Assembly (NCBI RefSeq): GCF_024436035.1
Contig: NZ_JANFNG010000018.1
Span: forward strand, 62,001-126,000
Direction of reading: 5' to 3'
Length of the DNA: 64,000 nucleotides
DNA from: Streptomyces humicola
GTDB taxonomy: Bacteria; Actinomycetota; Actinomycetes; Streptomycetales; Streptomycetaceae
In this document: piece after piece, positions 1 to 64,000 of the stretch
Layout of the letters: the number at the start of each line of letters is the position of its first letter
Position numbering within the stretch: the first letter of the stretch is position 1
Translations under genes and position numbers: made by a program
Notes under the pieces: model-generated
The model's input: only the letters and a program-made list of their open reading frames with translations
Told to the model about the DNA's origin: nothing
Databases searched by the model: none

Positions 1-965
1 TTGACGCCGGTGTACGAGCCGAGGGCGGCGGCGAGGTCGTGGGCCGGGACGCCTGCGGCGACACCGGCGGCGAGCGCGGCGACCGCGTTGTGCGCGTAGT
101 GGCTGCCGGGCACGGAGACGGTGAACGTCAGCTCCTCACCCGCGAGGGCGACCGTCACCTCACTGGTCAGGCCGTGCGGGACGATCTCGAGGATGCGCAC
201 GTCGGCGTCGGCGGCCTCGCCGTAGGTGACCACCCGCGGCCGGCCGTCGCCGGCAGCCGTGACGCGCGCGGTCAGCTCACGGGCGCCGGCGTGGTCGGCG
301 GAGACGACGAGCGTGCCGCCGGGCACGATGCGTGCGGCGAAGGTCTCGAAGGACTCGTAGATTTCGTCCATCGAGGCGTAGTTGGCGTGGTGGTCGAGCT
401 CCACGTTGAGCACGATCGCCACCTCGGGCGCGTACTTGTGGAAGCTGCGGTCGCTCTCGTCCGCCTCTGCCACGAAGATCTCCCCGGCGCCCTGGTGCGC
501 GTTGGAGCCGGGCGCGTCCAGGTCACCGCCGATCGCGTACGACGGGGCGAGACCGAGCGTGGTCAGCGCGACCGCCAGCATCGACGTCGTCGTGGTCTTG
601 CCGTGCGTGCCGGCCACCGCGATCGGGCGCGCCCCCTCCATCAGCGCCGCGAGCGCGTCGGAGCGGTGCACGACGGGGATGCCGCGCTCATGGGCGGCGG
701 TCAGCTCCGCGTTGTCCTGGCGGATGGCGCTGGAGACGACGACGCAGGTCGCGTCCGGCGCCAGGTGTTCGGCGGCGTGGCCGATGTGCACGGTGACGCC
801 GAGCTCCCGCAGCGCCGCGACCGTGCCCGATGCGCGCGCGTCACTGCCCCCGACCCGTGCCCCGCGCTGCGCGAGGATCTTCGCGATGCCCGACATCCCG
901 GCGCCGCCGATGCCGATGAAGTGCGGTCGGTCCATGGCGGGCGGAGTGGGAACGGCGGATGCCAT
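1..965 (-). CDS. murC: UDP-N-acetylmuramate--L-alanine ligase, N-terminal part (partial)
   Basis: This is the cytoplasmic peptidoglycan-precursor ligase that adds the first L-alanine to UDP-MurNAc using ATP. The window edge cuts it, so about 321 of roughly 460 residues are present and the C-terminus is missing. The Rossmann motif GIGGAGMSG lies near residues 18-26 and the ATP-binding loop GTHGKTTTTS near residue 118. The Mur-type stretch EADESDRSF is followed by NVELDHHANY. The start is the ATG at 965; a second Met at codon 11 just before the conserved RPHFIGIGG could also serve. The family and order of motifs are unambiguous. Confidence 0.95.
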   Translation of the reverse strand, partial: MASAVPTPPAMDRPHFIGIGGAGMSGIAKILAQRGARVGGSDARASGTVAALRELGVTVHIGHAAEHLAPDATCVVVSSAIRQDNAELTAAHERGIPVVHRSDALAALMEGARPIAVAGTHGKTTTTSMLAVALTTLGLAPSYAIGGDLDAPGSNAHQGAGEIFVAEADESDRSFHKYAPEVAIVLNVELDHHANYASMDEIYESFETFAARIVPGGTLVVSADHAGARELTARVTAAGDGRPRVVTYGEAADADVRILEIVPHGLTSEVTVALAGEELTFTVSVPGSHYAHNAVAALAAGVAAGVPAHDLAAALGSYTGV

Positions 966-1087
966 GCGCGGGTCTCCCTCGTGGTGCGGATCGTGCCTGC
1001 CGTCGGCAGCCGGTCGGCCTTGATTGTCGCACCCGCGGCACTCGCACCCGTCAAGGCCGACCGGCCGCATGCGTCACGCTTCGCGTG

Positions 1088-1546
1088 TCATTCGTTGTGG
1101 GCGTAGAGCTTGAGGACGGGGACGCCGACCTTGTGGCGCGCCTGGGAGGCCCAGTCGCGGTGGAAGAACTCCTCGACCAGGTGCGGGGCGGTCAGCACGA
1201 TCACCTCGTCGGCCTTGGTCTTCTCCACGACCGAGCGCAGCATGTCCAGCGGGTGCTCCTGGACGATCTCACCCACCGCCTCGTTGCCGGCCTTCCGCAG
1301 TGCGGCCAGGCTGTGGTGGAGGGCGTTGACGGCGGCTTGGTCGCCCTTGATCTCTTCCTCCTCGTGGGCGACCTTGTCCAGCTCGCCGAGGGCGACGTCG
1401 TCGAGGGCCCGGAGCAGCCGCTCCTGGTCGCCGCGCGGCTGCATCAGGACGACGAAGGACACGGGCTCGTCGCCGTGCAGGGTAGTGACGAGATCCACGT
1501 CGACGGGGGCGAGCGGCTTCTCGATCATGAGTACGGTCGTGATCAC
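1088..1546 (-). CDS. Usp-like conserved actinobacterial protein
   Basis: A 152-residue protein of a family found next to murC in Streptomyces. The family has often been labelled indole-3-glycerol phosphate synthase, but I see no TrpC motif. It has an alternating beta/alpha pattern, with VITTVLMIEK at the N-terminus and DEVIVLTAPHLVEEFFHRDW near the C-terminus. This resembles a universal-stress or HUP-type fold, and the biochemical role is unknown. The GTG at 1546 is chosen because AAGGACG precedes it; an open frame continues upstream to 1618 but lacks conserved sequence. The C-terminal VGVPVLKLYAHNE fits the family end. Confidence 0.75.
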   Translation of the reverse strand: MITTVLMIEKPLAPVDVDLVTTLHGDEPVSFVVLMQPRGDQERLLRALDDVALGELDKVAHEEEEIKGDQAAVNALHHSLAALRKAGNEAVGEIVQEHPLDMLRSVVEKTKADEVIVLTAPHLVEEFFHRDWASQARHKVGVPVLKLYAHNE

Positions 1547-1725
1547 GGACTCGTCCTTCTTTCTTACGGGCCAGCGGCCCCCACAGGAACCATCCTGCCC
1601 CGTCCACGGCCGGGGCACGTGAGCAAACCCTTACCCCCCGCGACAGCAAACGGAACGAGGGATTCCGGGCGGTTGAACGGCATTGGTTGAACTGCACTGG
1701 TCGAACGGCACGCCGGCAGGCGGGT

Positions 1726-2523
1726 TCAGCTGTCGCGCTCGCGGGCGTGGCGTTCGCGGACGTAGCGGCCGAAGAGGAAGCCGTCCTCCTCCAGCAGCCC
1801 CGCGAGGCGGAAGCGCTCGGGCACGGCGATGCCCGGGCCGTTCATGATCCGCGGCGCATCGCCCGCGGTGACCAGCGGCGCGATCGACAGGCACAGCTCG
1901 TCCAGCACGTCGGCGGCGGCGAACTGCGCCAGCAGCCTCGGTCCGCCCTCAGCCAGCAGCCGCGTCAGGCCGCGGTCGGCCAGCTCGCGCAGCGCCTGCG
2001 CCGGGTCGATCCCGGAGCCCTTGCCCGCGACGACCACCTCGGCGCCCGCAGCCTCGGCTTCCCGCACCCGTGCGGGATCCGCCTGGGCGCCGGTGAGCAC
2101 CAGCGTCGGCACCACGGGCCCGGCGAAGAGCGGGAGCGAGAAGTCCAGATCCAGGCTCGCGCTCACCACGGCGATCACCGGTGCGGGCGACTGGCCGAGC
2201 GCTGCCCGTCGCTCCGCGAAGGCGGGTCGTGCCTTCGCCGGGCGGTAGCCCTCCTGGCGGACCGTTTCCGCCCCGACGACCACTGCGTCCGACAGCGCCC
2301 GCAGCACGCCGAAGATGCGCATGTCAGCCGCCGAGGACAGCTGCTCCGAGCGCCCCTCGTGCCGGGCCGCCCCGTCGAGCGAGGCGACCATGTTCGCCCG
2401 CAGCCACGGTTCACCCTCGGGACGCGGAGCCGGATAGGCGTAGGCGTCGGCGAGGGCGTCGAGCGTGTCGAACGTCTCATCGGGCACGTCGCCGGCGCGG
2501 GGCACAGGGAACAAACGGTGCAT
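1726..2523 (-). CDS. RibD C-terminal-type pyrimidine reductase family protein
   Basis: A 265-residue stand-alone protein of the RibD_C/dihydrofolate-reductase-like family. Its relatives reduce 5-amino-6-ribosylamino-pyrimidine intermediates with NADPH during riboflavin synthesis, but many stand-alone Streptomyces members have no proven substrate. The family signatures NMVASLDGAA (near residue 43), SDAVVVGAETVRQEGY and LLAEGGPRLLAQF are present. The ATG at 2523 begins MHRLFPVP just before the conserved core. The gene is divergent from the ZapE-type ATPase, with about 95 bp between the two starts. No other rib gene is nearby, so a riboflavin role is only inferred. Confidence 0.85.
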   Translation of the reverse strand: MHRLFPVPRAGDVPDETFDTLDALADAYAYPAPRPEGEPWLRANMVASLDGAARHEGRSEQLSSAADMRIFGVLRALSDAVVVGAETVRQEGYRPAKARPAFAERRAALGQSPAPVIAVVSASLDLDFSLPLFAGPVVPTLVLTGAQADPARVREAEAAGAEVVVAGKGSGIDPAQALRELADRGLTRLLAEGGPRLLAQFAAADVLDELCLSIAPLVTAGDAPRIMNGPGIAVPERFRLAGLLEEDGFLFGRYVRERHARERDS

Positions 2524-2617
2524 GGCGAGCAGTCTGGCACGGCGTGCCTGCCGAGGCGGGCGGCTTGGCCCAGTCCATTGCCGGGAGCGCATCGCGGAGG
2601 CAATACGCTTGGGAGCT

Positions 2618-3715
2618 GTGTCGTCCCCTCTGAGCCCCGGCCCCGTGAGTCACAGCGCCGCCCCGGACACCGCCCAGCCCGCGTCCCTGTGCGGGCGCGA
2701 GCCGCACGTGCCCGCGGAACGGCTGGTCGCGGAGATGGTGCCCCCTCCGCGCTTCGACGCCGTACGGTTCGACACCTACCTGCCCGATCCGGGACAGCCC
2801 AGCCAGGCGGAAGCCGTGCGGCTGCTCAGCGGCTTCGCCGCAGGCCTCGGCGGCGCAACCGCCGTGAGCGGTGGGAAGAAGCGCTGGTTCCGGCGGGAGG
2901 CCGCCGCGCCCGCCGGCCCGAGCGGCGTCTACCTCGACGGCGGGTACGGCGTCGGCAAGACCCACCTGCTCGCCTCGCTGTGGCACGCGGCGCCCGCGCC
3001 GCGCGAGCAGAAGGCGTTCGGCACCTTCGTCGAGCTGACCAACCTCGTGGGCGCGCTCGGCTTCCAGCAGGCCGTCACCGCGCTCAGCGGGCACCGGCTG
3101 CTGTGCATCGACGAGTTCGAGCTCGACGACCCCGGCGACACCGTCCTGGTGTCCACCCTGCTCGGCAAGCTCGCCGACGCGGGCGTCAGGCTCGCCGCCA
3201 CCTCCAACACCCTCCCCGGCAAGCTGGGCGAGGGCCGCTTCGCCGCCTCCGACTTCATGCGGGAAATCCAGGGCCTGTCCGCCCGCTTCCGCGCACTGCG
3301 CATCGACGGTGAGGACTACCGCCACCGCGGCCTCCCGCAGGCCCCGCCGCCGTATGCGGACGATGAGGTGACCGAGGCCGCGCACGCCACGCCGGGCGCG
3401 TCGCTGGACGACTTCGGCGCCCTGCTCGGCCATCTCGCGCGCGTCCACCCCAGCCGCTACGGGGCGCTGTGCGACGGTATCGACGCCGTTTTCCTCCGCC
3501 GCGTCGAGCCGGTCACCGACCAGGCGACCGCGCTGCGGCTCGTGGTCCTCGCAGACCGGCTCTACGACCGCGAGGTGCCGGTGATGGCCTCCGGCACACC
3601 GTTCGACCGGATCTTCAGCGAGGAGATGCTGGCCGGCGGCTACCGGAAGAAGTACTTCCGCGCGATCTCCCGGCTCACCGCCCTCGCCCGCGAGGCCAAG
3701 CCAGCCGCCGGCTGA
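2618..3715 (+). CDS. zapE: AFG1/ZapE-family ATPase
   Basis: A 365-residue P-loop ATPase of the AFG1/ZapE family. ZapE promotes Z-ring constriction in Gammaproteobacteria; the role in actinomycetes is not settled. The Walker A motif GGYGVGKTHLL is near residue 108 and Walker B LLCIDEFELDD near residue 161. These are followed by sensor-like AATSNTLP and the C-terminal signature KKYFRAISRLTAL. The GTG at 2618 has GGGAG only 2 nt upstream and a CAATACGCT stretch just before that, so initiation may be leaderless; the in-frame GTG at 2645 is an alternative. Its stop codon directly abuts that of convergent treZ (TGA then TCA). Confidence 0.88.
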   Translation: MSSPLSPGPVSHSAAPDTAQPASLCGREPHVPAERLVAEMVPPPRFDAVRFDTYLPDPGQPSQAEAVRLLSGFAAGLGGATAVSGGKKRWFRREAAAPAGPSGVYLDGGYGVGKTHLLASLWHAAPAPREQKAFGTFVELTNLVGALGFQQAVTALSGHRLLCIDEFELDDPGDTVLVSTLLGKLADAGVRLAATSNTLPGKLGEGRFAASDFMREIQGLSARFRALRIDGEDYRHRGLPQAPPPYADDEVTEAAHATPGASLDDFGALLGHLARVHPSRYGALCDGIDAVFLRRVEPVTDQATALRLVVLADRLYDREVPVMASGTPFDRIFSEEMLAGGYRKKYFRAISRLTALAREAKPAAG

Positions 3716-5482
3716 TCAACGGGTGCGGCTTCCGCGGCCCCCGCGCACCACAGCCGCCGATTCCGGCGGCAGCACCAACCGCTCGTCGCCCTCGGGGAGT
3801 TCCACTGACGCGGCGAGGACCTTGAAGCCGGACAGCGGCAGCGTGCGCGGCTCGGGCGCGAGATTGACGGCGGTGTGCAGCCCGCCGCGGCGCACCAGGA
3901 TCCAGCGCGCCTCCTCGTCGCAGCGGACCTCGGTGGACGGCAAGTAGGGGTCGGCGAGCTCCGGCTCGGCGGCGCGCAGCGCGATCAGCGCGCGGTACCA
4001 GCGCAGCAGTGCGGCGTGCGGTTCGCGCTCGGGTTCGGACCAGTCCAGACAGGAGCGCAGCCGGGTCGCCGGGTCCTGCGGATCGGGGATCTGCGAGGCC
4101 TGCCAGCCGTGCTCGGCGAACTCCCGGCGGCGCCCGGTCCGTACCGCCTCGGCGAGCGCTGGATCGGTGTGGTCGGTGAAGAACTGCCAGGGAGTGGACG
4201 CCCCCCACTCCTCGCCCATGAAGAGCATCGGCGTGAAAGGTGAGGTGAGGACGAGAGCGGCGCCCAGGGTGAGGTGAGCGGCCGTCAGCCGGTCGCCCAG
4301 AGCACGGTTCCCGATCTGGTCGTGGCTCTGGGCGTAGCCGAGGAAACGGTGGCCGGGTGTACGCCGGTCGAGCGGGCGCCCATGGACGCGGCCGCGGAAC
4401 GAGGAGAAGGTGCCGTCGTGGAACCACACACCCGTCAGGGTCTTGGCGAGCGCGGCGAGCGGAGCGCGGGCGAAGTCCGCATAGTAGCCCTGGGCCTCAC
4501 CCGTCAACGCGGCGTGCAAGGCGTGGTGGAAGTCGTCGCTCCACTGCGCGTGCAGGCCCAGCCCGCCCGTGTCGCGCGGAGCCGTGGTGCGCGGATCGTT
4601 GAGGTCGGACTCGGCGACGAGGAAGAGCGGACGGCCCACGTCGGCGGCCAACGCATCAACAGCGGTGGACAGTTGCTCAAGGAAGTGCAGTGCGCGGGTG
4701 TCGGCGAGCGCGTGCACGGCGTCGAGCCGCAGCCCGTCGAGCCGGTAGTCGCGCAGCCAGGCGAGCGCACTGCCGATCAGATAGGCGCGGACCTCGTCCG
4801 AGCCGGGGGCGTCGAGGTTGACTGCGGCGCCCCAGGGTGTCTGGTGACGGTCGGTGAAGTACGGGCCGAACTGCGGAAGATGGTTGCCGGACGGGCCCAG
4901 GTGGTTGTGGACGACGTCGAGGATCACGCCCAGGCCGTGCGCGTGCGCCGCGTCGACGAAGCGCTTCAGACCGTCCGGCCCGCCGTAGGGTTCATGGACC
5001 GCCCAGAGCGAAACGCCTTCGTATCCCCAGCCATGGGTGCCGGGAAACGGGCAGACCGGCATCAGTTCGACATGGGTGACGCCGAGCCGCGCCACATGCT
5101 CCAGCCGTTCGGCGGCGGAGTCGAAAGTGCCCTCGTACGTGAACGTGCCGATGTGCAGCTCGTAGACGACCGCGCCGGGAAGCGGACGGCCCGGCCACGG
5201 CGTGCGCCACGCGAACCGCGAGTGGTCGACGATGGCACTGGGTCCGTCGGGGCCTTCCGGCTGGTGACGCGACCGGGGATCGGGCACTGGCGCGCCGCCG
5301 TCGAGCACGACGGCGTACCGGGTGCCGTGCTCCTTGGGCAGCCCTGACGCGTACCACCAGCCGGCTCGCGCCGGATCCGGGCGCATCGGGTGGAGCGCCC
5401 CCCCGATCCACACTTCGGCCTGCCGGGCGTGCGGCGCCCACACCTCGTAACCCTCGTACCCCACAGGGTGACGGTACGCCAT
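3716..5482 (-). CDS. treZ: malto-oligosyltrehalose trehalohydrolase
   Basis: A GH13 enzyme of 588 residues that releases free trehalose from maltooligosyltrehalose, the second step of the TreY-TreZ pathway. An N-terminal beta-sandwich (YEVWAPHARQAEVWIGG) precedes the catalytic barrel. Visible GH13 motifs are DVVHNHLGPSGNHL near residue 187, the nucleophile region GLRLDAVHAL near 249, AESDLNDP near 290 and AQSHDQIGNR near 385. The ATG at 5482 gives MAYRHPVGYEGYEV, typical of the family. It lies 10 bp downstream of the treY stop codon and is presumably co-transcribed with it. Confidence 0.95.
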   Translation of the reverse strand: MAYRHPVGYEGYEVWAPHARQAEVWIGGALHPMRPDPARAGWWYASGLPKEHGTRYAVVLDGGAPVPDPRSRHQPEGPDGPSAIVDHSRFAWRTPWPGRPLPGAVVYELHIGTFTYEGTFDSAAERLEHVARLGVTHVELMPVCPFPGTHGWGYEGVSLWAVHEPYGGPDGLKRFVDAAHAHGLGVILDVVHNHLGPSGNHLPQFGPYFTDRHQTPWGAAVNLDAPGSDEVRAYLIGSALAWLRDYRLDGLRLDAVHALADTRALHFLEQLSTAVDALAADVGRPLFLVAESDLNDPRTTAPRDTGGLGLHAQWSDDFHHALHAALTGEAQGYYADFARAPLAALAKTLTGVWFHDGTFSSFRGRVHGRPLDRRTPGHRFLGYAQSHDQIGNRALGDRLTAAHLTLGAALVLTSPFTPMLFMGEEWGASTPWQFFTDHTDPALAEAVRTGRRREFAEHGWQASQIPDPQDPATRLRSCLDWSEPEREPHAALLRWYRALIALRAAEPELADPYLPSTEVRCDEEARWILVRRGGLHTAVNLAPEPRTLPLSGFKVLAASVELPEGDERLVLPPESAAVVRGGRGSRTR

Positions 5483-5492
5483 GCCCGGCCTC

Positions 5493-7919
5493 TCACGCGC
5501 GACGCAGCAGTGCCACCGGATGGCGGGTGAACAGCGCTGTCGCGGGGACGTTGCCGTCGACGACCTCACCCGTCAGCAGCTCCCGCCAGCGGCCGCCGGG
5601 CAGGGGCAGCACGGTGTCGCGCCAGCCGCCCGCGTCCTCCAGACGCCGGCTCAGCCGGGTGACCGCCGTGATCACCTCGCCCGCGCGGCAGAAGGCCAGC
5701 AGGTGCTCGCGGGCCGGGCCCTGCGCGGGCAGCGGGGCGTAAGAGGACCGCGCCCCGAACCACTGGGGGCGCTCCCGGCGCAACCGCAGTGCTGCAGCGG
5801 TCACCAGCCGCTTCTCCTCGTCGAGGCGGCCGCGCGGTGGACATCCCGCGTCCAGCTCCGCGAGCAGCCGCGGCCGGAAGCACACCGGCCGCCGGTTGTC
5901 GGGGTCGACCAGGGCCTCGTAGGCGCCTTCCGTGCCCTGGTAGAGATCCGGGACCCCGGGCATCGTCAGATGGACCAGCGCGGCGCCCAGGCTGTTGGCG
6001 CGCGCGTGGGCATCGATACGACGGCCGAACGCGGCGAGCGTCTCCTGCGCGGGACCGCACACCCCGGCGGCGACGAACCCCCCGACCAGCTGCTCGTACT
6101 CCTCGTCCGGCTCCGTCCAGCCCGTGCGCAGCGCCGCCTCGCGCACCGACTTCATCACCGCGGCCGACAGGCGCTCCGGATGCGGGGAGGCGAAGCCGAC
6201 CGCGGTCTGCCACGCCACGTACTCCACGTGCCGGTCGGGTGCGGTCGCCGACTGCGCCGCCTGCCGCGAGAGCTCCTCCAGCAACGTCGCCCATTCGTCG
6301 GGGAGTTCGGTGAGGACGGCCATACGTGACCGGACCTCGGCACTGCGCTTGGTGTCGTGCGTGGACAGCACGGTCCCGGTGTCGGGCCAGTCGCGTTGCA
6401 GACGTTCGCAGAAGGCGTGGAAGGAACCGGGCGAGGTGCCAGGGCGGCCCGGATCGCCGCCGACCTCGGCCGACGACAGCAGCGGCACATAGCGGTAGAA
6501 GGCGGTGTCCTCGACGGACTTGGCATGCAGCGCCGAGGCGAGCTGCGCGAAACGGATGGCGAAGTCGTGGTGGTCGATGCCCGGGCCGAGCCGTCCCAGC
6601 GCCAGGTCCGTGACGACGTCGACCGCGTGGGCCTCCTCGGGCACGGCGAACGCGTACCGGGCGTCGTCGGCCGCCTCGCCCAGGATCTCCGCCGCGGTCT
6701 CGCGCTCGGCAGGGGTCGACGTGTACGGACGGTAGACGGGCAGACGGACCAGCAACTCGCGTATGGCCGTGCGCAGCGCCCATGGCGCATGGTCGGCGAG
6801 GCCCCGGTCCGCCGCGCATATCCGGTCGGCGGTGCGGACGAGGCGTTCGACCTCGGCGGCGAGGTCGTGGCGGATCACCCGGTGGGCGGCGGCGCGCGCG
6901 GTGGGGGCCCACTCGCCGCCGCGGTCGGCGGCGGGGGACGCGAAGTCCCGGTAGACGACGGCGAGGCGGGCGGCGCCGACGGGGTCGACGAACAGCCCGT
7001 CGATGCGGGTGAGGGCGTCGTAGCCGGTGGTACCCGCGCATTCCCAGCTGCGGGGCAGCCGCTCCTCGCCGCACAGTATCTTCTCCACGACGGTCCAGCG
7101 ACCGCCGCTCGCCTCCCTCAAACGGTGCAGGTAGGCGTGCGGATCGGCGAGACCGTCGGGATGATCGATGCGCAGTCCGTCGACGACGCCGTCGCGCAGC
7201 AGGCGCAGCACGGTCCCATGGGTGGCGTCGAAGACGTCGGGGTCTTCGACGCGTACCCCGATCAACTCGGAAATGGTGAAGAAGCGACGGTAGTTGAGCT
7301 CGGTGCGGGCCAGCCGCCACCAGGCGAGACGGTAGTGCTGGGCGTGGAGCAACTCGGGCAGCGCCAGGTGCTCGGTGCCGGGGCGGACCGGGAACAGGTG
7401 GTCGTGGTAACGCACGACGGGCTCGCGGCCGGTTGCCGCGCCGCTCTCGGACTTCTCCAGGCGCAGCACACCGGCCGCGAGGGATTCGCCCAGACGCTCG
7501 CCGAGCACCGGCAGCAGCATCTTGCCGCCGTGCGCGGCCCAGTCGATGTCGAACCACCGGGCGCAGGGCGACGACGGACCGTCGCGCAGCACGCTCCACA
7601 GCGCCGTGTTGAGCTTCTCGGGAGCGGGCACGGCCATGTGGTTCGGCACGATGTCGAGCACGAGCCCGAGCCCGTGCGCGTGAGCGGTGCGGGCCAGCGC
7701 CCGCAATCCCTCTTCGCCCCCCAGCTCCGCCCGAACGCGCGTGTGGTCCACGACGTCGTAGCCATGGGTCGAGCCCGGCACGGACTCGAGCACGGGGGAG
7801 AGGTGCAGATGGGACACGCCGAGCGCGGCGACGTAGGGGACGGCGTCCGCGGCCGCGGCGAAGGGGAAGTCCGGCTGCAGTTGGAGGCGGTACGTCGCGG
7901 TGGGCGGCGTGATGGTCAT
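5493..7919 (-). CDS. treY: malto-oligosyltrehalose synthase
   Basis: An 808-residue GH13 intramolecular transglucosylase. It converts the reducing-end alpha-1,4 bond of maltodextrins to alpha,alpha-1,1, making maltooligosyltrehalose for TreZ. The N-terminus TYRLQLQPDFPF is characteristic. Catalytic motifs are DIVPNHMAVP near residue 88, GLRIDHPDGLADP near 245, VEKILCGEE near 280 and LSTHDTKRSAEVRSR further on. The length is normal for TreY, which carries large insertions in the barrel. It is the gene upstream of treZ. About 107 bp separate it from the end of glgX, so the three genes may form one unit or two. Confidence 0.96.
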   Translation of the reverse strand: MTITPPTATYRLQLQPDFPFAAAADAVPYVAALGVSHLHLSPVLESVPGSTHGYDVVDHTRVRAELGGEEGLRALARTAHAHGLGLVLDIVPNHMAVPAPEKLNTALWSVLRDGPSSPCARWFDIDWAAHGGKMLLPVLGERLGESLAAGVLRLEKSESGAATGREPVVRYHDHLFPVRPGTEHLALPELLHAQHYRLAWWRLARTELNYRRFFTISELIGVRVEDPDVFDATHGTVLRLLRDGVVDGLRIDHPDGLADPHAYLHRLREASGGRWTVVEKILCGEERLPRSWECAGTTGYDALTRIDGLFVDPVGAARLAVVYRDFASPAADRGGEWAPTARAAAHRVIRHDLAAEVERLVRTADRICAADRGLADHAPWALRTAIRELLVRLPVYRPYTSTPAERETAAEILGEAADDARYAFAVPEEAHAVDVVTDLALGRLGPGIDHHDFAIRFAQLASALHAKSVEDTAFYRYVPLLSSAEVGGDPGRPGTSPGSFHAFCERLQRDWPDTGTVLSTHDTKRSAEVRSRMAVLTELPDEWATLLEELSRQAAQSATAPDRHVEYVAWQTAVGFASPHPERLSAAVMKSVREAALRTGWTEPDEEYEQLVGGFVAAGVCGPAQETLAAFGRRIDAHARANSLGAALVHLTMPGVPDLYQGTEGAYEALVDPDNRRPVCFRPRLLAELDAGCPPRGRLDEEKRLVTAAALRLRRERPQWFGARSSYAPLPAQGPAREHLLAFCRAGEVITAVTRLSRRLEDAGGWRDTVLPLPGGRWRELLTGEVVDGNVPATALFTRHPVALLRRA

Positions 7920-8026
7920 ACGACCATCTCTACATGCTTATGGGCTGTACCGCAGGGGGGCGGGCTCGCTCGGGCGGTATGCCACTGCGCGGGAAGCGCG
8001 CCCCCGCACACCCGGATGGGTGAACG

Positions 8027-10156
8027 TCACGCCGGGCGTTGAAGAACGACGAGGCTGCGGTCGGCGAGCAGGAGCCGATCCCCCGCCCGCACCTTGCGGC
8101 CGCTGCCCGGCGCCACTCCGTCCGCGACCGCGGTGTCGACCACCACTTGCCACTCCTTTCCGTGGTTGACGGGGACGACGAACTCCATCGGCTCATGGTG
8201 TGCGTTGAACATCAGCAGGAAGGAATCGTCGGTGATCTTCTCCCCGCGCGCACCGGGCTCGGAGATCGCGTGGCCGTTGAGGAAGACCACCAGCGACTTG
8301 GCCTGGGCCGCCTCCCAGTCCCGCTGCGTCATCTCCTCACCCTCGGGGGTGAACCAGGCGATGTCCGAGAGCTCGTCGTGGGTGCCCTCCACCGGTCTAC
8401 CGTGGAAGAAGCGGCGCCGCCGGAAGACCGGGTGGTCGCGGCGCAGCCACACCATCGTGCGGGTGAAGTCGAGCAGCGCCAGCGCGTCCGCGTCCTCCTC
8501 ACTGCCGCCCTTCGGCCACGGGACCCACGTCACCTCGTTGTCCTGGCAGTACGCGTTGTTGTTGCCGCCCTGCGTGCGCCCGAACTCGTCGCCGTGGCTG
8601 AGCATGGGCACGCCCTGCGAGAGCATCAGCGTGGCGATGAAGTTGCGCATCTGGCGGCCGCGCAGGGCGTTGATCCCGGGGTCGTCCGTCTCGCCCTCGA
8701 CGCCGCAGTTCCACGACCTGTTGTGGCTCTCGCCGTCCCGGTCGCCCTCGCCGTTGGCCGCGTTGTGCTTCTCGTTGTAGCTGACGAGGTCGCGGAGGGT
8801 GAAGCCGTCGTGGCAGGTCACGAAGTTGATGGAGGCGAGCGGCCGGCGGCCGTCGTCCTGGTAGAGGTCGGACGAGCCCGTCAGCCGCGAGCCGAACTCG
8901 GCGAGCGTGGCGGGCTGTCCCCGCCACAGGTCGCGCACCGTGTCGCGATAGGCGCCGTTCCACTCCGTCCACATCGGCGGGAAGTTGCCCACCTGGTAGC
9001 CGCCCTCGCCGACGTCCCACGGCTCGGCGATCAGCTTCACCTGGCTGACCACCGGATCCTGCTGCACCAGGTCGAAGAAGGACGACAGGCGGTCCACCTC
9101 GTGGAACTGGCGCGCCAGGGTGGCGGCGAGGTCGAAGCGGAATCCGTCGACGTGCATCTCGGTGACCCAGTAGCGCAGCGAATCCATGATCATCTGGAGT
9201 GCGTGCGGGCTCCGCATCAGCAGCGAGTTGCCGGTTCCCGTGGTGTCCGTGTAGTAGCGGCGGTCCTTGCTCAGCCGGTAGTACGAGGCGTTGTCGAGGC
9301 CGCGGAAGGAGAGCGTCGGGCCCAGGTGGTTGCCCTCGGCGGTGTGGTTGTAGACGACGTCGAGGATCACCTCGATCCCGGCCATGTGCAGGGCGCGCAC
9401 CGCCGTCTTGAACTCCAGTACCTGCTGGCCGCGGTCGCCCATGGACGAGTACGCGTTGTGCGGGGCGAAGAAGCCGATCGTGTTGTAGCCCCAGTAGTTG
9501 GTCAGGCCCGCGTCGACCAACCGGTGGTCGGTGACGAACTGATGCACCGGCATCAGCTCCAGCGCCGTCACCCCGAGCTCCACCAGGTGCTCGATGACAG
9601 CCGGATGGGCGAGCGCCGCGTAAGTGCCGCGGATCTCCTGGGGGAGCCCCGGGTGCAGCATCGTCAGGCCCTTCACGTTGGCCTCGTAGAGCACCGTGCG
9701 GTGGTAGTCGATGCGCGGTGAGCGGTCGTCGGACCAGTCGAAGAACGGGTTGACGACGACGGAGGTCATCGTGTGCGGCGCCGAGTCGAGGTCGTTGCGC
9801 ACCTCGGGGTGCTCGAAACGGTAGCCGTAGACGGCCTCGTTCCAATCGACGGTGCCGCTCATCGCCTTGGCGTACGGATCGAGCAGAAGTTTGGCCGAAT
9901 TGCATCGGTGGCCGAGCGAAGGTTCGTACGGGCCGTGCACCCGGAACCCGTACCGCTGGCCGGGCATCACACCGGGAACATAGGCATGACGTACGAACGC
10001 ATCCGTCTCGCGCAGCTCTATGGCCGTTTCCGAGCCGTCGTCGTGCAACAGGCACAGCTCGATGCGCTCGGCCACCTCGGAGAAAACCGCGAAGTTGGTA
10101 CCGGCGCCGTCGTACGTCGCGCCAAGGGGATACGCCTGCCCGGGCCAGACCTGCAT
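8027..10156 (-). CDS. glgX: glycogen debranching enzyme GlgX
   Basis: A 709-residue GH13 isoamylase-type enzyme that cleaves alpha-1,6 branches of phosphorylase-trimmed glycogen and supplies maltodextrin to TreY. The N-terminus MQVWPGQAYPLGATYDGAGTNF contains the CBM48-type start. Catalytic motifs are DVVYNHTAEGNHLGP near residue 265, GFRFDLAATLAR near 338, AEPWDVGEGGYQVGNFP near 374 and SHGDEFGRTQGGNNNAYCQDN. The ATG at 10156 is chosen because the family starts there and GAGAG lies just upstream. The frame stays open further upstream, but through a 17-bp tandem repeat that is unlikely to be coding. With treY and treZ it forms a glycogen-to-trehalose route. Confidence 0.95.
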   Translation of the reverse strand: MQVWPGQAYPLGATYDGAGTNFAVFSEVAERIELCLLHDDGSETAIELRETDAFVRHAYVPGVMPGQRYGFRVHGPYEPSLGHRCNSAKLLLDPYAKAMSGTVDWNEAVYGYRFEHPEVRNDLDSAPHTMTSVVVNPFFDWSDDRSPRIDYHRTVLYEANVKGLTMLHPGLPQEIRGTYAALAHPAVIEHLVELGVTALELMPVHQFVTDHRLVDAGLTNYWGYNTIGFFAPHNAYSSMGDRGQQVLEFKTAVRALHMAGIEVILDVVYNHTAEGNHLGPTLSFRGLDNASYYRLSKDRRYYTDTTGTGNSLLMRSPHALQMIMDSLRYWVTEMHVDGFRFDLAATLARQFHEVDRLSSFFDLVQQDPVVSQVKLIAEPWDVGEGGYQVGNFPPMWTEWNGAYRDTVRDLWRGQPATLAEFGSRLTGSSDLYQDDGRRPLASINFVTCHDGFTLRDLVSYNEKHNAANGEGDRDGESHNRSWNCGVEGETDDPGINALRGRQMRNFIATLMLSQGVPMLSHGDEFGRTQGGNNNAYCQDNEVTWVPWPKGGSEEDADALALLDFTRTMVWLRRDHPVFRRRRFFHGRPVEGTHDELSDIAWFTPEGEEMTQRDWEAAQAKSLVVFLNGHAISEPGARGEKITDDSFLLMFNAHHEPMEFVVPVNHGKEWQVVVDTAVADGVAPGSGRKVRAGDRLLLADRSLVVLQRPA

Positions 10157-10474
10157 CTCTCGACTCTTCCGCTTGTGCCACTCTTCCGCTTGTGCCACGC
10201 GGGCGCCAGGCCGCCCTGGTGCATCTTCGCGCACCAAACGGCGCTTGTGTCCGTTTTCGCAAGATCTTCCCCTGAACGGGTGCCCGATCCGGGCCGTCTG
10301 GCCGCGGCGGCCGGCGGCGCGCAGGGGCGGTACGCTGCAACAGCCGCCGCCCACAGGCCTGATGGGCAGTGGCGGAGACGTGAAAGTAGTGAAGTAGGAC
10401 CCATAGAGCTGCGCCCTGTCCTGCCCCCGCAGTAACCTTCCTTGATCGTAGGCGGGGGCGGGAGAGGCGGTGCG
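10157..10474. promoter_or_regulatory. divergent intergenic region between glgX and the HEPN gene
   Basis: This 318-bp region lies between two divergently transcribed genes and should hold both promoters. Near the glgX start is a perfect 17-bp tandem repeat. On the plus side, AAGTAGGACCCATAGAG near 10391-10407 has A/T-richer steps that might be a -10 element, but no consensus -35 is obvious. I see no convincing gene inside. Confidence 0.4.
10163..10196. repeat. 17-bp tandem repeat upstream of glgX
   Basis: The unit ACTCTTCCGCTTGTGCC occurs twice head to tail at 10163-10179 and 10180-10196. It ends at the A at 10197 and lies 7-40 bp upstream of the glgX start. The spacing is close to 1.6 helical turns, so the copies are not on the same DNA face. 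It could be a regulator or RNA-binding site in the glgX leader, or a recent slippage duplication. Confidence 0.8.
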
Positions 10475-11740
10475 GTGGTGACGTCGGGAGGTCTGGTGCT
10501 GCCGGGCGGCGGTGACCAGGAGAACCAAGGCGACGCCATCGACGGGACGGCGGCCACTGTCTCCCTGGCTCAGCCCAAGGAGCCCAAAGAGATCGGAACG
10601 GAATTGGAGTGGGGCGCCGAGGCCTGGGCCGAGGTGCGCACCCGCGCCCGGCGCGCCGGACGGGCGTACGTGTGGCTCAATCTCGTCGAACAGCGGCTGC
10701 GGGCCGTCGTCGGCTCTGTGCTGCGGCCCATCTACGAACCGGTGCACGGCGAGGAATGGGTGGTGGCGGCCGCCGGCCCCGCCGGCCACGAATGGGTGCA
10801 GCGGGCCGCCGCCGTACGCGAGGTCAGCCGCCGCAAGGGATACCTGCTCGACCCGGCCGACGACAACATCCTCAGCTTTCTGACGCTGCCGCAGCTGCGT
10901 GAACTCGTCATCCAGCACTGGCCGTGCTTCGAACCGTATCTCGACGAGCGGCGCGAGCTCGAGCTGGTCCTCGACGAACTAGAAGTCGCCCGGCACGTCG
11001 TCAACCGCAACCGGGCGCTGTCCGAGACGGTGCTCGCGCAGGCGGAGCGGGCAGCAGCGCGTCTGCTCGACATGCTCGGCAGCGGCCCGGAGGCGCGCTC
11101 CGGCGACCGGTTGCCGGTCGATGCCGTCGAACAGATCGTGGGCGACCGGTACTCGGACGTGATCGGCGTCCACCCCGACCGGGTGCGGCTGCTGCGACGG
11201 CTGCCCGCCGAGGATCTGTTCGGCGGCGCGAGACGCCTCGACGCGATAGGCATAGGGCTCAACCTGCTGGTGCAGAACTACTCGGGGCGCCGGCTTGTAC
11301 GCCTCGCCGAGTCCGGCTGCCGGGTACGGCTGCTCTTCCTCAACCCGGCCAGCAGCGCGGTGCGCCGCCGGGAGCGCGAACTTGGCCTCGGGCGCGGTGA
11401 GATGAGCCGTTCGGTCGAGATGAACATCATGCACATGCGCAGGGTGCGGGCGCGGCTGCGCGACCCGGACGCCTTCGAGATCCGTGTCTTCGACGAGACG
11501 CCGCGCTTCACCGCGTACTTGGTGGACGGGGACGGGGCGGACGGGATCGCGGTGGTGCAGTCGTATCTGCGCAAGGCGCGGGGCATGGAGGCGCCGGTCA
11601 TCGTGTTGCGCGGCGGCAGCCGACGGCTCGTCCAGCGGCAGGGCGAAGCACCCGCCGACCGGAACGGTGAGCACGGCCTGTTCGAGATCTACCGCGAGGA
11701 GTTCGAGGGGGTCTGGGCCGATTCCCGGCCCGTGTCGTGA
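10475..11740 (+). CDS. SAV2148-family HEPN domain protein with DUF5919-like domain
   Basis: A 421-residue protein matching what I know as the SAV2148 family, conserved in Streptomyces. The first half is helical. It includes a HEPN/Swt1-like bundle around residues 85-200 with QLRELVIQHWPCFEPYLD and EVARHVVNRNRALSE. The second half, from about residue 230 (EDLFGGARRLDAIGIGLNLL) through CRVRLLFLNP to VQSYLRKARGME, resembles the DUF5919 module found in Streptomyces regulators. The expected catalytic His of the HEPN Rx4-6H motif is not obvious: the matching stretch reads R-HVVN-R. The GTG at 10475 is chosen for GGAGAG 8 nt upstream. Function is unknown; RNA binding or cleavage is only a family-level hint. 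Confidence 0.75.
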   Translation: MVTSGGLVLPGGGDQENQGDAIDGTAATVSLAQPKEPKEIGTELEWGAEAWAEVRTRARRAGRAYVWLNLVEQRLRAVVGSVLRPIYEPVHGEEWVVAAAGPAGHEWVQRAAAVREVSRRKGYLLDPADDNILSFLTLPQLRELVIQHWPCFEPYLDERRELELVLDELEVARHVVNRNRALSETVLAQAERAAARLLDMLGSGPEARSGDRLPVDAVEQIVGDRYSDVIGVHPDRVRLLRRLPAEDLFGGARRLDAIGIGLNLLVQNYSGRRLVRLAESGCRVRLLFLNPASSAVRRRERELGLGRGEMSRSVEMNIMHMRRVRARLRDPDAFEIRVFDETPRFTAYLVDGDGADGIAVVQSYLRKARGMEAPVIVLRGGSRRLVQRQGEAPADRNGEHGLFEIYREEFEGVWADSRPVS

Positions 11741-11827
11741 TCGCCCGCCCCAGCCCGCCCCGGGCTCGTTGTCAGTGGTGCACGAGATGATGGGGAGTGT
11801 CAGGGGGAGATGAGGAGGGGGTCCGCC

Positions 11828-12562
11828 ATGGGATGGCACCACGAGCTGCTCGTCGGCTTCGACTTGGAGACGACGGGCACGGATCCGACGCAGGCACGCA
11901 TCGTCAGCGGTGCGATCACCGAGGTCAGCGACGGCGAGCCGACAAGGGTCCGGGCATGGCTGGTCGATCCTGCCGTGCCGATTCCGGCCCAGGCCACGGC
12001 CGTTCACGGCATCACCACCGCCAGGGCGCGCGCCGAGGGCCGCCCCGCGCACGAGGCGGTGGCGGAGATGGCCGAGGCGCTCGGTGCGTACTGGGCGTCC
12101 GGCGTGCCGGTGGTCGTCTACAACGCGCCGTTCGACCTGAGCCTGCTCGCCGCCGAGCTGGCCCGGCACGGGCTCCCGTCGCTCGACGGCTCAGTGGGCC
12201 CGGTCGTCGACCCGCTCACGGTCGACCGGGCCGTCGACCGCTACCGCAAGGGCAGGCGCACGCTGGAAGCCGTGTGCGGTGTCTACGAGGTGGCGCTGGA
12301 CGGGGCGCACGAAGCCGGCGCCGACGCGCTCGCCGCCGTCCGGGTCGCGCGTGCGATAGCCGAGCGGTATCCGCAGATAGCCGCCGCCGAGCCCTGGGAG
12401 CTGCACCGCTCCCAGACGGCTTGGTACAGCCAATGGGCGGAAGGCTATGAGCGGTGGCTGCGACGCGGGCAGGACAAGGAGGCGGTGGTGGACCGCAGAT
12501 GGCCGGTGAGGCCGGCGCAGCCCGACGCCGTCACGATCAGAACGGGTACCAGCGCACCGTAG
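11828..12562 (+). CDS. DEDD-family 3'-5' exonuclease
   Basis: A 244-residue stand-alone exonuclease domain related to the epsilon subunit of DNA polymerase III. All three exonuclease motifs are visible: ExoI FDLETTGTD at residues 10-18, ExoII VYNAPFDLSLL near residue 98, and ExoIII HEAGADALAA near residue 160. The His-x4-Asp spacing marks the DEDDh subtype. AGGAGGGGG lies 6 nt before the ATG at 11828. It is downstream of the HEPN gene in the same orientation and separated by 87 bp. Its last 26 bp overlap the 3' end of the convergent phosphotransferase gene. The substrate (DNA or RNA) cannot be told from sequence. Confidence 0.88.
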   Translation: MGWHHELLVGFDLETTGTDPTQARIVSGAITEVSDGEPTRVRAWLVDPAVPIPAQATAVHGITTARARAEGRPAHEAVAEMAEALGAYWASGVPVVVYNAPFDLSLLAAELARHGLPSLDGSVGPVVDPLTVDRAVDRYRKGRRTLEAVCGVYEVALDGAHEAGADALAAVRVARAIAERYPQIAAAEPWELHRSQTAWYSQWAEGYERWLRRGQDKEAVVDRRWPVRPAQPDAVTIRTGTSAP

Positions 12563-13418
12563 GGTCACCGTCCCGCAAGGACGCCACACGGCGCTTGAAC
12601 TCCGCGAGCGCTGAAGGGCTGCCGGGCGCGTGCTGGGCCACCCAGGCACAGCTCGCGGTCTCACGCGCCCCGCGCAGGACGGCGCAGCCCTCCCATTCGC
12701 GGACGTCCCAGCCGTACGCGGTGGTGAACGCGTCGTACTCGGCGGCGTCGAGACCGTAGCGGTCCAGGCTCAGCGCCATCACCACCAGATCGTGCTCACG
12801 CAGATCGGAGGAGAAGGTTTCGAGATCCATCAGCACGGGTCCGTCCGGGCCCACCAGAACATTGCGCGGCAACGCGTCCCCGTGCACCGGACCGGGTGGC
12901 AGATGCGGGATCAGGGCGGCAGCCCGTGCGGCGAATCCGTCCCTGCGCTCGCGCAGATACGCCGCGTCCGCCGGGTCGACGGCCTCGCCCGCCAGCCGCA
13001 GCCAGCGCTCGACCCCGCCGAGCAGATCGCGCGGCGGAAGCACGAAGGCGGGCTGGGCAAGGGCGTGGACGCGGCGCAGCAGCACCGCCAGATCCGCAGC
13101 CCCGGCCGGCCGTACGGCATCCGGCAGCCGCCACCAGTACGTGACGGGGTGCCCGTCGACGAGCTCCGCATCCGGCTCGGCGGCGCGTACCGCGGGCACA
13201 CCCTGCTCGGCGAGCCAGCCCGCGATCCGCAGCTCGCGCTCGGCGCGCTCCAGCAGCCCGGCGTCGCGACCGACCTTCACGACGATGTCTCCGGTCGCGA
13301 AGACGGCGTTCTCGCCGAGCCCCAGCAGCTGTGCCTCGGCCGCGTGCGCCGTGTCGACCTTTGCCGCGGCGGCCAGCACCTCTCGCGCTCGCCGCTCCGT
13401 GAATGCCACGCCGCGCAT
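12537..13418 (-). CDS. aminoglycoside phosphotransferase-family kinase
   Basis: A 293-residue small-molecule kinase of the APH/choline-kinase fold. The catalytic loop GPVHGDALPRNVLV (Brenner motif, near residue 188) and the metal-binding loop VLMDLETFSSD are present. The N-terminal ENAVFATGDIVVKVGR includes the ATP-contacting Lys. The substrate is unknown; chromosomal members like this are rarely true resistance enzymes. It starts 6 bp after the convergently placed end of the chelatase gene region and runs in the same direction as the sulfur operon. It overlaps the exonuclease 3' end by 26 bp. Confidence 0.85.
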   Translation of the reverse strand: MRGVAFTERRAREVLAAAAKVDTAHAAEAQLLGLGENAVFATGDIVVKVGRDAGLLERAERELRIAGWLAEQGVPAVRAAEPDAELVDGHPVTYWWRLPDAVRPAGAADLAVLLRRVHALAQPAFVLPPRDLLGGVERWLRLAGEAVDPADAAYLRERRDGFAARAAALIPHLPPGPVHGDALPRNVLVGPDGPVLMDLETFSSDLREHDLVVMALSLDRYGLDAAEYDAFTTAYGWDVREWEGCAVLRGARETASCAWVAQHAPGSPSALAEFKRRVASLRDGDPTVRWYPF

Positions 13419-13424
13419 TCTCCC

Positions 13425-14183
13425 CTACGCGCTCAGCGCCACCCGGTAGGAGGCGCCGCTGGCACGGGCCTCGTCGTAGCGGTGGAGCAGCAGGCGGGCC
13501 AGTTCGGGGGCGGCGCCGAGGACGGGTGCCAGGGCATCGGCGTGGGCGGCGCCGGCGACGATCCGGTCCGGAAGGAAACCGGGGGCGATCACGTAGGGGG
13601 AGACCGCTACCCGTTGGACGCCCTCGGCGCGCAGCTCCCGCACCGCGTCCTCGGTGCGGGGAAGGGATGCGGAGGCGAACGCAGGCCGCACGGCGCACCA
13701 ACCGGTACGCCGCCACTCCCGCGCGATTTCAGCGATCACTGCGATCGCCTCCGGGTCTGTGGAGCCCGCCGAGGCCAGCACGATGCCCGTCGAGCCGCGG
13801 TCACCGTCCGGCATCCCCGCCTCGCGGAGCCTGCGCTCCAACGCGCTGATCAGCAGCGGGGACGGGCCGAGCACGTCGGCCTGGTGGATCGTCAGCCGGG
13901 GGTGCCTGCCTTCCGCCTCCCGCAGCACCGCGGGGATGTCGGACTTGGCATGGAACGCGCGCGTCAGCAGCAGCGGGAGCGCGATCACCTCGCGGACGCC
14001 CTCGGCGGCGAGCCGGTCGACCACCTGCGGCACGCCGGGCGCGCAGTGGTCGAGGAAGCCGGTCTCCACGCGCAGCCGCGGCCGCAGCGACCGCACGCGC
14101 TCGCACAGGGCGTGCACGGTCGCGGCATGCCGCGGATCGCGGCTGCCGTGCGCGGCGACGAGGAGAACCGGCTTGGTCGTCAT
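13425..14183 (-). CDS. sirohydrochlorin chelatase / CbiX-like protein
   Basis: A 252-residue CbiX-type protein with two tandem half-domains. The first carries LLVAAHGSRDPRHA at residues 7-20, with the catalytic His, and LPLLLTRAFHAKSDIP with the second metal-binding His near residue 98. Such enzymes insert Fe or Co into sirohydrochlorin; here the Fe form would supply siroheme for the sulfite reductase of the same run. It begins 1 bp after the ssuC stop, so it is the last gene of the sulfur run. That placement favours siroheme over cobalamin synthesis. Confidence 0.88.
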   Translation of the reverse strand: MTTKPVLLVAAHGSRDPRHAATVHALCERVRSLRPRLRVETGFLDHCAPGVPQVVDRLAAEGVREVIALPLLLTRAFHAKSDIPAVLREAEGRHPRLTIHQADVLGPSPLLISALERRLREAGMPDGDRGSTGIVLASAGSTDPEAIAVIAEIAREWRRTGWCAVRPAFASASLPRTEDAVRELRAEGVQRVAVSPYVIAPGFLPDRIVAGAAHADALAPVLGAAPELARLLLHRYDEARASGASYRVALSA

Positions 14184-14184
14184 G

Positions 14185-15108
14185 TCAGCGCGCCTCTGTG
14201 AGGAGTCCGCGGCTGCGCAGGACGCGTCGTTCGGCGGGTTTGAAGATGAGCAGTTCGATGCCGATGCCGACGATGAGGATGAGGATGATGGCGGCGAGGA
14301 CTCCGGGCATGTCGGCGTTGGTGCGGGCGTTTTCCAGGAGTTGTCCGAGGCCGGTGCCGAGCGCGGGTGAGGTGGCGATGATCTCGGCGGCCATCAGGGA
14401 GCGCCAGGAGAAGGCCCAGCCCTGCTTGAGGCCTGCCAGGTAGCCGGGGAGGGCTGCGGGCAGCAGTATGTGCCGTACGCCGTTGATCCCGGTGGCGCCG
14501 ATGGTGCGGCCGGCGCGCAGGAAGAGCGGGGGGACCTGGTCGATGCCGGCGACCAGGCCGTTGGCGATGGAGGGGACGGCGCCGAGGAGGACGACGGCGT
14601 AGATGGTGGAGTCGTTGAGGCCGAACCAGATGATGGCGGCGGGGACCCAGGCGACCGAGGGCATGGACTGCAGCCCGGACAGGATCGGGCCGATCGCTGC
14701 GCGGACGGCGGGGATGCGGGCGACGAGCAGGCCGAGGGGTGTGCCGATGGCGACGGAGGCGAGGAAGCCGAGCGCGCCGCGGGAGACGCTGGTCCAGATG
14801 TAGCCGAACAGGGTGCCCTGCAGCCAGTCCTGGTGGAGCGAGCCGATGACGTCGCCGGGGCTGGGCAGCAGGTAGTGCGGCTTGAGCTGGAAGTGGTAGG
14901 CCAACTGCCAGGCGGCGAGCACGAGAACGATCGCCAGGAGGGGCGGCAGCGCCTTGGTGCGCAGGATCTGCCCGATGGGCGCCTTGGCGGCGGTGCGGGT
15001 CTCCAGCGCGTCCAGGCCGGCTTCGAGGCCTGCCAGATCCGGCTTGTCGGCGGCAGGCTTTCCATTCGTCGGCTTCTCTGCTGTCGGTTTGATGTCAGTG
15101 CTGGCCAT
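14185..15108 (-). CDS. ssuC: ABC transporter permease, sulfonate/taurine type
   Basis: A 307-residue integral membrane subunit of a BPD-type importer. After a charged N-terminal tail of about 45 residues come about six hydrophobic segments starting at ALPPLLAIVLVLAAWQLAY. The EAA loop appears as GRTIGATGINGVRHILLPAALPGYLAGLK near residue 215. The ATG at 15108 overlaps the end of the ATPase gene by 14 bp, indicating coupling. With the adjacent ATPase, the lipoprotein and the sulfate assimilation genes, aliphatic sulfonates are the likely substrate, though taurine or sulfate esters are possible. Confidence 0.9.
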   Translation of the reverse strand: MASTDIKPTAEKPTNGKPAADKPDLAGLEAGLDALETRTAAKAPIGQILRTKALPPLLAIVLVLAAWQLAYHFQLKPHYLLPSPGDVIGSLHQDWLQGTLFGYIWTSVSRGALGFLASVAIGTPLGLLVARIPAVRAAIGPILSGLQSMPSVAWVPAAIIWFGLNDSTIYAVVLLGAVPSIANGLVAGIDQVPPLFLRAGRTIGATGINGVRHILLPAALPGYLAGLKQGWAFSWRSLMAAEIIATSPALGTGLGQLLENARTNADMPGVLAAIILILIVGIGIELLIFKPAERRVLRSRGLLTEAR

Positions 15109-15889
15109 GGCGGCGGATCTCCCCCCGGAGCTGTTCGGTGATCTGGACGGACAACTCGGCGACGTCGGCGTCCTCGATGCGGCGCGGGTGCGGGATGTCG
15201 ACCTGCCATTCGCGGGCGATGCGGCCGGGCCGGGAGGAGAGCAGGACGACACGCTGTGCGAGGCGCACGGCTTCGCGCACATTGTGGGTGACGAACAGCA
15301 CCGAGACGCCCGTGGACTCCCAGATGTGGGTGAGTTCTTCGTGGAGGACGTCGCGGGTGATGGCGTCGAGCGCGGCGAACGGCTCGTCCATCAGCAGCAG
15401 GTTGCTGTCCTGGGCGAGTGCGCGGGCCATCGCCACGCGTTGCCGCATGCCCCCGGACAGCTCGTGCACCCGCTTGCCGTAGGCGCCCTTGAGCCGGACC
15501 AGTTCGAGCAGTTGCTCGGCGCGTTCGCGGCGCTCGCCGCGGGCCACGCCACGCATCCGCAGGGCGAGTTCGATGTTGCGGCCCGCGGTCAGCCACGGGA
15601 ACAGGGCATGCTCCTGGAACATCAGGGCCGGCCGGCCGCCGGGCGTCTCGATCGTCCCGGCGGAGGACCGGTCGAGCCCGGCGACGAGGTTGAGCAGCGT
15701 CGACTTGCCGCATCCCGAGGCCCCCAGGAGGCAGACGAACTCACCGGGCGCCACATCGATGCTGATGTCGTCAAGCACCTGCTGGGCCGCCCCTGGCCGG
15801 CCGAAGGCCTTCGAGACGTGGTCGAGCCGGGCGGCATACGGGACGTCCGTCCCGGGGCGGGTAGGCGTCTCGCTGATCGCCGTGGTCAT
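15095..15889 (-). CDS. ssuB: ABC transporter ATP-binding protein, sulfonate/taurine type
   Basis: A 264-residue ATPase energising the sulfonate importer on the cytoplasmic face. Walker A GASGCGKSTLL is near residue 56, Q-loop MFQEHALFPWL near 90, signature LSGGMRQRVAMARAL near 143, Walker B LLLMDEPFAALD near 165 and switch His FVTHNVREA near 199. The length and the HNVREAVRLAQRVVLLSSRPGRI tail match the SsuB/TauB group. It lies 39 bp downstream of the substrate-binding lipoprotein gene and overlaps the permease gene. Confidence 0.93.
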   Translation of the reverse strand: MTTAISETPTRPGTDVPYAARLDHVSKAFGRPGAAQQVLDDISIDVAPGEFVCLLGASGCGKSTLLNLVAGLDRSSAGTIETPGGRPALMFQEHALFPWLTAGRNIELALRMRGVARGERRERAEQLLELVRLKGAYGKRVHELSGGMRQRVAMARALAQDSNLLLMDEPFAALDAITRDVLHEELTHIWESTGVSVLFVTHNVREAVRLAQRVVLLSSRPGRIAREWQVDIPHPRRIEDADVAELSVQITEQLRGEIRRHGQH

Positions 15890-15928
15890 GGGGTCACCTC
15901 CTGGGGGTGGTGGTGCGGGCTGGTGGCC

Positions 15929-17086
15929 TCAGCTGCCGAGGCCTGCGTCGGAGACCTGCGGCTTTCCTTCGGACTTCAGTACGGCATTGAGCGGGGTGAG
16001 GTCGTAGATGCCCTTCAGATCGGGCTGCTTGAGCAGCCCTGCGGCCACCCCGTGAGTGGCTTCCTGCTGCAGGGTGGAGGCGAGCGGGTCGTCGGTGACC
16101 TCGATGTTGCCGAACGCGGAGTCCAGGACCTTGCCCGGCAGCGGCTTGCCGTTCAGCGCCTGCAGCTGTGCGTTGATGGCGCTCTTCGCGGCCTCAGGGT
16201 TGGCCTTGATCCAGGCGTTGGCCTGCACCGAGCCGCGCAGCACTGCCTGCACGACATCCGGGTGCGCGGCGAGGAAGGACTGGGAGACGACGACGTTGGT
16301 GGTGACGAACTGCCCGCCCGGCCACAGCGACTTCTCGTCGATGAGGGTCCTGGCGCCGGCGGCAACGAGCTGGGAGGCGGTTGGTTCCGGTACCCAGGCA
16401 CCGTCGATCTGGCCCTGCTGGAAGGCGGTCACGGTGGTCTTGTTGTCGATCCGGGTGACGGTGACATCGCCCTTGCCGGTGGTCGGGTCCTCCTTGTAGC
16501 CCTTGCCCGCGAGGTAGTTGAGCAGCGCCACGTCCTGGGTGTTGCCCAGCTGCGGGGTGGCGATCGTCTTGCCCTTCAGATCACTCTCGCTCTTGATCTT
16601 GTTGGGGTTGACGACGAGGGACGCCCCGCCCGAGGTCGCGCCCGAGATGATCTTCAGGGACTTGCCCTTGGACTTGATGTAGCCGTTGATGGCGGGGGAG
16701 GGGCCGATCCAGCCGATGTCGATGGCGCCGGAGTTGAGCGCTTCGACCTCCGACGGGCCCGCGTTGAAAACTTGCGTCTTCAGCTGTGTGCCGCCCAGCT
16801 GCTTCTGGAACAGACCCTGCTGGACGCCGACGAGAGCGGTGGCGTGCGTGACGTTGGCGAAGTAGCCGATCGTGACGGAGTTGGCGGAGAGCTTCTTGCC
16901 GGAGGCGGCCACCGGTCCTGAGGCGTTGTCCTTCGTGGCCTGGGAGCCGTAACCGCAGGCGGCGAGCGAGGTGAGCAGCAGAGGGAGGGCGGCGGCCGCG
17001 ATCAGGCGGGCCGCTCTGCGGGCGGGGCGTGCTGGTCCTACGAGGGTGCGATCGGCCCGACGACGGAGTCGGCTAATGTCACTCAC
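15929..17086 (-). CDS. ssuA: sulfonate-type substrate-binding lipoprotein
   Basis: A 385-residue extracytoplasmic solute-binding protein of the SsuA/TauA/NMT1 fold. The N-terminal signal is Arg-rich (RLRRRADRTL) followed by a hydrophobic core and the lipobox LAAC, so Cys near residue 44 should be lipidated. Family motifs include TIGYFANVTHATALVGVQQG, GWIGPSPAINGYIKSKG and GAWVPEPTASQLV. The ATG at 17086 is preceded by AAAGGAACC. It delivers substrate to the SsuBC transporter encoded just downstream. Precise substrate preference cannot be read from sequence. Confidence 0.92.
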   Translation of the reverse strand: MSDISRLRRRADRTLVGPARPARRAARLIAAAALPLLLTSLAACGYGSQATKDNASGPVAASGKKLSANSVTIGYFANVTHATALVGVQQGLFQKQLGGTQLKTQVFNAGPSEVEALNSGAIDIGWIGPSPAINGYIKSKGKSLKIISGATSGGASLVVNPNKIKSESDLKGKTIATPQLGNTQDVALLNYLAGKGYKEDPTTGKGDVTVTRIDNKTTVTAFQQGQIDGAWVPEPTASQLVAAGARTLIDEKSLWPGGQFVTTNVVVSQSFLAAHPDVVQAVLRGSVQANAWIKANPEAAKSAINAQLQALNGKPLPGKVLDSAFGNIEVTDDPLASTLQQEATHGVAAGLLKQPDLKGIYDLTPLNAVLKSEGKPQVSDAGLGS

Positions 17087-17121
17087 GGGAGGGTTCCTTT
17101 GCGGAGGCCCGGGATCTCGCG

Positions 17122-17202
17122 CTATGGCGCGGCCGGGTCATGGGAAGGGCATTGGTGGTACGGCTTTGCATGCAGGTGCGGGGCGGCCGTCAGTGCACAC
17201 AT
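17122..17202 (-). CDS. possible 26-residue leader ORF upstream of ssuA
   Basis: In the 204-bp gap between cysN and ssuA an ATG at 17202 follows GGCGGAG at an 8-nt spacing. It opens a 26-codon frame, MCALTAAPHLHAKPYHQCPS followed by HDPAAP, ending 35 bp before ssuA. It contains two Cys and three His codons. Position and size would suit a regulatory upstream ORF, but it does not have the HVDLxR signature of known actinobacterial sulfur leaders and may be chance. Confidence 0.2.
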   Translation of the reverse strand: MCALTAAPHLHAKPYHQCPSHDPAAP

Positions 17203-17290
17203 CGCGCCACTCCGCCCTGCCCGCTGCCGCGGGTGCCGCTGCCGACGCGGCCGCCCTCCTTCGCGAACCCGGAGAAGGCTTCCCCGGTCA

Positions 17291-18649
17291 TCAGAAGTCC
17301 CATCCGTCGTCGGCCGTGCTGTCGGCCTCGGCCGCTGTTGTGCTGGTGGTGGGGAAGGCTTCGCCTGCCATGCCGGCGGTGAGGGTCTGTCCGTCGGCGG
17401 GGTCGATGAGGATGAACGCCCCGGTGCGGCGGGAGTCGGTGTATGCGTCGACGGCCAGCGGCTGGGCGGTGCGCAGCACGACGGAGCCGATGTCGTTGAC
17501 GGCCAGCTCGCCCGGGGCGTTGGTGCGGGCGAGGCCGGCATCCCGGTCGAAGGAGGTGACGTCCAGGCGGCCCGTGATGTCCTTCACGATCGCCTTGACG
17601 GTGCGGGTGCCGTGCTTGAGCAGCACGCGTTCGCCGATGCGCAGCGGGCGTTCGTGCAGGTGGCAGACGGTCGCGGTGATGTCCTGCGTCGGCGTGGGCG
17701 CTCCGGTGGCGGGGGCGATCACATCGCCGCGGGAGATGTCCAGGTCGTCGGCGAGGGTGATCGTCACCGACTGCGGGGCCCAGGCGACGTCGACGGCCTG
17801 GCCGAGGGCGTCGATGCCGGTGATGGCGGAGGTCTGCCCGGAGGGCAGGACGACCACCTGTTGGCCCACCCGCAGCAGGCCGGAGGCGATCTGCCCGGCG
17901 TAGCCGCGGAAGTCGTGGTGCTCCGGGGTCTGCGGGCGGATGACGTACTGGACGGGGAAGCGGGCCGGGGCGTCGGTCTGGTCGGTGCCGACCGGCACGG
18001 TCTCCAGGTGTTCCAGCAGGGTGGGGCCGCCGTACCAGTCCATGTGCGCCGAGGCGGTCACCACGTTGTCGCCGGCGAGTGCGGAGATGGGGATCGAGGT
18101 GATCTCCGGCACCCCGAGCGCGGTCGCGTAGTGGGTGAACTCCTCGGCGATCGCGGCGAAGACCGGCTCGGCGTAGTCGACCAGGTCCATCTTGTTCACC
18201 GCGAGGACGACGTGGGGGACGCGCAGCAGGGCGGCGACCGCGGCGTGGCGGCGGGTCTGCTCGACCACGCCGTTGCGGGCGTCGACCAGCACCACGGCCA
18301 GCTCCGCGGTGGAGGCGCCGGTGACCATGTTGCGGGTGTACTGCACATGGCCGGGGGTGTCGGCGAGGATGAACCTGCGCCTGGGGGTGGCGAAGTAGCG
18401 GTAGGCGACGTCGATAGTGATGCCCTGCTCCCGCTCCGCGCGCAGCCCGTCGGTGAGCAGAGCCAGGTCGGGGGCGTCCTGGCCGCGGCGGCGTGAGGCG
18501 TGCTCGACCGCCTCCAGCTGGTCGGCGAGCACCGACTTCGAGTCGTGCAGCAGCCGGCCGACCAGGGTGGACTTGCCGTCGTCCACGCTGCCGGCGGTGG
18601 CGAAGCGCAGCAGCGAGGTCGCCGAGGTATCAACGGTGGTGGCGGACAT
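17291..18649 (-). CDS. cysN: sulfate adenylyltransferase subunit 1 (GTPase)
   Basis: A 452-residue EF-Tu-like GTPase subunit of ATP sulfurylase; GTP hydrolysis drives formation of adenosine 5'-phosphosulfate by CysD. The G motifs are GSVDDGKSTLVGRLL (G1, near residue 20), GITIDVAYRYF (G2), DTPGHVQYTRNM (G3) and NKMDLVDYAEP (G4). Length is normal for the stand-alone subunit, with no CysC fusion, in agreement with a separate cysC upstream. Its start codon directly abuts the cysD stop codon. Confidence 0.96.
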   Translation of the reverse strand: MSATTVDTSATSLLRFATAGSVDDGKSTLVGRLLHDSKSVLADQLEAVEHASRRRGQDAPDLALLTDGLRAEREQGITIDVAYRYFATPRRRFILADTPGHVQYTRNMVTGASTAELAVVLVDARNGVVEQTRRHAAVAALLRVPHVVLAVNKMDLVDYAEPVFAAIAEEFTHYATALGVPEITSIPISALAGDNVVTASAHMDWYGGPTLLEHLETVPVGTDQTDAPARFPVQYVIRPQTPEHHDFRGYAGQIASGLLRVGQQVVVLPSGQTSAITGIDALGQAVDVAWAPQSVTITLADDLDISRGDVIAPATGAPTPTQDITATVCHLHERPLRIGERVLLKHGTRTVKAIVKDITGRLDVTSFDRDAGLARTNAPGELAVNDIGSVVLRTAQPLAVDAYTDSRRTGAFILIDPADGQTLTAGMAGEAFPTTSTTAAEADSTADDGWDF

Positions 18650-19585
18650 TTAGAAGTACCCCTCGCGCTTGCGGTCTTCCATCGCGGCCTCGGACAGCTT
18701 GTCGTCGGCGCGGGTCGCTCCCCGCTCGGTGAGCCGGGAGGCGGCGATCTCGGCGATCACCTGGTCGATGGTGGCGGCGTCGGAATCCACCGCACCGGTG
18801 CAGGACATGTCACCGACGGTGCGGTACCGCACCATGCGCGACTGGACGGTCTCGCCGTCCTTCGGGCCGCCCCACTCACCCGCCGTCAGCCACATCCCGT
18901 CTCGGGAGAACACCTGGCGGGTGTGCGCGTAGTAGATTTCCGGAAGCTCGATCTTCTCCCGCTCGATGTACTGCCACACATCCAGCTCGGTCCAGTTCGA
19001 CAACGGGAAGACCCGCACATGTTCACCCGGCGCGTGCCGGCCGTTGTACAGCTGCCACAACTCCGGCCGCTGACGGCGCGGATCCCACGCGCCGAACTCG
19101 TCGCGCAGCGAGAACACCCGCTCCTTCGCCCGCGCCTTCTCCTCATCCCGCCGTCCGCCGCCGAACACCGCGTCGTAGCGGCCCTCGTTGATGGCATCGA
19201 GCAACGGCACGGTCTGCAACGGGTTGCGGGTGCCGTCCAGGCGCTCGCGCAGCCTGCCGTCGTCGATGTAGTCCTGCACGGACGCCACATGCAGCCGCAG
19301 CCCGTACTTGGCCACCGTGCGATCCCGGTAGGCCAGAACCTCGGGGAAGTTGTGCCCGGTGTCCACATGCAAAAGCCCGAACGGCACCGCAGCCGGCGCG
19401 AACGCCTTCAGCGCCAGATGCAGCATCACGATCGAGTCCTTGCCACCGGAGAACAAGATCACCGGCCGCTCGAACTCACCCGCCACCTCACGGAAGATGT
19501 GCACACCCTCGGACTCCAACGCGTCCAAGTGCGAAAGCGCATACGGATTGTCGGTATCGGCACCGACAACGGGAGCCGTCGTCAC
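18650..19585 (-). CDS. cysD: sulfate adenylyltransferase subunit 2
   Basis: A 311-residue catalytic subunit of ATP sulfurylase, which makes APS from ATP and sulfate. The PP-loop FSGGKDSIVMLHLALKAF is near residue 45, followed by HVDTGHNFPEVLAYRD and FGGGRRDEEKARAKER. The conserved C-terminus TERGATRADDKLSEAAMEDRK ends KREGYF. The GTG at 19585 overlaps the stop of the preceding 74-codon ORF in a GTGA junction. It partners with CysN immediately downstream. Confidence 0.96.
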   Translation of the reverse strand: MTTAPVVGADTDNPYALSHLDALESEGVHIFREVAGEFERPVILFSGGKDSIVMLHLALKAFAPAAVPFGLLHVDTGHNFPEVLAYRDRTVAKYGLRLHVASVQDYIDDGRLRERLDGTRNPLQTVPLLDAINEGRYDAVFGGGRRDEEKARAKERVFSLRDEFGAWDPRRQRPELWQLYNGRHAPGEHVRVFPLSNWTELDVWQYIEREKIELPEIYYAHTRQVFSRDGMWLTAGEWGGPKDGETVQSRMVRYRTVGDMSCTGAVDSDAATIDQVIAEIAASRLTERGATRADDKLSEAAMEDRKREGYF

Positions 19586-19806
19586 GCTGCACCCCTTCCG
19601 CTCGCACCGCCGCGCCGGCGGCTACTGGCCCCATCAGGGGGCATCTCCCGCCGCAGGCAGGGGGAGGCTCCGCCACGGGCACTGTCGCCCGCGGGGCGCA
19701 CAGGCGCGGCCTCCCCCAGACTCCGTCCGGGGGTACCTCCTGTCCTCATCTGCGGCCCGGCGGCCGCCCCGCCGCGGTAGCAGCTGATGTCGCGGTCGTT
19801 GCTCAC
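19582..19806 (-). CDS. 74-codon repeat-derived ORF bridging cysC and cysD
   Basis: This ORF starts with GTG at 19806 in a GTGA overlap with the cysC stop and ends in a GTGA overlap with the cysD start, so ribosomes could pass cysC-ORF-cysD without a gap. The product starts MSNDRDISCYRGGAAAGPQM and then becomes Gly/Arg/Pro-rich low-complexity sequence. That part is the translation of a hairpin-rich intergenic repeat. I recognise no domain. It may be a real small protein with a conserved N-terminus, or a chance frame kept open to preserve translational coupling across an inserted repeat. Confidence 0.4.
   Translation of the reverse strand: MSNDRDISCYRGGAAAGPQMRTGGTPGRSLGEAAPVRPAGDSARGGASPCLRREMPPDGASSRRRGGASGRGAA
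19620..19745. repeat. Streptomyces-type intergenic hairpin repeat
   Basis: The stretch contains nested inverted repeats. GGGGGAGGC (19660-19668) can pair with GCCTCCCCC (19709-19717). CCCCCAGAC can pair with GTCCGGGGG around a TCC loop (19713-19733) with one G-U pair. Elements with the CCCCCAGACTCCGTCCGGGGG core recur between Streptomyces genes. Placement inside a coupled operon is unusual. Confidence 0.6.
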
Positions 19807-20378
19807 AGCAGTCCCCTCTCGCTCAGCAGCGCAGCCAGCGCCGCGGCGGACTCGTCCACGCTCTGCGTGTGCGCCTCGATCCGCAGGTCCGGTGCGGCCG
19901 GGGCCTCGTACGGGTCGTCCACACCCGTCAGGCCCGAGATCTCACCCGCCGCCTGCTTGGCGTACAGGCCCTTCACGTCCCGCACCGAACACACCTCGAC
20001 CGGAGTGGCCACATGCACCTCGAGGTACGTGGTGCCCGCCGCCTCGTGCCGCTTGCGCACCGCCTCACGGCTGCGCCCGTACGGAGCGATCACCGGCACC
20101 AGCGCCTTCACGCCGTTCGACGCCAGCAACTCGGCCACGAAACCGATCCGCTGCACATTGGTGTGCCGGTCTTCCGCGGTGAAACCGAGCCCCGCGGAGA
20201 GGAACTCGCGGATCTCGTCCCCGTCGAGCACCTCCACCCGGTGCCCGTCGCCCCGCAGCCGCTCCGCCAGCGCGTAGGCGATGGTCGTCTTCCCCGCGCT
20301 CGGCAGACCGGTGAGCCACACGGTGGCTCCCTGGCCTGTCACGCCCATTGATCGCTCCTGCTGTGTCACGTTCGTCAT
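19803..20378 (-). CDS. cysC: adenylyl-sulfate kinase
   Basis: A 191-residue APS kinase that phosphorylates APS to PAPS with ATP. The P-loop WLTGLPSAGKTTIAYAL is near residues 21-37, then LDGDEIREFLSAGLGF, RHTNVQRIGFVAELL and the lid segment RDVKGLYAKQAAGEISGLTGVDDPYE. The ATG at 20378 overlaps the cysH stop (ATGA), matching the pattern of the run. An alternative ATG at 20348 has a better ribosome site (AGGAG 7 nt upstream). The presence of both CysC and an APS-reductase-like CysH suggests that PAPS here mainly serves sulfotransfer. Confidence 0.93.
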   Translation of the reverse strand: MTNVTQQERSMGVTGQGATVWLTGLPSAGKTTIAYALAERLRGDGHRVEVLDGDEIREFLSAGLGFTAEDRHTNVQRIGFVAELLASNGVKALVPVIAPYGRSREAVRKRHEAAGTTYLEVHVATPVEVCSVRDVKGLYAKQAAGEISGLTGVDDPYEAPAAPDLRIEAHTQSVDESAAALAALLSERGLL

Positions 20379-21088
20379 CCGTGCAGCCCGCACTCGGTCT
20401 TGGCCCGGCCCGCCCAGCGGCCGGCCCGCGCGTCCTCACCTTCGAGCACGCGGCGGGTGCACGGTGCGCAGCCGACGGAGGCGTAGCCGTCCATCAGCAG
20501 TGGGTTGGTCAGTACGCCGTGTTCGGCGACGTAGGCGTCCACATCGGCCTGCGTCCAGCGGGCGATGGGGGAGACCTTGACCTTGCGGCGCTTGGCGTCC
20601 CAGCCGACGACCGGCGTGTTCGCGCGGGTCGGGGACTCGTCGCGGCGCAGGCCCGTCGCCCATGCGTCGTAGTTGCGCAACCCCTCTTCCAGGGGCTTGA
20701 CCTTGCGCAGCGCGCAGCACAGGTCGGGGTCGCGGTCGTGCAGCTTATCGCCGTACTCGGCGTCCTGCTCGGCCACCGTCTGGCGCGGGGTCAGCGTGAT
20801 GACGTTGACGTCCATCACCGCGGCCACGGCGTCGCGGGTGCCGATCGTCTCGGGGAAGTGGTAGCCGGTGTCGAGGAAGACCACGTCGACGCCGGGGAAC
20901 GCGCGCGAGGCGAGGTGCGCCACGACCGCGTCCTCCATCGAGGAGGTGACGCAGAAGCGCGGCCCGAACGTTTCGGCGGCCCACCGCAGCACGTCGAGCG
21001 CGTCGGCGTCCTCCAGGTCACGGCCCGCCTGCTCGGCCAGTTCCCGCAGTTCGTCCTCGGTACGGCCGGTGGTCGCTGCGGTGGTCAT
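20375..21088 (-). CDS. cysH: adenylyl-sulfate reductase (thioredoxin-dependent, CysH type)
   Basis: A 237-residue reductase producing sulfite from activated sulfate. The PAPS-reductase core shows FCVTSSMEDAVVAHL near residue 46 and DTGYHFPETIGTRD. Two paired cysteines, DLCCALRK near residue 123 and GCAPCTRRV near residue 207, are the four ligands of the [4Fe-4S] cluster that marks APS-specific reductases. The catalytic ECGLH is at the C-terminus. The ATG at 21088 overlaps the stop of the upstream zinc-ribbon gene. Confidence 0.95.
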   Translation of the reverse strand: MTTAATTGRTEDELRELAEQAGRDLEDADALDVLRWAAETFGPRFCVTSSMEDAVVAHLASRAFPGVDVVFLDTGYHFPETIGTRDAVAAVMDVNVITLTPRQTVAEQDAEYGDKLHDRDPDLCCALRKVKPLEEGLRNYDAWATGLRRDESPTRANTPVVGWDAKRRKVKVSPIARWTQADVDAYVAEHGVLTNPLLMDGYASVGCAPCTRRVLEGEDARAGRWAGRAKTECGLHG

Positions 21089-21264
21089 CGTGTGCCCCCT
21101 TCGTCAGTGCCGTGCCGCAGGCCCTTGGCCAGCAGCCCGATGAACGAGAGCCGGAACGCGCGATTGCACGATCCGCATTCCCACACTCCGTGGCCTTCCT
21201 CGGAGGGCCGCAGGTCCTCGTCGCCGCAGTACGGGCAGTAGAACGGCGCAGCACGCTCACTCAC
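21085..21264 (-). CDS. 59-residue zinc-ribbon protein between sulfite reductase and cysH
   Basis: A small gene with a GTGA overlap to the sulfite reductase stop and an ATGA overlap to the cysH start. The product begins VSERAAPFYCPYCGDEDLRP, continues with EEGHGVWECGSCNRAFRLSF and ends IGLLAKGLRHGTDEGGTR. Two CxxC knuckles (CPYC at residues 10-13 and CGSC near 33-36) predict a zinc or iron site. Tight coupling on both sides suggests a role in electron delivery to, or maturation of, the sulfite and APS reductases. This is inference; I know no demonstrated function. Confidence 0.85.
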   Translation of the reverse strand: MSERAAPFYCPYCGDEDLRPSEEGHGVWECGSCNRAFRLSFIGLLAKGLRHGTDEGGTR

Positions 21265-22958
21265 GACAACGCCTCCTCCGACGCACGCGATGCCCAGGCA
21301 GCGAACCGCTCGCCGTCCTCGCGTTCGGCCTGGAAGCGGCGGAGCACCCGCTCGATGTAGTCGGGGAGTTCGGCAGCGGTGACCTTCAGGCCGCGCACCT
21401 TGCGGCCGAATGCGGGGTCGAGGCCGAGGGTCCCGCCGAGGTGCACCTGGAAGCCCTCGACCTGCTCGCCGTCGTCGTTCATCACCAACTGGCCCTTGAG
21501 GCCGATGTCCGCGGTCTGGATGCGGGCGCAGGCGTTGGGGCAGCCGTTGACGTTGATGGTGATCGGCTCGTCGAACTCCGGCAGGCGCCGCTCCAGCTCC
21601 TCGATGAGCGCCGCGCCGCGCGCCTTGGTCTCCACGATGGCGAGCTTGCAGAACTCGATGCCGGTGCAGGCCATCGTGCCGCGCCGGAACGGCGAGGGGG
21701 TCACCTGGAAGCCGAGCGATTCGAGTCCGCTGACGAGGGAGTCAACGCGGTCCTGCTCGACGTCGAGGATGATCATCTTCTGTTCGACCGTGGTGCGGAG
21801 CCGGTCCGAGCCGTGGTCCGCGGCAAGCTCAGCGATCTTGGCGAGCGTGGGGCCGTCGACCCGCCCGACGCGCGGTGCGAACCCCACGTAGAACCGGCCG
21901 TCGCGCTGCGGGTGGACGCCGACGTGGTCGCGCCAGCGCGAGCGCGGCTCCTCGGGCGCGGGCCCGTCGGTCAGCTTGCGCTTCAGGTACTCGTCCTCCA
22001 GTACCTGGCGGAACTTCTCCGCACCCCAGTCGGCCAGCAGGAACTTCAGCCGGGCGCGGGTACGCAGCCGCCGGTAGCCGTAGTCGCGGAAGATGCCGAC
22101 CACGCCGGCCCACACGTCGGCCACCTCGTCGAGCGGCACCCAGGCGCCCAGCCGTTCCGCGAAGCGCGGGTTGGTGGACAGGCCGCCGCCGACCCACAGG
22201 TCGAAACCGGGCCCGTGCTCGGGGTGGACGACTCCGACGAAGGCGACGTCGTTGATCTCGTGGACGACGTCCTGGATCGGCGAGCCGGAGATCGCGGTCT
22301 TGAACTTGCGCGGCAGGTTCGAGAACTGCTTGCTGCCGATGAAGCGCTCGTGGATCTCCTCGATCGCGGGTGTGCCGTCGATGATCTCGTCCGCGGCGAT
22401 CCCGGCGACCGGCGAGCCGATCACCACGCGCGGGCAGTCGCCGCACGCCTCGGTGGTGGACAGGCCGACGGCCTCCAGCTTCTCCCAGATCGCGGGCACG
22501 TCCTCGATCCGCACCCAGTGCAACTGGATGTTCTGGCGGTCGGTGATGTCGGCGGTGCCGCGCGCGTAGCTCTCCGAGACCTCGCCGATGGCGCGCAGCT
22601 GGGCGACGGTGAGGCGGCCGCCGTCGATGCGCACCCGCATCATGAAGTACTTGTCGTCGAGCTCCTCCGGCTCGAGGACGGCGGTCTTGCCGCCGTCGAT
22701 GCCGGGCTTGCGCTGGGTGTACAGGCCCCACCAGCGCATACGACCGCGCAGGTCGGCGGGGTCGATCGCGTCGAAGCCGCGGTGGGCGTAGATCGTCTCA
22801 ATGCGTGTCCGCACATTGAGACCGTCGTCGTCCTTCTTGGACTGTTCGTTGCCGTTGAGCGGCGTGAAATGGCCGACGGCCCACTGGCCCTCGCCGCGGT
22901 GGCGGTGGGCCTTGCGGCGCTGGGGCGCAGCTTTGGAGGTCTCGGGCGTGGTGGCCAT
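21261..22958 (-). CDS. sir: assimilatory sulfite reductase (ferredoxin-type, siroheme)
   Basis: A 565-residue siroheme/[4Fe-4S] enzyme of the nitrite/sulfite reductase family, reducing sulfite to sulfide. Two ferredoxin-like half-domains and two siroheme domains are visible. Motifs are RMRWWGLYTQRKPGIDGG, DITDRQNIQLHWVRIEDVP and ACGDCPRVVIGSP. The cluster cysteines lie in MACTGIEFCKLA near residue 429 and NGCPNACAR near residue 471. The surrounding cys genes favour sulfite over nitrite. The ATG at 22958 is chosen; an in-frame TTG at 22973 is less likely. It is the first large gene of the run, 130 bp behind a leader ORF. Confidence 0.95.
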   Translation of the reverse strand: MATTPETSKAAPQRRKAHRHRGEGQWAVGHFTPLNGNEQSKKDDDGLNVRTRIETIYAHRGFDAIDPADLRGRMRWWGLYTQRKPGIDGGKTAVLEPEELDDKYFMMRVRIDGGRLTVAQLRAIGEVSESYARGTADITDRQNIQLHWVRIEDVPAIWEKLEAVGLSTTEACGDCPRVVIGSPVAGIAADEIIDGTPAIEEIHERFIGSKQFSNLPRKFKTAISGSPIQDVVHEINDVAFVGVVHPEHGPGFDLWVGGGLSTNPRFAERLGAWVPLDEVADVWAGVVGIFRDYGYRRLRTRARLKFLLADWGAEKFRQVLEDEYLKRKLTDGPAPEEPRSRWRDHVGVHPQRDGRFYVGFAPRVGRVDGPTLAKIAELAADHGSDRLRTTVEQKMIILDVEQDRVDSLVSGLESLGFQVTPSPFRRGTMACTGIEFCKLAIVETKARGAALIEELERRLPEFDEPITINVNGCPNACARIQTADIGLKGQLVMNDDGEQVEGFQVHLGGTLGLDPAFGRKVRGLKVTAAELPDYIERVLRRFQAEREDGERFAAWASRASEEALS

Positions 22959-23087
22959 GGCGTTGCGGTCCAATCAAGCAGACTCAGGGCGGTGCGTGGC
23001 GCGGCGTCCCTGGCCTGCGGAGGCTGGGCAGCGGAGACCGCGCGTCCGCGACGACGGGAAGTGCGTGAGGGGTACGGCGCTGGACGG

Positions 23088-23171
23088 TCAGCTCGCCGGA
23101 CAGATGGCGCTGGACATGCGGCCGAGGTCGACGTGCAGTCGACCTACCAAGGCGATTCCAGCGCGAGACAT
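23088..23171 (-). CDS. 27-residue sulfur leader peptide
   Basis: A short ORF upstream of the sulfite reductase gene encodes MSRAGIALVGRLHVDLGRMS followed by SAICPAS. The HVDLxR core and a C-terminal Cys are the hallmarks of short actinobacterial leader peptides placed ahead of sulfur and cysteine genes, where translation is thought to sense cysteine supply. The ATG at 23171 lies about 40 bp downstream of a GATAAT -10-like hexamer. No strong ribosome site is visible. The 130 bp between its stop and the reductase start is where attenuation would act. Confidence 0.8.
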   Translation of the reverse strand: MSRAGIALVGRLHVDLGRMSSAICPAS

Positions 23172-23204
23172 GACGGCAGCGTGGCACGGCCGTCTTGTGC
23201 GAGT

Positions 23205-23221
23205 CCACTATTATCCACTAT
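23205..23221. promoter_or_regulatory. promoter with 10-bp-phased direct repeat ahead of the sulfur run
   Basis: CCACTAT occurs at 23205-23211 and 23215-23221, exactly one helical turn apart. The intervening bases read GATAAT on the minus strand (23215 to 23210), a good -10 element for the leader/sulfite reductase transcript. A repressor bound to the repeat would cover the -10. No clear -35 is seen. Confidence 0.5.
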
Positions 23222-23263
23222 GTGGACGCGATCATTTCGCTTCATGAGACGCTGTGTCGCGCG

Positions 23264-23809
23264 TCACCATGCGGGCGGCGTCGGCTTCTCCTCCTGCTCG
23301 GTGCGGGTCTCGAAGAGCCGGAACCCGCGCCGCTGGTAGTTGCCGAGCGCGTGCGGCCCGTCGAGGTCGCAGGTGTGCACCCACACCCGCTTCGTCGGCG
23401 GGCGGTGCGGCCACCGCTGGGCCAGGTCCCACGCCCGTGCCGTGCCGTACGACAGAAGATGGCCCCCGATGCGGCGACCTCGGAAGGCCGGCAGGAGCCC
23501 GAAGTACGCGATCTCGACCTGGGTGTCCTGCTGGGCCTCCAGCTCGATGTACCCGGCGGGCGTCCCCCGCTCGTACGCCACCCACGTCTCGACGCCCGGC
23601 TGGTGCAGGTACTCCTGCCACCGGGTGCGCGGCCACGCCAGCCGGTCGGTCCACGAGACGTCGGCGCCGACCGATGCGTACAGGTAGCGGCTGAACTCCG
23701 GGCTCGGCACCTCGGCCCGCACGATCGTGATCCCGTGCGCCTCGCCCGCAGGAGTGAGGTCGGCCGGCGAGGTCTGCTCCAGGCACCAGGTGGTGACGGT
23801 GACGCTCAT
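23264..23809 (-). CDS. GNAT-family N-acetyltransferase
   Basis: A 181-residue acetyl-CoA-dependent acyltransferase. The GNAT motif A is AYFGLLPAFRGRRIGGHLL near residues 99-117, preceded by beta-strand ETWVAYERGTPAGYIELEAQ. The C-terminal motif B region GNYQRRGFRLFETR is also present. The ATG at 23809 starts the family-like MSVTVTTWCLEQTSPADL. Its acceptor substrate is unknown. It precedes the sulfur leader region on the same strand, with about 90 bp between. Confidence 0.85.
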   Translation of the reverse strand: MSVTVTTWCLEQTSPADLTPAGEAHGITIVRAEVPSPEFSRYLYASVGADVSWTDRLAWPRTRWQEYLHQPGVETWVAYERGTPAGYIELEAQQDTQVEIAYFGLLPAFRGRRIGGHLLSYGTARAWDLAQRWPHRPPTKRVWVHTCDLDGPHALGNYQRRGFRLFETRTEQEEKPTPPAW

Positions 23810-23844
23810 GCCGGACAGCCAACCATGCGCGGGCCGCGGTGCGG

Positions 23845-24504
23845 CTAACGGGTGCGGGTGAGGCGGGCGAAAACGACCACGTTGCCCTGGTAGCCGGTGC
23901 GCCGGGTGAAGACGCCGCCGCAGGTGATCACGCGCAGCTCCGCGCGGCCGGTCCCGCCATACACCCGCCGTGCGGGGAAGTCGTCCTGGGGGAAGACGTT
24001 GATGCCGTAGACGGTGAAGACGGCGGTACGGCCGTCGGCGCGGGTGACGTCGATGCGGTCACCCTTGTGGAGGGCGCCCAGCTCGTAGAAGACGGACGGG
24101 CCGCGCATGGTGTCGACGTGCCCGTCGATGACGGCCGTGCCGGTCTCCCCCGGCGCCGCGCTGCCGGAGTACCAGCCGGTGAGGCCGGTGTCGTCGGGCG
24201 GGGGCACGCCGACCCAGCCACCCTCGGCGAGACCGACCTTCATGATCCGTGCATACACCCCGATCGCCGGGATCCTGATCCGTACCGGTGTGGAGAACGG
24301 CAGGGACGCCGCGGCCGGCGCATGCGCTCCCGGCGCGGCGGCGGTGTCGGCCGGGTTCACTGCGGCGGCCCCGGCGGGCTGGGGCGGGCCGGAGGTCTCC
24401 ATGCCGTCGTGGATCAGGAATATCCCGGCGGCCGCGGCCGCGGCTATCGCACCCGGCACGGCGAACTGCCCGTACCACGAGCGCTTCGGCCGAAGCATGT
24501 CCAT
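23845..24504 (-). CDS. class F sortase
   Basis: A 219-residue membrane-anchored transpeptidase. An N-terminal transmembrane segment (FAVPGAIAAAAAAGIFLIHDG) is followed by a low-complexity Ala/Pro linker and the sortase barrel beginning PVRIRIPAIGV. The catalytic triad is visible as His in DGHVDTMRG, Cys in VITCGGVF near residue 188 and Arg in FTRRTGYQGNVVVFARL. AGGAGG stands 6 nt before the ATG at 24504. It is divergent from the secreted membrane-tailed protein at 24824, a plausible substrate or partner. Class F sortases are poorly understood. Confidence 0.9.
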   Translation of the reverse strand: MDMLRPKRSWYGQFAVPGAIAAAAAAGIFLIHDGMETSGPPQPAGAAAVNPADTAAAPGAHAPAAASLPFSTPVRIRIPAIGVYARIMKVGLAEGGWVGVPPPDDTGLTGWYSGSAAPGETGTAVIDGHVDTMRGPSVFYELGALHKGDRIDVTRADGRTAVFTVYGINVFPQDDFPARRVYGGTGRAELRVITCGGVFTRRTGYQGNVVVFARLTRTR

Positions 24505-24823
24505 GGGCGGCCTCCTGGAGTCCTCCTGGAGTACGGCGCCGACGCTAGCCCGGACGGGGGTGCCCGGCGACTCCGGACGGGCGAATGAGTGGCGGCCTCC
24601 GGCCACCGCACACCGCCGAGGGGATGGCCGCCGGCCGGGGGATCGTCACGGACCCGCACGGCACCGTCGACATGGCCCTACGCCATACGAAGCGTGCCGT
24701 GCCAGGCCGTCCGCGCGCCGCCACCGGATGCGGGCCCGCAAGGGCAGGGTGAGTCTCGGTCCAGGACGCGCACTCCACCCGATGCCGGGGCACCGCCCCG
24801 AGGCGCGTCCGAGGAGGTTCAGC

Positions 24824-25462
24824 ATGCACGTCACCCGCGCCCTCGCGGCGGCTGCACTCGCGGGCACCGCCCTCGGTGTCGCCGCGCCGCTCGCCCTCGC
24901 GGACGACTCGGGCGGCTCCGGCAACACCGGCAACACCGGCAACAACACGAGCAACGCCAGCGAACCCAGCAGCGCCAGTAACATCGGCCCGAGCAACATC
25001 ATCGTCATGCCGGCGACGGTGAAGCAGGGCGCGACCTTCACCGTCACCGTCGATGGCGCCTCCTGCCGCGGCACCGGCAGGACCTACGACGCGGTCGTGG
25101 AGTCCGCCGCCTTCCCGCGCACCCCGCTCAAGGGCATGGCCACCCAGGGCTCCTCCTACGCGACCCCGCAGATCTTCGCCGCGACCCGGCCAGGCGCGTA
25201 CGACATCACGGCGACCTGCGGCGGGAAGACCGTCACCGGCGGCGGGTTCACCGTCGTCGCGGCAGGCGCCTCCGCGTCCTCCGCGTCCTCTGCGGCCCCC
25301 GCACGGCCGTCCATGCCCACCAAGGGCGCCAAGGCGGGCCTCGGTGCCGCCACACGCTCCATGGACTCCACTGAGACCGCGCTCGGCGCCACCGCTCTCG
25401 CCGCCGCGGTCGCGGCCACCGGCGTCTACCTGATCCGCCGCCGCGCCTCCGGCAGCCGCTGA
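24824..25462 (+). CDS. secreted, C-terminally membrane-anchored surface protein
   Basis: A 212-residue protein with a signal peptide (MHVTRALAAAALAGTALGVA to about residue 27). A Gly/Asn/Ser-rich stretch follows, then an Ig-like beta domain (NIIVMPATVKQGATFTVTVD to TCGGKTVTGGGFTVV) with two Cys. The C-terminal part has MPTKGAKAGLGAATRSMDST, a hydrophobic segment (ALGATALAAAVAATGVYLI) and an RRR tail. This mimics a sortase sorting signal, although MPTKG is not a canonical LPXTG. GAGGAGG precedes the ATG by 6 nt. The divergent class F sortase suggests functional linkage. Confidence 0.82.
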   Translation: MHVTRALAAAALAGTALGVAAPLALADDSGGSGNTGNTGNNTSNASEPSSASNIGPSNIIVMPATVKQGATFTVTVDGASCRGTGRTYDAVVESAAFPRTPLKGMATQGSSYATPQIFAATRPGAYDITATCGGKTVTGGGFTVVAAGASASSASSAAPARPSMPTKGAKAGLGAATRSMDSTETALGATALAAAVAATGVYLIRRRASGSR

Positions 25463-26697
25463 TCGCGGGCGGCGACGACGGCCGGCGCGGTGGAGAACGG
25501 CAGCAGGTCCAGCGGGTCGGCCGGGCGCAGCAGCCGCACCTCCGCCTCGTCGGTGAACCGGTACGGGCGGTGGGCGAGCACCCCCGCCATGTGGCGGCGC
25601 AGCCGGGAGAGCTCGGCCCGTACGGTCACCGCACGCGCCGGGTCGCCGAACAGATCGGCGGCGAGCTCCGCGGCGGTGCGGCCCTCGCGGTGCACGGCGA
25701 GCACGAACAGCAGCTCCGCGTGGCGGGGGGAGAGGCTGTGCGCCCAGCTGCCCGCCGCCCCGTCCACCGAAACCGGCCACGCCCGCGGCCGCGTCAGGTC
25801 GAGGACGACCCGGCTCGGGGATCGCGGCGCCTCCTGCGGGTGGACGCGCACCAGCCAGCCGCCCGGCAGCGGTTCCAGCGAGCACGGCCCCAGCGAGGGC
25901 AGCCATGCCTGACCGGTCTGCGGTGAGTCGGGCAGCGCCACCCGGGCCGTGGGGGCCACCCCGGTGACCCCTGCCGTCCAGCCGTAGCGGTCGACGGCGA
26001 TCGCCTTTCCGCCGATCCTCGCCAGCAGGGGTGCGGCCGCCGAGCGCAGCCGCTCGACCGACTCCAGGTGACGGGAGCGCAGCTCGCCCTCCGCGACCCG
26101 GGCGACCGCGGACACCAGCGCCAGCGTCGCCGGATGGACCTGCTCGGCCGGGCCGGTGAGGTCCACCGCGCCGAGCAGCCGCCCGTCCCGCGGATCGTGC
26201 ACCGGGGCCGAGACGCAGAACCAGGAGTGGAAGACCCGTGAATAGTGCTCGGCCGAGGTCACCTGCACCGGGCGGCGAGCGACGAGCGAGGTGCCGACAG
26301 CGTTGGTGCCGGCCACGTCCTCGGTGAGGCAGGAGCCCTCTTCGAGACCGAACCGGTCCGCGGTCCGCACCCCGGCGCGGCTGCCCGACCGCCACAGCAC
26401 CTGGCCGTCGGCGTCGGTGACCACCATCAGGTGCCAGTCGTCCTCGGCGACCGCCGCGAGGCCTTCCCGCACCACGGGCAGCAGCTCGCCGAGCCCCGAG
26501 CTCTCGCGGCGTTTGTCGACCTCCTCGCGAGGAAGCAGCCCGGAGTGGCGGTTGCGGTCGGGATTCATCCCCTTGGCCACCATCCGCTTCCACGATTCGA
26601 GGATCAACGGATCGGGCACGGTGGGCAGTTGGCGGCCGGTCACGGCTGCCTCGTGCATCCGGGCCAGTGCCGCCCGGTTGAACGGTTGGTGGCTCAC
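25426..26697 (-). CDS. GAF-domain transcriptional regulator
   Basis: A 423-residue regulator. The N-terminal region (residues 1-190) resembles the sensory part of AcoR-like activators: PLILESWKRMVAKGMNPD, then GLEEGSCLTEDVAGTNAVGTSLV and PVHDPRDGRLLGAVDLTG. There is no sigma-54 AAA+ domain; instead the C-terminal third (LSPRHAELLFVLAVHREGRTAAELAADLFGD) looks like a winged-helix DNA-binding domain. The GTG at 26697 is chosen because the family begins SHQPFNRAALARMHEAAVTG there. Genes of this type often control nearby dehydrogenases. Its 3' end overlaps the end of the convergent surface-protein gene by 37 bp. Confidence 0.8.
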   Translation of the reverse strand: MSHQPFNRAALARMHEAAVTGRQLPTVPDPLILESWKRMVAKGMNPDRNRHSGLLPREEVDKRRESSGLGELLPVVREGLAAVAEDDWHLMVVTDADGQVLWRSGSRAGVRTADRFGLEEGSCLTEDVAGTNAVGTSLVARRPVQVTSAEHYSRVFHSWFCVSAPVHDPRDGRLLGAVDLTGPAEQVHPATLALVSAVARVAEGELRSRHLESVERLRSAAAPLLARIGGKAIAVDRYGWTAGVTGVAPTARVALPDSPQTGQAWLPSLGPCSLEPLPGGWLVRVHPQEAPRSPSRVVLDLTRPRAWPVSVDGAAGSWAHSLSPRHAELLFVLAVHREGRTAAELAADLFGDPARAVTVRAELSRLRRHMAGVLAHRPYRFTDEAEVRLLRPADPLDLLPFSTAPAVVAARDQRLPEARRRIR

Positions 26698-26761
26698 GGA
26701 TGGATGGTCCCCGAGTTCGCAACCCTGTGCAACGTTTGCTGGGTGAACTAATTTTGACGCA

Positions 26762-26780
26762 GTGTGACGGCGTGTCACAC
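26762..26780. promoter_or_regulatory. perfect inverted repeat upstream of the GAF regulator
   Basis: GTGTGAC-GGCGT-GTCACAC is a 19-bp palindrome with 7-bp perfect arms, centred about 75 bp upstream of the regulator start and 115 bp beyond the stop of the acyl-CoA dehydrogenase gene. It is a good candidate operator for autoregulation. Confidence 0.55.
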
Positions 26781-26895
26781 CAGTACCTGGTGTGCGGCCA
26801 GGGTGGTGCCGAGTCGGCGCGGCACCACCCGTTCACCTGCGCGCAGTGCCTTCCGGGCCCGAGGACCACCCGATCCGGCTACCGCTCATGGCCAC

Positions 26896-28536
26896 TTATC
26901 CCTCGTCCACCGGACGTGCCCGATCCACGACCGCGGCCAGATCCAGTGTGTGCGGAAGCGTGCCGAACGCCGTACCCCAGTCGCCGCCGAGCCGCGAGGC
27001 GCAGAAGGCGTCGGCGACCTGAGGCGGCGCGAACCGCACCAGCAGCGAACCCTGCAGCACCAGCGCCATCCGCTCGACGACGCGCCGCGCCCGCGCCTCG
27101 ATCCCCTCCAGATCAGCCAGTTCGGTCAGCAGATCCTTGATCGCGCCGTCCAGCCGGTGGTCGGCGCCGCGCGCCAGGCCGAGCTCGCCGAGGAAGGCGT
27201 TGAGCGCATGCGGCTCGCGTTGCAACGCCCGCAGCACGTCCAGCGCCTGCACGTTGCCCGAACCCTCCCAGATCGAGTTGAGCGGCGACTCGCGGAACAG
27301 CCGAGGCATGCCCGACTCCTCCACATAGCCGTTGCCGCCGAGGCATTCGAGCGCCTCCACGGCCACCGCGGGACAGCGCTTGGTCACCCAGTACTTGGCG
27401 ACCGGCACCGCGATGCGCCGCAGATAACGCTCCTGCTCGGTGTCCTTGTCGTACGCCGCCGCAAGACGCAGCGCGGTGGTCGTCGCCGCCTCGGACTCCA
27501 GCGCCAGGTCGGCGAGCACATTGAGCATCAGCGGCTTGTCGATCAGCAGGCCACCGAACGCGCTGCGGTGCGCGGTGTGGTGAATCGCCTGGGCTACAGC
27601 CTGGCGCATGATCGCCGCCGAGCCCGAGACGCAGTCGAGCCGGGTCGCCGCCACCATCTCGATGATGGTGGCCACCCCGCGCCCCTCCTCGCCCACGCGC
27701 CGCGCCCACGTCCCGTCGAACTCCACCTCCGACGACGCGTTCGAGCGGTTGCCGAGCTTGTCCTTCAGCCGCTGGATCGCGAACACGTTACGAGTGCCGT
27801 CCGGCAGCACACGCGGCAGCAGGAAACACGTCAGTCCTCCCGGAGCCTGCGCCAGTACCAGGAACCCGTCCGACATCGGGGCCGAGCAGAACCACTTGTG
27901 CCCGGTGAGGGCGTACGTGCCCTCCTCCGCGAGCGGCTCGGCGCGGGTGGTGTTGGCCCGGACGTCGGAGCCTCCCTGCTTCTCCGTCATGCCCATTCCG
28001 AACAGGGCGCCCGGCTTCCGGTCGGCGGGCAGCAGCTCGGGATCGTAGACGCGTGCGCCGAGCCGCGGCTCCCACTCGGCGGCGAGCTCCGGCTCGGTGC
28101 GCAGCGCCGGTACCGCCGCGTGCGTCATCGACAACGGGCAGCCGTGTCCGGCCTCGACCTGTGTCCAGGTGATGAAGGCGGCGGTGCGCCGCACATGCCC
28201 GTCGGGCCGCGACCAGGCGTCGGTGAGGCCGGCCGACACGGCGTGACCGAGCAGCCGGTGCCAGCTGGGGTGGAACTCCACCTCGTCGATGCGGTTGCCG
28301 TAGCGGTCGTGAGTGCGCAGAACGGGGGCGTAACGGTTCGCCTCCTCGCCCCAGCGCTGGGCCTGGGCCGAGCCGGCCGCGCGGCCCAGCTCGCTCAGCT
28401 CATCCCGTACTTCGTCGAGACGCTCGGGGGCCACATGCCGTTCGACGCCCTCGGTGAGGGCTGGATCGGCGGCGAAGACGTCGTAGGCGACCAGGGGCGG
28501 AGCCTGGTTCGTCACCGTGTGTGTAGGGGGTGCCAT
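26896..28536 (-). CDS. AidB-like acyl-CoA dehydrogenase
   Basis: A 546-residue flavoprotein of the AidB branch of acyl-CoA dehydrogenases. The N-terminal TNQAPPLVAYDVFAADPAL and the middle CPLSMTHAAVPAL are AidB hallmarks. FAD-binding MGMTEKQGGSDVRANTT and C-terminal LECLGGNGYVEESGMPRLFRE are clear. E. coli AidB is induced by alkylation damage and binds DNA; many actinobacterial homologues simply act in acyl-CoA metabolism. The Ada/AlkA repair operon is only about 3 kb away, which is worth noting. The ATG at 28536 is 19 bp from the divergent membrane protein gene. Confidence 0.9.
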   Translation of the reverse strand: MAPPTHTVTNQAPPLVAYDVFAADPALTEGVERHVAPERLDEVRDELSELGRAAGSAQAQRWGEEANRYAPVLRTHDRYGNRIDEVEFHPSWHRLLGHAVSAGLTDAWSRPDGHVRRTAAFITWTQVEAGHGCPLSMTHAAVPALRTEPELAAEWEPRLGARVYDPELLPADRKPGALFGMGMTEKQGGSDVRANTTRAEPLAEEGTYALTGHKWFCSAPMSDGFLVLAQAPGGLTCFLLPRVLPDGTRNVFAIQRLKDKLGNRSNASSEVEFDGTWARRVGEEGRGVATIIEMVAATRLDCVSGSAAIMRQAVAQAIHHTAHRSAFGGLLIDKPLMLNVLADLALESEAATTTALRLAAAYDKDTEQERYLRRIAVPVAKYWVTKRCPAVAVEALECLGGNGYVEESGMPRLFRESPLNSIWEGSGNVQALDVLRALQREPHALNAFLGELGLARGADHRLDGAIKDLLTELADLEGIEARARRVVERMALVLQGSLLVRFAPPQVADAFCASRLGGDWGTAFGTLPHTLDLAAVVDRARPVDEG

Positions 28537-28554
28537 GGCAGCTACGGTAGGCAG

Positions 28555-29697
28555 GTGCAAGGAGCAGAGGGAACACCACCGCCGACACGGGGGCGGTGGC
28601 ACAGAGCACGCGCTCTGTACCGCAATGTCTCAAAGCGCAAGGTGACGTGGGTGCTCCTGAAGGACACCTTCCACTCCTGCATGGAGTACCGGGTCACCGG
28701 GCTGGCCGCAGAGGCCGCGTTCTTCGTGCTCTTCTCGCTGCCGCCGCTGCTCCTCGGCCTGGTGGGCGCGCTCGGCTACCTCGACAGCGTCATCGGTGCC
28801 GACACCATCGGCCACATCCGGCAGAACATCCTCACCGCCTCCGGGACGGTCCTGTCCAGCAAGGGCGTCAACCAGCTGGTGCGCCCGCTGGTCAACGACG
28901 TCTTCCGCGGCGGGCGCCCGGACGTGATCTCGTTCGGCTTCGTGATCGCCCTGTGGTCGGGCTCGCGCGCAGTGAACGTCTTCGTCGACACCATCACGAT
29001 CATGTACGGACTCGAAGGCCACCGCGGCATCGTGCGAACCCGCCTGCTCTCCTTCGGCCTGTACCTCGTCGCGCTGGTCGTCGGAGCGATCGTGCTGCCG
29101 CTGATGGCGGCCGGGCCCGAGGCGGTGATAAGCCTGCTGCCGCAGATCGCGGGGATGGTGCGGATCCTGTACTGGCCCGTCGTCATCGTGCTGTCGGTCG
29201 TCTTCCTCACCACGCTGTACCACGTGTCGGTGCCGGTGCGCTCCCCGTGGTACGAGGACGTGCCCGGCGCGCTGGTGGCGCTGCTGATCTGGGTGCTCGG
29301 CAGCGTCATTCTGCGGATCTACCTGGTGCACGCCGTCGAGGGTCCGACGATCTACGGGTCGCTCGCGGCGCCCGTCGCCGTGCTGCTGTGGCTCGGCGTC
29401 TCCGCGTTCGCGGTGCTCGTCGGCGCGGCGGTCAACGCGGCGATCGACCGCGTCTGGCCCTCCCTGGAGATCTCGGCGGCGCGCGAGCTGAAGGCCAAGG
29501 CCTCCGCGCAGGCGGCGGCCGAGGCCGTCGCCCGCGCCGAGGCGCGCCGCACGGCCAAGGAGGGCGAGGAGGGCGAGGCGCGCCGCACGGGCAAGGAGGG
29601 CGAGGAGGGCGAGGAGGGCAAAGAGAGCGAGGAGGGCAAAGAAGACAAGGGTGACGGGGAGCAGGAGCACAAGGAGCCGGACGGCAAGGGCGAATAA
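28555..29697 (+). CDS. YihY/BrkB-family membrane protein
   Basis: A 380-residue integral membrane protein with about six or seven hydrophobic segments (for example AAFFVLFSLPPLLLGLVGAL and YLVALVVGAIVLPLM). It is of the YihY/virulence factor BrkB family, whose transport role is unproven. The family stretch YRVTGLAAEAAFFVLFSLPP is present near residue 35. The GTG at 28555 begins the frame; TACGGTAGGCAG just upstream suggests a near-leaderless transcript. The last 75 residues are a charged Lys/Glu/Arg tail built partly from a 36-bp tandem repeat. The short gap to the divergent AidB-like gene implies overlapping promoters. Confidence 0.85.
   Translation: MQGAEGTPPPTRGRWHRARALYRNVSKRKVTWVLLKDTFHSCMEYRVTGLAAEAAFFVLFSLPPLLLGLVGALGYLDSVIGADTIGHIRQNILTASGTVLSSKGVNQLVRPLVNDVFRGGRPDVISFGFVIALWSGSRAVNVFVDTITIMYGLEGHRGIVRTRLLSFGLYLVALVVGAIVLPLMAAGPEAVISLLPQIAGMVRILYWPVVIVLSVVFLTTLYHVSVPVRSPWYEDVPGALVALLIWVLGSVILRIYLVHAVEGPTIYGSLAAPVAVLLWLGVSAFAVLVGAAVNAAIDRVWPSLEISAARELKAKASAQAAAEAVARAEARRTAKEGEEGEARRTGKEGEEGEEGKESEEGKEDKGDGEQEHKEPDGKGE
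29539..29610 (+). repeat. 36-bp tandem repeat in the BrkB C-terminal tail
   Basis: Two consecutive 36-bp copies (29539-29574 and 29575-29610) differ at one base and encode EARRTAKEGEEG and EARRTGKEGEEG. Further GEEG and KE-rich codons follow, giving a cytoplasmic, probably disordered charged tail. Confidence 0.9.
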
Positions 29698-29703
29698 ATG
29701 GGT

Positions 29704-29725
29704 GGACGCGCAGGTGCGCGCGTCC
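29704..29725 (+). terminator. stem-loop after the BrkB gene
   Basis: GGACGCGC and GCGCGTCC form a perfect 8-bp stem around a 6-nt loop, starting 7 bp after the BrkB stop codon. There is no U-tract, as is usual in actinomycetes. Confidence 0.6.
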
Positions 29726-29793
29726 GTACGCTGCCTGGCGGCATGAAGCCGCACCCATGATGAACGACGCGTGAGAGCGGGAGGTGAGGACCG

Positions 29794-29865
29794 ATGGTTG
29801 CCACTGCGCTGGGCGCTGCCCGCATCCCGACATCAGTCCTCCCCACCCCCGCGGCCATCGGCTGA
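29794..29865 (+). CDS. possible 23-residue leader ORF upstream of rsgA
   Basis: The ATG at 29794 follows GGGAGGTGAGGACCG, a strong ribosome site, and opens a 23-codon frame beginning MVATALGAARIPTSVLPTPA. It ends 50 bp before the rsgA start. The strength of the ribosome site is the only support; it may be a regulatory upstream ORF or a truncated gene. Confidence 0.25.
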   Translation: MVATALGAARIPTSVLPTPAAIG

Positions 29866-29914
29866 ACCCAACCGTCAACCACGCAGCCGGGCCGCCCCGT
29901 TGAAGGGCCACCGC

Positions 29915-30998
29915 GTGAACTCCTCGCTCTCCGGCTACGGCTGGAACAGCACTGTCGAATCCGCCTTCACCCCGCACAGTGCCCAGGGCCTCGTCCCCGC
30001 CCGCATCGTGCGCGTCCACGGCCGGGTCTGCGACGCCGTCACGGCAGCCGGTCCCGTACGCGCCGACATCTCACCTGTCTCCTCGCCCGATCCACTGCAA
30101 TGGGTCTGCACGGGCGACTGGGCCGCCCTCGACCTCACCGGCGACCCCGTGCTCGTACGGGCGTTGCTGCCGCGCCGTACCGCGACCGTCCGCAACACCT
30201 CCTCGCGGCGCTCCGAGGGGCAGGTGCTGGCGGCCAACGTCGACCATGCGGTCCTGGTCGTCTCGGCCGCCGCCGAGCTCGATCTCGGCCGGATCGAACG
30301 GTATTTGTCGCTGGTCTGGGAGAGCGGCGCCCAGCCGGTCGTCGCGCTCACCAAGTGCGACCTCGTGCCCGACCCGGCGTTCCTCGTCACTGACACCGAG
30401 GCGGCCGCGCCCGGTGTCCAGGTGATCGCGGTCAGCGCGGTGACCGGCGATGGCGTGGACGTGCTCGCCGCTGGTCGGCGGGGGCACCTGCGTGCTCCTC
30501 GGCTCGTCGGGCGCCGGAAAGTCCACTCTCGCCAATGCGCTGCTCGGCGAGGAGACGCAGGCCGTCCAGGCGGTCCGCGACGCCGACGGCAAGGGGCGGC
30601 ACACCACGACCACGCGCGATCTGCTGCCGCTTCCCGGTGGCGGGGTCCTCATCGACACACCCGGACTGCGGGGCGTGGGCATGTGGGATGCCGAATCCGG
30701 TGTGGCGCAGGTGTTCGGGGAGATCGAGGAGCTGGCGCGGGAGTGCCGGTTCCACGACTGCGCGCACGCCACAGAGCCCGGCTGCGCCGTACGCGCCGCG
30801 ATCGAGGACGGCATGCTGCCGCAACGACGCCTCGACAGCTACCGCAAGCTGCTCAGGGAGAATGCCCGGATCGCCGCCCGCACGGATGCCCGGCTCCGCG
30901 CCGAGCAGCTACGCGTCTGGAAGCGGCGCCCGGCGCAGGGCCGGGCGGCGATGGAGGCGAAACGCGGCGGCGACGTCGGACGTGGCCGCCGTCGATAG
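29915..30998 (+). pseudogene. rsgA: ribosome small-subunit-dependent GTPase A, frameshifted in this sequence
   Basis: RsgA (YjeQ) is a circularly permuted GTPase aiding 30S maturation. The first part, from GTG at 29915 to about 30471, encodes the OB-fold and G4 region (NVDHAVLVVSAAAELDLGRIERYL, VALTKCDLVPD). The rest, in another frame to 30998, has G1 LLGSSGAGKSTLANALLG, GKGRHTTTTRDL, G3 DTPGLRGVGM and the zinc motif CRFHDCAHATEPGC. The break is at GACGTGCTCGCC|G|CTGGTC, where one Ala codon has lost two bases (or one base was gained). Both halves are otherwise intact, so a sequencing error or very recent mutation is likely. GAAGGG precedes the start. Confidence 0.88.
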
Positions 30999-31049
30999 GC
31001 ACCTGGGCGCCAGTCGCCGTCGCCGAGCACCGTCACTACGCGCCGGTCG

Positions 31050-31175
31050 CTAGTTGGCACCGTTGTGGCGTCGGCGACGGCCCTGGAGCGGGCTGCCCTC
31101 GTGCCAGAAGGTATAGACCACACTGCCTATGCCCAATGCAATGATCACGGCGCCTATCACGATCGTGTAAATCAT
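31050..31175 (-). CDS. 41-residue single-pass membrane protein
   Basis: A small gene with an excellent ribosome site, AGGAGGAGCCC just before the ATG at 31175. The product starts MIYTIVIGAVIIALGIGSVV, one transmembrane helix, followed by YTFWHEGSP and a basic tail LQGRRRRHNGAN. It is convergent with rsgA and divergent from the Ada/AlkA gene. Function unknown; size and topology suit a regulatory or complex-stabilising small protein. Confidence 0.75.
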   Translation of the reverse strand: MIYTIVIGAVIIALGIGSVVYTFWHEGSPLQGRRRRHNGAN

Positions 31176-31396
31176 GGGCTCCTCCTGGCAGTTGGGCAGG
31201 GCTTCACCAAGACTTCACAGTTGGTGCGTGCTCGTGGGATTCCCGTGTGCCCGCCTTCCCACACCAGATTCCGGCCGGTAACACGTCACGTTTGGCAGGG
31301 CCCGCAAGGCGGTATTCACGCGCGCTTCACCGCTCACCCATGGTGATGTCCGATTTCCGCCAGTCACGGCCGTCGGTACAGCGCAGACTGGAAGAC

Positions 31397-32899
31397 GTGA
31401 TCGACGAAGAGACCGGATACCAGGCCGTGCGCAGCCGCGACGCACGCTTCGACGGCGTCTTCTTCACGGCGGTGAAGACCACCAGGATCTACTGCCGCCC
31501 GAGCTGCCCGGCCGTGACCCCCAAGCGACAGAACGTCACCTTCTACCCGACGGCCGCCGCCGCGCAGGGTGCCGGCTACCGCGCCTGCCGTCGCTGCCGC
31601 CCCGACGCCGTGCCCGGCTCCCCCGAGTGGGACGCCCGCGCCGATCTCGTCGGCCGCGCGATGCGGCTGATCCGCGACGGCGTCGTCGACCGCGACGGCG
31701 TCGCCGGGCTCGCCAAGCGCCTCGGCTACAGCGAACGGCAGGTCAACCGCCAGCTCACCGCCGAGGTCGGCGCCGGACCCGTCGCGCTCGCCCGAGCCCA
31801 ACGGGCCCAGGCCGCACGCGTTCTGCTGCAGACCACGCAACTCCCGGTCACCCAGGTCGCGTTCGCCGCCGGCTTCGCCAGCGTACGCCAGTTCAACGAC
31901 TCGATCCGTGAGATCTACGGCCGCACCCCGACCGAGCTGCGCCAGGACGCCCATTCCCGCAGGGCCGCCGCCCCAGCAAGCCACGCCACCGCAGTGCCGC
32001 TGCGCCTCGCCTACCGCGGCGCCTACGAGGCGGGCGGGGTCTTCGACTTCCTCGCCCGACGCGTGATCCCCGGCATCGAGGAGATCACCGGCACACCCGG
32101 CGCCCGGACGTACCGCCGGACGCTGCGGCTGCCGTACGGCGCGGGAACGGCGGAGATCGACGAGGCGCCGGGCCGCGGCTGGCTCGACTGCCGGCTACGC
32201 CTGAGCGACCTGCGCGACCTGACCACCGCCGTCCAGCGCATCCGCCACTTGTTCGACCTGGACGCGGACCCCGATGCGGTCGGCCAACTGCTCGGCACCG
32301 ACCCGGTGCTCGCCCCCGCCGTCGCCGCACGCCCCGGTGTGCGCTCACCGGGCGCCGCCGACCCGTTCGAGCTGGGCATCCGTGCAGTCATCGGCCAGCA
32401 GATCACCGTGGCGGGCGCGCGCACCATGCTGGGGACGCTGGTGGCCGCCTACGGCGACCGGCTCCCCGGCGGAGCGGACAGCGGGCTCACCCACCTCTTT
32501 CCGGCGGCCGACAGGCTCGCCGCCGCGGGCTTCACCGAGCTCGGCATGCCCGACTCCAGACGACGCACCCTGCGCGCGCTCGCCGAGGCAGTGGCGAGCG
32601 GTGCACTGCGCCTCGACCCGGGCGCCGACCGCGACGAGACCACCACACGCCTGCTTGACCTGCCGGGCATCGGGCCCTGGACGACCGGATACATCCGGAT
32701 GCGCGCGCTCGGCGACCCCGACGTCTTCCTGCCGACGGACGTCGGCGTGCGGCGGGGGCTGGCCGTCCTCGGCGTCGACGGCGCACCGAGGACCGCGTCC
32801 GCGGTGGCCGAGGCCTGGCGCCCCTGGCGTTCCTACGCCCTCCACCACCTGTGGGCCGCGGACCACGAGACCGGCAAACCCAACGGGAGCACACCATGA
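31397..32899 (+). CDS. alkA: Ada-like regulator fused to AlkA-type DNA-3-methyladenine glycosylase
   Basis: A 500-residue multidomain alkylation-repair protein. Residues 1-75 form the Ada metal domain with the methyl-accepting Cys site YCRPSCPAVTPK and CRRCRPDA. An AraC-type helix-turn-helix follows (GVAGLAKRLGYSERQVNRQL to FASVRQFNDSIREIYG). The AlkA N-domain starts near residue 200. The HhH-GPD glycosylase domain shows GIRAVIGQQITVAGARTML and LLDLPGIGPWTTGYIRMRALGD with the catalytic Asp further on. The GTG at 31397 matches the usual family start; the ATG at 31346 is in frame. The stop overlaps the ogt start (ATGA). Confidence 0.93.
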   Translation: MIDEETGYQAVRSRDARFDGVFFTAVKTTRIYCRPSCPAVTPKRQNVTFYPTAAAAQGAGYRACRRCRPDAVPGSPEWDARADLVGRAMRLIRDGVVDRDGVAGLAKRLGYSERQVNRQLTAEVGAGPVALARAQRAQAARVLLQTTQLPVTQVAFAAGFASVRQFNDSIREIYGRTPTELRQDAHSRRAAAPASHATAVPLRLAYRGAYEAGGVFDFLARRVIPGIEEITGTPGARTYRRTLRLPYGAGTAEIDEAPGRGWLDCRLRLSDLRDLTTAVQRIRHLFDLDADPDAVGQLLGTDPVLAPAVAARPGVRSPGAADPFELGIRAVIGQQITVAGARTMLGTLVAAYGDRLPGGADSGLTHLFPAADRLAAAGFTELGMPDSRRRTLRALAEAVASGALRLDPGADRDETTTRLLDLPGIGPWTTGYIRMRALGDPDVFLPTDVGVRRGLAVLGVDGAPRTASAVAEAWRPWRSYALHHLWAADHETGKPNGSTP

Positions 32900-33417
32900 G
32901 CACGACTCTCTACACCACCCTCGACAGCCCTCTCGGCACCCTCACCCTGACCGGTGAGGAGAGGGCGGACGGCTGTGTCGCACTGACCAGCGCGACCGTC
33001 CCCGACCAGCGCGGCGCCGTGACCGTACGGCAGGAATGGCGGCGTGACCCGACCGCGTTCGCCGAGGCGGAACGCCAGCTCAAGGCCTACTTCGCGGGCG
33101 AGCTGCGCGAGTTCGACCTGCCGCTCGCCCCGCACGGCACCGATTTCAGGCGACGCGTGTGGGCAGCGCTCGACACCATCCCTTACGGCTCCACGGTCAC
33201 CTACCGCGAACTGTCCGACGCAGCAGGGTCGCCGGGCGCGGTGCGTGCCGTCGGCGGCGCGGTCGGGGCCAATCCGCTGCTGGTGATCTGCCCCTGCCAT
33301 CGCGTGATCGGTTCCGACGGCTCACTCACCGGCTACGCGGCCGGACTTGACCGCAAGCGTGCGTTGCTCGCCCTGGAGGGCACCGCAGCCGCCGAGGTCA
33401 ACGGAGGGGAAAGCTGA
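32896..33417 (+). CDS. ogt: methylated-DNA--[protein]-cysteine S-methyltransferase
   Basis: A 173-residue suicide enzyme that transfers the O6-alkyl group from guanine to its own cysteine. The active site ICPCHRVIGSDGSLTGYAAGLDRK is near residues 133-156, preceded by the helix-turn-helix region FRRRVWAALDTIPYGSTVTYREL. The ATG at 32896 overlaps the preceding stop codon. Together with the Ada/AlkA protein it covers base excision and direct reversal of alkylation damage, and the Ada domain probably induces both. Its 3' end overlaps the convergent deacetylase gene by 20 bp. Confidence 0.96.
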   Translation: MSTTLYTTLDSPLGTLTLTGEERADGCVALTSATVPDQRGAVTVRQEWRRDPTAFAEAERQLKAYFAGELREFDLPLAPHGTDFRRRVWAALDTIPYGSTVTYRELSDAAGSPGAVRAVGGAVGANPLLVICPCHRVIGSDGSLTGYAAGLDRKRALLALEGTAAAEVNGGES

Positions 33418-34240
33418 AGCCGTAGCCCTGTTCCTTCAGCCACGGAAGGATCTGCTTCAGCGCCTCCACCGTCTGGGAACGGTCACCACCACCGTCGTGG
33501 AAGAGGATGGTGGGGCCGTTCTTCAGCTCCTCCTTGACCGTGTCGGCGATCGCGTCGACACCGAGGCGCTCGTAGTCCTTGGTGTCGACGTTCCAGCCGA
33601 GCGGCCGCATCCCGTTCGCGGCCGCAATCTGCCGGCTGTACGGGGTGAACGCCCCGCCGGGCGCCCGGTAGTACATCGGCGCGACGCCGCCCGACGCCTG
33701 CTCGATCTCGTTCGCGGCGTCGAGTATCTGCTGCTTCTGGTAGGCATCGGGACGGTGATCCATCGACGTGTTGTGCGAAACCGTGTGATCGCACAGCCGG
33801 TTGCCGTCCGCGACGACCTGCTTGACGATCGCCGGATTCGCCGCCGCCTCCGGCCCGATCATGCAGAACGTCGCCTTGACGCCGTTCTCCTTCAGCACCT
33901 GGAGGACCTGCGGCGTCCACACCGGGCTGGGGCCGTCGTCAATGGTGATGGCGACGGTCCTGCCGCCGGCCTCGGTGGCGTGGGCGATGTCCATGCTCAC
34001 CTCGGGGGCGGGGAGACCTGGATCGGGCGTCGAGGTCTGCCCGGGCACGGGCGTGGGGGCCGGCGACCGCGTCGAGCCCCCCGCCACGGGGGACGTCTGC
34101 GCGGCCGGGGTGCCCTTGCCGGCATCGCCCGCGTACGCGCTCCACACCCCGGCGAGAACACCGGCCCCCGCCACCGCGGCGATCGCGGCCCCGACCACTC
34201 GCCGGTTTGCCGCCCCCGCCCGTATGCCGCTCCACCCCAT
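33398..34240 (-). CDS. secreted polysaccharide deacetylase
   Basis: A 280-residue NodB-type carbohydrate esterase (CE4) that removes N-acetyl groups from peptidoglycan or chitin-like polymers outside the cell. An N-terminal membrane segment (RRVVGAAIAAVAGAGVLAGV) is followed by a Pro/Thr-rich linker. Motif 1 TIDDGPSP with the catalytic Asp is near residue 98, motif 2 DHTVSHNTSMD with the metal His pair near 150. Motif 3 YRAPGGAFTPYS, and FHDGGGDRSQT with the catalytic His, follow. GGGAGGAAAAGCG precedes the ATG at 34240, and TTGACC about 60 bp upstream may be a -35. Confidence 0.92.
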   Translation of the reverse strand: MGWSGIRAGAANRRVVGAAIAAVAGAGVLAGVWSAYAGDAGKGTPAAQTSPVAGGSTRSPAPTPVPGQTSTPDPGLPAPEVSMDIAHATEAGGRTVAITIDDGPSPVWTPQVLQVLKENGVKATFCMIGPEAAANPAIVKQVVADGNRLCDHTVSHNTSMDHRPDAYQKQQILDAANEIEQASGGVAPMYYRAPGGAFTPYSRQIAAANGMRPLGWNVDTKDYERLGVDAIADTVKEELKNGPTILFHDGGGDRSQTVEALKQILPWLKEQGYGFSFPLR

Positions 34241-34446
34241 GATCGCTTTTCCTCCCGCGTGTGCTGTCCGTCAGTCCTGTTGGAAGACGGTCAACACGGG
34301 GGATATGGATCCCGCTGTGACAGTTTCCTCATAATTTGCTGTGAGAAGCCGGGCGCCTCGTGTGTCCGGCGTTATGCGGCGTGCGCCAAGAGCCCCTCGC
34401 CTCTTCTCCGACGACGAGTGCGCCACACCGCTGAACGACGCCTTCA

Positions 34447-34473
34447 CCCAGGGACGTTCCCCCAGGGACGTTC
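34447..34473. repeat. 13-bp direct repeat in the deacetylase/PhyH gap
   Basis: CCCAGGGACGTTC occurs at 34447-34459 and 34461-34473. It sits in the 284-bp gap between the deacetylase start (34240) and the end of the PhyH gene (34525), roughly 210-230 bp upstream of the deacetylase start. Otherwise the gap shows only promoter-like A/T-richer sequence near 34325-34345. Confidence 0.7.
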
Positions 34474-34524
34474 ACCCGGCGCCGGCGGACGACCTCCCCG
34501 CGTGCGCACTGCTGCACGGCCTCG

Positions 34525-35331
34525 CTACGACCGTTCGGGGTATGACCGGCCGAGACCGAGCAGCACCGCGCGTTCGACGGGGGAGTACGCGCCGTCGCGG
34601 CGGTCGAGGTCGAGCAGACCGGTCGGGATCAGGGGAGGCTGGGCGATGATCCTCGGGACGGTGCCGCGGTGCGGCTGGGCCGCGTGGATCAGAAACGGGT
34701 GACACAGATATACATCGCCGGCCCGGCCGGTGGCGAGCGCCAGCGGACGATCCGGCGCGTCGAGTCTGCCTGCGGCGTCCATCGCCTTGCACAGGGTGAA
34801 CATCCCCATGCCGCGGTCGCCGGCAGGTTCCAGAAAGGGCGGCACATCCAGATGGGAGCCGGCCTTGATACGAGTCGGTGCGTTGTCGGCGTCGACATCG
34901 GAGAACAGGAACAGCATCAGCAGCGCCCGGCCACGGGACCGCAGATTGAGCCAGTACTCGTGTTCGCCCTCCGGGACGTAGCTGGCGTCCATGTGCCAAC
35001 CGGCGTCGCCGGGATCGTCGGGGTGCGGAAACCGGATGGGAAAGGTACCCAGGCCGTCGCACGGCACCCACCGGCCCGCGCCGACGAGTTGGTCGAAGGC
35101 ACCGTGCAGGCGCGGTGTGTTGGCGGCGCGCCGGAACGGCTCGTTCCCATAACCGCCGAGGCGGACGACGGGCCGGGTCCACGTCGCGGGGTCGTCGGGG
35201 TCCAGCCCTGTGTCCCGCCACAGGATCGCCCGGCACTCCTCCGCCACCGACCGCGGAAACGCCTCGGGCACGCGGACGAAACCGTCCGTGACGAACCGCT
35301 CTACTTGATCCGCCGTCAGGATATCCCCCAT
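34525..35331 (-). CDS. phytanoyl-CoA dioxygenase (PhyH)-family protein
   Basis: A 268-residue Fe(II)/2-oxoglutarate-dependent oxygenase. The iron facial triad is visible as HxD in WHMDASYVPEGEHEYW near residue 113 and the distal His in CHPFLIHAAQPHRG near residue 217, with the 2-oxoglutarate-binding Arg soon after (RGTVPRII). The ATG at 35331 starts MGDILTADQVERFVTDGFVR, the normal family N-terminus. The substrate is unknown: relatives hydroxylate lipids, ectoine or secondary metabolites. It lies next to a decayed transporter/methyltransferase junction and may be the surviving part of a lost small pathway. Confidence 0.85.
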   Translation of the reverse strand: MGDILTADQVERFVTDGFVRVPEAFPRSVAEECRAILWRDTGLDPDDPATWTRPVVRLGGYGNEPFRRAANTPRLHGAFDQLVGAGRWVPCDGLGTFPIRFPHPDDPGDAGWHMDASYVPEGEHEYWLNLRSRGRALLMLFLFSDVDADNAPTRIKAGSHLDVPPFLEPAGDRGMGMFTLCKAMDAAGRLDAPDRPLALATGRAGDVYLCHPFLIHAAQPHRGTVPRIIAQPPLIPTGLLDLDRRDGAYSPVERAVLLGLGRSYPERS

Positions 35332-35399
35332 ACCCGCGATTCTTGGCCTGCGCCGCGAGCCCGGCAACCGGTTTTCCCGGCACCAGTTCCTCATCTTGC

Positions 35400-35732
35400 T
35401 CATCGGACCGTCTGGTCGACGCCGGAGGCGTCCAGACGTTCGCGCGCCTTCTGCCGGAGCACCGTCTGGGAGCGCAGCTGGAACAGGACACCGGTGCCGG
35501 CCAGGGCAAGGCCGCCGAGACCGGCCGTGGCGAAACCCCACCCGGGGGAGGAGTGGTCGATCGCGAAGCCGACCGCCGGGCTGCCCAGCGCCATGCCCAG
35601 CCGGCTCGCGGAGTCCTGCAGCCCCATCGCCTCACCCCGCACCTGCGGCGGAGCCAGATTGCTGACCGTCTCGGCGCTCGCGGCCAGGGTCGGTGTGCAC
35701 ATCAGGTTCATGGGGGCCAGGGCGAGCGACAA
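35400..35732 (-). pseudogene. C-terminal fragment of an MFS transporter
   Basis: About 110 residues correspond to the last transmembrane helices of a major facilitator: LAPMNLMCTPTLAASAETVS, NLAPPQVRGEAMGLQDSASR and GWGFATAGLGGLALAGTGVLF. A full transporter has about 400 residues, so the N-terminal three quarters are missing. The homology stops abruptly near 35732, where a methyltransferase fragment begins on the other strand. Confidence 0.8.
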
Positions 35733-36048
35733 CGCCCATCAGCTCACCCTCGCCCCCGAGGACGACTTCTGCCGGGACGAGCAAGGGCTCATCGGCTTGC
35801 TGGACGCCGCCGGCCTGCAGTCCGCCGCGTGCGAGACGCTCCGATGGGACCATCGGGCCAGTGCCGCGGAGTGGTGGGGCGGCCCCGATGCCGGGGCCGC
35901 GACGATCGGGCAGATCGTGGTCAGCCAGACGCCCGAAATCCGAGCCGGAATCAAACGCCACTTCGACCTGCTCAGCGGGGAGTTCACCGGGCCGGACGGC
36001 CCGCTGGTGCTGCCGCACGCGGCGCTGCCGGCGAGTGCCTGCGCTTGA
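35733..36048 (+). pseudogene. C-terminal fragment of a SAM-dependent methyltransferase
   Basis: Starting at the junction, the frame reads DNAHQLTLAPEDDFCRDEQG, GLIGLLDAAGLQSAACETLR, WWGGPDAGAATIGQIVVSQT and ends HAALPASACA. This looks like the C-terminal third of a class I methyltransferase, downstream of the SAM-binding core. No start codon with a ribosome site or SAM motif (GxGxG) is present. With the neighbouring MFS fragment it records a deletion that removed the 5' ends of two divergent genes. Confidence 0.65.
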
Positions 36049-36097
36049 ACGGCCGTGCCGTCATGGAGGCGGTCGTGCGGACGTGAGGAGCGGGCGT

Positions 36098-36580
36098 TCA
36101 CCCAAAAGCTGTCACGCCGAGCCAAGTGCCCGCCACCAGCAGGCAGGCGAAGAGCTCCACCAGCAAGGACGCGCCGATGGCGCGCATGGCGACGCGGGTG
36201 GACATCCGGGCCGCGCGGTGCGTCCCCAGGCGGGAACGTTCCTGCATGTAGATTCCGCCGACGAAGCCGAGCAAGCCGCCGAGGACGGGAACGACGAAGA
36301 AGCCGAGGATGCCGGAGATCCCGCCCAGGAAGAGCGTGCGCCGGGAGATTCCCGAGTCCCGCAGGCGGCGGGCGGGCATCAGTACGACGACCACCTGCGC
36401 GAGCACCAGGACGGCTGCGGTGGCGAAGAGCACGTACCACGCGAACGCGGTGTGCAGGGTCGACGCCCACCACAGCACGGCCGCCCAGCACACCAGCGGA
36501 CCGGGCAGCCCCGGCATCAGAACGCCCAGCAGGCCGGCCGCCATCACCAGGCCGACGATAAGCAGCTGCGCGGCCGTCAT
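36098..36580 (-). CDS. DUF456-family membrane protein
   Basis: A 160-residue protein with four or five hydrophobic segments: AAQLLIVGLVMAAGLLGVLM, CWAAVLWWASTLHTAF, VLFATAAVLVLAQVVVVLM and GILGFFVVPVLGGLLGFVGG. The GLLGVLMPGLPGPLVCW and VVPVLGGLLGFVGGIY stretches are typical of DUF456. Function is unknown. The ATG at 36580 is 112 bp from the divergent PP2C gene. Confidence 0.85.
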   Translation of the reverse strand: MTAAQLLIVGLVMAAGLLGVLMPGLPGPLVCWAAVLWWASTLHTAFAWYVLFATAAVLVLAQVVVVLMPARRLRDSGISRRTLFLGGISGILGFFVVPVLGGLLGFVGGIYMQERSRLGTHRAARMSTRVAMRAIGASLLVELFACLLVAGTWLGVTAFG

Positions 36581-36692
36581 GTCGTCAGACTGCCCGAATC
36601 GGGGGCGCGTTGACCCACGGCATGCGCGGGTCCGTTCGGGTAGATCTCCCAAGAACCGTTTCCCTGGGCGTGTCGCGGTGGACAATAAGGGC

Positions 36693-38075
36693 ATGAGTCA
36701 CAAGGGGGAGGCGCAGCCGACGACCCAGGACACACCAGCGGACGCCTGGTGGGGCCGGCTCTACGACGACGGCGGCACGCCGGACGTGGGCGACGACGCG
36801 CCGGAGCCGGAACGGGCATGGTACGGCGACTCGCTCGACGAGCACTACGCCTCAGCCATCGCCGCGGTGACGGACGCCGTGCCTGTGCCCCCGCCCCGTG
36901 ACGCGGCCGGCGAGGCGCCGGACGCCGACGTGTTGAATGCCGACGCGCCGGATGCCGACGACCGCGCCGAGGACACCTTGCGGTTGCGGCAGCTGTACCA
37001 TACGCCAACGCGGTCAACTCCAGCCCCGAGCAAGCGACTTCCGCCGAGCTGGGCGGCGCGCGAGCCGGGGCCGGGGCTTCCTGCGCCGGGGAGTTGGGAG
37101 GCCGCCGCGGTGGCGCCGGGGCCGGCGGAACCGTGGGGCGACCAGACCCCTGAGCAACTCCCCGGGCGGTCCGCCGAACCCGAGCCGCCTGCCGGCCCCG
37201 GGGACCCCGACGTGCCTGTCGTCGCGTATGTCGGCGACCGGCCGCCGACGTACGAAGGCGAGCCGACCGCCTGGCCGGTGGCGGATGCGGAGCGGCTGGA
37301 CGAGCTCGTCCCGGACACCGTGCTCGACGGCGCCCACTACGGGCGGCTGACTGTGCGCGCCGCTTCCACCCGCGGCGATTCCGCACGGTATCGGGGTCGC
37401 CCGCGCGGTGACGCCCTGCTGACGGCACGCTTCGGGGTGGGCGACGACGCGCTGTTGCTCGCCGCGGTCGCCAGCAGCGGGCGGGCCGTCGAGGACGGTC
37501 ACCGGCTGGCGTGGGAGGCGTGCCGGGCGATCGCCGCGGCCGTCGGGCGCAGCCACGCCCGGCTCGTGGAGGACGTCCGCGCATCACGCCGCGGTTCGCT
37601 CAAGTCGGGGCTGCAGCGCCTCACCGAGCGTGCGGACGCGCACACTCAGACCTCCCTGCACTGTCTGCTGCTTCCCGTGGACCCGGACTGCCCCAACCGC
37701 CTCTTCTTCGGCATCGGTTCAGGCGGCCTGTTCCGGCTCCGCGACGGCGAATGGCAGGATCTCGGTCCCGGCGCCGATCCGCCGGAGCCGCACGATCCGC
37801 CCGAGCCGTCCGCCGACGACACCCGCGCCGACGATGTCGGCTCTGCGCGCTTCCGGTTCCGGGCCTCCGTCGCGCGGCCCGGCGACACCCTGCTGCTGTG
37901 CAGCGTGGGTCTGGCGGAACCGCTGTGTGACCAGCCCGAGTTGGCTCGCAGGCTCGCACGGCGCTGGGGTCCGTCGCAGCCTCCGCCCGGCATCGCCGCG
38001 TTCCTCGCGGACGCCCAGACACGCGTCAAGGGATACGCGGACGACCGCACGGTCGTGGCCGTCTGGGAGCGGTGA
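36693..38075 (+). CDS. PP2C-domain protein with long disordered N-terminus
   Basis: A 460-residue protein. Residues 1-195 are acidic and Pro-rich without clear fold; residues 200-460 resemble a PP2C-type phosphatase domain. Supporting stretches are GAHYGRLTVRAASTRGDSAR, DALLTARFGVGDDALLLAAV and the C-terminal KGYADDRTVVAVWE with the DDR/T metal motif. The usual first metal motif DG/GG is weak (VASSGRAVEDG), so activity is uncertain. It is followed 58 bp later by an anti-sigma-type ATP-binding protein, hinting at a phosphorylation circuit. The ATG at 36693 follows AATAAGGGC. Confidence 0.75.
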   Translation: MSHKGEAQPTTQDTPADAWWGRLYDDGGTPDVGDDAPEPERAWYGDSLDEHYASAIAAVTDAVPVPPPRDAAGEAPDADVLNADAPDADDRAEDTLRLRQLYHTPTRSTPAPSKRLPPSWAAREPGPGLPAPGSWEAAAVAPGPAEPWGDQTPEQLPGRSAEPEPPAGPGDPDVPVVAYVGDRPPTYEGEPTAWPVADAERLDELVPDTVLDGAHYGRLTVRAASTRGDSARYRGRPRGDALLTARFGVGDDALLLAAVASSGRAVEDGHRLAWEACRAIAAAVGRSHARLVEDVRASRRGSLKSGLQRLTERADAHTQTSLHCLLLPVDPDCPNRLFFGIGSGGLFRLRDGEWQDLGPGADPPEPHDPPEPSADDTRADDVGSARFRFRASVARPGDTLLLCSVGLAEPLCDQPELARRLARRWGPSQPPPGIAAFLADAQTRVKGYADDRTVVAVWER

Positions 38076-38133
38076 ACGATTCAGCTGCTCGTGGGTGGGC
38101 ATGCATTGCGCGAAGCTGTTCGAAGGGGGATAT

Positions 38134-38661
38134 GTGGCGGGGGCCGGAGCGGAGTCGATGGATCGACGGCCGGAAGCAAGGACCGAGCGGGCCGAACGGG
38201 GCGGTGGCATACCCGTCCCGGATCGTGGCCCGCATACGACAACGACGGAGGCGACGGCGGGTCCGTCCGGAAGAGAGCTGCGGCACCGGCTGAGGCGCGC
38301 GGACCTGCCGGCGGTCGCGGAGGTGCGGCGGCTGCTCCGCGACCAGCTCCACTCCTGGGGCGCGTCCGGCCTTGCGGACACCGCGGAGCTGCTGACCAGT
38401 GAACTTGTCACCAATGCGCTGGTGCACACCGACCGGGGCGCGGAGCTCACCGCGACGCTGAGCGGCGGCCCCGTGCACCGGCTGCGCGTCGAGGTGTACG
38501 ACTTCGTCACCCGTCACCCGAAGATGCGCAAGGCATCCGACCAAGCGGCCTCCGGGCGCGGGCTGTTGCTGGTGCAGGCACTCGCCGACGCCTGGGGGGT
38601 CAGGCCGCATGGGGTGGGGAAGATCGTGTGGTTCGAGCTGGTCGCCACCGGCGGCTCCTAG
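38134..38661 (+). CDS. anti-sigma regulatory factor-type ATP-binding protein
   Basis: A 175-residue protein with a C-terminal GHKL/HATPase fold like SpoIIAB/RsbW. The N-box is ELLTSELVTNALVHTDRGAEL near residue 88 and the G2-like box is ASGRGLLLVQALADAWGVR near 140; the G1 Asp box reads EVYDF and is degenerate. Streptomyces have many such single-domain kinases or anti-sigma proteins with unknown partners. The GTG at 38134 is chosen for AAGGGGGA just upstream; an ATG at 38101 is in frame. Its stop overlaps that of the convergent DUF2637 gene by 2 bp. Confidence 0.85.
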   Translation: MAGAGAESMDRRPEARTERAERGGGIPVPDRGPHTTTTEATAGPSGRELRHRLRRADLPAVAEVRRLLRDQLHSWGASGLADTAELLTSELVTNALVHTDRGAELTATLSGGPVHRLRVEVYDFVTRHPKMRKASDQAASGRGLLLVQALADAWGVRPHGVGKIVWFELVATGGS

Positions 38662-39701
38662 CCGAACTGCCGCTCCAGGTCCTTGAGTTTGGCCTCGAGA
38701 GAGTCCAGCCGCGGCAGCGTCATCGTATCGTCCTCCGCGGTCAGGTCGATGGTCACGCTCTCGCCGGGGATCGACTGCAGCGCGGGCCTGGCCCGCACCG
38801 GCAGCTCGGCCGCTTCCGCGGTCTGCGCGGACGCGGGCGCCGGCGCGGGCTCCGCCGCCGGCGTACCGGCGGTGAGCTCCACCTGGCGGCCGCCACGGGT
38901 GCGGCCCCAGCCCCGGTGCTGGCGTGCGATCGCCTTGATACGGGCCCGCTGCAGGCGGTCGCGGTCGCGGCGGCGCGTCCGCTCCTGCTCGCGCTCGCGC
39001 CGGTCGTCGCGCACCTCCTCGACCGCCTCATCGAGCGTGCGGACGTTCTCCAGCAGCATCAGCGACCAGGCGCGGTACGTCTCGATCGGGGCGCGCACCC
39101 AGCGCATCACGCGGATCTGCGGCAGCGGGCGCGGTACGAGGCCCTGCTCCCGCAGTGCGGCGCGGCGGGTCTGCTTCAGCGCGCGGTCGAAGAGCACCGC
39201 GGCCGACAGCGACATCCCGGCGAAGAACTCCGGGGCGCCCGCGTGGCCGTAACCGCGCGGTGCGTGTACCCAGTTGAACCATGCCGACGCCGCCGCGAAC
39301 GTCCACACCAGCAGCCGCGAGCCGAGCGCCGCGTCGCCGTGGCTCGCCTCCCGCACCGCGAGTACCGAGCAGAACATCGCGGCGCCGTCCAGGCCGAAGG
39401 GCACCAGGTACTCCCAGCCGCCGCTGAGGCCGAGGTTCTGCTCACCGAAGCCGACCAGGCCGTGGAACGACAGCGCCGCGGCGACCGCAGCGCAGCAGAA
39501 GAGCAGGATGTATGAGGCGCTGCCGTACACCGCTTCCTTCTTGCGACGGCGGTCCTCGCTTCGTTCCCATGAGTCGAGCTGCTCGGCCTGCGCGGCGCGG
39601 GTCTTGCGGCTGCGCAGGAACATCGTGGCCGCCGTGCCGGCGACCACCAGGCCCACGACTGCCGACAGCATCCAGTCTGGCGATATGTCCGACATTCTCA
39701 T
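38658..39701 (-). CDS. DUF2637 membrane protein
   Basis: A 347-residue protein with four or five membrane segments: MLSAVVGLVVAGTAATMFL, SYILLFCCAAVAAALSFHGL, LVPFGLDGAAMFCSVLAV and LLVWTFAAASAWFNWVHA. A long basic coiled region (DDRREREQERTRRRDRDRLQ) and a Pro/Ala-rich cytoplasmic tail ending LEAKLKDLERQFG follow. DUF2637 proteins resemble Spd-type plasmid-spreading proteins of actinomycetes, but chromosomal copies are common. No other conjugation gene is nearby. AGGGA lies 8 nt before the ATG at 39701. Confidence 0.8.
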   Translation of the reverse strand: MRMSDISPDWMLSAVVGLVVAGTAATMFLRSRKTRAAQAEQLDSWERSEDRRRKKEAVYGSASYILLFCCAAVAAALSFHGLVGFGEQNLGLSGGWEYLVPFGLDGAAMFCSVLAVREASHGDAALGSRLLVWTFAAASAWFNWVHAPRGYGHAGAPEFFAGMSLSAAVLFDRALKQTRRAALREQGLVPRPLPQIRVMRWVRAPIETYRAWSLMLLENVRTLDEAVEEVRDDRREREQERTRRRDRDRLQRARIKAIARQHRGWGRTRGGRQVELTAGTPAAEPAPAPASAQTAEAAELPVRARPALQSIPGESVTIDLTAEDDTMTLPRLDSLEAKLKDLERQFG

Positions 39702-40025
39702 CTGGTGGTCCCTTGTTTCGCTTGTCTTCGCGCTGCGCGCCATCCTGGCGAATGACCCGCGTCAACGGGACGGTTTCGGGACAAGAGAACGCCAATGAGC
39801 GGTCCACGCGGGACGAAGGGGGGTGAAGTCTCGAACTATCGGGCGAGTATAGGGGAGTTGATCCCGCGCCTATCACTCGATCGGATGTTGCTCGGGGAAT
39901 TTGTGTGATCGCTAGGGCTGACGCACCGTGACTGGTGTATGACGCTCGGCCGAGCCCCGCGAGGCGACTGCGGACCGTGAAGTAGGGTGCGATGAGCCGT
40001 TCGGGGGAGGAACGAGGAGACGTCG
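39702..40025. promoter_or_regulatory. divergent intergenic region between DUF2637 and GntR genes
   Basis: This 324-bp region should carry both promoters. On the minus strand a TATACT hexamer (39851 to 39846) is a fair -10 for the DUF2637 gene, which would give a long leader of about 140 nt. On the plus strand GTGAAGTAGGGTGCG (39978-39992) might be the -10 region for the GntR gene. I see no gene or strong repeat inside. Confidence 0.35.
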
Positions 40026-40820
40026 GTGGAGCAGGGCACGCAGTCGCGCGCATGGGACGCCGGGGACCGGGCTCCCGCGTCGTCGCAGCGGGTGCCGGGC
40101 CAGGCGGCGGCGTCGCCGTTCGAGACGGTGCCGTCGGCGCGCGGCGAGCACGTGCACCCCGATCCGGCGCAGGCGGTGGGTGCACGGCGGCTGCCGGAAC
40201 GGTACTCCCTGCGCGACCAGGTGCTGCGCGAGCTGCGCAGTGCGCTGGTCACCGGGGACCTGCGGCCGGGCGCGGTCTACTCGGCCCCGGCGCTGGCGGA
40301 ACGCTTCGGCGTCTCGGCGACTCCGGTACGCGAGGCGATGCACCAGCTGGTGCGCGAAGGCTCCGTCGAGGTCGTGCACAACCGCGGCTTCCGGGTCACC
40401 GAGCGCACCGCGCGCGATCTGGCGGAGCTCGCCGAGGTGCGGGCGCTGGTGGAGCTTCCCGTGCTGCAGCGCCTTGCGCACACGGTGCCGGCCGAACAGT
40501 GGGAGGAACTGCGCCCGCTCGCCGCTGCGACGGTCGACGCGGCGGCCGAGGGTGACCGCGCGGCATACGCGGAGGCGGACCGGGCATTCCACGGCGCGCT
40601 GCTCGCGCTCTCCGGCAACGCGCAGCTGGTCGTCGTGGCCGAGGAGCTGCACCGCCGCGCCCAGTGCCCGGTGGCGCAGGGCACGGGACCCGGCGCCGAG
40701 GCGGGCATGCTCGGGGATGCGACGGAGCACGTCGCTCTGCTGGACGCGCTGGCGGCGGGTGATGTCGAGGAGGCCGAAGGCCTCTTGCGGGAGCACTTCG
40801 GCGGGTCCTCCTGGGCGTAG
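40026..40820 (+). CDS. GntR/FadR-family transcriptional regulator
   Basis: A 264-residue one-component regulator. After an unstructured N-terminal tail of about 55 residues comes the winged helix-turn-helix (YSLRDQVLRELRSALVTGDL to LAERFGVSATPVREAMHQLV). The FCD all-helical sensor domain includes RTARDLAELAEVRALVELP and DRAFHGALLALSGNAQLV with metal- or ligand-binding positions. GAGGAG stands 7 nt before the GTG at 40026. The ligand and targets are unknown; it may act on the divergent DUF2637 gene. Confidence 0.9.
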   Translation: MEQGTQSRAWDAGDRAPASSQRVPGQAAASPFETVPSARGEHVHPDPAQAVGARRLPERYSLRDQVLRELRSALVTGDLRPGAVYSAPALAERFGVSATPVREAMHQLVREGSVEVVHNRGFRVTERTARDLAELAEVRALVELPVLQRLAHTVPAEQWEELRPLAAATVDAAAEGDRAAYAEADRAFHGALLALSGNAQLVVVAEELHRRAQCPVAQGTGPGAEAGMLGDATEHVALLDALAAGDVEEAEGLLREHFGGSSWA

Positions 40821-40862
40821 GGGCCGTTCCCCGCCGTCGTGGCCGAGCATGAGGAGCGTGCT

Positions 40863-41663
40863 TCAGTCCTCGTCGCCGAGGACGTCCGCGAGCCAGACGG
40901 GGATGCCGCCCAGCAGCCGGAACAGCCGGTGGGCCTCGCCGCGCAGGCGGGCGGCCGTCTCGGTCTCCGGTTCGACCTCGGCGAGCGAGACCAGCGCCGG
41001 CGTGGTGCCGATCAGATACCCGAGCTCCTCGCGGATGCGCAGCGACTTAGCGAAGCCGTGCCGCGCCTCGGCCAGATCGCCCTCGCGCAGCGCCAGACCG
41101 GCCAGATGGCGCCAGGTGAACGAGAAGAGCAACCGGTCGCCGTGCGCCGCGGCGGCCGCATGGGCACGACGGTAGGCGAGCTTGGCGCCGGCCGGGTTGC
41201 CCGCCAGGTTCTCCGCGACCAGGCCGCGCCGGAAGTCGAGCAGCGCCCGGTCCCGTACGCCAGGCGGCAGCAGCGCCGCGCCGCGGCCGAGCGCCGCCCG
41301 CGCCTCGTCGGCACGGTCACGCACATGGAGCACGGTGGCGGCGTACGCGAGGTGCCCGCGCTCGCAGGCGGCGCGGCCGCGTTCGGCGTCGGTGCGGGCC
41401 AGTGCCTCCGCGGTGCGCAGCGCGTCTTCCGCCTCGGCCCAGCCGGACGCCGTGAACAGGCAGCGTTCCGTCAGCAGGGCCGCGCGGCGCAGGGCGGCGT
41501 CCGGGTCCGAGGCGCTGCCGGCGGCCAGCAGTTCCGCCGCCTCCGTCCAGCAGCCGCGTGACCGCAGCCGCCACAGACCCGGTGGATCCTCGTACACGTG
41601 CCTGCCGGCCGTCCGGTCGGCCGTCCCCTGCGTGTCAGATTCCGCCATGGAGGCGTCGGCCAC
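40863..41663 (-). CDS. TPR-like helical repeat protein
   Basis: A 266-residue, Ala/Leu/Arg-rich all-helical protein whose pattern suggests tetratricopeptide-like repeats: WTEAAELLAAGSASDPDAAL, AWAEAEDAL-type pairs, ADEARAALGRGAALL, GAKLAYRRAHAAAAAHGDRL and LAEARHGFAKSLRIREELGY. No catalytic motif is seen. The GTG at 41663 is chosen because GGAGGGG precedes it; the ATG at 41648 lacks a ribosome site. It lies about 150 bp downstream of pucR on the same strand, so it could be in the same transcript. Confidence 0.6.
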   Translation of the reverse strand: MADASMAESDTQGTADRTAGRHVYEDPPGLWRLRSRGCWTEAAELLAAGSASDPDAALRRAALLTERCLFTASGWAEAEDALRTAEALARTDAERGRAACERGHLAYAATVLHVRDRADEARAALGRGAALLPPGVRDRALLDFRRGLVAENLAGNPAGAKLAYRRAHAAAAAHGDRLLFSFTWRHLAGLALREGDLAEARHGFAKSLRIREELGYLIGTTPALVSLAEVEPETETAARLRGEAHRLFRLLGGIPVWLADVLGDED

Positions 41664-41814
41664 AGTTCCCCTCCCCGAGCGCACCGTCGAGCCCAGCCGT
41701 CGATCTGCGGTAGGGCGAAGTTCAACACGGCGGGCAGCGCCCAGCCAAGGGGTAGGTGAACAGATTCACAAAGTCGCAGACGGGGGCGGTCTTGACAGCA
41801 CCGCCGCGTGTCGT

Positions 41815-43479
41815 TCAGCTCATGCGCAGCGCCAGGAAGAAGTCGACCTTGTCCTCCAGCCGGGACAGATCCCGGCCCGTCAGCTGCTCGATGCGGCCGA
41901 TGCGGTAGCGCAGCGTATTGACGTGCAGGTGCAGCCGGGCGGCGCAGCGTGTCCACGATCCGTCGCAGTCCAGGAATGCCTCCAGCGTCGGGATCAGCTC
42001 GGCGCGGTGCCGTCGGTCGTAGGCCCGCAGCGGGTCGAGCAGCCGCGCGGTGAACGCGCGCCGCACGTCGTCCGGCACGAACGGCAGCAGCAGCACGTGC
42101 GAGGCGAGTTCCTCGTGGCCCGCCACGCACACCCTCCCGGAGCGCGCCGCTGCCACGCGGCGTGCGTGCCGCGCCTCCTCCAGCGCGCCGCGCAACCCCT
42201 CCGCGGAGTGCACGGACGCGCTCACCCCGATCGTCAGCCGCCCGTCCCCGTCGAGGCCGCGGGCGAGCGGGCCGGCGACCGAGCGCAGCAGCTTGTCCGC
42301 GTGCAGGCCCTCCGTGACCTCCTCGCCCGCCTCCTCGCCCGCCGCCTCGCCCGGCGCGGCAGGCAGCGGCAGCAGCGCCATCGCCTCGTCCGCTGTGTGC
42401 GCGACGGCGATCCGCTCGGCGGGGTCGGCCCCCACCGCCGCCGGGTCGATCAGGATCTCCTCCAGCAGTGACTGGGCGACCGGCCCGCCGGGGATGTCGC
42501 CGCGCGCCCAGTCCACCGTGGCGACGACGACCTGCCAGTGCGGCGCCGTGCCCGTGCCGGGCAGCAGCACCGGCGCGGCCACCCGTAGCCGCGCGGCGAC
42601 CTCGGCGGGCGGCGCGCCCGTCTGCACCAGCTCCAGCACCTCCTGGGCGAGCCTGCGCCGTACCGAACCGGCCGCGTCCTGGCGGTCGCGTTCGACGGCG
42701 ATCAGCTGGGTGACGCCGCGCAGCAGGTCGAGCCGCTGGCGCGGCCAGTCGCCGGTGTCGGCCTCGACCGCGAGCAGCCAGTCCGACAGCACGCTGGTGC
42801 GCGAGTCGGCCTCGGTGCGGCGGATCGGGAAGAGCGAGAAGGCCCGTCCTGCGGCGATCGCCCGGTACGGCGCGGGGCGCGCCGTGCGGCACGCGGCGAG
42901 GTGCTCGCCCGCGAGCTCGGCACGGACCGCGGCGGGCAGCGCGTCCTCGCCGCCGGCGATCTGCCGTCCGGTGGAGGAGAGCACCCAGGCCCGCAGGTCG
43001 AGGTCGGTGACGAGCAGATCGAGCACGGCGTCGGGGCCGCCGCCCGCGGGTCCGGAGGAGACCAGCCTTCGGTGTCTTTCCACAACGGCGGCCAGGTCGC
43101 CTGCGCGCTCGGTGGAGACCTGTCGCACCACGTACTCGGTGATTGTCGCAAAAGCGACGTCCTCGTTGACGGCGAAGAGCGGCAGCCGGTGCCGTGCGCA
43201 CGCCCGGACCAGGTCGTCGGGAACGGACCCGAGCTCGGCTTCGCCCGCGGCGAGCGCCGCGACGCCGGCGGCCGCGAGCAGCCGTACGAACGGCTCGGCG
43301 TCCTCCGGGCCGCGCCGCCACGCCAGACCGGTGAGGACCAGTTCACCACCGGAGAGATAGCGGCTGGGGTCGCGCAGGTCCGTGGTCATCACACCACGCA
43401 CCGTGCGGTCCAGTTCTTCCTCGCCGCTGAGCAGCCGAAGGCCCAGGGCTTCGGTATGGAGCAGGGTGCGCAGCCGCAT
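41815..43479 (-). CDS. pucR: PucR-family transcriptional regulator of purine catabolism
   Basis: A 554-residue regulator. The N-terminal PucR-type sensory domain (about residues 1-120) includes DRTVRGVMTTDLRDPSRYLS and GELVLTGLAW. A variable middle region follows. The C-terminal HTH_30 domain has GSWTRCAARLHLHVNTLRYR and IGRIEQLTGRDLSRLEDKVD near residues 500-545. B. subtilis PucR senses allantoin-type signals and controls xanthine dehydrogenase and urate genes. It is divergent from a xanthine dehydrogenase operon across 290 bp, the expected regulatory layout. Confidence 0.92.
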   Translation of the reverse strand: MRLRTLLHTEALGLRLLSGEEELDRTVRGVMTTDLRDPSRYLSGGELVLTGLAWRRGPEDAEPFVRLLAAAGVAALAAGEAELGSVPDDLVRACARHRLPLFAVNEDVAFATITEYVVRQVSTERAGDLAAVVERHRRLVSSGPAGGGPDAVLDLLVTDLDLRAWVLSSTGRQIAGGEDALPAAVRAELAGEHLAACRTARPAPYRAIAAGRAFSLFPIRRTEADSRTSVLSDWLLAVEADTGDWPRQRLDLLRGVTQLIAVERDRQDAAGSVRRRLAQEVLELVQTGAPPAEVAARLRVAAPVLLPGTGTAPHWQVVVATVDWARGDIPGGPVAQSLLEEILIDPAAVGADPAERIAVAHTADEAMALLPLPAAPGEAAGEEAGEEVTEGLHADKLLRSVAGPLARGLDGDGRLTIGVSASVHSAEGLRGALEEARHARRVAAARSGRVCVAGHEELASHVLLLPFVPDDVRRAFTARLLDPLRAYDRRHRAELIPTLEAFLDCDGSWTRCAARLHLHVNTLRYRIGRIEQLTGRDLSRLEDKVDFFLALRMS

Positions 43480-43594
43480 CGTCGTCGCCTCGTCGGTGGT
43501 ACGGATCGGTGGTACGGGGTCGGTTCCGGGAGCTGGCGCAAGAGCGGAACCTTGCCTTTCAGAGGAATCTACAAGCTATGGGTTCCAGCCAGCC

Positions 43595-43665
43595 AAACGC
43601 TTCATGTTTTCAGTGACTGCACTCAAGTGGCTGCTCGTCTGTGTACTGAGCCTCATCAAGCGTTA
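43595..43665. promoter_or_regulatory. widely spaced inverted repeat in the pucR-xdh regulatory region
   Basis: AAACGCTTCATG at 43595-43606 and CATCAAGCGTTA at 43654-43665 are inverted copies matching at 10 of 12 positions, 47 bp apart. They sit midway between the divergent pucR and xdh starts in the least GC-rich part of the gap. A dimeric PucR could bind both and loop the DNA. Confidence 0.5.
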
Positions 43666-43769
43666 ACACGAGATGAACGTCCGACGAGTGAGACAGCGGT
43701 CCCGCTCGGCACCCCTCCGGACCGCACACACGCGCCACTCAGCAACTCGACACTCGAGAAGAGACACCC

Positions 43770-44657
43770 ATGGACTTCCTGCGCCCCGCCAGCTGGGAGG
43801 AGGCGCTCGCCGCTAAGGCCGAGCACCCCACCGCTGTGCCGATCGCGGGCGGCACCGATGTGATGGTCGAGATCAACTTCGACCACCGCAGGCCCGACGT
43901 GCTGCTGGACCTGAACCGCATTGCCGAGCTGCAGGAGTGGGAGGTGGGCGAGGACACCGTCCGGCTGGGTGCCTCGGTCTCGTACACCAGCATCATCGAG
44001 AATCTGCGCTCGGAACTTCCCGGCCTGGCACTCGCCAGCCACACCGTCGCCTCTCCGCAGATCCGCAACCGCGGCGGCGTCGGCGGCAACCTGGGCACCG
44101 CCTCCCCGGCCGGTGACGCCCACCCGGCGCTTCTCGCTTCCGGCGGCGAGGTCGAGGCCGTCTCCGTGCGTGGCACCCGGATGATCCCGATCGACGAGTT
44201 CTACGTGGGCGTCAAGCGCAACGCGCTCGAACCCGACGAGCTCATCCGCGCCGTCCACCTGCCCAAGGCCGACGGGCCGCAGCAGTTCTCCAAGGTCGGC
44301 ACCCGTAACGCCATGGTGATCGCGGTGTGCGCCTTCGGACTTGCGCTGCACCCGAAGACCCGCACGATCCGCACCGGCATCGGCTCGGCCGCCCCGACGC
44401 CGATTCGCGCCAAGGAGGCCGAGACCTTCCTCGCCGCCGCGCTGGAAGAGGGCGGCTTCTGGGAGAACGGCAAGATCATTCCGCCTGCCGTCGCCCGCCA
44501 GTTCGCGGAGCTCGTCTCCGGCGCCGCCAACCCCATTGACGACGTGCGCGGATCCGCGTCCTACCGCCGCCATGCGCTGGGCATCATGGCCCGCCGCACC
44601 CTCGGCTGGACGTGGGACGAGTACCGCGGGAACGAGAGGAGCGCACAATGCGCCTGA
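43770..44657 (+). CDS. xanthine dehydrogenase FAD-binding subunit
   Basis: A 295-residue FAD subunit of the three-subunit molybdenum hydroxylase, passing electrons from the Fe-S subunit to NAD. The FAD-binding motifs are VPIAGGTDVMVEINF near residue 24 and IRNRGGVGGNLGTASPAGDA near residue 96. The start MDFLRPASWEEALA is typical. GAGAAGAGACACCC precedes the ATG at 43770. It is the first gene of the operon and overlaps the Fe-S subunit gene by 10 bp. Confidence 0.93.
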   Translation: MDFLRPASWEEALAAKAEHPTAVPIAGGTDVMVEINFDHRRPDVLLDLNRIAELQEWEVGEDTVRLGASVSYTSIIENLRSELPGLALASHTVASPQIRNRGGVGGNLGTASPAGDAHPALLASGGEVEAVSVRGTRMIPIDEFYVGVKRNALEPDELIRAVHLPKADGPQQFSKVGTRNAMVIAVCAFGLALHPKTRTIRTGIGSAAPTPIRAKEAETFLAAALEEGGFWENGKIIPPAVARQFAELVSGAANPIDDVRGSASYRRHALGIMARRTLGWTWDEYRGNERSAQCA

Positions 44658-45256
44658 CCTTTAATGTCAACGGCCGGCAGCAAGAGGCCGACGACGTCTG
44701 GGAGGGCGAGAGCCTTCTGTACGTGCTGCGTGAGCGGCTCGGCCTGCCCGGCTCGAAGAACGCCTGCGAGCAGGGCGAGTGCGGCTCCTGCACCGTCCGC
44801 CTCGACGGTGTTCCGGTCTGTTCGTGTCTGGTCGCCGCGGGCCAGGCCCAGGACCGCGACATCGTCACCGTTGAGGGCCTCGCCGACCAGGCGAAGAAGC
44901 GCGCCGCTGCCGGCTGCGCCGGCGGCGCCTGCGGCACCACGCTCGACGAGGCGAAGCAGTGGGAGTCCAAGCCGGCCGACGGCCAGTCCGGAGAGGCGAG
45001 CACCTCCCCGCTGACGCTCTCGCCGATCCAGCAGGCGTTCATCGACGCCGGCGCCGTCCAGTGCGGTTTTTGCACCCCGGGGCTGCTCGTCGCCGCCGAT
45101 GAACTGCTGGAGCGCAACGACTCCCCGTCGGACGCCGACATCCGCGAGGCGCTCTCCGGCAACCTGTGCCGCTGCACCGGCTACGAGAAGATCCTCGACG
45201 CGGTCCGCCTCGCGGCCGCCCGCGCCGGGGCCGAGACCGCAGGAACGGGGGCCTGA
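44648..45256 (+). CDS. xanthine dehydrogenase [2Fe-2S] subunit
   Basis: A 202-residue iron-sulfur subunit with two [2Fe-2S] clusters. The plant-ferredoxin type cluster uses CEQGECGSC plus Cys of PVCSCLVAAG near residues 40-62. The second uses CGFCTPG near residue 140 and CRCTGY near residue 177. A roughly 35-residue Gly/Ala/Cys-containing insertion (AAAGCAGGACGTTLDEAKQW and following) between the domains is longer than in most homologues but usual in Streptomyces. GAGAGGAGCGCACA precedes the ATG at 44648. Confidence 0.94.
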   Translation: MRLTFNVNGRQQEADDVWEGESLLYVLRERLGLPGSKNACEQGECGSCTVRLDGVPVCSCLVAAGQAQDRDIVTVEGLADQAKKRAAAGCAGGACGTTLDEAKQWESKPADGQSGEASTSPLTLSPIQQAFIDAGAVQCGFCTPGLLVAADELLERNDSPSDADIREALSGNLCRCTGYEKILDAVRLAAARAGAETAGTGA

Positions 45257-45261
45257 TCGCC

Positions 45262-47643
45262 ATGGGCGTCACTCGCACTCCCACCAACATCACCCAGGGA
45301 TCGCAGACCAAGGGCGGCATCGGCGAGTCCACGCTGCGCCCCGACGGCACCCTGAAGGTGACCGGCGAGTTCGCGTACTCGTCCGACCTGTGGCACGAGG
45401 ACATGCTGTGGGGCTTCACGCTGCGCAGCCCGCACCCGCATGCGCGCATCAAGTCGATCGACACCTCCGAGGCCCTGGCGCAGGCCGGCGTCTACGCCGT
45501 GCTCACCCACGACGACCTGCCGACCGAGCACACCAAGTACGGCCTGGAGTACACCGATACCCCGGTCCTCGCAGACGGCGTCGTGCGCCACCACGGTGAG
45601 CCGGTGGCCCTCGTCGCCGCCGACCACCCGGAGACGGCGCGCCGCGCCGCCGCGAAGATCAAGGTCGACTACGAGCCGCTGCCCGTCGTCCACGACGAGG
45701 CGTCCGCGCTCGCCGACGACGCGCCGATCCTTCACCCGGGCCGCGACGACCACCACGCCGGCCAGGTCCCGCACCCGAACATTGTCCACCGCCAGCCGAT
45801 CATCCGTGGCAATGCCGAGGAGGCCGCACAGCGCGCCGACGTGATCGTCAGCGGCGAGTACGAGGTCGGCATGCAGGACCAGGCCTTCCTCGGCCCGGAG
45901 TCCGGTCTCGCGGTTCCCGGCGAGGACGGCGGCGTCGACCTGTACGTCGCTACCCAGTGGCTGCACTCGGACCTCCGCCAGATCGCCCCCGTGCTCGGCC
46001 TGCCCGAGGAGAAGGTCCGCATGACGCTCTCCGGCGTCGGCGGCGCCTTCGGCGGCCGCGAGGACCTGTCGATGCAGATCCACGCGTGCCTGCTCGCGCT
46101 GCGCACCGGTAAGCCGGTCAAGATCGTCTACAACCGGTTCGAGTCCTTCTTCGGCCACGTCCACCGCCACCCGGCGAAGCTGTGGTACGAGCACGGCGCC
46201 ACCAAGGACGGCAAGATCACGCACATGAAGTGCCGGATCGTGCTGGACGGCGGTGCCTACGCCTCGGCCTCCCCGGCGGTCGTCGGCAACGCCTCCTCGC
46301 TCTCGGTCGGCCCGTACGTCATCGACGACGTCGAGATCGAGGCCGTCGCGCTCTACACCAACAACCCGCCCTGCGGCGCGATGCGCGGCTTCGGCGCGGT
46401 CCAGGCGTGCTTCGCCTACGAGTCGCAGATGGACAAGCTCGCCGAGAAGCTCGGCATGGACCCGGTCGAGTTCCGGCAGAAGAACGCCATGTCGCAGGGG
46501 ACGATCATGCCCACCGGGCAGGTCGTCGACTCCCCGGCGCCCGTCGCCGAACTGCTGCGCCGCGTCAAGGCGATGCCGCTGCCGCCGGAGAAGCAGTGGG
46601 AGGCCGCGGGCGATGCCGCCGACGTGCGTGCCCTGCCCGGTGGTCTGTCCAACACCACGCACGGCGAGGGCGTCGTCCGCGGTATCGGCTACGCGGTCGG
46701 CATCAAGAACGTCGGCTTCTCCGAGGGCTTCGACGACTACTCGACCGCCCGTGTGCAGCTGCAGGTCATCAACGGTGAGCCGGTTGCCACGGTGCACACC
46801 GCGATGGCCGAGGTCGGCCAGGGCGGCGTCACCGTCCACGCGCAGATCGCCCGCACCGAGCTCGGCGTCACCCAGGTGGTCATCCACCCGGCCGACACCC
46901 AGGTCGGCTCGGCCGGTTCGACCTCCGCGTCCCGCCAGACCTACATGACGGGCGGCGCGGTGAAGAACACCTGCGAGGCCGTCCGCGAGAAGGTCCTGGA
47001 GATCGGCCGCCGCAAGTTCGGCACGTACCACCCGGCGTGGGCCACCGCCGAACTGCTGCTGGAGAGCGGCAAGGTCGTCACCGACGGCGGCGAGCCGCTG
47101 GCCGATCTCGTCGACGTCCTCGAGGGCGAGACGGTCGACATCGAGCTCGAATGGCGTCACCGCCCGACCGAGGCGTTCGACCTGGTGACCGGGCAGGGCT
47201 TCGGCCACGTCCAGTACTCCTTCGCTGCGCACCGCGCGGTGGTCGAGGTCGACACCGAGCTGGGCCTGGTGAAGGTGATCGAGCTCGCGTGCGCCCAGGA
47301 CGTCGGCAAGGCACTCAACCCGCTGTCGGTCAAGGGCCAGATCCAGGGCGGCACCACACAGGGCCTCGGCCTGGCCGTGATGGAAGAGATCATCGTGTCG
47401 AAGGACTCGAAGGTCCGTAACCCCTCCTTCACGGACTACCTGATCCCCACCATCCTCGACACGCCGACCATCCCGGTCGACGTGCTCGAACTCGCCGACG
47501 AGCACGCCCCCTACGGGCTTCGCGGCATCGGAGAGGCCCCCACCCTCTCCTCCACCCCGGCCGTCGTGTCCGCCATCCGTGCGGCCACCGGTCTGGCGCT
47601 CAACCGCGTGCCGGTTCGTCCCGAACACATCACCGGCACCTGA
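45262..47643 (+). CDS. xanthine dehydrogenase molybdopterin-binding subunit
   Basis: A 793-residue catalytic subunit hydroxylating hypoxanthine and xanthine to urate at a molybdenum centre. Family motifs are GVGGAFGGREDLSMQIHACL near residue 255, NNPPCGAMRGFGAVQACFAY near residue 367, EVGQGGVTVHAQIARTELG near 515 and the catalytic Glu in LRGIGEAPTLSSTPAV near 755. The ATG at 45262 follows a Gly-rich ribosome site 5 bp after the Fe-S subunit stop. Substrate assignment rests on PucR, the XdhC homologue and the purine permease alongside. Confidence 0.94.
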   Translation: MGVTRTPTNITQGSQTKGGIGESTLRPDGTLKVTGEFAYSSDLWHEDMLWGFTLRSPHPHARIKSIDTSEALAQAGVYAVLTHDDLPTEHTKYGLEYTDTPVLADGVVRHHGEPVALVAADHPETARRAAAKIKVDYEPLPVVHDEASALADDAPILHPGRDDHHAGQVPHPNIVHRQPIIRGNAEEAAQRADVIVSGEYEVGMQDQAFLGPESGLAVPGEDGGVDLYVATQWLHSDLRQIAPVLGLPEEKVRMTLSGVGGAFGGREDLSMQIHACLLALRTGKPVKIVYNRFESFFGHVHRHPAKLWYEHGATKDGKITHMKCRIVLDGGAYASASPAVVGNASSLSVGPYVIDDVEIEAVALYTNNPPCGAMRGFGAVQACFAYESQMDKLAEKLGMDPVEFRQKNAMSQGTIMPTGQVVDSPAPVAELLRRVKAMPLPPEKQWEAAGDAADVRALPGGLSNTTHGEGVVRGIGYAVGIKNVGFSEGFDDYSTARVQLQVINGEPVATVHTAMAEVGQGGVTVHAQIARTELGVTQVVIHPADTQVGSAGSTSASRQTYMTGGAVKNTCEAVREKVLEIGRRKFGTYHPAWATAELLLESGKVVTDGGEPLADLVDVLEGETVDIELEWRHRPTEAFDLVTGQGFGHVQYSFAAHRAVVEVDTELGLVKVIELACAQDVGKALNPLSVKGQIQGGTTQGLGLAVMEEIIVSKDSKVRNPSFTDYLIPTILDTPTIPVDVLELADEHAPYGLRGIGEAPTLSSTPAVVSAIRAATGLALNRVPVRPEHITGT

Positions 47644-47650
47644 CGAACCC

Positions 47651-47687
47651 TCCGGGGGTGGTGGGTCGTCCGTCCACCGCCCCCGGA
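47651..47687 (+). terminator. strong hairpin after the xanthine dehydrogenase operon
   Basis: TCCGGGGGTGGTGG (47651-47664) pairs with CCACCGCCCCCGGA (47674-47687) over 14 positions with one G-U pair and a 9-nt loop, starting 7 bp after the stop codon. The permease gene downstream therefore probably has its own promoter or depends on read-through. Confidence 0.8.
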
Positions 47688-47804
47688 CCCTCATGGACCG
47701 CAAGCAGACGTCTCCGGGCCGTCCCCCGGGTCGTGATGCCGCTGCAGCATCCCAAATCCCGTACGCCGTACGGGTGCCCCTGTGAACCTTGGGAGTGGCA
47801 CCGC

Positions 47805-49301
47805 ATGACCCAGAACATCGAGACCACGAAAGAGGCGTCCCATGATGCTGGTCCAGGGCAAGTCGACGATGCGCGTCGTACGCCTGATGGTTCCGGCCCC
47901 ACCGCTCGCGGGCCTGTCGACCGTTACTTCCTGATCAGCAAGCGCGGGTCCACGGTCGCCCGCGAGGTCCGCGGAGGTCTGACGACCTTCATGGCGATGG
48001 CCTACATCCTGCTGCTCAATCCGCTGCTGCTGTCGGGCGCGGATGTCAACGGGCACCACTTGCCGCACGCCGCCCTGATCACCTCGACCGCACTGGCCGC
48101 AGCAGTGGTGACCTTGGCGATGGGCTTCATCGGCAAGGTGCCGCTCGCGCTCGCCGCGGGCCTGAGCGTCGCGGGCGTGGTCTCCACCCAGGTGGCGCCG
48201 CACATGACCTGGCCGCAGGCGATGGGCATGTGCGTGATCTACGGTGCGGTCATCGTGCTGTTGGTCGTCTCCGGTCTGCGGGAGGCGGTGATGAACGCGA
48301 TACCGCTGCCGCTCAAGCACGGCATCACCGTCGGCATCGGCCTGTTCATCGCGCTGATCGGTCTGGTCAACGCCGGCTTCGTGGGCGTCGGCAGCGCGAG
48401 CTCCCCGGTTCAGCTCGGCGCCGGGCCCACCCAGCACCTGACGGGCTGGCCGGTGCTGATCTTTTGCGTCACCCTGCTCACGATCTTCATGCTGCAGGCG
48501 CGCAAGTTCCCAGGCGCGATCCTGATCGGCATCGTCTTCGGCACGGTTCTGGCCATGATCGTGCAGGGCGTGCTCCACCTGAAGCCCGACGCGTGGGGCA
48601 CCAACGTGCCCCAGCTGCCCAAGAGCCCCGTCTCCATGCCTGACTTCTCGCTCATCGGCCACGTCTCGTTCGGGGGCTGGGGCAACATCGGCGTCATGAC
48701 GGTCGGCGTGATCGTCTTCACCCTCGTGCTCGCCGGGTTCTTCGACGCGATGGCCACCATCATCGGTGTCGGTTCCGAGGCCGGACTCGCCGACAGCCAG
48801 GGCCGGATGCCCGGCCTGAGCAAGGCGCTGTTCATCGACGGTGCGGGCGGCATGATCGGCGGCTCCGTCGGCGGCTCCGGCCAGACGGTCTTCATCGAGT
48901 CGGCGACCGGCGTCGGTGAGGGCGCCCGTACCGGTCTGGCGAGCGTCATCACCGGTTTGCTCTTCGCCAGCGCCCTGTTCATCACCCCGATCGCCTCGAT
49001 CGTGCCCGCGCAGGCCGCCTCCGCGGCGCTGGTCGTGATCGGCTCGATGATGATCACCAACGTCCGTCACATCGACTGGACCGACCGTGCGGTCGCGATC
49101 CCGGTGTTCCTCACCATCGTGCTGATGCCGTTCACCTACGGCATCACCCCGGGCGTCGGTGCCGGCGTCATCGCGTACTGCGCCATCAAGGGCGCGCAGG
49201 GCAAGTGGCGGGACCCGAGTGTCCTGATGTGGATCCTCGCCGTGGTTTTCGTGGCCTACTTCGCCATGAACCCCATCCAGAGCTGGTTGGGCGCCAAATA
49301 G
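47805..49301 (+). CDS. NCS2-type purine permease (AzgA-like)
   Basis: A 498-residue transporter with about 12-13 membrane helices, importing hypoxanthine, guanine, adenine or related purines with protons. Family signs are YFLISKRGSTVAREVRGGLT, TFMAMAYILLLNPLLLSGAD, KHGITVGIGLFIALIGLVNAG and the substrate-site GGMIGGSVGGSGQTVFIESATGVGEG near residue 350. The ATG at 47805 is preceded by GGGAGTGGCACCGC. Its place between xanthine dehydrogenase and xdhC marks it as the purine uptake step of the pathway. Confidence 0.93.
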   Translation: MTQNIETTKEASHDAGPGQVDDARRTPDGSGPTARGPVDRYFLISKRGSTVAREVRGGLTTFMAMAYILLLNPLLLSGADVNGHHLPHAALITSTALAAAVVTLAMGFIGKVPLALAAGLSVAGVVSTQVAPHMTWPQAMGMCVIYGAVIVLLVVSGLREAVMNAIPLPLKHGITVGIGLFIALIGLVNAGFVGVGSASSPVQLGAGPTQHLTGWPVLIFCVTLLTIFMLQARKFPGAILIGIVFGTVLAMIVQGVLHLKPDAWGTNVPQLPKSPVSMPDFSLIGHVSFGGWGNIGVMTVGVIVFTLVLAGFFDAMATIIGVGSEAGLADSQGRMPGLSKALFIDGAGGMIGGSVGGSGQTVFIESATGVGEGARTGLASVITGLLFASALFITPIASIVPAQAASAALVVIGSMMITNVRHIDWTDRAVAIPVFLTIVLMPFTYGITPGVGAGVIAYCAIKGAQGKWRDPSVLMWILAVVFVAYFAMNPIQSWLGAK

Positions 49302-49326
49302 CAAAGTCGAGTAGGGAGTCACCACC

Positions 49327-50514
49327 ATGCTGGACATCGCTGACGAGTTGCACCGTTGGTGCGAGCAGGGGCGGGTCTTCGCCGTCGCGACCGTGGTCGC
49401 GACCGGCGGCAGCGCGCCCAGGCAGCCAGGTGCGGCGCTCGCCGTCGACTGCGACGGCACCGCCATCGGCAGCGTGTCCGGCGGGTGCGTCGAAGGAGCC
49501 GTGTACGAGCTCTGCCAGGAGGCGCTGGAGTCCGGTGACTCCATGCTCCAGCGCTTCGGCTACTCGGACGAGGACGCCTTCGCCGTGGGGCTCACCTGCG
49601 GCGGGGTGATTGACATCTTCGTCCAGCCCGTGGACCCGGACAGGCGGCCGGAGCTGGCGGGCGCCCTGGGCGCTGTCGCCGCGGGAGATGCGGCGGCGGT
49701 GGCGAGGATCGTCTCCGGGCCCGCCGAACTCCTCGGCGAGGCGTTGGTCGTGGCGGCCGACGGGTCGTACGACGGCGGCTTCGGCGACCCGGAGCTCGAC
49801 GCGACGGTGCGCGCCGAGACCGCCGCGTTCCTGGAGGTCGGACGCACCGGCACCGTAGAGATCGGGAATCGTCTCGCATCCGCAGATCAAGAACAGAGCG
49901 AAGGCGGAGCGCAGCGGAGCGGAAGCTTCTGCGGCGAGGCGTTGAAGTTGATCATCGAGTCCAGCGTTCCGCCGCCGCGGATGCTGGTGTTCGGCGCCAT
50001 CGACTTCGCCGCCGCGCTGGTCCGTGCGGGGAAGTTCCTCGGTTACCACGTGACCGTCTGCGACGCGCGCCCGGTCTTCGCGACGAAGGCACGCTTCCCT
50101 GAGGCGGACGAGGTCGTCGTCGACTGGCCGCACCGATACCTGGACTCGCAGGTCCTCGACGGCCGCGCCGCGTTGTGCGTGCTCACCCACGACGCGAAGT
50201 TCGACATCCCGCTGCTGCAGCGGGCGTTGAAGCTTCCGGTGGGTTACGTCGGCGCGATGGGGTCGCGCCGCACCCATCTGCAGCGCCTCGACAGGCTGCG
50301 GGAAGTCGGCGTCACCGAGCTGGAACTGGCCCGGCTGCACTCGCCGATCGGCCTGGACCTCGGCGCCCGCACGCCCGAGGAGACGGCCCTGTCGATCGCC
50401 GCTGAGATCGTCGCGCACCGGCGCGGCGGCAGCGGCCAGTCGCTGACCCGCAGTGGCGGGCCCATCCACCACGACACCGCTCCGGCCGCCGGCCGGGTCA
50501 CGTCGGTGGCCTGA
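49327..50514 (+). CDS. xdhC: XdhC-family molybdenum cofactor insertion protein
   Basis: A 395-residue accessory protein that binds and sulfurates molybdenum cofactor for xanthine dehydrogenase. The N-terminal XdhC domain has GSAPRQPGAALAV and GSVSGGCVEGAVYELCQEAL near residue 55. The C-terminal Rossmann half has PPPRMLVFGAIDFAAALVRA, THDAKFDIPLLQRALKLPVG and YVGAMGSRRTHLQRL. Between them, near residues 178-210, lies an unusual stretch (NRLASADQEQSEGGAQRSGS and onward) absent from the usual linker. AGTAGGGAGTCACCACC precedes the ATG at 49327. Confidence 0.92.
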   Translation: MLDIADELHRWCEQGRVFAVATVVATGGSAPRQPGAALAVDCDGTAIGSVSGGCVEGAVYELCQEALESGDSMLQRFGYSDEDAFAVGLTCGGVIDIFVQPVDPDRRPELAGALGAVAAGDAAAVARIVSGPAELLGEALVVAADGSYDGGFGDPELDATVRAETAAFLEVGRTGTVEIGNRLASADQEQSEGGAQRSGSFCGEALKLIIESSVPPPRMLVFGAIDFAAALVRAGKFLGYHVTVCDARPVFATKARFPEADEVVVDWPHRYLDSQVLDGRAALCVLTHDAKFDIPLLQRALKLPVGYVGAMGSRRTHLQRLDRLREVGVTELELARLHSPIGLDLGARTPEETALSIAAEIVAHRRGGSGQSLTRSGGPIHHDTAPAAGRVTSVA

Positions 50515-50521
50515 CCACCGT

Positions 50522-51661
50522 TCACCGGTAGGTGAGTTCGGCGAGTTCGCTCGCGACCCGGGTGCGGAAGGCGGGGACGCGGCCGAGCAGCGGGAGCACC
50601 GTGGTGCGTGCCGTCCGCGCCGCGACAGCGTCGGAGGTGGCGAGCCTCGTCAGCCGGTCGGTAAAGGAGACGACGCGGCGTGCGACCGGGCGCCGCAGCG
50701 CCTCGTACGTCTCCGGCCGTCCCTCGGCAAGCGCCCGGCCCAGCACATAGCCGTCCTGGATCCCGGTGTTCATGCCCTGGCCTCCGGCCGGGCTGTGCAC
50801 ATGCGCGGCGTCCCCGGCGAGCAGCAGCCGCCCCGCGCGGAAGCGGTCGGCGAGCCGGTGGTGCACCCGGAACCGGGACGACCAGGTGATCCCGGTGACC
50901 CGCCCCTGGCCGGGCGCGCACGCGTCCAGCAGCCCCTGCATATAGGCGATGTCCGGCTCGGCCGGCGCCTCGTCCACGGTGGCGACCACGCGGAAACGGT
51001 CGCGGGGCAGCGGTACCACGACCATCAGACCCGCCTCGCTGAACAGCAGCGACCCTTCGTCGCGGCCCGGTGCCCACTCCATCGTCAGGTCGGCGAGGGC
51101 GAACGACTCGTCGTAGGAACCGCCGGTGAAGCCGATGCCGGAGGCGGTGCGCACGGCGCTGTGCATTCCATCCGCGCCGACGGCCCAGGCGGCGCGCAGC
51201 GTCTCGCCGGTGGTCATGGTGAGGGTGACGCCCTGGTCGTCCTGCGTCACCGAGGCCACCTCGTACGGGCGGTGGACGTCGCCGCCGAGTTCGCGCAGCC
51301 GTTCCAGAAGCACCGCTTCGGTCTCGTACTGCGGGATCATCAGCGCGAACGGGTACGGGGTGGGCAGTCCTGCGAAGGAGATGCCGAGCAGCTGCCGCGC
51401 GCCGTCGCGGACCGTGAACCGCTCGATGCGCAGGCCGCGTTCGATCAACGGCTTGGCGGCGCCGATCCCGTCGAGAACCTCCAGCGTACGGGCGTGCACG
51501 ACCGCGGCGCGCGAGGTGTTGGCGCCCTCGGGGAGCTTGTCGAGGAGGACGAAGTCCACCCCCGCGGAGGCGAGGGTCGCGGCGAGCGCGAGGCCGGTGG
51601 GTCCTGCGCCGACGATGGCGACCTCGGTGCGGTCGGGGAGTGCGGTGGTGTGGGTGTTCAT
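50522..51661 (-). CDS. FAD-dependent aromatic-type monooxygenase
   Basis: A 379-residue class A flavin monooxygenase of the PHBH/aromatic hydroxylase type. The dinucleotide motif VAIVGAGPTGLALAATLASA is near residues 14-33, the second motif GADGMHSAVR near 155, and the FAD-ribityl motif LLLAGDAAHVHSPAGGQGMN near 275. Substrate unknown: Streptomyces homologues act on polyketides, phenols or drugs such as rifampicin. The ATG at 51661 follows AAGGGGGTCACCACC. It is divergent from a TetR gene with a palindromic operator between, so it is presumably induced by its substrate. Confidence 0.92.
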   Translation of the reverse strand: MNTHTTALPDRTEVAIVGAGPTGLALAATLASAGVDFVLLDKLPEGANTSRAAVVHARTLEVLDGIGAAKPLIERGLRIERFTVRDGARQLLGISFAGLPTPYPFALMIPQYETEAVLLERLRELGGDVHRPYEVASVTQDDQGVTLTMTTGETLRAAWAVGADGMHSAVRTASGIGFTGGSYDESFALADLTMEWAPGRDEGSLLFSEAGLMVVVPLPRDRFRVVATVDEAPAEPDIAYMQGLLDACAPGQGRVTGITWSSRFRVHHRLADRFRAGRLLLAGDAAHVHSPAGGQGMNTGIQDGYVLGRALAEGRPETYEALRRPVARRVVSFTDRLTRLATSDAVAARTARTTVLPLLGRVPAFRTRVASELAELTYR

Positions 51662-51682
51662 GGTGGTGACCCCCTTCGGCAT

Positions 51683-51711
51683 GCCAACAGCTGTTGGCCA
51701 ACGTCTGTTGA
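51683..51711. promoter_or_regulatory. tandem palindromic operators between monooxygenase and TetR genes
   Basis: GCCAACAGCTGTTGGC (51683-51698) is a perfect 16-bp palindrome. It is followed at once by CCAACGTCTGTTGA (51698-51711), an imperfect second copy with CAAC/GTTG arms. They lie 22-50 bp upstream of the monooxygenase start and 56-84 bp upstream of the TetR start. This is the typical layout of a TetR repressor controlling itself and the divergent enzyme. Confidence 0.8.
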
Positions 51712-51766
51712 CAGAATGCGCCGCAGGGCATGGAAAGTCAACACATGGTGGCCTACATTTGGTGGC

Positions 51767-52324
51767 ATGCCCCCGAGATCCGACCGCACCAAGGCCGCCA
51801 TCCTGCGCGCCGCCCGTGAGCGCTTCGCTGCGAACGGTTACGAACGCACCACGATCCGCGCCGTCGCCGCCGACGCGAACATCGACCCGTCCATGGTCAT
51901 CCGCTATTTCGCCACCAAGGAAGGGCTCTTCGACGCCGCCCTCACCATCGACCTGCGCCTGCCCGACCTGACGGCCGTGCCCGTCGTCGAGCTGCCCGGC
52001 ACGCTCGTGCGGCTCTTCCTCGAACGCTGGGAGAGCGATCCCTCCGGCGACACGCTGCTCGTCCTGCTGCGCTCGGCTGTCACCAACGACCGCGCCGCGG
52101 AGCGAGTACGGGCGATCTTCACCCGTCAGGTCGCCCCCACCCTGGTCGCGGCCCTCGGCCCGCAGGTCGTCCCCCGCGCCGCGCTGGTCGCCTCCCAGCT
52201 CCTCGGCCTCGCCCTCACCCGCTACCTGCTCCGCCTTCCGCCGGTGACCCAGATGACCGCGGACGAGATCGCCGAGACGCTCGCCCCGGCGCTGGCCGCG
52301 ACGTTGGGCCTGGCGGAGGCTTGA
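51767..52324 (+). CDS. TetR-family transcriptional regulator
   Basis: A 185-residue repressor. The N-terminal helix-turn-helix is RTKAAILRAARERFAANGYE, RTTIRAVAADANIDPSMVIR, YFATKEGLF at residues 6-54. The C-terminal ligand domain resembles the TetR_C_17 type (RLPPVTQMTADEIAETLAPA near the end). The ATG at 51767 is the only good start. The palindromic site upstream and the divergent flavin monooxygenase make that enzyme its likely target. Confidence 0.92.
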   Translation: MPPRSDRTKAAILRAARERFAANGYERTTIRAVAADANIDPSMVIRYFATKEGLFDAALTIDLRLPDLTAVPVVELPGTLVRLFLERWESDPSGDTLLVLLRSAVTNDRAAERVRAIFTRQVAPTLVAALGPQVVPRAALVASQLLGLALTRYLLRLPPVTQMTADEIAETLAPALAATLGLAEA

Positions 52325-52328
52325 GACC

Positions 52329-52703
52329 TCAGTCGCTCGCGGTGTCGTCGATGTACTCGATGTACTCGATGTACTCGAAGACCGCGCCGTCCGGGTGCCG
52401 GGCGATGAGGCGGGCGCCGTTCGGCGCGGGGGAGGAGTCTTCGAGGATCTCGCCTCCGCAGCGCTCGACGGCCGCGATCACGAGGTCCATCCGCTCGACC
52501 AGTACCGTGGCCGTGCGGTCCGCGTACGGCGCGGTGTCTCCGCTGAGCAGCAGGAACGGGCCGACGCGGGCTAGATGGACGTCGCGGAAGCCGAAACGCC
52601 GGACGGCCTCCGGCGGGACGCCGGCCAGTTCCCGGTAGAGCGGGATCGCCGCTTCGAGGTCCTCCACGACGACGCGGGCCAGCACACCGGTGATGTTGGG
52701 CAT
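52329..52703 (-). CDS. VOC-family (glyoxalase/bleomycin resistance-like) protein
   Basis: A 124-residue single-domain protein of the vicinal oxygen chelate fold. The domain starts MPNITGVLARVVVEDLEAAI and includes FGFRDVHLARVGPFLLLSGD and NGARLIARHPDGAVFEYIEY. The ATG at 52703 has no obvious ribosome site. The frame is open without a stop into an upstream DinB-like fragment, so the gene may now be translated as a fusion from 52841. The C-terminus is EYIEYIEYIDDTASD, made by a 9-bp tandem repeat. Confidence 0.7.
   Translation of the reverse strand: MPNITGVLARVVVEDLEAAIPLYRELAGVPPEAVRRFGFRDVHLARVGPFLLLSGDTAPYADRTATVLVERMDLVIAAVERCGGEILEDSSPAPNGARLIARHPDGAVFEYIEYIEYIDDTASD
52348..52378. repeat. 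9-bp tandem repeat at the VOC gene 3' end
   Basis: TCGATGTAC is repeated three full times plus TCGA (52348-52378), encoding the EYI tripeptide repeat at the protein C-terminus. A perfect 9-bp unit suggests slippage and possible copy-number variation that keeps the frame. Confidence 0.9.
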
Positions 52704-52841
52704 GCACCGCACAACCACCGCGGCCGAGGCCTTATGCCACTCGATCACGGTCGTGCGCTTCGCGGCCTGGGCGTCGGTGATCCCGCGGACGGTGATCAGC
52801 AGCATCTCGCGCTGCTCCGCCAGCGTCCGCCGGTCCAGCAC
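52704..52841 (-). pseudogene. N-terminal remnant of a DinB/DUF664-type protein
   Basis: In frame ahead of the VOC domain the sequence reads MLDRRTLAEQREMLLITVRG, then ITDAQAAKRTTVIEWHKASA. This closely resembles the first helix and turn of DinB/DUF664 thiol-S-transferase-like proteins (RQRE-LL-V-GLTDEQA-R), but the rest of the four-helix bundle and its metal His residues are missing. A deletion seems to have joined it to the VOC gene. Confidence 0.5.
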
Positions 52842-52921
52842 CCTCCATGCCGGCCAACGCTATCCCCGGGGTACGACAGCGTGCGCAGAACCTCGTGAGG
52901 CCTCGGGCGTTGGACATCTCG

Positions 52922-53419
52922 ATGCGTAATTTCGTCCGGATGCCGTGGCAGTGGACCGCGGGCGTGGCCCTCGCCGTCGTCGCGCTCGCCGCCGCGGTCA
53001 TCGCGGTCATCGCGGTGTTCGCACACGTCCGCGCCCCGCAGGAGGCCGCTGGGCCGGGCTCCGGCGCCCTGTCCACGCCCACGGTCACCTCGCAGGACGT
53101 GGACAGGGCCGCCTATGCGCACGGCTGCGTCACCGAGCGGGACGGCATCGCGTCGTGCTTCGTCTGGGACCAGAACGGCGCACAGGCGTATGCCGATCCC
53201 TCGAAGCGGAAGCGGATCGGTCTGCTGCGCTACGGGGTCCAGCCGTTCTCCTGCCAGACGCGCGGGGAGACGGCCGCCAAGGCGGATGTCGCCAATCGGC
53301 GCTACTACAGCTCCTGGTGGCTCCGCTACGCCGGCCCCTCCGCTACGGCCTGGGTCAACGCCGTGGAGATCCTGGGAGGATGGGACCACGGAAAGGTCCC
53401 GCACCTGGAGCAGTGCTGA
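52922..53419 (+). CDS. hypothetical membrane-anchored exported protein
   Basis: A 165-residue protein with one N-terminal transmembrane segment (AGVALAVVALAAAVIAVIAVF, residues 13-33) and an exported domain of about 120 residues. The exported part contains four Cys (AHGCVTERDGIASCFVW, QPFSCQTRGE and the terminal LEQC), which could form disulfides. I do not recognise the family. The ATG at 52922 places the hydrophobic segment normally; the frame is open upstream to 52847. The ribosome site is weak. Confidence 0.6.
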   Translation: MRNFVRMPWQWTAGVALAVVALAAAVIAVIAVFAHVRAPQEAAGPGSGALSTPTVTSQDVDRAAYAHGCVTERDGIASCFVWDQNGAQAYADPSKRKRIGLLRYGVQPFSCQTRGETAAKADVANRRYYSSWWLRYAGPSATAWVNAVEILGGWDHGKVPHLEQC

Positions 53420-53484
53420 CCGGTACATACGGCCTACCGCGCGTCCCCGGTGACGGGGAGTTCGTGCACCCCGTAGATGTTCAT

Positions 53485-53975
53485 GCCGTGGCGCAGCGGG
53501 CACCTGCTCGGGCGATACCGGCGCCGAGGGCGACGCCGCAGGTGTGGCCCGCTGTGGGCGCTGGCCGGCGCCGGGCTCGTGCCGCCCCGGCAGGGCGCGG
53601 GGGTCTTCGTCGTTGCTACGCAGGCGGTCGAGGACTGGCCGACGCGGTTGCGCAAGGCGGCCATCACCGATGTCTACGAGGTCCGCATGCTGGTGGAGGT
53701 GCAGGCGGCCCGGCCGGCGGCGCGGCGCCGCACGGAGGACGACATCACGGCGATGCGACAGGCCCTCGACGGCCGTCGCGCCGCCTCCGACAACGCGGCC
53801 TTCGTGGACGCCGACCTCGCCCTGCACGCGGCACTCATGGCGGCCGCCCACCAACCCCGTGCTTGCCGACCTCTTCGGGGAGTTCGTGCCCGTCCTGCGC
53901 AAGACGAGGAAGAGGCCGGCGGCTCGCTCAGGCGGAGCTGGAGGGGACGTTCGCGATGGTGCGCCGCTCGGGTCA
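53485..53975 (+). pseudogene. decayed GntR/FCD regulator gene
   Basis: One frame reads AGLVPPRQGAGVFVVATQAV (end of a GntR winged helix), then DVYEVRMLVEVQAARPAARR, DDITAMRQALDGRRAASDNA and FVDADLALHAALMAAAHQP from an FCD sensor domain. After a frameshift near 53858 another frame continues VLADLFGEFVPVLRKTRKR, and a later frame gives ELEGTFAMV. The helix-turn-helix proper and the start are missing or scrambled. At least two frameshifts mark it as a true pseudogene. Confidence 0.7.
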
Positions 53976-54617
53976 GAGCTCCCGGCCCGGGGCGAGGTAG
54001 CGGCGCAGCACGCGTTTGCACTCGGTGATCAGTGCCGGGTCGCCGTCGGGAGCGACCCGGAAGGCGAGTTGCAGGACCGCGTCCGCGCACTCCATGGCGA
54101 CGCGCAGGGCGAGGGGTGACTCGACGCGCTCGCCGTCGGTGAGCAGGCCGGCGGTCAGGGCGCGCAGGCGTTCGGCTACGGCCGCGTTGTTGTCGAGGAC
54201 GCCGTCGAGGATGTGCTGTTCGGTGTGGGTGCCGGGCGGGCCGACCAGGCCGAAGTCGAGGACGCCGAAGCCGGCCACGGAGCGTTTCATCGTGACGAAC
54301 TCCTCCACCGCGACATCGACCAATGCCGCTACATCCGAGGGGTGTTCGGCCTCCATACGACGGGAGAGCCGCTCCAGGTAGCGCTCGAGGTTGCGTTCGG
54401 CGAGCGCTCCCACCAGGCCGTCCTTGCTGGGGAAGAACTGGTAGAGCGTGCCGATCGGCACATCGGCGCGCCGTGCCGCCTCACGGGTCGTCAGCGCGGC
54501 GTAGCCGGACTCGTCGAGTAGTTCGGCGGCCGCGTCCAGGATACGTTCGAACCGTGCCAGGCTGCGCCGTTGGACGGGACGTCGGCGCACCGGGCTCCTC
54601 GTGGCATCAATCGTCAC
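53973..54617 (-). CDS. TetR-family transcriptional regulator
   Basis: A 214-residue repressor. The N-terminal DNA-binding domain is FERILDAAAELLDESGYAAL, TTREAARRADVPIGTLYQFF, PSKDGLVGALAERN near residues 20-75. The C-terminal domain ends TECKRVLRRYLAPGREL. The GTG at 54617 is chosen because the conserved region begins soon after; the frame remains open upstream to 54659. It is divergent from the beta-glucosidase operon, with a CACTCTGAGTG palindrome between, and so probably controls it. Confidence 0.9.
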   Translation of the reverse strand: MTIDATRSPVRRRPVQRRSLARFERILDAAAELLDESGYAALTTREAARRADVPIGTLYQFFPSKDGLVGALAERNLERYLERLSRRMEAEHPSDVAALVDVAVEEFVTMKRSVAGFGVLDFGLVGPPGTHTEQHILDGVLDNNAAVAERLRALTAGLLTDGERVESPLALRVAMECADAVLQLAFRVAPDGDPALITECKRVLRRYLAPGREL

Positions 54618-54630
54618 CGTTCCACTGTGC

Positions 54631-54641
54631 CACTCTGAGTG
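54631..54641. promoter_or_regulatory. short palindrome in the TetR/beta-glucosidase gap
   Basis: CACTC-T-GAGTG is an 11-bp palindrome with perfect 5-bp arms, 14 bp upstream of the TetR start and about 40 bp upstream of the beta-glucosidase start. A CACTG half-like copy precedes it (54624-54628). Candidate operator. Confidence 0.45.
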
Positions 54642-54681
54642 AATCGCTATCATGAACACCCCTCATGTTTTGGAAGGGGGT

Positions 54682-56016
54682 ATGGCGATGCCGCTGCCGT
54701 CGCTTCCCGCGCTGCCCGCCGCGTTCGTCTGGGGCGTCTCCTCCTCCGCGTACCAGGTGGAGGGCGCCACCACTGAGGACGGACGCGGGACTTCGGTCTG
54801 GGACACCTTCGCCGCGCGGCCCGGGGCGGTACGGGACGGGCACACCGCCGTGACCGCCTGCGACCACTACCACCGCTGGCCCGAGGACGTGGCGTTGCTG
54901 AAGGGGCTCGGCGTCGACGCCTACCGGTTCTCCATCGCCTGGCCGCGCGTGCAACCCACCGGGGCCGGGCCCGCCAACCAGGCCGGGCTCGGCTTCTACG
55001 ACCGGTTGACCGACGGGCTGCTGGAGGCCGGGATCACGCCGGTGCCCACGCTGTACCACTGGGATCTGCCACAGGCCCTCGAGGACCGAGGGGGCTGGCC
55101 GGCGCGGGAGACCGCGTACCGGTTCGCCGACTACGCCGCTGTGGTGGCCGGGCGGCTCGGCGACCGGATCCGTGACTGGATCACGCTCAACGAGCCGTTC
55201 GTGCACATGGCGTTCGGGTACGCGCTGGGCTATCACGCACCGGGACGCACTCTGATGCTCGATGCGCTGCCGGTGGCCCACCACCAGCTGCTGGGGCACG
55301 GTCTGGCCGCGCAGGCGCTGCGCGAGCACGGGGGGCGCGTGCTGATCGCCAACAACTGCTCGCCGGTCCGGCCGGCCACCGACGCGCCGCGGGACCTGGC
55401 CGCAGCCGAGGCCTACGACGCGCTGCACAACCGCCTCTTCAACGACCCCCTGTTCCTCGGGCGTTACCCCGACCTGTCTCCTTTCGGCGTCGAGGGCGAC
55501 CTCGGGGGAGTCGTACGCAACGGCGACCTCGCCGTCATCTCGGCACCGCTCGACGGCCTCGGCGTCAACTACTACAACCCCACCGTCATCCGAGCCCCGG
55601 CAGCCGGCGCCGTCCTCCCTTTCGACGAGGCACCACTCGACGGCGTGCCCCGCACCGCCTTCGACTGGCCGGTGGTCCCCGAGGGCCTCACCGATCTGCT
55701 CCTCGGCCTCACCCGCCGCTATGGCGACGCCCTCCCACCGCTCACCGTCACCGAGAACGGCTGCTCCTACCCCGGCACCGACGACCACGAGCGGATCGCC
55801 TTCCTCGACGCACACATCCGGGCGGTCGCCGACGCGGTGGCCCAAGGCGCCGACGTCCGCGGCTACTTCGTCTGGACACTCACCGACAACTTCGAATGGG
55901 CCGAGGGATACCACCAGCGCTTCGGCCTCGTCCACGTCGACCACGCCACGCAGCTGCGCACGCCGAAGGCGTCATACGCCTGGTACCGCGACGTGATAGC
56001 GGCGCAGCCGCGATGA
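54682..56016 (+). CDS. GH1 beta-glucosidase
   Basis: A 444-residue cytoplasmic glycoside hydrolase of family 1, hydrolysing beta-glucosides such as cellobiose. The N-terminal signature FVWGVSSSAYQVEGATTEDG, the acid/base Glu in WITLNEPFVH near residue 170 and the nucleophile Glu in LTVTENGCSYPG near residue 355 are all present, with the C-terminal GYFVWTLTDNFEWAEGY. GGAAGGGGG stands just before the ATG at 54682; ATGs at 54688 and 54652 are in frame. Its stop overlaps the start of the transporter gene (ATGA). Confidence 0.95.
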   Translation: MAMPLPSLPALPAAFVWGVSSSAYQVEGATTEDGRGTSVWDTFAARPGAVRDGHTAVTACDHYHRWPEDVALLKGLGVDAYRFSIAWPRVQPTGAGPANQAGLGFYDRLTDGLLEAGITPVPTLYHWDLPQALEDRGGWPARETAYRFADYAAVVAGRLGDRIRDWITLNEPFVHMAFGYALGYHAPGRTLMLDALPVAHHQLLGHGLAAQALREHGGRVLIANNCSPVRPATDAPRDLAAAEAYDALHNRLFNDPLFLGRYPDLSPFGVEGDLGGVVRNGDLAVISAPLDGLGVNYYNPTVIRAPAAGAVLPFDEAPLDGVPRTAFDWPVVPEGLTDLLLGLTRRYGDALPPLTVTENGCSYPGTDDHERIAFLDAHIRAVADAVAQGADVRGYFVWTLTDNFEWAEGYHQRFGLVHVDHATQLRTPKASYAWYRDVIAAQPR

Positions 56017-57266
56017 GCGGTGTCCGTCTCCGCGGGACCGCGCCGGCCGCCGCCCTCGCCGAGCCCACCACGCCGGTCGGCGCGGCCTGGACCGCGTCGC
56101 TGAGCCTGGCCACGCTCGCCGTCTTCATGGCGTTCCTCACCCCGATCCAGATCCTGCTGCCGCTCCAGCTCGAACACGCCGATCCCGCCCACAAGGACGC
56201 CGCGCTCTCCTGGGTCACCGGTGTCGGCGCGCTGGTCGCGATGGCCGCCAACCCCGTCGCCGGGGCGCTCAGCGACCGCACCACCTCCCGCCACGGCAGA
56301 CGGCGGCCGTGGATACTCGCCGGAGCGGTGACGAGCGCGGTGGGGCTGCTGGCCACCGCCGCGCAGCATACGGTCGCCGGGATCCTCGTCGGCTGGTGCC
56401 TGGCGCAGGCCGGGCTCAACGGTCTGCTCGCCGGGGTGACGGCGCCCGTCGCCGACCAAGTGCCGGTAAGGCAGCGGGCGGTGGTCTCCGGCTGGACGGG
56501 CATCTGCCAGTCGCTCGGCCTGGTCGTCGGCGCGATGCTGGTCACGCAGGCCGTCACCGGCGTCGTCACCGGCTATATGCTCATCGCCGCCGTCACCGTC
56601 GCGCTGTCGCTCCCGTTCGTCCTGGGCTTCCGCGAACCCGTGCTGCCGCGTGAGCAGCGCCCGCCGCGGATGCGCGACGCCGCGCTGTGGATATCCCCGC
56701 GCCGCCACCCCGACTTCGGATGGGCCTGGCTCACCCGCTTCCTGATCAACCTCGGCAACGCCATCGGCACGCTCTATCTGCTCTACTACCTCACCGACGC
56801 CGTCCACTACCCGCACCCGGGTGATGGCGTGCTCGTGCTCACCGTCGTCTACACGCTCGCTGCGGCCGTCACGGCGATCCCCTCCGGGATCGTCTCCGAC
56901 CGCACCGGCCGCCGCCGCTTCCTCGTCCTCGTCTCCTGCGTGGTGATGGCCGCAGCCGCGATGCTGCTCGCCGCCGTCCACACCTGGCCCGCCGCCATCA
57001 CCGCCGCCGCGGTGCTCGGCGCCGGATTCGGGATCTACCTCGCCGTCGACCAGGCGCTGATCACCCAGGTGCTGCCGACCGCGGCCGACCGGGCCAAGGA
57101 CCTCGGAGTGATCAACATCGCCAACTCCGCGCCGCAGGTGCTCGCCCCGGCCCTCGCCGCGCCGGTCCTCGCGCACGCGGGCGGCTACGCCGGCCTCTAC
57201 ACCCTCGCCGCCCTCGTCACCCTCGCCGCGGGCCTCCTGGTCCGGCGCATCCGGACGGTCGCCTGA
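56013..57266 (+). CDS. MFS-type sugar transporter (GPH-like)
   Basis: A 417-residue integral membrane protein with about 12 helices. It shows loop signatures of glycoside-pentoside-hexuronide/MFS transporters: GALSDRTTSRHGRRRPWILA after helix 2 and SGIVSDRTGRRRFLVLVSCV in the second half. Translationally coupled to the beta-glucosidase gene, it should import the beta-glucoside that enzyme cleaves. No PTS or ABC component is nearby. The export of a glucoside is a less likely alternative. Confidence 0.9.
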   Translation: MSGVRLRGTAPAAALAEPTTPVGAAWTASLSLATLAVFMAFLTPIQILLPLQLEHADPAHKDAALSWVTGVGALVAMAANPVAGALSDRTTSRHGRRRPWILAGAVTSAVGLLATAAQHTVAGILVGWCLAQAGLNGLLAGVTAPVADQVPVRQRAVVSGWTGICQSLGLVVGAMLVTQAVTGVVTGYMLIAAVTVALSLPFVLGFREPVLPREQRPPRMRDAALWISPRRHPDFGWAWLTRFLINLGNAIGTLYLLYYLTDAVHYPHPGDGVLVLTVVYTLAAAVTAIPSGIVSDRTGRRRFLVLVSCVVMAAAAMLLAAVHTWPAAITAAAVLGAGFGIYLAVDQALITQVLPTAADRAKDLGVINIANSAPQVLAPALAAPVLAHAGGYAGLYTLAALVTLAAGLLVRRIRTVA

Positions 57267-57328
57267 CGCTGGCGTGACCCCTCCCCGGCGCGCCACGATG
57301 TGACCGGCGTTCTCGACGAGGAGGGCAC

Positions 57329-57485
57329 ATGGCGGACAGCAAGGGCACGGGCACGGCCACCGAGGATTTCCGGGCGGAGGCGATGGTCGGCGGCTACCAC
57401 CGCACCGGCGACATCGGCTCACGCGACGCCGACGGCTACATCACCTGCATCGCGCGCGCCGCAGAACGTCTTCGAAGCGTCAACA
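57329..57485 (+). pseudogene. left remnant of an acyl-CoA/acetyl-CoA synthetase gene
   Basis: The frame from 57329 reads GGYHRTGDIGSRDADGYITC then IARA. After a one-base shift, QNVFEAST follows, matching the Y-x-TGD, DGY-x-x-x-GR and DDVFKASD region of acyl-CoA synthetases. Homology stops near 57485. The continuation of the same type of protein reappears near 59265, on the other side of a complete and different acyl-CoA ligase gene. Confidence 0.7.
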
Positions 57486-57590
57486 TCAGGGGGCTTTTCT
57501 TTTCAATTGTGGTGGGCCGCTTGAGTGACGGTGGCCGTTGGTATTCCTTCGTTGTTGTTCCTGGGCGCTGCGGATAGGGGAGAGAAAGCA

Positions 57591-59132
57591 ATGCGGGTGC
57601 CGATGACTATCGCGGACTTCCTCGACCGAGCGGAGCTGGGGTTCTCTTCCAGTCCCGGTGTGGTCGACGAGCCGTTTCAGCCGGCAGAGCCGGTGCCGGA
57701 TTCGGCCTATGGGCGGCTGGGGGAGCGGGTGCGGGCCTGGCAAGCGGGATTCGACGCGCTCGGCGTCGGTGAGGGCGAGCGGGTGGCGGTGGTCAGCCAC
57801 AACTCCACCCGGCTGCTCGAGCTGCTGTTCGCGGTGCCGATGAGCGGCCGGATCTGCGTTCCGGTCAACTTCCGCCTCAAGCCGGAAGAGGTCGACTACG
57901 TGGTGCAGCAGAGCGGCTCTGCGGTCCTGCTCGTCGATCCGGAGCTGGAAGACACTCTGTCCGGCGTCAAGACGGGTCACCGTTTCGTTCTGGGTGAGCA
58001 GACGGAGGCGGAGCTGATGCGGTTCGGTGTAGAGCCGCGCCCGTGGTCGAACCCGGATGAGGACGCCACCGCGACGATCAACTACACGTCGGGGACCACA
58101 GCCAGGCCCAAGGGCGTGCAGCTGACCCATCGCAACATCTGGGTAAACGGCCTGACGTTCGGGCTGCACACCCGGGCCTGGGAGCGCGACGTCTACATGC
58201 ACACGCTGCCGATGTTCCATTGCAATGGCTGGGGCATGCCGTACGTGATGGCCGGGCTCGGTGTGAAGCAGGTGGTGTTGCGCAAGGTCGACGGCACGGA
58301 GATCCTGCGTCGCGTAGAGGAACACGGCGTCACGCTCATGTGCGGCGCACCTGCTGTCTGGAACGCGGTCCTGGATGCGGCGGCCCGCTGGGAGGGTGAG
58401 ATCCCGGGCCGTGATCGGGTGCGGATCGTGTGCGCCGGGGCCCCGCCGCCGAGCAAGATGATCCAGCGGGTGGGCGAGGAGCTGGGTTGGGAGTTCACCC
58501 AGATCTACGGCCTGACCGAGACGTCCCCGGTGCTCACCTTCAACCGCTCCCGTCTGGCCGATGCGGATCTGCCCGCCGAGGAGCGGGCCCGGAAGCTGTC
58601 CCGCGCGGGGTTGCCCGCGCTGGGGGTCAGGCTGAAGATCTCGGACTCGGGCGAGGTTTTGGCCCGCTCGAATGTCGTGCTGGAGGGCTACTGGGACAGG
58701 CCGGAGGAGACTGCGAAGGTGCTGGAGGACGGCTGGTTCCACACCGGTGACGGCGGCACCGTCGACGAGTCGGACGGCCATCTGACGATCTCCGACCGGA
58801 AGAAGGATGTGATCATTACGGGTGGGGAAAACGTGTCGTCGATCGAGGTGGAGGACGCGATCTTCAGTCACCCGGAGGTCGCCGAGGTCGCCGTGATCGG
58901 TGTGCCGGACGAGAAGTGGGGCGAGACGATCAAGGCCTTGGTCGTCCTGGTCGAGGGAGCGACGGTGCGGGAGGCCGACATCATCGCCCACTGCAAGCAG
59001 CGGATGGCCGGATACAAGGCGCCGACGAGCGTGGAGTTCCGCGACTCCATCCCGCGCACGGCCACCGGAAAGGTCCAGAAGTTCAAGCTCCGTGAGCCGT
59101 ATTGGGCGCACCAGGAGCGGGGAGTCCACTGA
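57591..59132 (+). CDS. fatty-acid-type acyl-CoA ligase (ANL superfamily)
   Basis: A 513-residue AMP-forming ligase that activates a carboxylic acid as acyl-AMP and then acyl-CoA. Core motifs are the P-loop INYTSGTTARPKGVQLTHRN near residue 165, FTQIYGLTETSPVLTF near 303, the hinge WFHTGDGGTVDESDGHLTIS-DRKKD near 383-405 and the catalytic Lys in RTATGKVQKFKLRE near 490. GGGGAGAG precedes the ATG at 57591. Wobble positions are somewhat less GC-rich than in neighbours. It lies between two remnants of another acyl-CoA synthetase gene, so it was probably brought in by recombination. Substrate unknown. Confidence 0.93.
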   Translation: MRVPMTIADFLDRAELGFSSSPGVVDEPFQPAEPVPDSAYGRLGERVRAWQAGFDALGVGEGERVAVVSHNSTRLLELLFAVPMSGRICVPVNFRLKPEEVDYVVQQSGSAVLLVDPELEDTLSGVKTGHRFVLGEQTEAELMRFGVEPRPWSNPDEDATATINYTSGTTARPKGVQLTHRNIWVNGLTFGLHTRAWERDVYMHTLPMFHCNGWGMPYVMAGLGVKQVVLRKVDGTEILRRVEEHGVTLMCGAPAVWNAVLDAAARWEGEIPGRDRVRIVCAGAPPPSKMIQRVGEELGWEFTQIYGLTETSPVLTFNRSRLADADLPAEERARKLSRAGLPALGVRLKISDSGEVLARSNVVLEGYWDRPEETAKVLEDGWFHTGDGGTVDESDGHLTISDRKKDVIITGGENVSSIEVEDAIFSHPEVAEVAVIGVPDEKWGETIKALVVLVEGATVREADIIAHCKQRMAGYKAPTSVEFRDSIPRTATGKVQKFKLREPYWAHQERGVH

Positions 59133-59202
59133 GCGTCAGCCCCAATTGAGCCGGCGGCATCAAAAGCATCTTGCTACGACTGTTCCCGATGGAAGCCGAG
59201 AT

Positions 59203-59229
59203 CCGCGTCGGCCGTAGCCGCCGACGCGG
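59203..59229 (+). terminator. hairpin after the acyl-CoA ligase gene
   Basis: CCGCGTCGGC (59203-59212) pairs perfectly with GCCGACGCGG (59220-59229) around a 7-nt loop, 70 bp after the stop codon. It lies before the right-hand synthetase remnant, so it is probably part of the inserted segment. Confidence 0.7.
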
Positions 59230-59261
59230 CTTCGTGTCACGGTGCGCATAAAAATGCTCCT

Positions 59262-59442
59262 GTCCACCGCAGGCGATCTTCGCGCACTCGCGTGACGTCC
59301 TTGCCTGTTACAAACGGGTTCGCGTACTGGAGTTCGCCGAGCTGTCCAAGGCCGTCTCCGGCAAGATCCGCCGCATCGATCTGCGGCAGCGTGCGGAGCA
59401 CCCGTCTCGCCCGTGGAGTTTCGTGAGGAGGACTTCCGTTAG
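59262..59442 (+). pseudogene. right remnant of the interrupted acyl-CoA synthetase gene
   Basis: The frame reads IFAHSRDVLACYKRVRVLEF, then AELSKAVSGKIRRIDLRQR, the unmistakable C-terminus of an acyl-CoA synthetase with the catalytic SGK(I) Lys. After a small frameshift near 59413 it ends VEFREEDFR and a stop at 59442. Together with the left remnant it delimits a lost gene in which roughly 60 codons were replaced by about 1.78 kb carrying the intact ligase. Confidence 0.8.
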
Positions 59443-59492
59443 GCTTCCCTCCTTGCAGGTGAAGTCGCGGGGGCCGACGGATGGGAGCAAGG

Positions 59493-61100
59493 GTGTCCAG
59501 CGCGAGCGAGGGCCACGCCGGCGCCGCGACCGTGGTCGTGATCGCGTACAACGACGCGGCGAACGTCGCGGACGCGGTCGCCTCGGCGCTCGCGCAGGGC
59601 GACGCGGTCGCCGAGGTCGTCGTCGTGGACGACGCCTCGACCGACGACACGCCCCAGGTGATCGAACGGCTCGCCGCCGCCGAGCCGCGCGTCCGTGTCG
59701 TACGCCGCACCGCCAACAGCGGCGGCTGCGGCACCCCGCGCAACGACGGGATCGACGCGGCCCGCTCCCCGTGGGTGGTCTTCCTCGACAGCGACGACAT
59801 CCTGCCGCCCGGCGCCGTCGACGCACTGCTCGCCGCCGCGGTGCGGCACGACGCCGACGTGGCGGCCGGGCTGTGCGTGCGCCGGGAGCTGCCGAGCGGA
59901 CGCGAACTGCCATGGCAGCCCTCGCTGTTCGCCGCCGAGTCGGTGCACGAGGGCGTCGCCGCCCGCCCGCGCACGCTGTGGGACACCCTGTCCGTCAACA
60001 AGATCTATCGGCGCGACTTCCTGCGGGAGCGGCACATCCGCTTCCCCGACGGTGCCGCGCACTACGAGGACTTCGTCTTCACCGGGCGCGTCTATGCCGC
60101 CCGCCCGCGACTCGCCGTCATCCCCGACACCGTCTACATCTGGCATGTGCGCTATGGCACCGGCCGCGCCTCCATCTCCCTGCGCCGCGACCGGATCACC
60201 AACTGGCAGGACCGCGTCGCGGCCCACCAGCAGGTGCTCGACATCATGCGGGACAGTGGCGCGCAGGAACTGCTGACCGCCGCGCAGACCAAGTTCCTCG
60301 AGCACGACCTCGCCGTCTACCTGCGTGAACTGCCGCAGCGCACACCGGAGTACCAGGACCAGTGGTGGCGGATCTCGCGCGAGCACGTGCGCGCCTTCGG
60401 CGCCGAGGCGGTGCGCCGGGCGACGCCGGCCGCCCGGTGGCGGACCGCCGTACTGCTCGGCCGTGAGCGCGCCACCGCCCGGCTCGGGCGCCTTGCCGAA
60501 CTCGCCGCCGACCCGCCCCGCCTCGCACCCCCGTATGCGGGCGACGCCGGACATCCGCTGTGGGACGAGCCGGGCAGTGCCGGCGATGCGATCGAACTCG
60601 ACGGTCTCGCCGGCGCCCCGCTCGACGAGCTTCCGCTCTACGTCGCCGCGACGGTGCGCACCGGGCGCCGCCTCGTCGTCGAGCTGCGCCTCGCCGACCT
60701 GTACGGCAGGACGGCGCAGGCCCGCCCGGTGCGCGCGGTCGTCGAGCTGCGCCACCGGGTGACCGGCAAGGCGCACCAGTACGAGGCCGGCTGGAGCGCC
60801 ACGGGCGACGGGTGGCGGACCCGGGTGACCGTCGACGCCTCGGCGCTCTGCGAACGCGACGCGATCACCACCTGGGACGTGTGGGCGACCCTGGTCTTCC
60901 GGGAGGGCGGTCCGGTCACCACGACGGTGCGGGCGACCGCCGGCCTCGGGCGCCGGGTGCAGGTGGGCCGCCGCGGTCAGGTGCTGCTGCTCCAGCCGTA
61001 CGCCACCAGCAGCGGCTGGCTGGCGATCCGCGTCGCCGACGGACTCGCCGGCGCCCGCCGCGTCCTCGCCGGTCGGCTGCGCCGCCGCGTGCGGCGCTGA
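59493..61100 (+). CDS. family 2 glycosyltransferase, teichoic-acid type
   Basis: A 535-residue protein. Residues 10-230 form a GT-A family 2 catalytic domain: TVVVIAYNDAANVADAVASA, VVVDDASTDDTPQVIERLAA, RTANSGGCGTPRNDGIDAAR and the metal-binding VFLDSDDILPPGA, with HYEDFVFTGRVY further on. The C-terminal 200 residues are rich in beta strands (LPLYVAATVRTGRRLVVELR), like the accessory domain of TarS-type wall-teichoic-acid glycosyltransferases. GGGAG lies 5 nt before the GTG at 59493; the ATG at 59481 is the alternative. A CDP-glycerol polymerase gene nearby supports a teichoic acid role. Confidence 0.85.
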   Translation: MSSASEGHAGAATVVVIAYNDAANVADAVASALAQGDAVAEVVVVDDASTDDTPQVIERLAAAEPRVRVVRRTANSGGCGTPRNDGIDAARSPWVVFLDSDDILPPGAVDALLAAAVRHDADVAAGLCVRRELPSGRELPWQPSLFAAESVHEGVAARPRTLWDTLSVNKIYRRDFLRERHIRFPDGAAHYEDFVFTGRVYAARPRLAVIPDTVYIWHVRYGTGRASISLRRDRITNWQDRVAAHQQVLDIMRDSGAQELLTAAQTKFLEHDLAVYLRELPQRTPEYQDQWWRISREHVRAFGAEAVRRATPAARWRTAVLLGRERATARLGRLAELAADPPRLAPPYAGDAGHPLWDEPGSAGDAIELDGLAGAPLDELPLYVAATVRTGRRLVVELRLADLYGRTAQARPVRAVVELRHRVTGKAHQYEAGWSATGDGWRTRVTVDASALCERDAITTWDVWATLVFREGGPVTTTVRATAGLGRRVQVGRRGQVLLLQPYATSSGWLAIRVADGLAGARRVLAGRLRRRVRR

Positions 61101-61149
61101 CACCACGACCGTCACCGTGGGGCGGGGCCGGGTCCGCTCCCGGCGCGCG

Positions 61150-61315
61150 CGATCCCGTCCGGCACCGCGCAGGACATCCAGGACACCATGGCGTTCAGCG
61201 CCCTGCACGGCATTCGTCCCATGATCGAGACCGCGCCGTTGGACGGGGTCGCCAGGCCTACGGGCAGATGCTCTCCGGAGCGGCCCGCTTCTGGATGGTG
61301 CTCACCGCGCGCTGA
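61150..61315 (+). pseudogene. C-terminal remnant of a zinc alcohol dehydrogenase
   Basis: The frame GTAQDIQDTMAFSALHGIRP, then MIETAPLDGVA, followed after a one-base shift by AYGQMLSGAARFWMVLTAR and a stop at 61313-61315, matches the last 50 residues of medium-chain alcohol dehydrogenases. The catalytic and cofactor domains are gone. Its end overlaps the 3' end of the convergent Xre-cupin gene. Confidence 0.75.
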
Positions 61316-61916
61316 CGGCACGCTTCGAGGCCGTGGGGCGTGCCCGTACGTGCATGCGCTCGCCCTGCGAGCCGAAGAGGGAGAGGAACTCGACCGGCCG
61401 CTTGCCCGCATTGCCGAAGCCGTGGGGGGTGCGGGTGTCGAACTCGGCGGCCTCCCCGGCGGTGAGGATCAGGTCGTTCTCCTCGAGGGCCAGCCACAGC
61501 CGGCCGGACAGCACGTAGAGCCACTCGTACCCCTCGTGCACGCTCTGATCCGGGCGCACCGGGTCGCCCGTGGTGTCGGCGGGGATGATGAGTTTGAACA
61601 CATACAGGCCGCCCAGATACCGGGTCAGCGGCACGAATGTCTGGCCATTGCGGGTGAACGGCCGCGGGTGGATGCGCGGGTCGCCGGTCGCGGGCGCGCC
61701 GACCAGCTCGTCCAGGGGCACATCGTGCGCCCTGGCCAGCGGCAGCAGCAGCTCCAAGGTGGGCTTGCGCCGCCCGGACTCCAGCCGCGACAAGGTGCTC
61801 TGGGAGATGCCCGTTGCCTCGCTGAGCTGCGCCAACGTGGTGCCGCGCGAGCGCCGCAGCGCCCTGAGTCGCGGGCCCACCCCGGTCAGCACGGACGCCA
61901 GGTCGCTGTCGTTCAT
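61302..61916 (-). CDS. Xre-family regulator with C-terminal cupin domain
   Basis: A 204-residue one-component regulator. The helix-turn-helix RLRALRRSRGTTLAQLSEAT, GISQSTLSRLESGRRKPTLE spans residues 16-55. A cupin beta-barrel follows (VHEGYEWLYVLSGRLWLALE, EAAEFDTRTPHGFGNAGKRP) that probably binds a small ligand or metal. The ATG at 61916 follows AAGGTGGAGGC. It is divergent from a methyltransferase gene across about 94 bp, its most likely target along with itself. Confidence 0.92.
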   Translation of the reverse strand: MNDSDLASVLTGVGPRLRALRRSRGTTLAQLSEATGISQSTLSRLESGRRKPTLELLLPLARAHDVPLDELVGAPATGDPRIHPRPFTRNGQTFVPLTRYLGGLYVFKLIIPADTTGDPVRPDQSVHEGYEWLYVLSGRLWLALEENDLILTAGEAAEFDTRTPHGFGNAGKRPVEFLSLFGSQGERMHVRARPTASKRAVSAR

Positions 61917-62010
61917 GCCTCCACCTTGCTGCTTCGGCAACTTTCTTTGTCAAGGTGACGAAGCGCGGTGCACGCTGCCACCACGACCGCACGACTGAGG
62001 GAGACCGACG

Positions 62011-62670
62011 ATGACCGACGCCACGAGCGCGCAGAGCGCCGAGCAGTTCTGGGAGGAGCGCTACCAGGGCCAGGACCGCGCCTGGAGCGGCAAGCCCAAC
62101 GAGCCGCTGGTGCGGGAGACCGCCTCGCTGAGCCCGGGGACCGCCCTGGATCTGGGCTGCGGCGAGGGCGCGGACGCGATCTGGCTGGCGGAGCAGGGCT
62201 GGCGGGTGACCGCCGTCGACTTGTCCGCCACCGCGCTGCGACGCGCCGCGGCCGCGGCTGCCGACGCCGGTGTCGCCGAGCGCATCGACTGGCAGCGGCA
62301 CGACCTGTCCGCAACGTTCCCGCAGGGCCGCTTCGACCTGGTGTCGGCCCAGTTCCTGCACTCCCCGGTCGCCGCCGAGGGCGAGCGGCCGGGCATTTTG
62401 CGCCGCGCGGCCGATGCGGTGGCCGAGGGCGGGGTGCTGCTGATCGTCGGCCACGCCGGCTGGCCGTCGTGGCAGTGCGGGCAGCCGCCCTTCCACTACA
62501 CCTTCCCGACCACGGGTGACGTCCTCGACCAGCTCGCCCTCCCGGACGGTGAGTGGGAGGTGGAGACCGAGGACGAGATCGTCCGCGATGCGCCGGATCC
62601 CGAAGGCCGGCCCGGCACCCGGACAGACAACATCCTCAAGGTCCGCCGCACAGCCGGCCGTACCCGCTAG
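62011..62670 (+). CDS. class I SAM-dependent methyltransferase
   Basis: A 219-residue methyltransferase. Motif I TALDLGCGEGADAIWLAEQG is near residues 44-63, followed by VTAVDLSATAL (motif II Asp) and FDLVSAQFLH (motif IV). The N-terminal FWEERYQGQDRAWSGKPNEP is shared with thiopurine/tellurite-resistance-like methyltransferases, so a small xenobiotic or chalcogen substrate is possible. GAGGGAG precedes the ATG at 62011. It is divergent from the Xre-cupin regulator and overlaps by 4 bp the 3' end of the convergent glycerophosphotransferase gene. Confidence 0.9.
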   Translation: MTDATSAQSAEQFWEERYQGQDRAWSGKPNEPLVRETASLSPGTALDLGCGEGADAIWLAEQGWRVTAVDLSATALRRAAAAAADAGVAERIDWQRHDLSATFPQGRFDLVSAQFLHSPVAAEGERPGILRRAADAVAEGGVLLIVGHAGWPSWQCGQPPFHYTFPTTGDVLDQLALPDGEWEVETEDEIVRDAPDPEGRPGTRTDNILKVRRTAGRTR

Positions 62671-64000
62671 GCCGGGCCCGGCTTCTCGCCCAGGAAGATC
62701 CGCCGTACGACGCGCTCTGCCGCGTGGCCGTCGTCGTACGGGCAGAAGCGCGCGCGGAACTCCTCGCGCTGCTTGGCCGCGGCCGCACCGGCGTACTCTC
62801 CGCCGCGCAGCACCTCGGCGAGCCGCTCGGGCGTCGTGGCGACCGAACCGGGCGGCTGCTGCAGCAGATCGAAGTAGACCCCGCGGGTCCTGCGGTAGAC
62901 CTCCCAGTCCGGCGCGTAGATCACGATCGGCCGGTCCAGCGCCGCGTAGTCGAACATCACCGACGAGTAGTCGGTGACCAGCACATCGGCGGCGAGGCAC
63001 AGCTCCTCGATCGACGGGTGGGCGGAGACGTCCTTCACGTCGCGCAGCTGCACGTCGCCCCGCGCGTCGAAGTAGTGCGCGCGCACCAGCAGCACATGGT
63101 CGGGGCCCAGCTCCGCGGCGAGCCGCTCCGGGTCGAGCGGCAGCTCGGCCTCGTCCCGGTAGTCGCGGTGCGTCGGCGCGTACAGCACAGCGGTCTGCCC
63201 GGGGGCGATGCCGAGCCCCTCGCGCACCCGGCGCACCTCGTCGGCGGTCGCATTCACCAGCCGGTCGGCGCGCGGGTAGCCCGTCGGCAGCACCTCGTAG
63301 CGGCCGGGATAGACGCGCGTGAACACCTCGGTGGTGTGCGGGTTCGGCGAGACGAGGAAGTCCCAGCGCCCGCACTGCTCCACCAGCCGCTCGAAGTTCA
63401 ACCCGCCCGCGGCCACCGGATAGTCGCGCAGGTCGGTGCCCATCTTCTTCAGCGGCGTGCCGTGCTGCGTCTGCACCAGTACCGAGCCGGGCCGCTTGGA
63501 CAGCTCGTACGGGAAGTTCACGTTGTTGACGAGGTACTTCGCACGGGCCATCGTGCGCAGATGGCGGGCCGAGCCGGCCACCACGTGATCGACACCGGGC
63601 GGCATCGACCCGGCGCGGTCCTTGCCGACCACCCACACCCCGCGTACGCCGGGCGCCAGTTCGCGCGCCTTCTCGTAGATGGCCGCGGGATTGCAGGCGT
63701 ATCCCCGGTACCAGTAAGCCGCGTACACGGCGAGGTTCTCGTCGACCGGCAACAGCAGGCAGGCGCGGTAGTAGGCGCGCCGCGCCGCGGTCGCCGCGAG
63801 ACGCGTGGCCGAGCGCGGGGCGCGGCGGGCCCGGCGCACAGCGGGACGCAGCGCGAGCCGCAGCCGGTTGACCGGTTCGAGCGCCGCGTACGCGGGGAAG
63901 GCGTCCCGCTCCACGAGCCGGTACTGCAGTCCGCGCAGCCCCGACGGACAGGAGTAGCCCTGCGGCCGGAATCGCCGGAAGTGCTCCGAGGCGCGGCGGA
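62667..64000 (-). CDS. CDP-glycerol glycerophosphotransferase family protein (5' end cut by window)
   Basis: At least 444 residues of a TagF-like polymerase that transfers glycerol-phosphate from CDP-glycerol to build teichoic acid at the inner membrane face. Motifs are VWVVGKDRAGSMPPGVDHVV, VQTQHGTPLKKMGTDLRDYP near the first catalytic His, SPNPHTTEVFTRVYPG, VLYAPTHRDYRDEA and VLVTDYSSVMFDYAALDRPI. The frame remains open past 63914 to the window edge and reads HFRRFRPQGYSCPSGLRGLQ. The protein is therefore longer, probably with an N-terminal glycosyltransferase domain as in bifunctional Streptomyces homologues. Confidence 0.92.
   Translation of the reverse strand, partial: RRASEHFRRFRPQGYSCPSGLRGLQYRLVERDAFPAYAALEPVNRLRLALRPAVRRARRAPRSATRLAATAARRAYYRACLLLPVDENLAVYAAYWYRGYACNPAAIYEKARELAPGVRGVWVVGKDRAGSMPPGVDHVVAGSARHLRTMARAKYLVNNVNFPYELSKRPGSVLVQTQHGTPLKKMGTDLRDYPVAAGGLNFERLVEQCGRWDFLVSPNPHTTEVFTRVYPGRYEVLPTGYPRADRLVNATADEVRRVREGLGIAPGQTAVLYAPTHRDYRDEAELPLDPERLAAELGPDHVLLVRAHYFDARGDVQLRDVKDVSAHPSIEELCLAADVLVTDYSSVMFDYAALDRPIVIYAPDWEVYRRTRGVYFDLLQQPPGSVATTPERLAEVLRGGEYAGAAAAKQREEFRARFCPYDDGHAAERVVRRIFLGEKPGPA

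Follow-up and report, generated by a model that had tools for sequence, protein, structure and literature searches.

The SAV_2148-type HEPN-DUF5919 protein of Streptomycetaceae appears to have lost both canonical nuclease sites

The window analysed here, a 64,000-nucleotide stretch of the Streptomyces humicola genome, encodes a SAV_2148-type protein that joins two nuclease-type domains, an N-terminal HEPN domain and a C-terminal DUF5919 domain with a phospholipase D (PLD)-type fold. Judged from alignments, both canonical nuclease sites are lost, since the HEPN histidine is replaced by Arg178 and DUF5919 lacks the HxK of PLD enzymes. Because neither nuclease-type domain retains its standard catalytic residues, the protein probably acts by binding and regulation, not by cutting.

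Domain architecture of the protein

10475..11740, + strand: HEPN_SAV2148-DUF5919 protein of 421 aa, starting at GTG and present in all 249 Streptomycetaceae genomes sampled

The initial annotation had proposed a HEPN-like and a DUF5919-like domain for this gene, and both the pairing and its coordinates proved right: Pfam places HEPN_SAV2148 (PF18725) at residues 36–244 (E 1.2e-124) and DUF5919 (PF19319) at residues 255–421 (E 4.3e-87). The closest named relative (93%) comes from a Streptomycetaceae MAG. Sequence searches of solved structures returned nothing significant. A full-length structure prediction from 45 Streptomyces sequences gave a poor model (pLDDT 51), with which Foldseek found no match below E 0.4; the listed matches to its C-terminal half are PLD-type proteins. 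Given this model, the HEPN part of our case rests on sequence profiles.

The family and its HEPN-PLD architecture are already known. A 2013 table already lists SAV_2148 as a HEPN–phospholipase D fusion whose HEPN is inactive (Anantharaman et al., PMC3710099), and the Streptomyces protein described here has the same family and architecture (PF18725 + PF19319). The His→Arg site and the HxK loss, both located here, are absent from the passages of that account consulted. The gene had been called conserved yet unstudied, which agrees with its presence throughout the sampled family and with our finding no dedicated study of a SAV_2148-type gene in the open literature searched. The same search found no paper naming DUF5919.

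An invariant arginine replaces the HEPN histidine

10592..11095, + strand: HEPN domain (residues 40–207), from PF18725, PADLOC PDC-M34B (E 7.6e-12), hhalign to Rx4H relatives and weak Csm6-HEPN structural matches
10688..10702, + strand: retained HEPN Ex3R motif, E72-QRL-R76, in 102/102 distinct proteins
10745..10747, + strand: H91, the only invariant His of the HEPN domain and a candidate alternative site, in 102/102 proteins
10991..11014, + strand: altered HEPN motif R173-HVVN-R178-N179-R180, with R178 where Rx4H has its catalytic His

Profile comparisons place the domain in the HEPN superfamily (the PF18725 match above; hhalign probability 98). The Csm6-HEPN matches of the pLDDT 51 model (Z 7.0 and 6.7) are too low to be trusted for a helical bundle. 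Conservation was counted over 102 distinct aligned family proteins, and the motif was compared with that of five distant relatives found via the PADLOC PDC-M34B model, all five of which contain Rx4H. In a joint alignment and in a profile–profile alignment (hhalign probability 98, E 7e-13), the catalytic Arg of these relatives aligns with R173 and their catalytic His with R178. R173, R178, N179 and R180 are invariant in all 102 family proteins. Since R178 aligns on the Rx4H His and is itself invariant, the alignment indicates that the catalytic His has been exchanged for Arg178 throughout the HEPN_SAV2148 family, from which the Rx4-6H motif is absent (102/102). The R-HVVN-R motif singled out in the initial annotation as an altered Rx4-6H is thus real and correctly spaced, with R178 in place of the His; its H174, on the other hand, is not a conserved residue (N in 76/102). 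A different register, with R178-N179 as the catalytic Arg and the His at position 183, was dropped after alignment with the Rx4H relatives.

These residues might instead form a rebuilt active site, with H91, R173, R178, N179 and R180 standing in for the Rx4H chemistry, and the protein would still be an RNase. All five are fixed rather than drifting across the family, and Ex3R is kept. Moreover, PMC3710099 describes HEPN groups without the motif His whose additional conserved His, located upstream, could provide an alternative active site, as proposed there for AbiV and one HEPN-T group. With H91 invariant, such groups make RNase activity through an H91-based site possible. However, every HEPN_SAV2148 member has Arg in place of the motif His, a residue that tested HEPN RNases cannot do without, and none of the five Rx4H relatives has a His aligned with H91. 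We regard an active RNase of this kind as unlikely. For motif-less HEPN domains, RNA binding has been suggested (Anantharaman 2013, PMC3710099).

DUF5919 is a PLD-type fold without HxK

11138..11737, + strand: DUF5919 domain (residues 222–421), PLD-superfamily fold without HxK (model pLDDT 82, pTM 0.80)
11504..11527, + strand: site corresponding to the HxKxxxxD signature, reading R344-F-T346-AYLV-D351 in this protein (from 20 aligned DUF5919 domains)

Similarity among DUF5919 proteins extends upstream of the Pfam start (residue 255) to approximately residue 222. Residues 222–421, aligned with 25 family and five virus-contig relatives, were modelled alone, giving the scores listed above. The best Foldseek matches of this model all belong to the PLD superfamily (TrmBL2, E 6.9e-6). 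Structural comparison returned TrmBL2 (Z 12.8; 139 aligned, 3.2 Å), FAM83B (Z 12.3) and TrmB (Z 12.1), with further matches to NucT (Z 11.9), Nuc (Z 11.1) and Zucchini (Z 10.8). By sequence, PLDc_2 is touched in seven of 20 DUF5919 members, below the PLDc_2 cut-off in the one case examined.

HxK is absent from all 20 aligned DUF5919 domains. Within the HEPN-DUF5919 family the HxKxxxxD signature reads RxTxxxxD, in a register inferred from the conserved D; R344 is found in 102/102 family proteins and D351 in 98/102. The columns of R236, G281, P291, R299, D351 and P374 are invariant across the 20 domains, and R236, G281, P291, R299 and P374 are also kept in 102/102 family proteins. On the strength of model and alignment, we assign DUF5919 to a PLD-type fold of the TrmBL2/TrmB kind in which the HKD motif is missing its H and K. 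The lost HEPN His and the absent HxK together argue against nucleic-acid cutting by known mechanisms.

The archaeal regulators TrmBL2 and TrmB likewise join a C-terminal PLD-type fold to a binding domain. However, no sequence similarity to them was detected, and HEPN replaces HTH: the N-terminal TrmB HTH is absent from our protein, and only the PLD-type part matches, corresponding to TrmB residues 110–242. The pseudo-PLD domain DUF1669 of FAM83, a eukaryotic scaffold for casein kinase 1, is also a close model match, but FAM83 has no HEPN.

DUF5919 relatives are HTH regulators next to phosphohydrolase genes

DUF5919 had initially been described as otherwise found in regulators, and in most relatives examined outside the HEPN family it does lie behind an HTH-like N-terminal part. 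These HTH-DUF5919 proteins, xre-nud included, share the domain at 23–39% identity; they combine it with a DNA-binding HTH and a phosphohydrolase partner, whereas the SAV_2148-type locus has HEPN and an exonuclease. A phosphohydrolase gene directly follows the HTH-DUF5919 gene in 23 of 26 loci. In the nearest group (29–39% identity) it encodes an inositol-monophosphatase-superfamily (IMPase) protein (7/7), and in the distant group a NUDIX gene is next (16/19). Across 177 kb of HTH-DUF5919 loci, the IMPase and NUDIX patterns turned up only two further times, and 388 kb of control loci contained neither; the controls are a single syntenic region from 24 genomes, so their length overstates their independence. 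Histidinol-phosphatase and inositol-phosphatase models come closest to the paired phosphatase, which scores under the cut-offs of both.

The IMPase-paired loci are L060:6793-8443 (G000:C76) and L098–L103. Those of the NUDIX group are L104–L117 and L202–L206, and five of them lie on virus-collection contigs; no near-group DUF5919 gene was found on virus contigs. The G000:C76 pair, the one HTH-DUF5919/IMPase pair in the window's own genome, probably lies on an integrative element, because a TraB/FtsK-like gene adjoins it. The xre-nud cluster is known on actinomycete ICEs, in an account that does not name DUF5919 (PMC3218068).

Distribution and gene neighbourhood

11828..12562, + strand: DEDDh 3'-5' exonuclease, PRK07942 type, 244 aa (NF005927 E 1.5e-92; residues FDLET, YNAPFD, HEAGAD)
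8027..10156, − strand: glgX-type glycogen debranching gene, divergent neighbour in 27/28 and 76/77 loci

The HEPN-DUF5919 gene, a syntenic, single-copy core gene, was found in all 249 sampled Streptomycetaceae genomes, which span 17 genera, and in none of the genomes sampled outside this family. Across the phylum, PF18725 scores above cut-off in 10 of 346 genomes, all Streptomycetaceae. A weak PF18725 match in genome G363 (25.8 bits, under cut-off) was read as spurious, its frame being antisense to an oxidoreductase-like ORF.

A proofreading-type exonuclease does follow in the same direction, as first annotated: it starts 87 bp downstream of the HEPN-DUF5919 gene, and its DEDDh catalytic set is intact by eye, which together with the NF005927 match places it in the DEDDh (DnaQ) family. 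The accompanying suggestion that the two genes form a nucleic-acid decay or sensing module fared less well. Among close loci, which come almost entirely from Streptomyces, 75 of 78 have the exonuclease gene adjacent and on the same strand, but the gap is mostly 64–244 bp rather than coupled. Across genera, adjacency falls to 19 of 28 loci (non-adjacent in nine), against 27 of 28 for the divergent glgX. Seven of the 249 family genomes have no exonuclease homolog and others have only a weaker match. The gene is gone from the site in more genomes still, among them the one closest to the window (L036, 93% identity), all of which keep the HEPN gene. Conserved linkage in other genomes, on which the module had been staked, therefore holds among close loci and only in part beyond them, where it is looser than that of glgX. 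Because the linkage breaks across genera, we treat the two genes as neighbours by synteny. They form no obligate two-gene module, and nothing points to dependence of one on the other; the exonuclease is a frequent neighbour and an enzyme in its own right, not a required partner. A joint decay or sensing module is accordingly improbable.

The divergent genes upstream are glgX and treY, and the genes downstream are phosphotransferase-like, CbiX-like, for a sulphonate-type ABC transporter and for sulphate assimilation (all names by eye). The region at 14185-22973 of the window carries sulphonate transport genes together with cysN, cysD, cysH and sulphite reductase (by eye), and the transporter part is kept in many relatives. 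At several loci (L122, L135, L164 and others), an insertion of ∼2.2 kb separates glgX from the HEPN gene; the L122 insertion, the one case read, encodes a secreted protein whose sequence resembles copper amine oxidase.

This neighbourhood raises the prospect of a regulator tied to glycogen and trehalose genes that senses sugar as TrmB does, a proposal that would suit the persistent glgX, the nearby treY and the TrmB-like fold of the DUF5919 model. Yet the TrmB sugar residue N305 (PMC10817205) lies outside the matched residues 110–242, so TrmB sugar sensing is not transferable to DUF5919. The neighbouring cluster also includes sulphur-assimilation genes, and the HTH is missing. Sugar sensing by the HEPN-DUF5919 protein is not supported beyond gene context, and we give this proposal little credence.

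A conserved element upstream of the gene

10430..10449, + strand: strongly conserved, promoter-like (TANNCT) upstream element CAGTAACCTTCCTTGATCGT, in ∼90 Streptomyces-type loci

The element, CAGTA(N)CCTTCCTTGATCGT, is nearly invariant in ∼90 Streptomyces-type loci and is separated from the gene start by a variable spacer of 40–110 nt. It occurs once in the genome. A TANNCT box forms part of it, preceded at 17–18 nt by a conserved block resembling CTGCA. Its sequence suggests that it is perhaps a gene-specific promoter. This reading fits better than an RNA hairpin hiding the ribosome site (CCTTCC...GGAAGG), for which RNAalifold and a shuffle test gave no support (8.4 versus 7.8 paired bases).

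Relationship to Swt1-type HEPN proteins

Swt1-type HEPN proteins, represented by PDC-M34B, give a significant profile match to the HEPN_SAV2148 family, and both share the R, the Ex3R and a W..F helix pattern. They differ in that Swt1-type proteins keep Rx4H where the HEPN_SAV2148 family has Arg, and the examined Swt1/PDC-M34B examples lack DUF5919. The annotation 'Swt1 family HEPN' carried by relatives on plasmids agrees with the class given in PMC3710099. One PDC-M34B-type HEPN gene (L221:2032-3323), with an intact RGPIAH, stands directly behind a small gene and is a candidate defence pair.

A defence or toxin-type role for the HEPN-DUF5919 protein, which the PDC-M34B match and the Swt1-type annotation of plasmid relatives might suggest, is very improbable: its gene is a universal, syntenic, single-copy core gene, a distribution unlike that of a mobile toxin, the motif His is lost, and no small gene like that ahead of the L221 HEPN was seen near the HEPN-DUF5919 gene of the window.

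Proposed function

Taking sequence, model and analogy together, we tentatively propose, at somewhat less than even confidence, that the HEPN-DUF5919 protein is a regulator with a HEPN output domain and a pseudo-PLD sensor or dimer domain. DUF5919 would dimerise and probably sense a ligand, after the pattern of HTH-fused DUF5919 proteins and TrmB-type regulators, while HEPN would serve as the output in place of the HTH. The HEPN domain would most likely bind RNA, through the R173/R178/R180 cluster, and a sensing role is possible. The ligand, a weaker part of the proposal, may be a phosphorylated small molecule or a nucleotide, because DUF5919 regulators adjoin phosphohydrolase genes.

A bolder version, which we think unlikely as a whole, would have the pseudo-PLD domain DUF5919 sense a phosphorylated metabolite or a nucleotide, its HTH having been swapped for a His-less HEPN in the ancestor of the Streptomycetaceae, giving a universal, ligand-controlled RNA-binding regulator. 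If so, the regulator would be unlike any described, and the hydrolase that normally partners DUF5919 would remove the ligand.

Implications

What is new here is the location of both lost sites, the universal but family-restricted distribution in our sample, and the pairing of DUF5919 regulators with phosphohydrolases. With both standard nuclease sites lost, the question moves from what the protein cuts to what it binds, and the HTH-DUF5919 operons offer a concrete lead to the ligand. Every Streptomycetaceae genome sampled carries the gene, which likely matters for growth or development.

Follow-up and report, generated by a model that had tools for sequence, protein, structure and literature searches.

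Cysteine leader peptides and related attenuators

Leader peptides have been described or proposed for cysteine genes of several bacteria. Leaderless polycysteine short ORFs of mycobacteria (Canestrari et al. 2020) are described in the available parts of PMC9031893 and PMC13236596. Candidate leader peptides of cys operons were reported for Mycobacterium, P. acnes, and B. longum by Seliverstov et al. 2005 (PMC1262725). In the part of that article available, Rho is proposed as acting at the mycobacterial cys leaders, a proposal termed weak since the motifs are not conserved, and E. coli tnaC is cited as a parallel. For streptomycetes, the reannotation of S. lividans TK24 comprises eight leader peptides, and the accessible portion of the article (PMC8079986) contains no Cys leader at sir. 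The open-access literature searched yielded no RNA-level cysteine control of streptomycete sulfate assimilation and no paper on a streptomycete sir leader or on an exclusive use of UGU therein; Canestrari et al. 2020 may note a UGU preference. At the level of protein families, NF042934 (cis_reg_atten) collects putative leader peptides, and its record gives no mechanism.

Architecture of the sir-cysHCDN locus

The window, meaning the whole stretch of 64,000 nucleotides analyzed herein, stems from the genome of Streptomyces humicola (7.07 Mb in 78 contigs). Its genes of sulfate assimilation lie on the minus strand in the following order:

23809-23264, minus strand: GNAT acetyltransferase gene, upstream neighbor of the leader promoter region
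between this gene and the leader ORF, minus strand: promoter region of 92 bp
23088..23171, minus strand: leader peptide ORF MSRAGIALVGRLHVDLGRMSSAICPAS of 27 residues, with ATG start and TGA stop, assigned by NF042934 and conservation, predicted to be leaderless
22959..23087, minus strand: untranslated gap of 129 nt (C 0.46, G 0.28), a candidate Rho-loading region by composition
21261..22958, minus strand: sulfite/nitrite reductase gene (sir/cysI), its ATG at 22958 set by orthologue alignment
21085..21264, minus strand: 59-residue ORF with CPYC and CGSC motifs, in the place of SCO6101
20375..21088, minus strand: cysH, by its PAPS reductase domain
19803..20393, minus strand: cysC (APS kinase), by its domain
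18650..19585, minus strand: cysD (sulfate adenylyltransferase subunit 2), by its domain and an order as for SCO6098
17291..18649, minus strand: cysN (GTPase subunit), by its domain and an order as for SCO6097

This order corresponds to SCO6102-SCO6095 of S. coelicolor as given in the available part of PMC4991794, and sulfonate-transport-like genes come after cysN on the minus strand. The closest named relative of the sir gene is from a Streptomycetaceae bacterium (92% identity). The 59-residue ORF between sir and cysH has no Pfam match; with its two CxxC motifs, it might bind metal and act as a small partner of sulfite reductase.

The leader peptide and its family

Family membership and conservation indicate that the leader ORF is real, deeply conserved, and of the cysteine type. 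The peptide has two notable features:

23118..23135, minus strand: HVDLGR core (H 81/82, D 82/82, and R(+5) 72/82 in the class set without streptomycetes)
23100..23102, minus strand: predicted sensor codon UGU of Cys24, UGU being near-exclusive at position HVDL+11

The peptide scores 31.6 bits against NF042934 (cut-off 27) and hence belongs to this family; residues 7-24 align with positions 2-19 of the 19-position profile, the end of which is the sensor Cys. Against NF042936, the Ms4527A Cys-rich leader peptide, it scores 20.5 bits and stays below the cut-off of 45 bits. A search of the whole window against Rfam gave no match.

The leader was found at all 81 streptomycete sir loci, i.e., the window and 80 named loci. 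The regular-expression search recovered it in 80 of these; L099 carries the core as HVDH and is therefore omitted from all 80-locus counts, while it is kept in the 81. The class sample comprises 148 genomes, 112 of them with sir, which gave 111 upstream regions besides that of the window. A leader with core and Cys is present in 92/111, and the 19 regions lacking it include three (G054, G061, and G018) that end at contig ends. Matches to NF042934 at E<=0.001 occur in 110/148 class genomes as opposed to 0/14 control genomes.

For the 82 leaders from outside the window's family, conservation extends beyond the near-invariant H and D of the core to R(-2) in 81/82, L(-5) in 80/82, and Cys(+11) in 79/82. 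Since these residues are conserved and all four CGN codons are used at R(-2) in the same 82 leaders, selection acts on the residues and on the Cys codon alike. Among the streptomycete leaders, third codon positions vary three to four times more than first and second positions. The three class leaders without Cys in register are G025, in which TGT lies one codon later, G119, which has no TGT, and G062, which was registered on a wrong match and whose true core region also has TGT. The sequence-only reading had noticed the 27-residue ORF with its HVDLGR core ahead of sulfite reductase and had proposed it as a cysteine-type leader of the sulfur operon, with loss of the peptide in relatives as the contrary outcome. 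Alignment across streptomycetes shows the peptide to be retained, and the conserved Cys as well as a family linked to cysteine attenuation bear the proposal out.

Compared with the mycobacterial polycysteine ORFs, the leader shares its position as a short ORF before cysteine genes; from promoter geometry, a leaderless start is predicted for it. It differs in having one Cys in place of a run and in the HVDLxR core conserved in its family. In some members of the class, relatives with a run of Cys (KRVCTCCC) are found in its position upstream of sir. From these sequence comparisons, the leader is best read as a new variant of the mycobacterial polycysteine leaders.

The UGU codon at the putative sensor position

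The window leader contains a single Cys codon, codon 24, which is located three codons before the stop. At this position, UGU is used in 80/80 streptomycete sir leaders, in 79/79 class sir leaders that carry an in-register Cys, in 26/26 scored class family matches (3 of 29 such loci, L107, L129, and L130, fell outside the scoring pattern), and in 8/8 leaders of the own genome with Cys there; the class family matches are partly the sir leaders themselves, so that the sets overlap, and no p-value is attached to the cross-species counts because related genomes are not independent. By comparison, UGU makes up 140 of 1014 Cys codons (13.8%) among the ORFs called in 400 kb of this genome, at which frequency simple arithmetic gives a chance of ~1e-7 for eight own leaders all with UGU. 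Only 8 of 436 Cys codons in sir coding sequences are UGU. The remaining Cys codons of the leader peptides themselves are UGC in 9/9 cases for streptomycete sir leaders and in 48/61 for the class-set peptides.

Beyond the sir loci, a core pattern that ends in TGT occurs in 201/296 class genomes and one that ends in TGC in 8/296. For the 28 genomes of the window's family among those listed, a hand sum gives 157 TGT matches versus 1 TGC match. Four TGC matches in the 296 genomes (G250, G061, G023, and G124) look leader-like by eye.

ARAGORN, applied to all 58 tRNA-like places of the genome, one of which yielded no tRNA, identified two tRNA-Cys genes, both with anticodon GCA. Hence, a single anticodon would read both Cys codons, UGU by wobble. 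This wobble reading is expected to be the slower one here. The accepted explanation for the codons of attenuation leaders is that different isoacceptors are charged selectively (PMC1183508, available in part). As this theory needs different isoacceptors and there is one anticodon here, it does not cover the case of UGU.

Promoter region and upstream sites

The region upstream of the leader contains the following elements:

23178..23183, minus strand: -10 element CACGCT, 6 nt before the ATG, identical in 73/80 loci
23202..23207, minus strand: -35 element TGGACT, with an 18-bp spacer, identical in 73/80 loci
23213..23227, minus strand: NdgR box GTCCACATAGTGGAT, matrix score 14.6, best position at -56 in 80/81 loci
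23205-23211 and 23215-23221, plus strand: two copies of the CCACTAT direct repeat, in the overlap of the -35 element and the NdgR box

The 85 bp upstream of the leader ATG align over 81 loci without a gap, with TGGACT at -36 and CACGCT at -12 relative to this ATG. The two most important bases of a -10 element, A and T, are present in CACGCT. No promoter was called at the leader in a scan for the sigma-70 consensus, the threshold of which is stricter than the TGGACT/CACGCT match. Among the 82 leaders outside the family, the pattern [TC]AN3T lies 5-8 nt before a start in 56 (13.0 expected from shuffles) and the strict form TAN3T in 10 (4.4 expected). With the conserved -10 element located 6 nt upstream of the ATG, a leaderless transcript is predicted, its first nucleotide being the A of the leader ATG, position 23171. 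A start downstream of this position, which the sequence-only reading had named as adverse to its proposal, is not what the promoter geometry predicts.

The same reading had taken the CCACTAT repeat as an operator, the hexamer GATAAT (minus strand, 23210-23215) as the -10 element, and repression as the resulting control. The repeat is exact in the window, its copies lying 10 bp or one helical turn apart, but it is found in 1/81 loci, the window alone. GATAAT occurs in 4/81 and gives way to the far better conserved CACGCT. The alignment identifies the repeat as the right arm of the NdgR box and the -35 element together. A regulon based on the repeat was considered and dropped: a search of the own genome returned the window site and one weak site versus two for the reversed pattern, and hence nothing is built on a result no better than its control.

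The NdgR box was scored with a matrix made from 17 ChIP sites of PMC4340878 (available in part), leaving out GTCCACATTTTGGAT; in 400 kb scanned from the own genome, 10 positions score at least as high as the box. GTCCACATTTTGGAT is an entry in Table 1 of that article and was assigned to SCO6102 by its genome position and by an identical 15-mer in L061. Located upstream of the leader, the predicted box of the window lies at the same aligned place as this 15-mer, as for the NdgR regulon of S. coelicolor. In the available text of PMC4340878, ChIP-seq in S. coelicolor shows NdgR bound at the cysI (SCO6102), cysM, and cysA units. The feed-forward loop at cysI is reported as coherent and of the OR-gate type, and the ChIP and expression data point to a positive role of NdgR there, which leaves repression at the -10 element unsupported. 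The other leaders of the own genome mostly have low NdgR-box scores, and common control of all leaders by NdgR is therefore not claimed.

Upstream of the NdgR box, a second dyad GTCTC-N7-GRGAC centered at -71 (23233-23251 in the window) is conserved in relatives, with 0.71 of its arm positions complementary compared with a median of 0.27 over centers; in the window, its right arm is decayed. A predicted SenR site is reported 152 nt before SCO6102 in the available part of PMC4991794. It would sit inside the leader ORF in 57/80 loci, and as its fragment CCGGGCCGC is found in only 3/80 regions, nothing is built on this site.

The gap between leader and sir

The gap that follows the leader contains more C than G in 80/80 streptomycete and 91/92 class loci. 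Its mean C content is 0.43 in both sets, and its mean G content is 0.26 in streptomycetes and 0.29 in the class. In 105 5' intergenic gaps of the own genome, which were obtained by a gene calling with 77% of the DNA coding, the median C-G difference is approximately zero; the value of 0.178 for the window gap is equaled or exceeded by 3 of these controls. The gaps of the nine own leaders exceed the 105 controls as a set (p=4.6e-6), the gap of L002 being unremarkable with 35/105 controls as high. Folding is weaker in the gaps, at -0.294 versus -0.367 kcal/mol per nt (40 of the 80 gaps and 60 of the 105 controls compared). The UGU rule at the sensor codon and the C>G bias of the gap, both read from sequence, are new here and add to what is recorded for NF042934.

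A classical attenuator with an intrinsic terminator would have a hairpin plus U tract before the gene; no terminator-like site was found in 22900-23300. U-rich tracts are present in 29/80 streptomycete and 18/92 class gaps, and intrinsic termination is possible at some of these other loci. The genome encodes Rho, with two rho-type matches above the family cut-off on contigs C33 and C22 (L263 and L264). The stop codon follows the sensor Cys by three codons in 79/80 streptomycete leaders and by three or four in 62/82 class leaders; due to this short distance, a stalled ribosome would extend to the stop and to the border of the gap.

E. coli tnaC is Rho-dependent and encodes an arrest peptide. 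The window resembles it in its short ORF, the lack of an intrinsic terminator, a C-rich, G-poor, and weakly structured region after the stop that is a candidate for Rho access, and conserved residues that would lie in the tunnel; it differs in sequence, and its arrest and ligand are putative. With the leaders of Seliverstov et al., it shares a Cys leader that lacks a terminator and for which Rho is proposed. Unlike those, it belongs to a class-wide set that includes streptomycetes, with a quantified C>G bias and a composition that is conserved.

In the 72 loci whose gaps do not exceed 190 nt, a fold within the leader ORF was predicted as conserved (-19.6 versus -2.0 after shuffling the columns 30 times). 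Nearly all of its pairs are invariant or show one-sided changes, and the ORF is under coding constraint, for which reason this fold is not used.

Other leaders in the same genome

In the own genome, the family model matches eight places at E<0.001, exceeding its cut-off at four, and weakly also a ninth with E 0.17; the leader of the window is among the nine. The others precede genes with domains of the PALP, luciferase-like monooxygenase (two), and rhodanese types and with cysteine dioxygenase together with rhodanese domains. At the PALP (cysteine synthase-like) gene, a small ORF lies between leader and gene. L005 precedes an ORF that resembles a sulfonate permease by eye and has no Pfam match.

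L008 (C55) and L009 (C8) are located before rhodanese genes beside cysteine dioxygenase-type genes. The dioxygenase domain was tested at L009 only; the unit of L008 was assigned by its rhodanese gene, and its dioxygenase-type gene by translation. Release upon cysteine shortage would not obviously suit the breakdown of cysteine, unless it serves sulfur scavenging. L007 (1492-1566) is a leader-like ORF MSRTLTRRLHIDLLRVCSAYGPAH with a Shine-Dalgarno-like sequence in front and without the sensor Cys, and no clear sulfur gene lies downstream.

Proposed mechanism and alternatives

Leader conservation and codon use make attenuation by a cysteine leader highly probable. As a whole, the model favored here, of which we are somewhat more confident than doubtful, is a leaderless cysteine-sensing attenuator that heads sir-cysHCDN, with a single UGU sensor codon and Rho as the proposed effector. 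Taken by itself, the assignment of Rho is more tentative, a strong candidate without being the expected outcome. Herein, the stalling, the direction of the response, the Rho step, and the leaderless start are all inferred. An NdgR box centered near -49 and the TGGACT/CACGCT promoter would give a transcript that begins with the A of the leader ATG. A ribosome would then translate the 27 codons, of which UGU at codon 24 is the only one for Cys. When charged tRNA-Cys is scarce, it would stall with UGU in the A site, probably assisted by the nascent residues L, R, H, V, and D, which would lie 9-16 residues back in the exit tunnel. The stalled ribosome would block or delay Rho at the C-rich, G-poor gap, and transcription would reach sir-cysHCDN. 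With enough cysteine, the ribosome would finish and leave, and Rho would stop transcription in the gap. Several points speak against this model: a classical attenuator would be expected to have more than one Cys codon; L008 and L009 stand before cysteine dioxygenase-type genes, for which induction upon a lack of cysteine has no obvious use; and L007, likewise an own leader, lacks an in-register Cys. As regards Rho, C-richness is merely a correlate of Rho loading, and the stalled ribosome would leave much of the 129-nt gap exposed.

Among the alternatives, translational attenuation as in the mycobacterial polycysteine ORFs is the most serious one, and still rather unlikely. The leader would pair with the ribosome-binding site of sir, and a stall at Cys would free this site. 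Such control is reported for related leaderless Cys ORFs of M. smegmatis in the available parts of PMC9031893 and PMC13236596, and the subthreshold match to NF042936 points in the same direction. In the fold predictions for 80 streptomycete loci, however, the predicted Shine-Dalgarno site of sir finds its partner mainly inside the gap (0.50) and less in the leader (0.16). When the stretch under a ribosome at Cys24 is blocked, the site opens by a median of 0.00, with values >0.2 in 4/80. These predictions show no sign of a masked ribosome-binding site and argue against its release as reported for M. smegmatis.

It is also unlikely that the peptide L..RxHVDLxR..S..C senses a sulfur metabolite in the tunnel in the manner of TnaC and tryptophan, rather than uncharged tRNA-Cys. 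That amino acids and not codons are kept before the Cys, as seen at R(-2), D, and H and in the variable third positions of streptomycetes, would fit such an arrest, whereas arrest alone does not explain a Cys encoded by UGU only, and A replaces H in sulfurtransferase-type leaders. Similarly improbable is that UGU is fixed apart from decoding speed, by RNA pairing, a polymerase pause, or a DNA site, with Cys hitch-hiking. This would be in line with the preference for AGC for Ser at +8 (65/69 sir leaders) and with the predicted ORF fold; yet the codons flanking UGU on either side vary widely, members with ACC, GGC, or TCC at +8 retain UGU, and the fold is almost devoid of two-sided changes. A repressor that acts on the CCACTAT repeat over a GATAAT -10 element can draw on the presence of both in the window and is nevertheless very improbable, with both so rarely found at loci where TGGACT, CACGCT, and the NdgR box are conserved. 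The attenuator with a UGU sensor codon hence stays the preferred reading; the parts worth following are the rule for UGU at the sensor codon and the excess of C over G in the gap, and the promoter story has become one of a putative activator box and a predicted leaderless promoter.

Implications for sulfur metabolism of actinobacteria

A wider reading, which is speculative and rather less likely than not, is that actinobacteria control unlinked sulfur operons across the class by leaderless arrest-type leaders, in which a UGU read only by wobble is kept against genome usage for hypersensitivity of the stall to the charging of one tRNA and Rho is the common effector. Since selective charging of isoacceptors cannot explain UGU, this reading would imply a codon-kinetic sensor. 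UGU is used almost without exception in spite of the strong preference for UGC, which offers a direct test of the choice of sensor codon: one synonymous change, from UGU to UGC, would tell the effects of decoding kinetics and of charging apart. Streptomycetes would herewith gain a defined set of operons for joint tests of cysteine control.
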